In this document: piece after piece, positions 1 through 23,330 of the stretch
How the letters are laid out: every line of letters starts with the position of its first letter
Numbering within the stretch: position 1 is the first letter of the stretch
NCBI GenBank assembly: GCA_049969715.1
Contig: JBMFOH010000027.1
Coordinates: 1 to 23,330, forward strand
Origin: JBMFOH01 sp049969715 [NCBI: bacterium]
GTDB lineage: Bacteria; DUMJ01
Direction: 5' to 3'
Length of the DNA: 23,330 nt
Notes under the pieces: generated by a model
Databases searched by the model: none
What the model was told of the DNA's origin: nothing
The model's input: only the letters and a program-made list of their open reading frames with translations
Made by a program: the position numbers and the translations under genes

Positions 1-86
1 AGCCATCAATGGATTGAGTGAAAGAGCCTTCGTTTTCCTGCTTCTCTAACTTTAATATAAATCTATCTTATCAAAATTATTGGTAG

Positions 87-215
87 GAGGATAATTTTCT
101 TATTTGTTCTGACGGACTTTTTGATGCCTTGACTATTGAAGAAATGAAAAGTCGCCTAAAAGACGAACTTATACGTAAGTTTGACACCTTAAAATTGAAA
201 AAACCGTATGACTAG
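87..215 (+). pseudogene. Remnant of a PP2C-type protein phosphatase (C-terminal part)
   Basis: This is an open stretch of 42 codons between an in-frame TAG (84-86) and a TAG at 213-215. It has no plausible start codon near its beginning. Its first 20 residues read EDNFLICSDGLFDALTIEEM. They match the conserved metal-binding stretch of PP2C-type Ser/Thr phosphatases (general form D-x-x-L-L-C-S-D-G-L-x-D), where the Asp of SDG is a metal ligand. The rest of the fold is missing: nothing upstream continues the domain in any frame, and the usual C-terminal D-N-x-T strand is replaced by a Lys-rich tail. A terminator hairpin sits on its stop codon, which suggests this was once the 3' end of a transcribed gene. 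The match is short, so the family call is tentative. Confidence 0.42.
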
Positions 216-233
216 CGGGCTAGTTGGATTTTT
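211..233 (+). terminator. Rho-independent terminator
   Basis: ACTAGC (211-216) and GCTAGT (219-224) form a perfect 6-bp inverted repeat around GG, in practice a 5-bp stem with a CGGG loop. A run of five T follows at 229-233. The stop codon of the phosphatase remnant lies inside the stem. The stem is short, so termination may be weak. Confidence 0.5.
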
Positions 234-259
234 AAATATTAAACGTTACACTTATATTA

Positions 260-394
260 TTATATATCTTTTACCTCTATCACCTTTGGCGGAATAGTAG
301 TCTTAACTGCCTTAAATGCTAAAGTAGCTTTCCCGGTTCTATAAACTTGTATTGTTATAAATGATGCAAATAGTATTAGTAATAGCGCTATCAT
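260..394 (-). CDS. Possible small single-pass membrane peptide (44 aa)
   Basis: This is a minus-strand ORF with ATG at 394-392 and TAA at 262-260. I do not recognise the family. The first ~18 residues (MIALLLILFASFITIQVY) form one hydrophobic helix. A basic segment (RTGK, FKAVK) and a short polar tail ending VIEVKDI follow, which would fit a type-I or N-in single-pass peptide. A GAGGGG tract lies directly before the ATG with no spacer, which is poor for initiation. The frame is open further upstream, back to a TAA just after the hairpin at 427-439. It may be a real small protein, a fragment of a decayed gene, or chance. It sits in a decayed region next to a phosphatase remnant. Confidence 0.3.
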   Translation of the reverse strand: MIALLLILFASFITIQVYRTGKATLAFKAVKTTIPPKVIEVKDI

Positions 395-633
395 CCCCTC
401 GTTTTGAAAGAGGCCGGGGATTCTATGAGGAAGTTCCTCTTACAAAACTGTATAAAATGTTGTATACTAACTTTTACCAGGTTTTATAATAAAATTATAT
501 CCCCAATTGAGTAATTTCTGGGGGGTAGTAGAGTATTAGTGAATTGATTAGGTTCTTTTGGTATTATAGATATAAGGTGTAGGAGTGAAGATTATAAGTT
601 TAGATGTTTTAAGATTATTTATCTTAATGTGAA
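395..633. other. Intergenic region without a convincing gene
   Basis: No ORF here has coding character on either strand. I see a perfect 6-bp inverted repeat GAGGAA-g-TTCCTC at 427-439, and a GC-rich arm pair ATCCCC/GGGGAT at about 393-421. A CCCC-AATT-GAGT-AATT-tct-GGGG hairpin lies near 503-525. None is followed by a clear T-run in a useful orientation. A weak promoter-like pair for the downstream gene is TTACAA (440-445), 17 bp, TATACT (463-468). That would give a leader of about 160 nt. Confidence 0.4.
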
Positions 634-2427
634 GTGAAGATGAAAGGGAAGATATCTTGGTTATTGGTCATTATTATTTTATCTTTTCTCTTTATCACCT
701 CTATTACCTATGCAAAGAGCTATTGGCTTCCACAGGTAGATTGTAGAATAGATGTTCTTGAGGATGGAAGCTTAAAATGGAATTATCTACTCAGATTCTC
801 TTTTAGCGGTAAATTTTCATATGCCTATGTTGATATACCTACTACAGGGGTAATAGTAGAAGAGATCTCTGCAACCGAACCATTTGCCATTGAGTTTAGA
901 AATAGCACTTTAAGGATAAGGTGGAATTTTTCTGCCGAGAATGAAGACAGAATATTCAAGCTATCGTACAAAATGAGAAGGGCTCTTAAGATTTATAACG
1001 ATATTGCAGAGCTCTATTGGAAGGTCTGGCAAGAAGGCTGGGATGTAAAGGTAGGGAAACTAACGGTAAATGTCTTCTTGCCTAAGCCTGCCTTATCTAG
1101 AAGTCTATTATATGTGTGGGGACACCCGAGACTACCAGGAAGGGTTGGTATCCTAAATACCCTTAATGGATTTTCTCTAGAGACAGAGGATGTTCCTGCT
1201 CGTCAGTGGGTTGAGATAAGAGCTCTCTTTCCAACGACGATTCTATCCTCTTATAATGGGGCTAATAGAATCAATAGGAATATGTTAGAGAGTATCCTTA
1301 AAGAGGAAGAGCGTTTTACAAGGGAAACGGAGAGAGAAAATCTCTACCTTTCAGTTGCTATTATCGGTGCTTTAGGGATTTTCCTCTCAATGATTATAAT
1401 TTTGATATATCTTTACTTTATATATGGGAGAGAACCAAGGGTTAATTATCAAGGTATCTATGAGAGAGAAATTCCATACGATTATCCACCAGCTGTAGTA
1501 GGAGCCCTTATGGACTTAAGATCAATGTCTCCAGATCCAAAGGATTTTACAGCAACTCTGCTAGACCTTGTCCATAAGGGATATATAGATATGACTCCTG
1601 TTGGAGATGACTATCTACTCTCATTAAGAAGAGATAAAGATAGAAGTAAACTAGAGCCTTTTGAGATATATGTCCTAGACTTTCTAGACGAGATAACTTG
1701 GAAGGAAGAAGGATTCCTTTTTTCAACTCTAAAAAGGTATATAGAGGATGATCCATTAAAGTTTCAAAAAATATATAAGCAGTGGGAAAATTCAGTAAAG
1801 AGTAAAGTTCAAGAGCTTGGATTTTTTGATGATAAAGGCTTTAGATTAGCTAACAAGATATCTACTTCATTTTTCGTCCTAGGGTTATTTCTCTTAACAC
1901 TCTATATAGTTCTTTTTAAATCTGGAAAGGCTTATTCTGTGATTTGGAATCCGCTTATTGGAGCTAGTATTGGGCTACTTATAAGTGGGATCTTCGGTAT
2001 TATTATCGCTATTATCTTTAAACCAGGATTTAGTAAGAGGACAGAGAAAGGAGTCTTACACTATAAAAGATGGAATAATCTAAAGAGGTTTCTGGCTGAT
2101 TTCAGTCAGTTAAAGAATATGCCTCCAGAGTCCATAATACTCTGGGAGAAGTATCTTATATATGGAATCTCTCTAGGGGTTGCAGATAAAGTTGCAAAGA
2201 GTATGAAGATACTTGTACCAGAAATCTCGGAGGGTATTAGCAGGTCTCCAATATTATACTCATATGCTAGAGGAGCAGAGATTACATCTTTTGCCAGTAT
2301 ACTAAATAGTTTCTCTTCAGCGGTTCGCTCCGCCGCCTATTACTCTCCTTCCTCTGGCGGAGGCGGTGGATTTTCCGGTGGTGGAGGAGGCGGAGGTGGC
2401 GGCGGAGGAGGTGGAGGTGCAGGATAG
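634..2427 (+). CDS. DUF2207 family membrane protein with poly-glycine tail
   Basis: The protein has 597 residues and unknown function. An N-terminal signal/anchor helix (about residues 7-27) leads into an extracytoplasmic beta-rich domain. That domain begins YWLPQVDCRIDVLEDGSLKW and is typical of DUF2207 proteins. A second membrane helix lies at about 243-267, followed by a cytoplasmic part, two more helices around 410-430 and 438-465, and a second soluble region. The last ~23 residues are almost pure glycine (FSGGGG...GAG), a tail often seen in this family. The start is GTG at 634 (MKMKGK); ATG at 640 is an equal alternative. Neither has a strong ribosome binding site, and an in-frame TAA at 625 excludes anything longer. 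The gene is alone on its strand, and its stop directly touches the stop of the convergent GH3 gene. Confidence 0.85.
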   Translation: MKMKGKISWLLVIIILSFLFITSITYAKSYWLPQVDCRIDVLEDGSLKWNYLLRFSFSGKFSYAYVDIPTTGVIVEEISATEPFAIEFRNSTLRIRWNFSAENEDRIFKLSYKMRRALKIYNDIAELYWKVWQEGWDVKVGKLTVNVFLPKPALSRSLLYVWGHPRLPGRVGILNTLNGFSLETEDVPARQWVEIRALFPTTILSSYNGANRINRNMLESILKEEERFTRETERENLYLSVAIIGALGIFLSMIIILIYLYFIYGREPRVNYQGIYEREIPYDYPPAVVGALMDLRSMSPDPKDFTATLLDLVHKGYIDMTPVGDDYLLSLRRDKDRSKLEPFEIYVLDFLDEITWKEEGFLFSTLKRYIEDDPLKFQKIYKQWENSVKSKVQELGFFDDKGFRLANKISTSFFVLGLFLLTLYIVLFKSGKAYSVIWNPLIGASIGLLISGIFGIIIAIIFKPGFSKRTEKGVLHYKRWNNLKRFLADFSQLKNMPPESIILWEKYLIYGISLGVADKVAKSMKILVPEISEGISRSPILYSYARGAEITSFASILNSFSSAVRSAAYYSPSSGGGGGFSGGGGGGGGGGGGGGAG

Positions 2428-4683
2428 TTATTGAAGTTTTGTTAAGAGGTCATCTAGCATCTCTTCTGTAAATGCACCTCTACTAAAATTAATAAGGCTT
2501 CTTAGAGGCATATATCTAAACATAGCCATCATCGTTTGAGAACTTTCTCCTGTCGTTGCGGTAAAGAACAGTATATTTTCTTTCAACTGCTCCATTAATT
2601 GTCTAAATATCATAGTTCCCATCGGGTCTTCTAAAAGATCACCTATTGGAGTATTCCTAGTAAACCGCTTCTTTATCCTTGTAGTAGAATTGACTTTGAT
2701 GATTTCTTTGAGGTATATATCCTTTGAAGAACTTCCAATTAATATCTCAAACTCTCCTGTCTCTACATACCAGTCTTTTATATCAACATTATAGTATGCA
2801 AATGCCCTCTTATCTAAAGTAAATGTTACTGATTTCTCTTCTTGGGGTTGTAGCTCTATCTTTTCAAATCCTTTTAGCTCCTTCTCTGGTCTTATTATGC
2901 TACTTTCAACATCTCTTATGTATAGTTGAACAATCTCTTTTCCAGGTATATTCCCGGTATTCTTGATTTTAACTGTCACAGTTACAGTTTCATTATCATT
3001 TATCTCTTTTTTATCAACAGAGATTTCAGTATATTCAAATGTTGAATAGCTCAAGCCATAACCAAATGGAAATAAAACTTCTATACCTTTCTTATCATAG
3101 TATCTATAACCAACAAATATTCCTTCTCTATATTCTACCCTGTCATCTTCACCAGGGAAATTTAGATAAGATGGATTATGGCTCAATCTTTGCGGAAATG
3201 TCTCCGCCAATTTTCCACAAGGATTAGCAATGCCAAAGAGTAACTCGGCTATGGCATTTCCTCCCCCCTGCCCCGCTAGATAGGTCTCAAATAGTCCTTT
3301 TACCTTGTCTATCCATGGCATCTCTACAGGCGAACCAGCAGAGAGGATAACAACTGTATTCTTCTGAACCTCAGTTACTTCGAAGATCAATCTATTATGA
3401 CTCTCAGGCATACGCATATGGGGTCTATCATAGCCTTCAGATTCATAGTCCTCTGGTAAGCCTGCAAAGATAATAGCAACATCTACCTGTTTGGCGATCT
3501 CCTTTGCCTCATTTATAAGGTTTTCATCTATATCTTCGGAGGTAAGCTCATAACCTTGAGCATAAAGGATTCTAGTACTATCTCCTCCAATCCTTTCTAT
3601 CTCATTGTAGGGAATATCTATCATAGTAGGATTTATGTGAGAGCTTCCTCCTCCTTCGAGTCTAGGCTTTTTAGCAAATGCACCTATAATAGCAATAGTT
3701 CCCTGTCTTTTTAATGGAAGTATATTATCCTTATTTTTTAGTAGTACCATACATTCTTTTGCCACATTTCTTGCCAATTCGTGATGGGCTAGTTTATCGT
3801 AAGTAACCTCTTCCCTTTTATTGTCTATAGCCTTAAGGATGATTCTTAGCAATCTTTCTACCACTCTATCTAGAATCTCTTCTGAGAGTTTTCCATTTTT
3901 CACTGCTTCAACTATTTTTCTGTCATTTATACCATAACTAGAGGGCATCTCTAGTTCTAAGCCTGCTATAAGTGCAGAGACCCTATCATCAACTGCTCCC
4001 CAGTCTGAAACAACAAATCCCTCGTGCTTCCATTCATTCTTGAGAATCTCAGTGAGGAGATACTTATTCTGTGAACAATACTCTCCATTAACCTTATTGT
4101 ATGCACACATCACTGTCCAGGGTTGTGCAGATCTTACTGCATTTTCAAAACTGGCTAGGTATATCTCCCTTAAGGTTCTTTCATCTATTATCTCATCTAT
4201 TGAGTGTCTTCTGTGTTCTTGATTGTTAGCAGCAAAGTGTTTTATCGATGTCCCAACACCCTGACTCTGAACGCCTATTATATGACTCTTGGCAAGTTCA
4301 GATGAAAGATATGGGTCTTCTGAGAAATACTCGAAGTTCCTCCCACATAGAGGTGATCGTTTTATGTTAACTGCAGGTCCAAGTATAATTGATACACCTT
4401 CTGCCTGACATTCTACACCTATAGCTTTACCAACTTTTTCTATTAATGACCTATCCCAAGAGCAGGCTAAACAAGAGGCTGTTGGAAAACATGTTGCAGG
4501 GATACTATTAAAGAATGCTTCTCCTGCCTGCTTTCTGAGCCCATGAGGTCCATCGGTCATCATAATCGATGGAATACCTAATCTTTCTATTGACTTCGTA
4601 TGCCACATATCCAAACCTGAGCAGAGGCTTGCCTTTTCCTCAAGGGTCATCTGAGAGACTATCTTTTTGATATCTTTCTCCAT
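2428..4683 (-). CDS. Glycoside hydrolase family 3 beta-glycosidase (beta-glucosidase type)
   Basis: This retaining exo-beta-glycosidase probably removes terminal beta-glucose (or xylose) from oligosaccharides. With no signal peptide it should be cytoplasmic. Numbered from the longer frame, the N-terminal GH3 barrel shows TDGPHGLR (46-53), KHFAANN (151-157) and the nucleophile Asp230 in VVSDWGA. The second GH3 domain carries SEGYDR, whose Glu419 is the likely acid/base. A fibronectin-III-like domain (about 590-680) follows, then a ~75-residue Met-rich extension. I chose ATG at 4683 (751 aa) because AGGAGG lies 8 nt upstream. The in-frame GTG at 4692 overlaps that site and cannot use it. The gene has its own promoter with a repressor-like inverted repeat at the start site, which suggests substrate induction. 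Substrate specificity cannot be read from sequence. Confidence 0.93.
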
Positions 4684-4706
4684 TAGTGACACCTCCTTTT
4701 ACTGTG

Positions 4707-4722
4707 CTATTCTTGAGAATAG
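4707..4722. promoter_or_regulatory. Inverted repeat at the GH3 transcription start, likely operator
   Basis: CTATTCT and AGAATAG form a perfect 7-bp inverted repeat around a 2-bp centre. It begins 4 bp downstream of the -10 element and covers the predicted start site. That position is typical for a repressor of sugar-utilisation genes. It could instead act as a 5' mRNA hairpin. No regulator gene lies next to it. Confidence 0.5.
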
Positions 4723-4726
4723 AACA

Positions 4727-4755
4727 ATTATATAGAGAATATTTTCTTTTGTAAA
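4727..4755 (-). promoter_or_regulatory. Promoter of the GH3 gene
   Basis: On the minus strand TTTACA (4755-4750) is separated by exactly 17 bp from a perfect TATAAT (4732-4727). Transcription should start near 4720, giving a leader of about 37 nt that contains the AGGAGG site at 4697-4692. This is a near-consensus sigma-70-type promoter. Confidence 0.75.
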
Positions 4756-4785
4756 GGCAGATTAATCTTATGGTTGCTTTTAAAG

Positions 4786-4814
4786 TTGATCAAATCAATA
4801 GAAAGATATATACT
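4786..4814 (+). promoter_or_regulatory. Promoter of the CDF transporter gene
   Basis: TTGATC (4786-4791), 17 bp, TATACT (4809-4814), with the ATG 34 bp downstream. It is divergent from the GH3 promoter, with 30 bp between the two -35 boxes. An 8-bp palindrome TTGATCAA covers the -35, and a 10-bp palindrome AGATTAATCT (4759-4768) lies between the two promoters. Confidence 0.55.
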
Positions 4815-4848
4815 AATTAAAGAGACTTATAATAGAAGGAGAGACTTA

Positions 4849-5736
4849 ATGGCTCATAAGCATAGTGATATTAATAGAAATAATCTTATTGTTGCAATGG
4901 TTTTAAACTTTGCAATCACTGTCTCTGAGGTGATTGGGGGAATAATTGCAGGGAGTTTGTCTCTTGTTTCTGATGCACTCCATAATCTAAGTGATGGTAT
5001 TGCTATAATCATTACCTATCTTGCCTTTAAGATATCTCAGAGAGAAAATAATGAGAGGCTTACCTTTGGATATAAGAGGGCAGAGATACTAGCAGCTCTA
5101 TTCAATTCGATAGGACTACTTTCTATATCTATCTATCTTTTTAAAGAAGCATACTTAAAGATTCTACATCCAAGACCTATTTCTGGGTTTCTGATGATAA
5201 TTGTAGCTACGATTGGGCTATTGGCGAATCTCATCTCTACTTTACTTTTGAAGAAAGATTCGAATAAGAGTTTAAATATAAGCTCTGCATATATACACCT
5301 TCTCTCTGATACCTTATCCTCTGTAGGAGTAGTTGTGGGTGGAATCCTTATTTATATCTATAAGATTTATATAGTTGATCCTATCTTAACCTTTCTTATA
5401 GGTATATATGTTATTAAAGAGTGTTTAGAGATAGTGAAGGAAACAGTAGAGATTCTTATGCAGGCAACACCAAAAGATATAGATATTAATAGAATAAAAG
5501 AGGAAATAGAAAGCCTAGATGAGGTAAAAGATATACATCATGTTCATATATGGAGACTTGATGATGACGATATACATTTTGAATCTCATATAAATTTGAA
5601 AGAAGATTTTACATTAACTCAGATAATTCCACTCTATAAGAAGATAGATGGGATCTTGAGGTCCTATAATATCAACCATTCCACAATCCAGATAGAATAC
5701 GAGTGCTGCAAAGGTGTTGGACTTATAAAGTACTAA
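4849..5736 (+). CDS. Cation diffusion facilitator (Zn/Cd-type metal exporter)
   Basis: This inner-membrane proton antiporter exports divalent metal, most likely Zn2+, from the cytoplasm. Numbered from ATG 4849 (295 aa), the family's paired metal-site motifs are visible: H45-x3-D49 in the second helix (SDALHNLSDG) and H150-x3-D154 in the fifth (YIHLLSDTLSS). Six membrane helices span about residues 12-215. A cytoplasmic domain follows with HHVHIWRLDDDDIHFESHI, the usual metal-sensing ferredoxin-like fold. The frame extends upstream to a TTG at 4774. I prefer 4849 because AGGAG is well placed and MAHKHSD is a typical CDF start, and because the predicted promoter lies inside the longer version. 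The second codon region is His-poor compared with CzcD proteins, so the metal is inferred from the family. Confidence 0.92.
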   Translation: MAHKHSDINRNNLIVAMVLNFAITVSEVIGGIIAGSLSLVSDALHNLSDGIAIIITYLAFKISQRENNERLTFGYKRAEILAALFNSIGLLSISIYLFKEAYLKILHPRPISGFLMIIVATIGLLANLISTLLLKKDSNKSLNISSAYIHLLSDTLSSVGVVVGGILIYIYKIYIVDPILTFLIGIYVIKECLEIVKETVEILMQATPKDIDINRIKEEIESLDEVKDIHHVHIWRLDDDDIHFESHINLKEDFTLTQIIPLYKKIDGILRSYNINHSTIQIEYECCKGVGLIKY

Positions 5737-5743
5737 CATCTAC

Positions 5744-5772
5744 TTGCTAACATCTTCCATATATGGTATACT
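5744..5772 (+). promoter_or_regulatory. Promoter of the rpsB-led operon
   Basis: TTGCTA (5744-5749) and TATACT (5767-5772) are exactly 17 bp apart, and TG before the -10 makes an extended -10 element. Transcription should start near 5779. A perfect 10-bp palindrome CCATATATGG (5757-5766) fills the spacer next to the -10. A direct repeat CTAACATCT (5733-5741 and 5747-5755) overlaps the -35. Confidence 0.75.
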
Positions 5773-5789
5773 TTCACAAGAAATCAGCA

Positions 5790-5852
5790 TGCTCCACAGT
5801 CTCTAAGTCTACCGCGAGGTGGCAGTGGAGCAAAAGTTTAACTTAGAGGAGG
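5790..5852 (+). promoter_or_regulatory. Structured rpsB leader, candidate S2 autoregulatory RNA
   Basis: Three mutually compatible helices account for most of the 5' UTR. P1 is a perfect 8-bp stem (TGCTCCAC 5790-5797 with GTGGAGCA 5825-5832). Inside it P2 (5809-5813 with 5818-5822, one G-U pair) closes a GCGA tetraloop. The loop segment CTCTAAGT (5801-5808) is perfectly complementary to ACTTAGAG (5841-5848) downstream, which would make a pseudoknot. That last strand runs into the AGGAGG Shine-Dalgarno (5847-5852) of rpsB, so folding could block initiation. S2 is known to repress rpsB-tsf through its leader in E. coli. That this RNA does the same is inference. No match to a named RNA family was checked. 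Confidence 0.6.
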
Positions 5853-5859
5853 AGAATAT

Positions 5860-6650
5860 ATGGCAGTAGTAAGTATCAAACAGCTCTTGGAAGCCGGGGT
5901 TCACTTTGGACACCAAACTAAACGTTGGAATCCAAAGATGAAGCCCTATATTTTTGCTGAAAGGAATGGCATCCACATAATAGACCTTCAGAAAACAGTT
6001 GCCTGTATAGAGGCTGCGTATGAAGTAGTAAGAGATATATCTAGTAACGGGGGAAAGGTTTTATTTGTTGGAACAAAGAAGCAGGCGTACGAAGTAATTC
6101 AGGCTGAAGCAACAAGGTGTGGAATGCCGTATGTAAATCAGAGGTGGCTTGGAGGATTACTTACAAATTTTCAGACGATAAAAACAGGGATAAAGAAGCT
6201 CAAAGACCTTAGAGATGCAAAGGAGAAAGGACTTTGGGATTCTTTTACTAAAAGGGAGAGAAAACATTTAGAAACTGAGTTGAATCGTTTGGAAAAGTAT
6301 CTTGGTGGTATAGAGAGTATGGAAGACCTACCTAGTCTTCTCTTTGTAGTAGATATAAAGAAGGAAGAGAATGCAGTAAGAGAGGCTAAAAGAGTGGGTA
6401 TTCCTACCGTGGGGATAGTAGATACAAATAGCGATCCGGAACAGGTGGAATATCCTATCCCTGGAAATGATGATGCGATAAGGGCTATAAAGTTATACTG
6501 TAGTAAGATAGCTGATGCGGTCTTAGAGGGGATAGGGGCAAGAAAGGAAGAGACAGAAGAAGAGATATCAGAGATGCCACCGATAGAGGAATTACCACCA
6601 GATATAATAGAAGAAAAAGAGCAAGATGAATTCAAGGAGGATGTGATATT

Positions 6651-6654
<4 letters not shown>
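5860..6654 (+). CDS. rpsB: 30S ribosomal protein S2
   Basis: This is a structural protein of the small ribosomal subunit that binds late in assembly near S1 on the back of the 30S. The protein has 264 residues and starts [20 protein letters not shown]. The central coiled-coil region (about 105-150) and the [14 protein letters not shown] signature are intact. It ends in a ~35-residue acidic, proline-containing tail ([18 protein letters not shown]...), slightly longer than usual. ATG 5860 has AGGAGG 7 nt upstream. It is the first gene of the 16-gene run and follows a structured leader that probably controls it. Its TGA overlaps the TTG start of tsf by 4 bp, so translation of the two is probably coupled. 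Confidence 0.99.
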
Positions 6655-7963
<1,309 letters not shown>

Positions 7964-7969
7964 GATAAG

Positions 7970-8530
7970 ATGGAAGAGAAAGCCTTTACTAAGGGGATTG
8001 AAGAGAAGATGAGGCAGTCTATCTCGATATTCCAGAAGGAACTGATTGGGATAAGAACTGGAAGGGCTAATCCTGCTATAGTAGAAGAGATTTCTGTAGA
8101 CTATTATGGAACCCCAACCCCTCTATATCAGATTGCCAAGATAACTACTCCTGATTCTAGAACCATCTTAATACAACCTTGGGATAGACAATCACTTACA
8201 AGTATAGAGAAGGCTATATTGAAGTCAAATCTTAGTTTAACTCCGATAAATGACGGCACCTCTATAAAATTGAACATTCCTTCTCCTACTGAGGAAAGGA
8301 GAAGAGAGCTGGTAAAGCTAGTGAAGAAGAAGGGTGAGGATGCCAAGGTAGTGATAAGGAATATAAGGAGGTCTGGTATAGAAGAGTTGGAGAAGGAGAA
8401 GAAAAACAATAAACTTCCTGAAGATGTTGAAAAAAGAATAAAGGATCAACTGCAGAAGATTACAGATAAGTATATAGAGGAAGTAGATAAGATACTCCAA
8501 GAAAAAGAGAAAGAGATAATGGAGGTATAA
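7970..8530 (+). CDS. frr: Ribosome recycling factor
   Basis: RRF works with EF-G to split the post-termination ribosome. At 186 residues it has the standard length. The long three-helix-bundle parts flank the beta domain that carries VDYYGTPTPLYQIAKIT. The C-terminal half holds the basic helix RNIRRSGIEELEKEKK and ends in charged, coiled-coil-like helices. AAGGAG overlaps the pyrH stop region and serves ATG 7970. The TAA is immediately followed by the uppS TTG start with no spacer. Confidence 0.98.
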   Translation: MEEKAFTKGIEEKMRQSISIFQKELIGIRTGRANPAIVEEISVDYYGTPTPLYQIAKITTPDSRTILIQPWDRQSLTSIEKAILKSNLSLTPINDGTSIKLNIPSPTEERRRELVKLVKKKGEDAKVVIRNIRRSGIEELEKEKKNNKLPEDVEKRIKDQLQKITDKYIEEVDKILQEKEKEIMEV

Positions 8531-9238
8531 TTGGAGATAGAAAGATTGCCCATCCATGTAGCTATTATTATGGATGGGAATGGTAGATGGGCACAGGCAA
8601 GGGGATTGCCAAGGATATCTGGTCATCAAGAAGGGAGGCGTACAGTAAAAAAGATAGTATCTCATGCATTAACCTTGGGGATAAAATATCTGAGCCTTTT
8701 TGCTTTTTCTACTGAAAATTGGAAAAGGCCAAAAGAAGAAGTGGATGGTTTGATGGAGATTCTTAAATTTGGGCTAAGAGAAGAGAGACCTGAGTTTATA
8801 GAGAAGAAGGTAAATGTTACCTTTTTTGGAGATAGATCTAAACTCTCAGCAGAAGTAGTAAACGAGATGGAGACAACTGAAGAGCTAACAAAAGACAATG
8901 ATAGGCTTTATCTTGCCTTTGCTATAAATTATAGTGGTAGGGATGATATAGTTAGGGCACTTCGTAGGTTATCTTCTGATATCATCTCTAGGAAGATTAA
9001 TCCAGAAGAGATAGATGAGAGATTAGTTTCTTTCTACTTGGACACTAAAAAATTTCCAGACCCTGACCTAATAATAAGAACCAGTGGGGAATTAAGGATA
9101 AGTAATTTCTTCCTTTGGCAATCTGCCTATAGTGAGCTCTATTTTACCCCTATTCTATGGCCTGACTTTGATGAGAAGGCATTTGACGAGGCTATACTAG
9201 ATTTTCAGAGAAGGAAACGTCGTTTTGGAGGTATCTAA
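8531..9238 (+). CDS. uppS: Isoprenyl (undecaprenyl) diphosphate synthase, cis-type
   Basis: This cis-prenyltransferase adds IPP units to FPP to make the undecaprenyl (or similar) diphosphate carrier for peptidoglycan and other wall polymers. The 235-residue protein has all five family regions. These include HVAIIMDGNGRWA with Mg-binding Asp15, GHQEG (31-35), FSTENWKRP (59-67), and RTSGELRISNFFLWQSAYSE (183-202). The start is TTG 8531, directly after the frr stop, with GGAGG 5 nt upstream. It works downstream of dxr and ispG in the same run, which make its IPP/DMAPP substrates. Chain length is not readable from sequence. Confidence 0.97.
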   Translation: MEIERLPIHVAIIMDGNGRWAQARGLPRISGHQEGRRTVKKIVSHALTLGIKYLSLFAFSTENWKRPKEEVDGLMEILKFGLREERPEFIEKKVNVTFFGDRSKLSAEVVNEMETTEELTKDNDRLYLAFAINYSGRDDIVRALRRLSSDIISRKINPEEIDERLVSFYLDTKKFPDPDLIIRTSGELRISNFFLWQSAYSELYFTPILWPDFDEKAFDEAILDFQRRKRRFGGI

Positions 9239-9242
9239 AGGA

Positions 9243-10022
9243 TTGATCCTATATAGGGTCATAAGTGCTATTATTGGAGTTCCAATAATTCTTTTGGCTA
9301 TAAGACTTGGGGGTATACCATTACGTGTGTTAATTTTAGCCCTCTTTGTAATTGGATTTTTCGAATATAGCCGACTCTCTGAGAGTATGAATATAAAGAT
9401 AAGGTTCTGGGAAGGTTTAGTGGGAGGGATAATAATCTTATTGTGGAGTTGGGAATATGCTACAAGCGTACTCCAGACATTAATTGTTCTCTGGGTATAT
9501 CTTATGCTCTACTTTATAATAATGCAGGATATAGAGAATAGTCTTTCACGTATCTCTGCTACTATATTTGGCTTGGTATACTTGGCGGTACCGCTTTCTA
9601 TGTTTTTGATAATGAGGAAGTTTGATCCTCAAGGGTATTGGTGTAGTATGGTGATGGTTGGGACATGGGCATTTGATACCACTGCCTATTTTGTAGGAAG
9701 GAAACTTGGAAGACTTAGACTTGCCTCTATCTTAAGTCCCCTTAAATCTTGGGAGGGTTTTGTAGGAGGGTTAATAGCCACTACAATAGCCACTTTTGCT
9801 TTTCTGAGTGACTATAGAGGCATAATGATAGGTATCCTTCTTGGACTTGGTGTTCAGGCAGGAGACCTCTTCGAGTCTCTCTTAAAGAGAGAGGCAAAGG
9901 TAAAGGATTCGGGGAATATAATCCCTGGTCATGGTGGAGTACTGGATAGGTTTGATGGTTTCTTAGTTGGTATTGTAGTAGTTTTCCCACTAATAAGGTT
10001 TATAGTAGGTGGCATATGGTAA
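9243..10022 (+). CDS. cdsA: Phosphatidate cytidylyltransferase (CDP-diglyceride synthase)
   Basis: This membrane enzyme converts phosphatidate and CTP into CDP-diacylglycerol, the branch point for phospholipids. It is rich in hydrophobic helices. Near the end it carries the complete family signature, KREAKVKDSG followed by PGHGGVLDRFD (about residues 215-238). The frame can begin at TTG 9225, inside uppS, giving 265 aa. I prefer TTG 9243 (259 aa), which gives MILYRVISAIIGVPI, the usual CdsA beginning, and lies 11 nt after GGAGG. The choice is not certain. The stop overlaps the dxr start by 7 bp. Confidence 0.95.
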   Translation: MILYRVISAIIGVPIILLAIRLGGIPLRVLILALFVIGFFEYSRLSESMNIKIRFWEGLVGGIIILLWSWEYATSVLQTLIVLWVYLMLYFIIMQDIENSLSRISATIFGLVYLAVPLSMFLIMRKFDPQGYWCSMVMVGTWAFDTTAYFVGRKLGRLRLASILSPLKSWEGFVGGLIATTIATFAFLSDYRGIMIGILLGLGVQAGDLFESLLKREAKVKDSGNIIPGHGGVLDRFDGFLVGIVVVFPLIRFIVGGIW

Positions 10023-11179
10023 AGAAACTTTTAGTGCTTGGTTCTACAGGAGCTCTAGGAAATAAAACGTTAGATGTAGTAAGAGAATTTTCTGATAGGT
10101 TTATTATTATAGGTCTAGGGGCAAGACAGAATGTAGAGAGATTAGTAAAACAGGTAGAAGAGTTTCGACCAAAATATGTTTTGTTAACTGAGAATACTAT
10201 CACTTCCTCTTTGGAAAGGACAATAAAGAGGTTAAGGATTGAATATTTTTATGGTATAGAAGGTTTAAAGGAGATAGCTACCATAGAGGAGGTGGATCTA
10301 GTAGTATTGGTTATGGGGGGTGCACTAGGTATATATCCTCTATGGGAGGCAATAAACCATGGTAAAGATGTGGCTATAGCCAATAAGGAATCTATAGTAA
10401 TTATGGGAGAATTGATAAGGAAAAGGGTAGAGGAGAAGAATGTAAGACTTATACCTATAGATAGTGAGCCGAGTGCTATATTTCAGTGTCTCAATGGACT
10501 AATGAGTAAGAATGAATTAGAGAGTGTGATACTTACTGCTTCTGGAGGTCCGTTTAGAAATTTAAGTCGAGAAGAACTTAAGGCAGTAACTCCGGAACAA
10601 GCCCTACATCATCCCGTATGGAGGATGGGGAAGAAGATAACAGTAGATTCGGCTACTCTTATGAATAAAGGATTTGAATGGATCGAGATTCATAAGTTTT
10701 TTAATATTCCATATGAGAAGATACATATAGTTGTGCATCCTCAAGGAGTGATCCATGGGGCGATAAATTTGAAAGACAGTACTTCAATTGCCCTTATGAG
10801 TGTACCAGATATGAGGATTCCAATCTTATATGCCCTCTCTTATCCTGAAAGGATAGAGACAAACTGGCAGAGACTTGATCTTTTGTCCTTAGGAGAGATT
10901 ACATTTGAACCTCCTGATGTAGAAAAGTTTCCTGCTCTGAGGATAGCGATGGAGAGTGGTAGAAAGGGGCTTACGTATCCTGTAGTTCTGAATGCATCAG
11001 ACGAGGTAGCAGTGGAACTCTTTCTAAGGGGAGAGATAAATTTTACTGATATTCCAAAGCTTGTAGAAGAAGTTTTATCTAGTCATAGTCCTATGTTTCC
11101 AGATTCTATAGAAGCAGTAATGGCAGTAGATAGATGGGCAAGAGAAGAGACATTAAGAGTGAAAGATAGGGTGAGATAA
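10016..11179 (+). CDS. dxr: 1-deoxy-D-xylulose 5-phosphate reductoisomerase
   Basis: Dxr is the second enzyme of the MEP isoprenoid pathway. It turns DXP into MEP with NADPH and a divalent metal. The 387-residue protein shows the NADPH loop GSTGALG (9-15), ANKES (122-126), the metal ligands Asp149 and Glu151 in IDSE, and TVDSATLMNKGFEWIEIH (209-226) with the third acidic ligand Glu221. The C-terminal domain is present in full. ATG 10016 lies within the end of cdsA and only 2 bp separate dxr from rseP, so translational coupling is likely. Confidence 0.98.
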   Translation: MVKKLLVLGSTGALGNKTLDVVREFSDRFIIIGLGARQNVERLVKQVEEFRPKYVLLTENTITSSLERTIKRLRIEYFYGIEGLKEIATIEEVDLVVLVMGGALGIYPLWEAINHGKDVAIANKESIVIMGELIRKRVEEKNVRLIPIDSEPSAIFQCLNGLMSKNELESVILTASGGPFRNLSREELKAVTPEQALHHPVWRMGKKITVDSATLMNKGFEWIEIHKFFNIPYEKIHIVVHPQGVIHGAINLKDSTSIALMSVPDMRIPILYALSYPERIETNWQRLDLLSLGEITFEPPDVEKFPALRIAMESGRKGLTYPVVLNASDEVAVELFLRGEINFTDIPKLVEEVLSSHSPMFPDSIEAVMAVDRWAREETLRVKDRVR

Positions 11180-11181
11180 AG

Positions 11182-12201
11182 ATGAATATACTGTTATTTT
11201 TGGTACTTATTGGAATACTTGTCCTTATACATGAGTATGGACACTATCTACAAGCTAGACTGCATAAGGTCAAGGTGGAAGAATTTTCTATAGGTTTTGG
11301 ACCTAGGGTCTTTTCCTTTGAAAGAAAAGATACCAAGTTTTCTATAAGGCTTCTTCCTATTGGTGGTTTTGTAAATCTGGCAGGATTAGATGTAGATAAG
11401 CCTGTAGATGAGAAGGATAGTTTTCAAAGTAAGTCTTGGTTTTCTAAGTTTATCATCCTCGCCTCAGGTGTTATTATGAACTTTTTACTGGCTATATTTA
11501 TCCTTACTATTCTATTTAATTGGGGTATACCAAGTAAGATAGTTCCTACTGGGATTAGTAGTATTGTCCCTAATTCTCCAGCAGAAGTGGCAGGACTAAA
11601 GGTTGGTGATAAGATTATCTTTATAGACCAGAAGCCAGTAACTTCAACAGAAGAGGTAATTAATGTCATCAAAGGGACAGATAAACCACTTGTTTTAAAG
11701 GTTGATAGGAATGGTAAAACCTTAAGCTTCACCGTGACACCGAGATATGATCCAACTCAGAAGAGACGCATTATAGGTATAACTATGCCTAGCTTTCTAG
11801 ATGAGAGATATCCTATATTTGAGGCATTTATGAAGGCTTTAGAAGAGTTCTGGGCTGTTCTTATCGGCACATTAACTGCTATATGGGGTCTAATAACTGG
11901 AAGACTGGGAACTAGTTCTCTAAGTGGTCCGGTAGGTCTTGTCAAAATGACGGGTGCAGTGTCTCGAATGGGATTTAAGGCTTTTTTACAGTTTATGGCT
12001 CTCCTTAGTATCCAATGGGGGCTCTTCAATATCCTTCCAATACCTGCCCTAGATGGGGGAAGAATCCTATTCCTTATACTGGGGCTTTGGAAAAAAATAA
12101 GGTTGAGTCAAGAGAAAGAAAATATTATCCACTATATAGGGTTTTTATTCCTTATGATCCTGATGATAATTATTACTATAGGAGACATAAAGAGGTTCTA
12201 G
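11182..12201 (+). CDS. rseP: Site-2 intramembrane zinc metalloprotease, RseP/RasP type
   Basis: This membrane-embedded protease cuts transmembrane anti-sigma factors and leftover signal peptides. The first helix carries the zinc motif HEYGH (17-21). The third ligand is in NILPIPALDGGR (283-294, LDG motif). A single PDZ domain lies between helices at about 124-187, with the typical VPNSPAEVAGLKVGDKI. The protein has 339 residues with four membrane helices, the usual one-PDZ form of non-proteobacteria rather than the two-PDZ E. coli RseP. No anti-sigma target is present in the window. The stop abuts ispG with no spacer. Confidence 0.96.
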   Translation: MNILLFLVLIGILVLIHEYGHYLQARLHKVKVEEFSIGFGPRVFSFERKDTKFSIRLLPIGGFVNLAGLDVDKPVDEKDSFQSKSWFSKFIILASGVIMNFLLAIFILTILFNWGIPSKIVPTGISSIVPNSPAEVAGLKVGDKIIFIDQKPVTSTEEVINVIKGTDKPLVLKVDRNGKTLSFTVTPRYDPTQKRRIIGITMPSFLDERYPIFEAFMKALEEFWAVLIGTLTAIWGLITGRLGTSSLSGPVGLVKMTGAVSRMGFKAFLQFMALLSIQWGLFNILPIPALDGGRILFLILGLWKKIRLSQEKENIIHYIGFLFLMILMIIITIGDIKRF

Positions 12202-13251
12202 ATGTGGAAAAGGAATGATACATCTGTTGTAAGGATTGGGAATGTAAAGATAGGAGGAGGGAATCCTATAGCTGTTCAGTCAATGACTAATACCCCTACC
12301 GAGGATGTAAAGGCAACGGTTAACCAGATAAGAAGGCTAGAGGAAGCAGGATGTGAAATAGTGAGATTAGCTGTCCCAACTAAAGAGGCCGCCTTAAGTC
12401 TAAAGGAGATAAAAGACAACGTAGATGTGCCTATTGTTGCTGATTTACACTTCGATATTTCTCTTGGTTTTATAGCCTTAGAGATGGGGGTAGATAAGAT
12501 CAGGATCAATCCCGGAACAATTGGAAACATAGAGGTCCTAAAAACATTGGTAGGAGAGGCTAAAGATAGGAATATCCCTATAAGGGTTGGGGTGAATAAA
12601 GGTTCTCTTCCTGCAAGATATAAAAAGGATAAAGAAGGGCTTGTTCAGTGTGCTTTAGACTATATAAAACTTATAGAAGACTGGGGATATACAAACCTTG
12701 TAGTCTCAATAAAATCTTCTAGTCCAGAAGAGACAATAGATGCAAATCTGCTTTTAGCCTCTCATACAAGATATCCGATCTCTCTAGGAGTGACTGAGTC
12801 TGGTGGAAGTTGGAGAGGTATAGTAAAGTCTACCATAGGGTTGAGTTTTATATTGAGGGAAGGAATAGGTGATACACTAAGGGTATCTCTTACAGGCGAC
12901 CCAGTTATGGAGGTAAGGGTTGGCTATGAGATACTAAGGAACCTAGGATTGAGAAATCGTGGAATAAATATTGTGTCTTGTCCTACATGTGGTAGGTGTC
13001 AGGTAAATCTTGAATCACTCTATAGAAGGGTGGATAAAGCTTTAGGCAATGTTAAGGTTCCATTGACAGTGGCCATAATGGGTTGTAGCGTAAATGGCCC
13101 TGGAGAGGCAAAGGATGCTGACTGTGGGGTTGCATTTGGAAAGGATAAGGGAGTATTCTTTATAAAAGGGGAGACAATAGGCATCTACTCACCTATAGAG
13201 GCTGTCAATATGTTAATAAAGTATGTAAAAGAGGAGGATGAAAGATACTAA
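12202..13251 (+). CDS. ispG: 4-hydroxy-3-methylbut-2-enyl diphosphate synthase (flavodoxin/ferredoxin)
   Basis: IspG is the penultimate MEP-pathway enzyme. It reduces MEcPP to HMBPP using a [4Fe-4S] cluster. The N-terminal barrel begins with VKIGGGNPIAVQSMTNTPT. The C-terminal cluster domain has Cys260 and Cys263 in SCPTCGRC and Cys295 in MGCSVNGPGEA. Glu302 is the fourth ligand, and the spacing is the same as in the E. coli enzyme. The length of 349 aa matches the compact two-domain bacterial type without the plant/Chlamydia insert. ATG 12202 directly follows the rseP TAG, with AGAGG 6 nt upstream. Confidence 0.98.
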   Translation: MWKRNDTSVVRIGNVKIGGGNPIAVQSMTNTPTEDVKATVNQIRRLEEAGCEIVRLAVPTKEAALSLKEIKDNVDVPIVADLHFDISLGFIALEMGVDKIRINPGTIGNIEVLKTLVGEAKDRNIPIRVGVNKGSLPARYKKDKEGLVQCALDYIKLIEDWGYTNLVVSIKSSSPEETIDANLLLASHTRYPISLGVTESGGSWRGIVKSTIGLSFILREGIGDTLRVSLTGDPVMEVRVGYEILRNLGLRNRGINIVSCPTCGRCQVNLESLYRRVDKALGNVKVPLTVAIMGCSVNGPGEAKDADCGVAFGKDKGVFFIKGETIGIYSPIEAVNMLIKYVKEEDERY

Positions 13252-13253
13252 AA

Positions 13254-14936
13254 ATGAGAATGTCCCAATTGTTCTATTATCCTCTGAAGGAAACTCCTAA
13301 AGATGCAGAGGCAATAAGTCATATACTTATGGTAAAAACCTCTATGATAGAGAGGGTCGCTTCTGGGGTCTATGATTATCTGCCATTAGGGTTCCGAGTA
13401 TTAAAGAAGATAGAAAATATAATAAGGAGAGAGATGGAGGCTATAGGGGCGCAGGAAGTCCTTCTACCAGCTCTACACCCAAGCGAACTGTGGAGACTTA
13501 CAGGGAGATGGGACGATTATGGAGATGAACTCTTTAAGCTTAAAGATAGGCAGGGACGTATGCTATGCCTAGGTCCAACACATGAGGAAATTATCACCTC
13601 TTTAGTGCAGGCAAAGATCACCTCTTATAAGCAGCTTCCACTTATGCTCTTTCAGATACAGATAAAGTTTAGGGATGAACCAAGACCTAGGTTTGGAATA
13701 ATAAGAAGTAGAGAGTTTATAATGAAAGACCTTTATAGTTTTCATGCCGATGAGGAAAGTCTAAATGAGACCTATTATTCTGTCTATGGGGCTTACAAGA
13801 AGATATTTGATGCAATAGGATTAAACTATAAGATAGTGGAAGCTGAAAGTGGACCCATAGGGGGAGATGTATCTCATGAGTTTGTAATTATTGCCCCAAG
13901 CGGAGAGGATGAGATTGCATACTGTAATTCCTGTGGGTATGCGGCTACCACTGAGAGGGCGGATTATAAGATAGTAATAAGGGAAGAGAATGAGGAGGAA
14001 CTTCCTATAGAGAAGGTTCATACTCCCGGGCTTAAGAGTGTAGAAGAGGTCTCTAGATTTCTCAATATTCCTTCATCTAAGATTATAAAGACTATAATAG
14101 TAAAGGCAAATGGTAGAGAAATAGCAGTATTGGTAAGAGGGGATAGAGAGGTGAATCTGAAAAGATTAGAAAAAGTCTTGGGGACAGAGGATATTGGCTT
14201 GACTGATGAGAGTACTTCTCCGTTAGGATTTGTAGGACCTGTAGGTTTGAACCTTGAGATAGTAGCAGACCCAGAGATAAAGGGTATGAGGAACGTTGTG
14301 GTAGGAGCAAATATTGAGGATTACCATTATATAAATGTTAATATAGGTAGAGATTTTTCGGTAAGAAATTTCTATCCGGTAAGTAGTGTGAAAAGTGGAG
14401 ACCTATGCCCAAAGTGTAAAGGAGAGCTGGTAGTCTCTAAGGGAATAGAAGCTGGCCACATATTCAAACTTGGTACAAAGTATAGTGAGCCTATTGGCGC
14501 TGTATTTCAGACTGCCACAGGAGAGTTGAAACCTATCATTATGGGCTGTTATGGAATAGGGGTAACTAGACTTATCGCTTCAAGTATAGAGCAGAATAAT
14601 GATAAGAATGGGATTATCTGGCCTATTAATATAGCCCCATATCAGATATATATACTTCCAACCGATTGGACTAATGACACCATAAGGAGAATTGCAGAGG
14701 TACTATATAATAAACTATCTCAGAGAGGTTATGAAGTTATATTAGATGACAGAAACGAAAGGGCAGGGGTAAAATTTATGGATGCTGACTTATTAGGCAT
14801 TCCGTTGAGGATTACTATTGGTAACAAGTTTTTGAATACAGGGGTATTGGAGATAAAGGAGAGGCGATCAGACACTATAGAGGAGGTTACTCTTGATTCT
14901 ATCTATGAAAGGATAGAAAGGGTAATTCCAAGATGA
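13254..14936 (+). CDS. proS: Prolyl-tRNA synthetase, bacterial type with editing domain
   Basis: This class II synthetase charges tRNA-Pro. Its 560 residues are the length of the bacterial form. Motif 2 is FRDEPRPRFGIIRSREFIMK (139-158) and motif 3 is GCYGIGVTRL (431-440). Between them lies the YbaK-like insertion (about 225-400) that hydrolyses Ala-tRNA-Pro, with the conserved KIIKT lysine region (276-280) and the GFVGP loop (325-329). Two CxxC pairs (Cys224/227 and Cys385/388) flank the insertion. ATG 13254 has no close Shine-Dalgarno (gaggagg is 16 nt away); ATG 13260 is an alternative. The end overlaps the next gene by an ATGA. Confidence 0.98.
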   Translation: MRMSQLFYYPLKETPKDAEAISHILMVKTSMIERVASGVYDYLPLGFRVLKKIENIIRREMEAIGAQEVLLPALHPSELWRLTGRWDDYGDELFKLKDRQGRMLCLGPTHEEIITSLVQAKITSYKQLPLMLFQIQIKFRDEPRPRFGIIRSREFIMKDLYSFHADEESLNETYYSVYGAYKKIFDAIGLNYKIVEAESGPIGGDVSHEFVIIAPSGEDEIAYCNSCGYAATTERADYKIVIREENEEELPIEKVHTPGLKSVEEVSRFLNIPSSKIIKTIIVKANGREIAVLVRGDREVNLKRLEKVLGTEDIGLTDESTSPLGFVGPVGLNLEIVADPEIKGMRNVVVGANIEDYHYINVNIGRDFSVRNFYPVSSVKSGDLCPKCKGELVVSKGIEAGHIFKLGTKYSEPIGAVFQTATGELKPIIMGCYGIGVTRLIASSIEQNNDKNGIIWPINIAPYQIYILPTDWTNDTIRRIAEVLYNKLSQRGYEVILDDRNERAGVKFMDADLLGIPLRITIGNKFLNTGVLEIKERRSDTIEEVTLDSIYERIERVIPR

Positions 14937-16036
14937 GAATTCTCTTCCTTACAGCAAGTATAGGAACAGGGCATAATAAGGCTATAGAATCTGTAGCTAA
15001 TGCATTGAAGATACTAAATGAGGGAGATATAGAGTATAGGATAGTGGATGTGTATAACTATATAAATACTACCCTTGGGAAGTTTGTGTCGAAGAGTTAT
15101 GAAAGAATCGTAAATCTTGTACCAAACATATATGGTTATTTCTATGCGGTAGGGGAGGACTCTACTACTTTAAAGGACCTACTTCATCATGTGGGTATAA
15201 CTAGGGTAAAAAAACTTGTAGAAGAATACAATCCTGATATTATAGTCTCATCACATGAATCCCCAACTGGTATGGTGGCAAACCTAAAACAGGAGTATAA
15301 TCTTAAAAAGGAATTGGTGGGGATAATAACAGATTTTAGAGCACATCCATTTTGGGTCTATCAGGAGATAAACAAGTATATGGTTCCTAATGAATTTACC
15401 AAGGAGTATCTTATAAAACAGGGAATATCCGAGAAGAAGATATTTATAACTGGAATCCCGGTAGATTTGAGATTTACTGAACCATACGATAAGGAGGAGC
15501 TTCAGAAGAAGTTCAATCTTGAACCTGGAAGATTTACCATCCTTCTAATGGGAAGTTGGTTGGATATAGGTATAGATACATTGTTTGAATCTCTAAACAA
15601 GTTATCTCTACCCATACAGATAATTGCTGTTTCGGGAAAGAATAAGACCTTACAGGAGAGACTAGAGAAACTAAAAGAGAGATCAACTATACCTGTAACA
15701 GTATTTGGTTTTATCTCCAACGTTTATGAGGTAATGCACGCTTCTGATATTATCATTACTAAACCAGGAGGGCTTATTTCTTCAGAGACATTGGCTGCTG
15801 GCCTTCCTATGATAATAGTGAATCCTATCCCTGGTCAGGAGGAATATAATACTATATATTTGACAACGGAAGGGGCAGCAGTGAGGGTAAATAAGTTATC
15901 TGAGGTCCCTATCATTATAGAGATTCTATTGAAGAGCAAGGGAAGAATCTTAGAAATGGCTCAAAATGCTAAACGAATTGGAAGACCGAGGGCTAGTTTT
16001 GAGATAGCAAGGTTAATATTATGCAGAAAGGATTAG
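14933..16036 (+). CDS. MGDG synthase / UgtP-type glycolipid glycosyltransferase
   Basis: This GT-B fold enzyme of the GT28 type probably moves a hexose from a UDP-sugar to diacylglycerol on the cytoplasmic membrane face. The N-terminal acceptor domain starts MRILFLTASIGTGHNKAIES, with the GxGH loop and paired helix that mark MGDG synthases and processive diacylglycerol glucosyltransferases (as opposed to MurG). The C-terminal donor domain has ITKPGGLISSETLAAGLPMI and PIPGQEEYN, the nucleotide-sugar site. The protein is 367 aa. It overlaps proS by 4 bp (ATGA) and cobO by 16 bp. Placement after cdsA fits membrane-lipid synthesis, but the sugar and acceptor are inferred from the family. Confidence 0.85.
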   Translation: MRILFLTASIGTGHNKAIESVANALKILNEGDIEYRIVDVYNYINTTLGKFVSKSYERIVNLVPNIYGYFYAVGEDSTTLKDLLHHVGITRVKKLVEEYNPDIIVSSHESPTGMVANLKQEYNLKKELVGIITDFRAHPFWVYQEINKYMVPNEFTKEYLIKQGISEKKIFITGIPVDLRFTEPYDKEELQKKFNLEPGRFTILLMGSWLDIGIDTLFESLNKLSLPIQIIAVSGKNKTLQERLEKLKERSTIPVTVFGFISNVYEVMHASDIIITKPGGLISSETLAAGLPMIIVNPIPGQEEYNTIYLTTEGAAVRVNKLSEVPIIIEILLKSKGRILEMAQNAKRIGRPRASFEIARLILCRKD

Positions 16037-16545
16037 TAGAAATCTATACAGGAGATGGAAAAGGAAAGACCACTGCTGCATTTGGGCTTGTCTTAAGGGC
16101 ATTGGGAAGAGATAAGAAGGTTATAATATTTCAATTTTTAAAGCCTCCGGTCCCCCTTTCGGGTGAGGTTATTGCCTTAAAGAAAGCCTATCCAGATTTA
16201 GAGATTATTCAGGGTGGCAGGAATAGATTTGTAATAGGGAACCCAGAGAAAGAAGATATATTATTAGCCAAGGAGTTATTAAATAAGATTATTCTGGCGG
16301 TGTCTAGTGGAAGGTATGATATAATAGTAATAGATGAGGTCTTTCCTGCCTATAGGAGTGGAGTTATTTCTATAGATGATATAAAAGAGATTATAGATAA
16401 AAAAACTCCCAACACTGAGCTGATTCTTACTGGAAGAGGTGCTCCAGAAGAGATATTGCAAGAGGCAGACCTCATTACCGAGATGAGAAAGATAAGACAT
16501 CCCTATGATAAAGGTGTTAAGGCAAGGGAGGGAATAGAATTTTGA
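16021..16545 (+). CDS. cobO: Cob(I)yrinic acid a,c-diamide (cobalamin) adenosyltransferase, CobA/CobO/BtuR family
   Basis: This enzyme transfers the adenosyl group of ATP to reduced corrinoids, making the coenzyme form of B12. The 174-residue protein has the P-loop GDGKGKTTAAFG (11-22), the DEVFPA acidic segment (about 112-117), LTGRGAPEEILQEADLITEM and HPYDKGVKAREGIEF, all typical of the family. The gene overlaps the glycosyltransferase by 16 bp. No other cobalamin gene and no B12 riboswitch is present, so it probably salvages imported corrinoid. Why it sits between lipid and glucan genes is unclear. Whether the symbol should be cobO, cobA or btuR cannot be decided from sequence. Confidence 0.92.
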   Translation: MQKGLVEIYTGDGKGKTTAAFGLVLRALGRDKKVIIFQFLKPPVPLSGEVIALKKAYPDLEIIQGGRNRFVIGNPEKEDILLAKELLNKIILAVSSGRYDIIVIDEVFPAYRSGVISIDDIKEIIDKKTPNTELILTGRGAPEEILQEADLITEMRKIRHPYDKGVKAREGIEF

Positions 16546-16560
16546 TTTGGAGGTATGATT

Positions 16561-17964
16561 ATGGATATCCTTTTATCTGCAAGTGAGGTAAATCCTTTTG
16601 TGAAGGTGGGAGGGCTTGCCGATGTTGCTGGTGCTTTACCTAAGGCTCTGGAGAATCTAGGGCATAAGGTTTCTATAGTGATGCCAGGGTATAGGACAGC
16701 TAATCTAGAAGGTAAAAAGAAGATAAAATTTTTGCAGAGGTTAGATGTCCCCCTGGGGTATGGAAATGAGATGGCAAATGTAGATAGAGTAAGACTTTCT
16801 AAAAATGTTTCTTTATATCTAGTTAATAATGGAGCATACTTTGAGAGAGAAAAAATATACGATTTTCCCGATGATACAAGGAGATTTATATTCTTTTCAA
16901 GAGCTGTCTATGAGCTAGCTAGGGTCTTAGAACCTGATATTATTCATTGTAATGATTGGCATACTGCCTTAGTACCTGGGTATGTTAGGTTTTTCTGGGA
17001 TAAGAAGAAGGTGGGTACTCTCTTTTCTATCCATAACCTTGCTTATCAAGGGGTTTGTGATAAGGAGATGTTTTTCTATTCAAAGTTACCAGAGTCTTCT
17101 TTCAATTCGGAAGAGGTAGAGTTTTATGGAAGGTTTAATATAATGAAATCAGGCATAGTATACAGTGACATAGTAAATACAGTAAGTCCTACATATGCCC
17201 AGGAAATAAAAACTCCAGAATTTGGATATGGGCTAGATGGATTGTTGAGAAAGAGAGAGGATGTCCTTGTTGGTATATTAAATGGAATAGATGAAACTGA
17301 GTTTGACCCTACTATAGATAGGTATCTACCTATTAGATATGGTATAGATTCTATAGAGAAGAAAGAAGAGGTAAAGAGGTTCCTCCTTGAAAGATTGGGG
17401 TTTATATATAAGGGAAATATTCCGATTTTTAGTTTTATAGGGAGACTATGGGAACAAAAAGGGATAGATATACTAACTCAGGCTATCCCTAAATTTATAG
17501 AAAAAGATATGTATCTAGTGATACTTGGAACTGGATCTGAGTATTATCATCAGATATTGACTCAGATATCCCAGAGTTATATAGAAAAGATCTCTTTGAA
17601 TTTAAGATTTGATAATGAATTGGCACATTTAATATATGCGGGTTCAGATTTCTTTATGATGCCTTCAAAGTTTGAACCATGCGGTTTAGGTCAGATGATA
17701 GCTATGAGGTATGGGACGATTCCTATAGTACGGAGTGTAGGAGGATTGAAGGACACAGTAAAAGATGGAGAAACCGGATTTACATTTGTTGAGGATAGTC
17801 CTGAGGCTCTTGCTGAGGCAGTAGAAAGGGCATTAGCTCTATACAATAGTGGTATAGAAAATATGACTAATTTTAGGAAGAGGATAATGGGAGAAGACCA
17901 TTCATGGAATAAGTCGGCAAGGGAATATGAGAAGATATATTTAAAGATATTGGAGGAGAGATGA
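16561..17964 (+). CDS. glgA: Glycogen (starch) synthase, GT5
   Basis: GlgA extends alpha-1,4-glucan chains from ADP-glucose (or UDP-glucose in some thermophiles). The N-terminal GT5 domain begins DILLSASEVNPFVKVGGLAD, whose K-x-G-G-L motif binds the nucleotide sugar. The C-terminal domain carries SKFEPCGLGQMIAMRYGT, with the conserved catalytic Glu, and SVGGLKDTV. The frame allows ATG 16555 (469 aa), but only 1 nt separates that codon from GGAGG. ATG 16561 (467 aa) has 7 nt and is preferred. It begins a three-gene alpha-glucan module. No ADP-glucose pyrophosphorylase, branching enzyme or phosphorylase gene is in the window, so these must lie elsewhere. Confidence 0.96.
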   Translation: MDILLSASEVNPFVKVGGLADVAGALPKALENLGHKVSIVMPGYRTANLEGKKKIKFLQRLDVPLGYGNEMANVDRVRLSKNVSLYLVNNGAYFEREKIYDFPDDTRRFIFFSRAVYELARVLEPDIIHCNDWHTALVPGYVRFFWDKKKVGTLFSIHNLAYQGVCDKEMFFYSKLPESSFNSEEVEFYGRFNIMKSGIVYSDIVNTVSPTYAQEIKTPEFGYGLDGLLRKREDVLVGILNGIDETEFDPTIDRYLPIRYGIDSIEKKEEVKRFLLERLGFIYKGNIPIFSFIGRLWEQKGIDILTQAIPKFIEKDMYLVILGTGSEYYHQILTQISQSYIEKISLNLRFDNELAHLIYAGSDFFMMPSKFEPCGLGQMIAMRYGTIPIVRSVGGLKDTVKDGETGFTFVEDSPEALAEAVERALALYNSGIENMTNFRKRIMGEDHSWNKSAREYEKIYLKILEER

Positions 17965-17965
17965 T

Positions 17966-18988
17966 ATGTCTGAATTGAGGAAGGACCCAATTACAAGAAG
18001 GTGGGTTATAATTGCTACTGAGAGGGCTAAAAGGCCGAGTGATTTCGCTGACAGTAGGCCAAAACCTACTCCTTTACCTCAATATCTAGAAAAGTGCCCA
18101 TTCTGCGAAGGAAATGAAAGCCAGACTCCATCGGAGATTATGTCTTATAGACAGGCAGGAACCCAGAAGGATGCAAAGGGGTGGTGGATAAGGGTAATAC
18201 CGAATAGATATTCTGCAGTTAGTACAAGTGTTCCATTAGAGAGAAGTGGGCTTGGTATGTATGATATGTCAACAGGTTATGGTTCTCACGAGATTATTAT
18301 AGAGAGTCCGTTCCATAATAGAGCGATGGCAAATATGTCTGAAAAGGAGATAGAAGAGATACTTTGGGCTTATAGAGATAGGATCTTGGATCTATCAAGG
18401 AATTCCGAATTGAAATATGCACTCATATTTAAAAATTATGGACCTGAGGCAGGAGCTTCTCTAGAGCACCCACACTCTCAGATTATAGCCCTTCCTGTTA
18501 TTCCTAAGAGGGTGGTTGAAGAGTATGAGGGAGCGAGAGACTACTATGCATATAAAGAGAGATGCCCTTACTGTGATATAATAAGGCAGGACAAAATGGA
18601 TGGAGAAAGAGTGATATTTGAAAATGACCTTTTCATAGCACTATCACCGTTTGCTTCCCCTAGTCCATACGAGGTAGACCTTTTTCCAAAACAGCATTCT
18701 TCTGCCTATGAAAAGATAGGAAAGATAGAAATTATGGAGTTGGCTAAGATATTCAAGGTGATCTTCTGGGCACTTTCTGAACTCTTGAATGACCCTCCAT
18801 ACAATTTTATCCTTCATAATATTCCATTTAAAGGAAATGGGGCAGAGTTTTTCCACTGGCACTTTAATATTGTGCCAAGGCTTACAAAGTTTGCTGGTTT
18901 TGAACTTGGTTCTGGATTTTATATAAATCCAGTAAAACCAGAAGATGCAGCCAAAAACTTGAGAGAAAAGATAGAGAGTTTGGCATAA
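17966..18988 (+). CDS. galT: Galactose-1-phosphate uridylyltransferase family (HIT superfamily)
   Basis: Canonical GalT swaps UMP between UDP-glucose and galactose-1-phosphate through a uridylyl-histidine. The 340-residue protein has the active-site loop HPHSQ (168-172) with nucleophile His170. It also has the zinc-type pairs Cys44/Cys47 (CPFC) and Cys200/Cys203 (CPYC), GSHEIIIESP (106-115), and a C-terminal HWHFNIVPRL (297-306). E. coli GalT has HPHGQ. No galK or galE is adjacent, and the gene is 1 bp from both glgA and the GH57 gene. An alternative is a GalT-like nucleotidyl transferase or phosphorylase of ADP- or UDP-glucose serving glucan turnover. Family certain, exact substrate uncertain. 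Confidence 0.88.
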   Translation: MSELRKDPITRRWVIIATERAKRPSDFADSRPKPTPLPQYLEKCPFCEGNESQTPSEIMSYRQAGTQKDAKGWWIRVIPNRYSAVSTSVPLERSGLGMYDMSTGYGSHEIIIESPFHNRAMANMSEKEIEEILWAYRDRILDLSRNSELKYALIFKNYGPEAGASLEHPHSQIIALPVIPKRVVEEYEGARDYYAYKERCPYCDIIRQDKMDGERVIFENDLFIALSPFASPSPYEVDLFPKQHSSAYEKIGKIEIMELAKIFKVIFWALSELLNDPPYNFILHNIPFKGNGAEFFHWHFNIVPRLTKFAGFELGSGFYINPVKPEDAAKNLREKIESLA

Positions 18989-18989
18989 G

Positions 18990-20603
18990 ATGATACCTAC
19001 CCTTAATGTAGCATTGATATGGCATCACCACCAGCCTACATATAAGGACCCTCAGCGGAACAAGTATCTTTTACCTTGGACGAGAATGCATGCAGTTAAA
19101 GATTACTTTTATATGGCAAATCTTGTGAGTCACTTTCCTAGAGTCCACTATACAGCCAACATTACTCCTATTCTATTAGCGCAGATAAGTGATTATATAT
19201 ATAATTATGCAAATGATATATATCTAGAGGTTACTAATAGGTCTGTAGAGGAATTATCTGTAGAGGATAAGAGGTTTATATTAGAAAATTTCTTTGAAAC
19301 AAATCTTGATTATTTTATAAAACCTTATCCTAGCTATTACTCCTTATATCAGAGGGTTCATTCCCTTGGTATAGATAAGGCTCTAGAGACATTTACCCCT
19401 CAGGATTATCTAGACCTACAGGTTTGGTATAATCTTACCTGGTTTGACCCATACTTTAAGATGTACGATCCTATAATCAATAAGTTCTTCCAGATGGAAC
19501 ATTTTGATGAGGAGCATAAGAGACTCCTTATAAGGAAGCAGTTAGAAGTTATAAGTATGATAATATCAAAGTATAAAGAACTTGTAGATATGCATCAGGT
19601 AGAACTCATAACCTCTCCATTCTATCATCCAATACTGCCACTTCTAGTAAATACAGATGTGGCGAGGGATGTAGGTATATCTAGCTTGCCAGGGATAAAC
19701 TTTAGCCATCCAGAGGATGCAGTAGTACAGATAAAAAATGGGATGAACGAGTTTTCTCTAAACTTTGAGAACCTCCCCAACGGTATGTGGCCTTCAGAGC
19801 TTGCTGTGAGCAATGAGGCACTGAATATAATAAAAAGTGCTGGTATAAAATGGATAGTAGCCGATGAAGATATCCTTTTAAAGACTATACATTATAGTAT
19901 AAAGGGAGATACGGATTATCTTCAGGTTCTCTGTAGACCATATTATGTAAATACACCCTCTGGGAAATTGGTAGTATTCTTTAGAAATAAAGCCCTTTCA
20001 AATCTTATAGGATTTACATATACAAAATGGAATCCACAGGATGCAGCAGTAGACCTAGTGACAAGGCTTGAAGATATAAGATTTAAACTTCCTCCAGGAA
20101 GAGAATACATAGTAGTAATTGCCTTAGATGGTGAAAACTGCTGGAGTTACTATCCAGAGAATGGCTGGAATTTTCTTACATCACTGTACAGAAGACTCTC
20201 AAGCACTGCAGGGTTAAAACCGATAACCCCTTCTATCTTTCTAGATATAGATGGAAACTATGAGGTACTTCAAGGAGTCTTGCCTGGTTCCTGGGTGAAT
20301 GCCTCCTTTGATACCTGGATAGGCCAGTCATCAACAAATCTGGCGTGGGAATATCTTGCTAAGGTAAGGAATGATATAGAGAGATTTAAAAAGACAAAGG
20401 ATGCTAAACTAATAGAAGAGGCTATGAATTATCTTTATACTGCAGAAGGTAGTGATTGGTTCTGGTGGTATAATATACACCATTCTACAAAGGATGATGC
20501 AACATTTGATAGACTTTTTAGGTCATATCTTAGAGAGGTGTATATAAGATTAGACGAGACTATACCAGATTTTATAGAAAAGCCCATAGAGAAGAATCCT
20601 TAG
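18990..20603 (+). CDS. Glycoside hydrolase family 57, alpha-amylase/amylopullulanase type
   Basis: This retaining alpha-glucan hydrolase or transferase has 537 residues and no signal peptide, so it should act on cytoplasmic glucan. GH57 regions in order are WHHHQP (11-16), PFYHPILPLL (210-219), GMWPSELAV (265-273) with nucleophile Glu270, and ALDGENCWSYYPENG (378-392) with acid/base Asp380. Region 3 as WPSE and region 4 as LDGEN point to the amylase/amylopullulanase group, not the GH57 branching enzymes, which have a different motif 4. It lacks the extra C-terminal domains of secreted amylopullulanases. ATG 18990 is 1 bp after the galT stop. With glgA upstream it probably remodels or degrades storage glucan. 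Confidence 0.9.
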   Translation: MIPTLNVALIWHHHQPTYKDPQRNKYLLPWTRMHAVKDYFYMANLVSHFPRVHYTANITPILLAQISDYIYNYANDIYLEVTNRSVEELSVEDKRFILENFFETNLDYFIKPYPSYYSLYQRVHSLGIDKALETFTPQDYLDLQVWYNLTWFDPYFKMYDPIINKFFQMEHFDEEHKRLLIRKQLEVISMIISKYKELVDMHQVELITSPFYHPILPLLVNTDVARDVGISSLPGINFSHPEDAVVQIKNGMNEFSLNFENLPNGMWPSELAVSNEALNIIKSAGIKWIVADEDILLKTIHYSIKGDTDYLQVLCRPYYVNTPSGKLVVFFRNKALSNLIGFTYTKWNPQDAAVDLVTRLEDIRFKLPPGREYIVVIALDGENCWSYYPENGWNFLTSLYRRLSSTAGLKPITPSIFLDIDGNYEVLQGVLPGSWVNASFDTWIGQSSTNLAWEYLAKVRNDIERFKKTKDAKLIEEAMNYLYTAEGSDWFWWYNIHHSTKDDATFDRLFRSYLREVYIRLDETIPDFIEKPIEKNP

Positions 20604-20608
20604 CCTAG

Positions 20609-21175
20609 ATGAGACTCAAAAGTCTTTCCTCAAGAGATATAACCTATACATCTATGTTTACAGCATTGGCTATACTTTCTGCCGTTATTGTAAGATTAGG
20701 TACAGGGACGATGCTTGTTCCGTTTAGTCTTCTACCAATGATAGCATTACTTTCAGGTATAGTTCTAGGTTCAAGATTAGGGGCTATAAGTATGTCGCTT
20801 TATGTACTATTAGGACTTATTGGAGTTCCTGTATTTTCCTCCCCGCCATACGGGGGACCTATATATATTCTAAAACCTACATTTGGATTTCTTTTGGGAT
20901 TTATCTTCTCTTCTTGGGTGGTGGGTAAGGTTACAGAAAAAAAGGGCTACTACCTTTTGGCATCTCTTTTAGGACTCTTGGTAATCTATCTTATAGGTTT
21001 ACCATATCTTTATATAATCCTGAACTTCTATCTAGGTAGTAGCACAAACTTAAATGGGGTCCTTAGACTAGGATTTTTCCCTTTTATTATTCCAGATATA
21101 ATAAAATCTATCATCTCATCGATTGTAGCTAGAATTATTGCTTCTAGAGTTATCCTTCCTAGGTTAACCCCTTAG
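20609..21175 (+). CDS. bioY: BioY biotin uptake protein (ECF transporter S component)
   Basis: BioY is the membrane protein that binds biotin for ECF-type uptake. The 188-residue protein has about six helices. The family's central stretch reads YVLLGLIGVPVFSSPPYGGP and is followed by LKPTFGFLLGF. The energising EcfA/EcfT genes are not in the window, so it either uses a shared ECF module elsewhere or works alone, as some BioY proteins do. No biotin-repressor site or riboswitch can fit in the 5-bp gap from the GH57 gene, so it appears to depend on upstream transcription. It is the last gene of the long run and converges on the ABC permease with 6 bp between stops. Confidence 0.93.
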   Translation: MRLKSLSSRDITYTSMFTALAILSAVIVRLGTGTMLVPFSLLPMIALLSGIVLGSRLGAISMSLYVLLGLIGVPVFSSPPYGGPIYILKPTFGFLLGFIFSSWVVGKVTEKKGYYLLASLLGLLVIYLIGLPYLYIILNFYLGSSTNLNGVLRLGFFPFIIPDIIKSIISSIVARIIASRVILPRLTP

Positions 21176-21181
21176 AATTTC

Positions 21182-21964
21182 TTATGCTATGCTCTTCTTG
21201 AACTGAGTAGTTGCTATATATAAAGTGAGAATAACTAGTAGGAAGATATAGATAAGTCCTTGTGTTATTTCAGTCCAATTCCAACCTGATGTGACTAAGG
21301 TTCTTAATGGAGTTACTACATAGGAGAGGGGATTCCATCTGGCTATTGTTGCCAACCAATCTGGCATGGTTTGAGTAGGAAACATCGCATTGCTAGTGAA
21401 CATAAGAGGCATAGTAAGAAAGTTTACTATTGCAAATAGTGTTTCCATATTCTTCAATCTTGCTGCCAATGCCAAAGAGATTCCAGCCATAGCAAGGCTA
21501 AAGCACATAGCTAGAAAGAGAATTAGAGTAATCCCTGGTATACCTGTGACAAAATTTACTCCCATAAGTTTTGCCACGATTATTATCATCAGTCCCTGGA
21601 TACCTGCTGTTAATGCACTTGATAACATCTTCCCTAGAGGTATTGCACTCCTAGATATAGGAGAGGCTAACATCTTGTTTAGATAACCAAATCTTCTATC
21701 CATTACTATTGAAACCCCACCAAAGATCCCACCAAAAAGAGTGGTCATAATTATAATTCCTGGCGTCATAAAATCTAGATATCTTACTCCGCCTAGAGCC
21801 ATCAATCCGAATGGATTATTAGTAAATCCTGACATTAGGTTTCCCATAAGGCTTAACCAGATGAATGGCTGTACTATAGACACTATGATCCTCATCTTTT
21901 GGTCTATAAAGTGTTTCATCTCTCTCCAAAATACGGAGTAGACATCCTGTAAAAAGTTTTTCAT
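21182..21964 (-). CDS. ABC-2 type transporter permease
   Basis: This is the membrane half of an export-type ABC transporter similar to DrrB/NodJ families. The 260-residue protein has six predicted helices. Between the second and third lies the typical cytoplasmic segment VMDRRFGYLNKMLASPISRSA that contacts the ATPase. A re-entrant MFTSNAMFPTQTMPDWL before RWNPLSYVVTPLR is characteristic of the ABC-2 domain. Its ATG overlaps the stop of the ATPase gene by 4 bp (ATGA). The substrate (drug, lipid or glycan) is unknown, and homology to DrrB does not prove drug export. Confidence 0.93.
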   Translation of the reverse strand: MKNFLQDVYSVFWREMKHFIDQKMRIIVSIVQPFIWLSLMGNLMSGFTNNPFGLMALGGVRYLDFMTPGIIIMTTLFGGIFGGVSIVMDRRFGYLNKMLASPISRSAIPLGKMLSSALTAGIQGLMIIIVAKLMGVNFVTGIPGITLILFLAMCFSLAMAGISLALAARLKNMETLFAIVNFLTMPLMFTSNAMFPTQTMPDWLATIARWNPLSYVVTPLRTLVTSGWNWTEITQGLIYIFLLVILTLYIATTQFKKSIA

Positions 21965-22968
21965 CTCGACCTCCTTAAGATTCTACTCATTCTTCTTACA
22001 TCTTCTGGGTTTCCTTCTTCGTCCCTTAATTCTTTCCCTGTATATGCAATATAGACGTCGTCCAGGGTAGGCTGTTTTAATGTGATAGAAGATATCTCTA
22101 TCCCTTTTTCGTGAGCAATATTAAATACCAATGGGATAAGCCTTTCTCCTCTTTTTGCTACAATAATATACCTTCCATCATTCTTCTTTATATCATTGAC
22201 GTACTCTAAAGCCTTAATACTATCTAGAAATGGCTCCATTCTTTCTATGCCATCCTGTCTTATAGAAAGTGTTATTAGGTCTCCTCCTAGATTCTCTTTG
22301 AGTCTTCTCGGAGTATCTATGGCTTTTATCTCGCCATGGTCTATAATGGCAATCCTATCACAGATATTGTCTGCCTCTTCCATATAGTGGGTAGTTAGAA
22401 AGATGGTCATATTACTCTCCTTCCTGATCCTTGTAATATACTCCCATATATCCTGTCTTGTCTGAACATCTAACCCTAGTGTTGGTTCATCTAGAAAGAG
22501 TATCCTAGGTCTATGGATCAGTCCCATTGCTATGTCCAACCTCTTTCTCATACCTCCTGAGTAATTCTCTACCTTCTCATCTGCTCTGTCCGTTAGATGG
22601 ACAAGCTCTAAAAGCTCCTCTGTCCTTCTCTCGATAGTATCTTTAGATATGTGGTAAAATCTTCCCTGGAGGTATAGATTTTCTCTTCCTGTAAGGGTAT
22701 CATCTACTGCTAGGTCTTGTGATACATATCCTATCGAAAACCTTACAGGATTTGGTTGATTAACTATATCGTATCCACAGACCTTGGCTGAACCAGATGT
22801 AGGTTTTATAAGTGTTGTTAGCATCATCATAGTGGTACTCTTTCCTGCACCATTTGGACCGAGAAATCCAAATATTTCTCCCTCCTCTACATCAAATGTG
22901 ATACCCTTTACTGCTTCTATCCCCCCTGGATATGTTTTTGATAATCTATTTACCTCTATTACCTTCAA
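21961..22968 (-). CDS. ABC transporter ATP-binding protein (DrrA/CcmA-like)
   Basis: This is the cytoplasmic ATPase partner of the neighbouring permease. In 335 residues it shows Walker A GPNGAGKST (37-45), a Q-loop around QDLAVDD (84-90), signature YSGGMRKRLD (136-145), Walker B ILFLDEP (156-162) and the H-loop His194 in LTTHYMEEAD. After the ATPase domain a ~100-residue C-terminal region contains ITLKQPTLDDVYIAYTGKEL, typical of DrrA-like exporters. The start is TTG 22968 with AGGAGG 9 nt upstream, inside the end of the regulator gene. Only 4 bp separate the two genes. Confidence 0.95.
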   Translation of the reverse strand: MKVIEVNRLSKTYPGGIEAVKGITFDVEEGEIFGFLGPNGAGKSTTMMMLTTLIKPTSGSAKVCGYDIVNQPNPVRFSIGYVSQDLAVDDTLTGRENLYLQGRFYHISKDTIERRTEELLELVHLTDRADEKVENYSGGMRKRLDIAMGLIHRPRILFLDEPTLGLDVQTRQDIWEYITRIRKESNMTIFLTTHYMEEADNICDRIAIIDHGEIKAIDTPRRLKENLGGDLITLSIRQDGIERMEPFLDSIKALEYVNDIKKNDGRYIIVAKRGERLIPLVFNIAHEKGIEISSITLKQPTLDDVYIAYTGKELRDEEGNPEDVRRMSRILRRSR

Positions 22969-22972
22969 GATT

Positions 22973-23212
22973 CTATTCCTCCTTTTGTAACTTCACTAGA
23001 AGTTTTTCCATCTCTGCTAGATTCTTTGTAATATTAGATAACATCTCAGTTATCTGATCTGCCTTTATGAGTATGAGTCCTGGAAAGTTCGCTTCTTTCA
23101 TAACTAGAAGTTTCTCCCCAGGGCTAAGATTAAGTTCAGACCTAGCTTCTTGGGGGATAACTATCTGCCCTCTCTCACTGACAGTGGTTACTCCATAAAA
23201 TTTTTGTTCCAT
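22973..23212 (-). CDS. AbrB/SpoVT-family DNA-binding regulator
   Basis: This 79-residue protein has a swapped-hairpin AbrB domain at about residues 8-50 (TTVSERGQIVIPQEARSEL, then LSPGEKLLV) and a C-terminal heptad-rich helix (52-79) for oligomerisation. ATG 23212 has GGAGG 7 nt upstream. It is the first gene of a unit with the ABC exporter and probably represses its own promoter, where a palindrome lies on the -10. It could instead be a MazE-like antitoxin, but no toxin gene is adjacent, and regulator plus exporter is the simpler reading. Confidence 0.88.
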   Translation of the reverse strand: MEQKFYGVTTVSERGQIVIPQEARSELNLSPGEKLLVMKEANFPGLILIKADQITEMLSNITKNLAEMEKLLVKLQKEE

Positions 23213-23240
23213 AATCTATCCTCCATACTTCTCTTATTAT

Positions 23241-23254
23241 TCATATTAATATGA
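23241..23254. promoter_or_regulatory. 14-bp perfect palindrome on the -10 and start site, likely operator
   Basis: TCATATTAATATGA reads the same on both strands, overlaps the -10 element by 4 bp and covers the predicted start site. In addition, ATGATAC occurs at 23251-23257 and again at 23280-23286, on either side of the promoter spacer. The likely ligand is the AbrB-type protein encoded just downstream. AT-rich palindromes also occur by chance, so this is suggestive only. Confidence 0.45.
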
Positions 23255-23279
23255 TACAGCAGAAAAATAAAAATGTCAA
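23251..23279 (-). promoter_or_regulatory. Promoter of the regulator-ABC exporter unit
   Basis: On the minus strand a perfect TTGACA (23279-23274), 17 bp, and TATCAT (23256-23251). Transcription should start near 23244, about 32 nt before the ATG of the regulator. This is the closest match to the sigma-70 consensus in the window. Confidence 0.78.
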
Positions 23280-23330
23280 ATGATACGTGACTCTTCAACT
23301 TTTTGCGTGGAGGAAACTTAAAAATATCAT

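What the first reader, a model, noticed from the sequence alone, without database searches (positions are those of the whole stretch)
5779..5860. rpsB leader can fold into a hairpin with GNRA loop plus a pseudoknot reaching the Shine-Dalgarno
Seen: an 8-bp perfect stem (5790-5797/5825-5832), an inner 5-bp stem with a GCGA tetraloop (5809-5822), and an 8-bp perfect complement between the loop (5801-5808) and the segment running into AGGAGG (5841-5848). All three can exist together and use nearly every base of the leader. Known: E. coli S2 represses rpsB-tsf through its leader. Inferred: this is an S2-responsive or otherwise ligand-responsive RNA that shuts rpsB when the pseudoknot forms, in a lineage where such a leader may not be described.
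Basis: partly seen in the sequence, partly recalled or inferred. Interest (0 to 1): 0.78.

Follow-up and report, generated by a model that had tools for sequence, protein, structure and literature searches.

The report
Known-type S2 leader RNA with pseudoknot
The stretch in front of the ribosomal-protein S2 gene really is a conserved folded RNA with a pseudoknot next to the ribosome-binding site, but it is a divergent member of a leader type described in 2009 that is thought to let S2 control its own production.

Summary
All three helices are at the stated coordinates. P1 plus the pseudoknot scores 16 perfect pairs, reached by 30 of 20,000 shuffles.

The leader is kept in 3 of 3 genomes of the nearest held lineage (S2 76-80% identical), behind the same -10 region. 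Against 18 Atribacterota leaders, 10 of 16 pairs change on both sides (19 of 500 shuffles as high), 4 of 8 in the pseudoknot; 93.7% of cells pair (0 of 500).

The layout matches the "rpsB motif" of Meyer et al. 2009 (PMC2704228, rpsB section read): stem P1, optional P2/P3, pseudoknot to the strand after P1. Rfam's RF01815 and RF00127 do not match the window. A model of 45 leaders from other lineages finds its three relatives (E 9e-5 to 5e-3); the window's leader is that model's best match in the window, but only at E 0.18.

The GNRA loop is not conserved. Best reading: S2 autoregulation of rpsB-tsf translation, inferred from E. coli and not tested. A new, divergent member of a known kind. A competing fold pairing P1's 5' strand with the Shine-Dalgarno is possible but weakly supported.

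The parts
5744..5772 (+). predicted sigma-70-like promoter TTGCTA-17-TATACT; transcript start inferred near 5779
   Evidence: 0.9 such sites expected by chance in the stretch; the TATACTTTCACAAGAA stretch is identical in the 3 relatives
5787..5791 (+). GCAUG at the foot of P1, matching the RCAUG/CACACG element of other rpsB leaders
5790..5797 (+). P1, 5' strand
   Evidence: 6 of 8 P1 pairs change on both sides among 22 leaders
5801..5808 (+). pseudoknot, 5' strand CUCUAAGU
   Evidence: invariant in 4 of 4 close leaders; 4 of 8 pairs change on both sides among 22 leaders
5809..5822 (+). P3 hairpin (5809-5813/5818-5822); GCGA loop not conserved
5825..5832 (+). P1, 3' strand
5833..5840 (+). linker between P1 and pseudoknot (AAAGUUUA; aligns with GAGG and the A-rich linker of other rpsB leaders)
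5841..5848 (+). pseudoknot, 3' strand ACUUAGAG, overlapping the Shine-Dalgarno by two bases
5847..5852 (+). Shine-Dalgarno AGGAGG
5860..6654 (+). rpsB (ribosomal protein S2), followed by tsf
   Evidence: Pfam PF00318, E 1.8e-99; tsf PF00889, E 1e-43

Best explanation
5779-5859 is the 5' untranslated leader of rpsB-tsf and a divergent homologue of the widespread rpsB (S2) leader RNA. P1 closes a loop whose strand just 5' of hairpin P3 pairs with the strand just 3' of P1, forming a pseudoknot that abuts and slightly overlaps the Shine-Dalgarno. Most likely mechanism (inferred from E. coli, not shown here): surplus S2, perhaps with S1, binds and holds the pseudoknotted fold, hinders 30S loading at the adjacent Shine-Dalgarno, and so lowers translation of S2 and, through coupling, of EF-Ts. 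Shown: the helices, their conservation, their covariation, their position. Inferred: transcript start, S2 as ligand, repression.
For: Same layout in 3 of 3 genomes of the nearest held lineage, P1 kept through changed bases, pseudoknot strands invariant. The pseudoknot pair pattern occurs at one site per genome in 3 of 3, just upstream of rpsB. Over 22 leaders 93.7% of cells pair (shuffled mean 77.0, 0 of 500 as high), with 63 double-changed cells against 17.5 (0 of 500) and 10 pairs changed on both sides against 7.2 (19 of 500); slid registers fall to 36-50% paired. Layout agrees with the published rpsB motif. Model R3, made from 45 leaders none of which is from this lineage, finds L122, L123 and L115 (E 8.7e-5, 0.0014, 0.0051) and ranks the window leader first of 14 matches in the window in the same register. 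Sub-threshold Rfam matches (RF01815 E 0.0072 in L088 and 0.0075 in L022, RF00127 E 0.0028 in L022) tie two leaders used to build R3 to the known families. S2 control of rpsB-tsf in E. coli: review passages.
Against: The window leader alone is not significant with any model: R3 E 0.18, R2 E 1.9 as second of 17 matches, no R1 match at the site, no Rfam rpsB or t44 match. R1 also missed L115, L122 and L123, and R3 run over whole genomes with strict filters missed all three. Motif bases nearly constant in the leaders collected here (GGU/ACC, GAGG after P1) are changed in the window. On the four close leaders alone the pair counts do not beat shuffles (100 of 500 as high for cells paired and for covariation score, 126 of 500 for double changes); the pseudoknot there never varies, so its covariation rests on comparison with other phyla. 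No binding or expression data.
Confidence: 0.8

Rival explanations
1. A conserved folded leader of the same ancestry that no longer senses S2 and simply sets a fixed translation rate, S1 recruitment or mRNA stability.
For: No functional data; bases nearly constant in the other leaders collected (GGU/ACC, GAGG) are changed here, so S2 contacts could be lost. Pseudoknots are named as high-affinity S1 targets in the review passages.
Against: The full layout, P1 pairing and invariant pseudoknot persist in 4 of 4 leaders of the lineage.
Confidence: 0.1
2. An unrelated leader that arrived at a similar fold and responds to another ligand (a metabolite or EF-Ts).
For: Window alone below significance in every homology model tried.
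Against: Relatives are found by a model that excludes them, in the same register; same place, strand order and closeness to the Shine-Dalgarno; shared RCAUG foot, and CAGAAG after P1 in the three relatives against CAGAGG in Atribacterota.
Confidence: 0.07
3. Chance complementarity in an ordinary untranslated region.
For: 3 of 376 other tiles of the window score as high; nested folding of the 101-nt stretch is unremarkable.
Against: 30 of 20,000 shuffles; kept in 3 of 3 nearest genomes; covariation.
Confidence: 0.03

Closest known systems
rpsB motif of Meyer et al. 2009 (PMC2704228; that Rfam RF01815 is its model is recalled, from no call)
   Same: Directly before rpsB; P1, optional P2 and P3, pseudoknot between the junction strand 5' of P3 and the 3' extension after P1
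   Different: Pseudoknot of 8 pairs (paper: three in Firmicutes, five in the other groups) overlapping the Shine-Dalgarno; AAGU/ACUU in place of the GGU/ACC seen in most leaders collected here; GAGG after P1 changed to AAAG; no P2; no Rfam match
t44 RNA / S2 operator of gammaproteobacterial rpsB-tsf (Rfam RF00127)
   Same: Same gene and presumed ligand; RF00127 matches the Geobacteraceae rpsB leader L022 below threshold
   Different: No match in the window; the review says the E. coli operator does not involve the ribosome-binding site, whereas here the pseudoknot reaches it
Autoregulatory rpsO (S15) pseudoknot of E. coli and mycobacteria
   Same: Works-like comparison only: a leader pseudoknot at or near the initiation site bound by the encoded protein (review passages)
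   Different: Different gene, protein and, by recall, topology; no homology suggested or tested

Membership tests
rpsB motif (Meyer 2009) as a structural kind | lies directly upstream of rpsB | tested here: met
   rpsB starts at 5860, PF00318 E 1.8e-99
rpsB motif (Meyer 2009) as a structural kind | closing stem P1 | tested here: met
   8 pairs; 6 of 8 change on both sides among 22 leaders
rpsB motif (Meyer 2009) as a structural kind | P2 and P3 in the P1 loop, either may be absent | tested here: met
   P3 5809-5822 present, P2 absent; the paper allows this
rpsB motif (Meyer 2009) as a structural kind | pseudoknot between the strand 5' of P3 and the 3' extension after P1 | tested here: met
   5801-5808/5841-5848; 4 of 8 pairs change on both sides among 22 leaders; invariant within the close lineage
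rpsB motif (Meyer 2009) as a structural kind | homology shown by a model that excludes this lineage | tested here: inconclusive
   met for 3 of 3 relatives (E 8.7e-5 to 0.0051); window best match but E 0.18
rpsB motif (Meyer 2009) as a structural kind | near-constant bases GGU/ACC and GAGG seen in the leaders collected here | tested here: not met
   window has AAGU/ACUU and AAAG; relatives have AAGU/ACUU and GAAG. These constants come from my alignments, not from the paper's definition, which I saw only in words
Rfam RF01815 rpsB / RF00127 t44 | gathering score | tested here: not met
   no match to either in the window or in L122; sub-threshold in L022 (both) and L088 (RF01815). So not filed as a member of these Rfam families
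S2-autoregulated leader | S2 binds the leader and lowers rpsB translation | not testable with these tools
   needs binding and reporter assays

The most novel reading that the evidence does not exclude
In this lineage the leader may be a two-state switch built on one shared helix. With P1 formed, the pseudoknot helix only abuts the Shine-Dalgarno. With P1 open, the pyrimidine-rich 5' strand of P1 (CUC or CUCC) continues the same helix onto the GAGG/GGAG of the Shine-Dalgarno and buries it, and S2 would choose between the two.
Probability: 0.12. Interest if true: 0.45.

Novelty: new member of a known kind. Interest (0 to 1): 0.27.

Why it matters
It adds a small, poorly sampled bacterial lineage (three genomes held) to the range of the rpsB leader. 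Half of the pseudoknot's pairs have changed on both sides there against Atribacterota while pairing is kept, which argues that the fold rather than the GGU/ACC bases is what is selected. Rfam's two models give no match in the window or L122 and reach no threshold in the 20 rpsB loci of other lineages that were scanned, so annotation of this leader looks incomplete.

Tried and rejected
Rfam at gathering score on the window and on 20 of the 80 rpsB loci gave no rpsB or t44 match. Permissive Rfam on the leader gave one match, by chance as judged, and two such for L122.

Model R1 (P1 of 18 Atribacterota leaders) did not find the window leader or its three relatives. R2 (pseudoknot treated as a nested helix) found the window site second of 17, E 1.9. 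R3 was then built on a broader set.

The GNRA tetraloop as a functional part was rejected because the loops of the three relatives differ.

Alternative fold burying the Shine-Dalgarno: it is the nested minimum in L115 and L123 but not in the window or L122. With randomised P1 strands it is as stable in 38, 38, 138 and 20 of 400 trials (window, L115, L122, L123). Kept only as the novel case.

A first 22-row alignment (A5) was one base out of register in the pseudoknot because I had cut the rows unevenly; I recut the four rows of the window's lineage and used A6. That recut was chosen knowing the expected pairing.

Rows dropped before counts. Of the 30 Atribacterota-phylum loci (L085-L114), 18 with the layout visible by eye were used for A1 and 12 were left out (L093, L101, L104, L105, L107-L114). 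A3 was made from 63 of the 80 loci plus the 18; 45 of those 81 matched at E 0.05. One search skipped 7 of 45 rows and tested the 20 non-Atribacterota rows left.

A guess at Dictyoglomus in the paper search gave two papers that do not bear on rpsB by their listing.

Full report
What was checked. P1 is 5790-5797/5825-5832, the inner stem (P3) is 5809-5813/5818-5822 with loop GCGA, and the pseudoknot is 5801-5808/5841-5848. The Shine-Dalgarno AGGAGG is 5847-5852 and rpsB starts at 5860. A promoter-like site ends at 5772, though 0.9 such sites are expected by chance in that stretch; its -10 region and the following TTTCACAAGAA are identical in three relatives, which makes it credible. The transcript start near 5779 is inferred.

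Chance. The combination of a perfect P1 and a perfect pseudoknot scores 16 pairs. None of 400 shuffles and 30 of 20,000 reach this; 3 of 376 other tiles in the window do. Nested folding is not decisive (z -0.60 for 101 nt; -2.26 for 82 nt).

Relatives. The window's genome is not held. Searching 291 genomes outward from an Atribacterota genome gave G102, and its phylum holds three genomes, G102, G299 and G300, whose S2 is 76, 80 and 77% identical to the window's. That the window belongs to this phylum is inferred. The leaders of all three have the same layout. P1's 5' strand is UGCUCCAC in the window and UGUCUCAC, UGCCUCAC and UGCCUCAC in L115, L122 and L123, each with a matching 3' strand (U-G pairs included). 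By the tool's count one pair changes on both sides (C-G in three, U-A in the window) and two on one side; on these four sequences alone the counts do not beat shuffles (100 to 126 of 500 as high). The pseudoknot strands are invariant, so within this group they say nothing for or against pairing. P3's stem is kept, at four pairs in L115, but its loop differs in each leader, so the GNRA loop is not a conserved part. The gene upstream is a cation efflux protein in the window and a different reading frame in the relatives (124, 466 and 466 codons within the loci; by recall, not by search, a Na/Pi cotransporter with a PhoU-like end), so the promoter and leader appear to stay with rpsB. The pair CTCTAAGT...ACTTAGAG, which reads the same on both strands, occurs at one site in each of the three genomes, just upstream of rpsB (positions).

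Wider comparison. By eye, many rpsB upstreams from other phyla show the same order of elements: a CACACG or RCAUG foot, P1, a GGU-containing strand, a hairpin, the P1 partner, GAGG, an A-rich linker, ACC, and the Shine-Dalgarno. A model of P1 from 18 Atribacterota leaders (A1; R1) finds, at E below 0.005, 27 of 80 loci within about 40 bases upstream of rpsB. Two of these (L001, L003) come from the same contigs as two rows used to build it, so 25 of 78 are independent and 53 of 78 were not found at that level. In A1, 95.6% of cells pair against 87.8% shuffled (0 of 500 as high), but the number of pairs with a change on both sides (5) was reached by 53 of 500 shuffles and the number of further pair types by 497 of 500. 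Adding the window and its three relatives (A6), 10 of 16 pairs change on both sides (mean 7.2 in shuffles, 19 of 500 as high), 63 cells do so (17.5 in shuffles, 0 of 500), further pair types are not special (77 of 500), and slid registers fall to 36-50% paired. Four of the 8 pseudoknot pairs change on both sides. Most of this comes from one split, this lineage against Atribacterota; a second independent change is seen in L086 and L088. Among 20 leaders outside Atribacterota the pseudoknot strands pair better with their own partner than with each other's (mean 3.65 contiguous pairs against 2.91; 8 of 10,000 shuffles as high).

Homology. A broad model (R3) from 45 leaders, none from the window's lineage, finds L122, L123 and L115 as its three best matches in those loci, at E 8.7e-5, 0.0014 and 0.0051. 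In the window its best match is 5781-5851, in the same register, but only at E 0.18, with a second match at 0.26. The window itself is therefore recognised mainly through its relatives. Run over 97 whole genomes with strict filters, R3 matched 21 at E 0.1 or better. Of the 14 below 1e-3, the 9 whose rpsB position was listed all lie next to rpsB; the position was not listed for the other 5. Of the 7 weaker matches at least 4 (G062, G087, G142, G148) lie on another contig than rpsB. That run missed G102, G299 and G300, and whether any of the 97 also supplied a row of R3 was not checked. Rfam RF01815 and RF00127 match leaders of other lineages below threshold (L022 both, L088 RF01815), which links the chain to the known families.

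What is known. Meyer et al. 2009 (PMC2704228; rpsB section read whole; other passages) described the rpsB motif with this layout, pseudoknot included, in Proteobacteria, Cyanobacteria and some Firmicutes. A 2024 review (PMC10931766; passages) says S2 represses rpsB-tsf translation in E. coli with help from S1, that the leader features are conserved at least across gammaproteobacteria, and that the mechanism is unclear. [quoted passage not shown] PMC2659441 (passages) lists RF00127 before Shewanella rpsB; PMC7247131 (one passage) lists rpsB only under a Bacteroidia L13 leader. Fu et al. 2013, Aseev et al. 2008 and Mustoe et al. 2019 are not held; I know them only from the review's passages and recall. 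Searches for rpsB with leader, pseudoknot, autoregulation, t44, Rfam or 'rpsB motif' listed no paper that, by title or start of abstract, treats this leader in a lineage like this one. They cover an open-licence library only, and the lineage could not be searched by name.

Mechanism. The best reading is S2-mediated translational autoregulation, the pseudoknot holding structure against the Shine-Dalgarno. A competing fold, in which the pseudoknot helix continues through P1's 5' strand onto the Shine-Dalgarno, is possible in all four leaders and is the nested minimum in two. With randomised P1 strands it is as stable in 38, 38, 138 and 20 of 400 trials, so it is not clearly special. It is offered as the novel case only.

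Verdict. It is a divergent new member of a known kind of leader, not a new class, and its ligand is inferred.

Noticed in passing
L013 upstream of rpsB (about 2612-2650) and L039 (about 1322-1355): In these deltaproteobacterial loci an extra small hairpin (GGAGAUC..GGUCUCC; UGAGAUC..GAUCUCA) sits between the leader pseudoknot and the Shine-Dalgarno, read by eye.
   Followed up: no
L101, L104, L105, L107-L112: A group of genomes in the Atribacterota phylum has AT-rich rpsB upstreams without a recognisable rpsB leader on reading, as if it had been lost within the phylum.
   Followed up: no
L020, L060, L075 rpsB leaders: The pseudoknot is 8 contiguous pairs long in these other lineages too, and in L020 and L060 its 3' strand (ACCAGGAG) runs into the Shine-Dalgarno, as in the window.
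   Followed up: partly
window 6651-6654: The listed tsf reading frame (first start codon TTG) overlaps the rpsB stop by four bases, which would favour translational coupling of S2 and EF-Ts; the true start codon is not known.
   Followed up: no
window 634-2427: A DUF2207 membrane protein with a long glycine-rich tail.
   Followed up: no
window 20609-21175: A BioY biotin-transporter component follows a GH57 hydrolase gene; none of the other 7 window proteins scanned against Pfam is a biotin gene.
   Followed up: no
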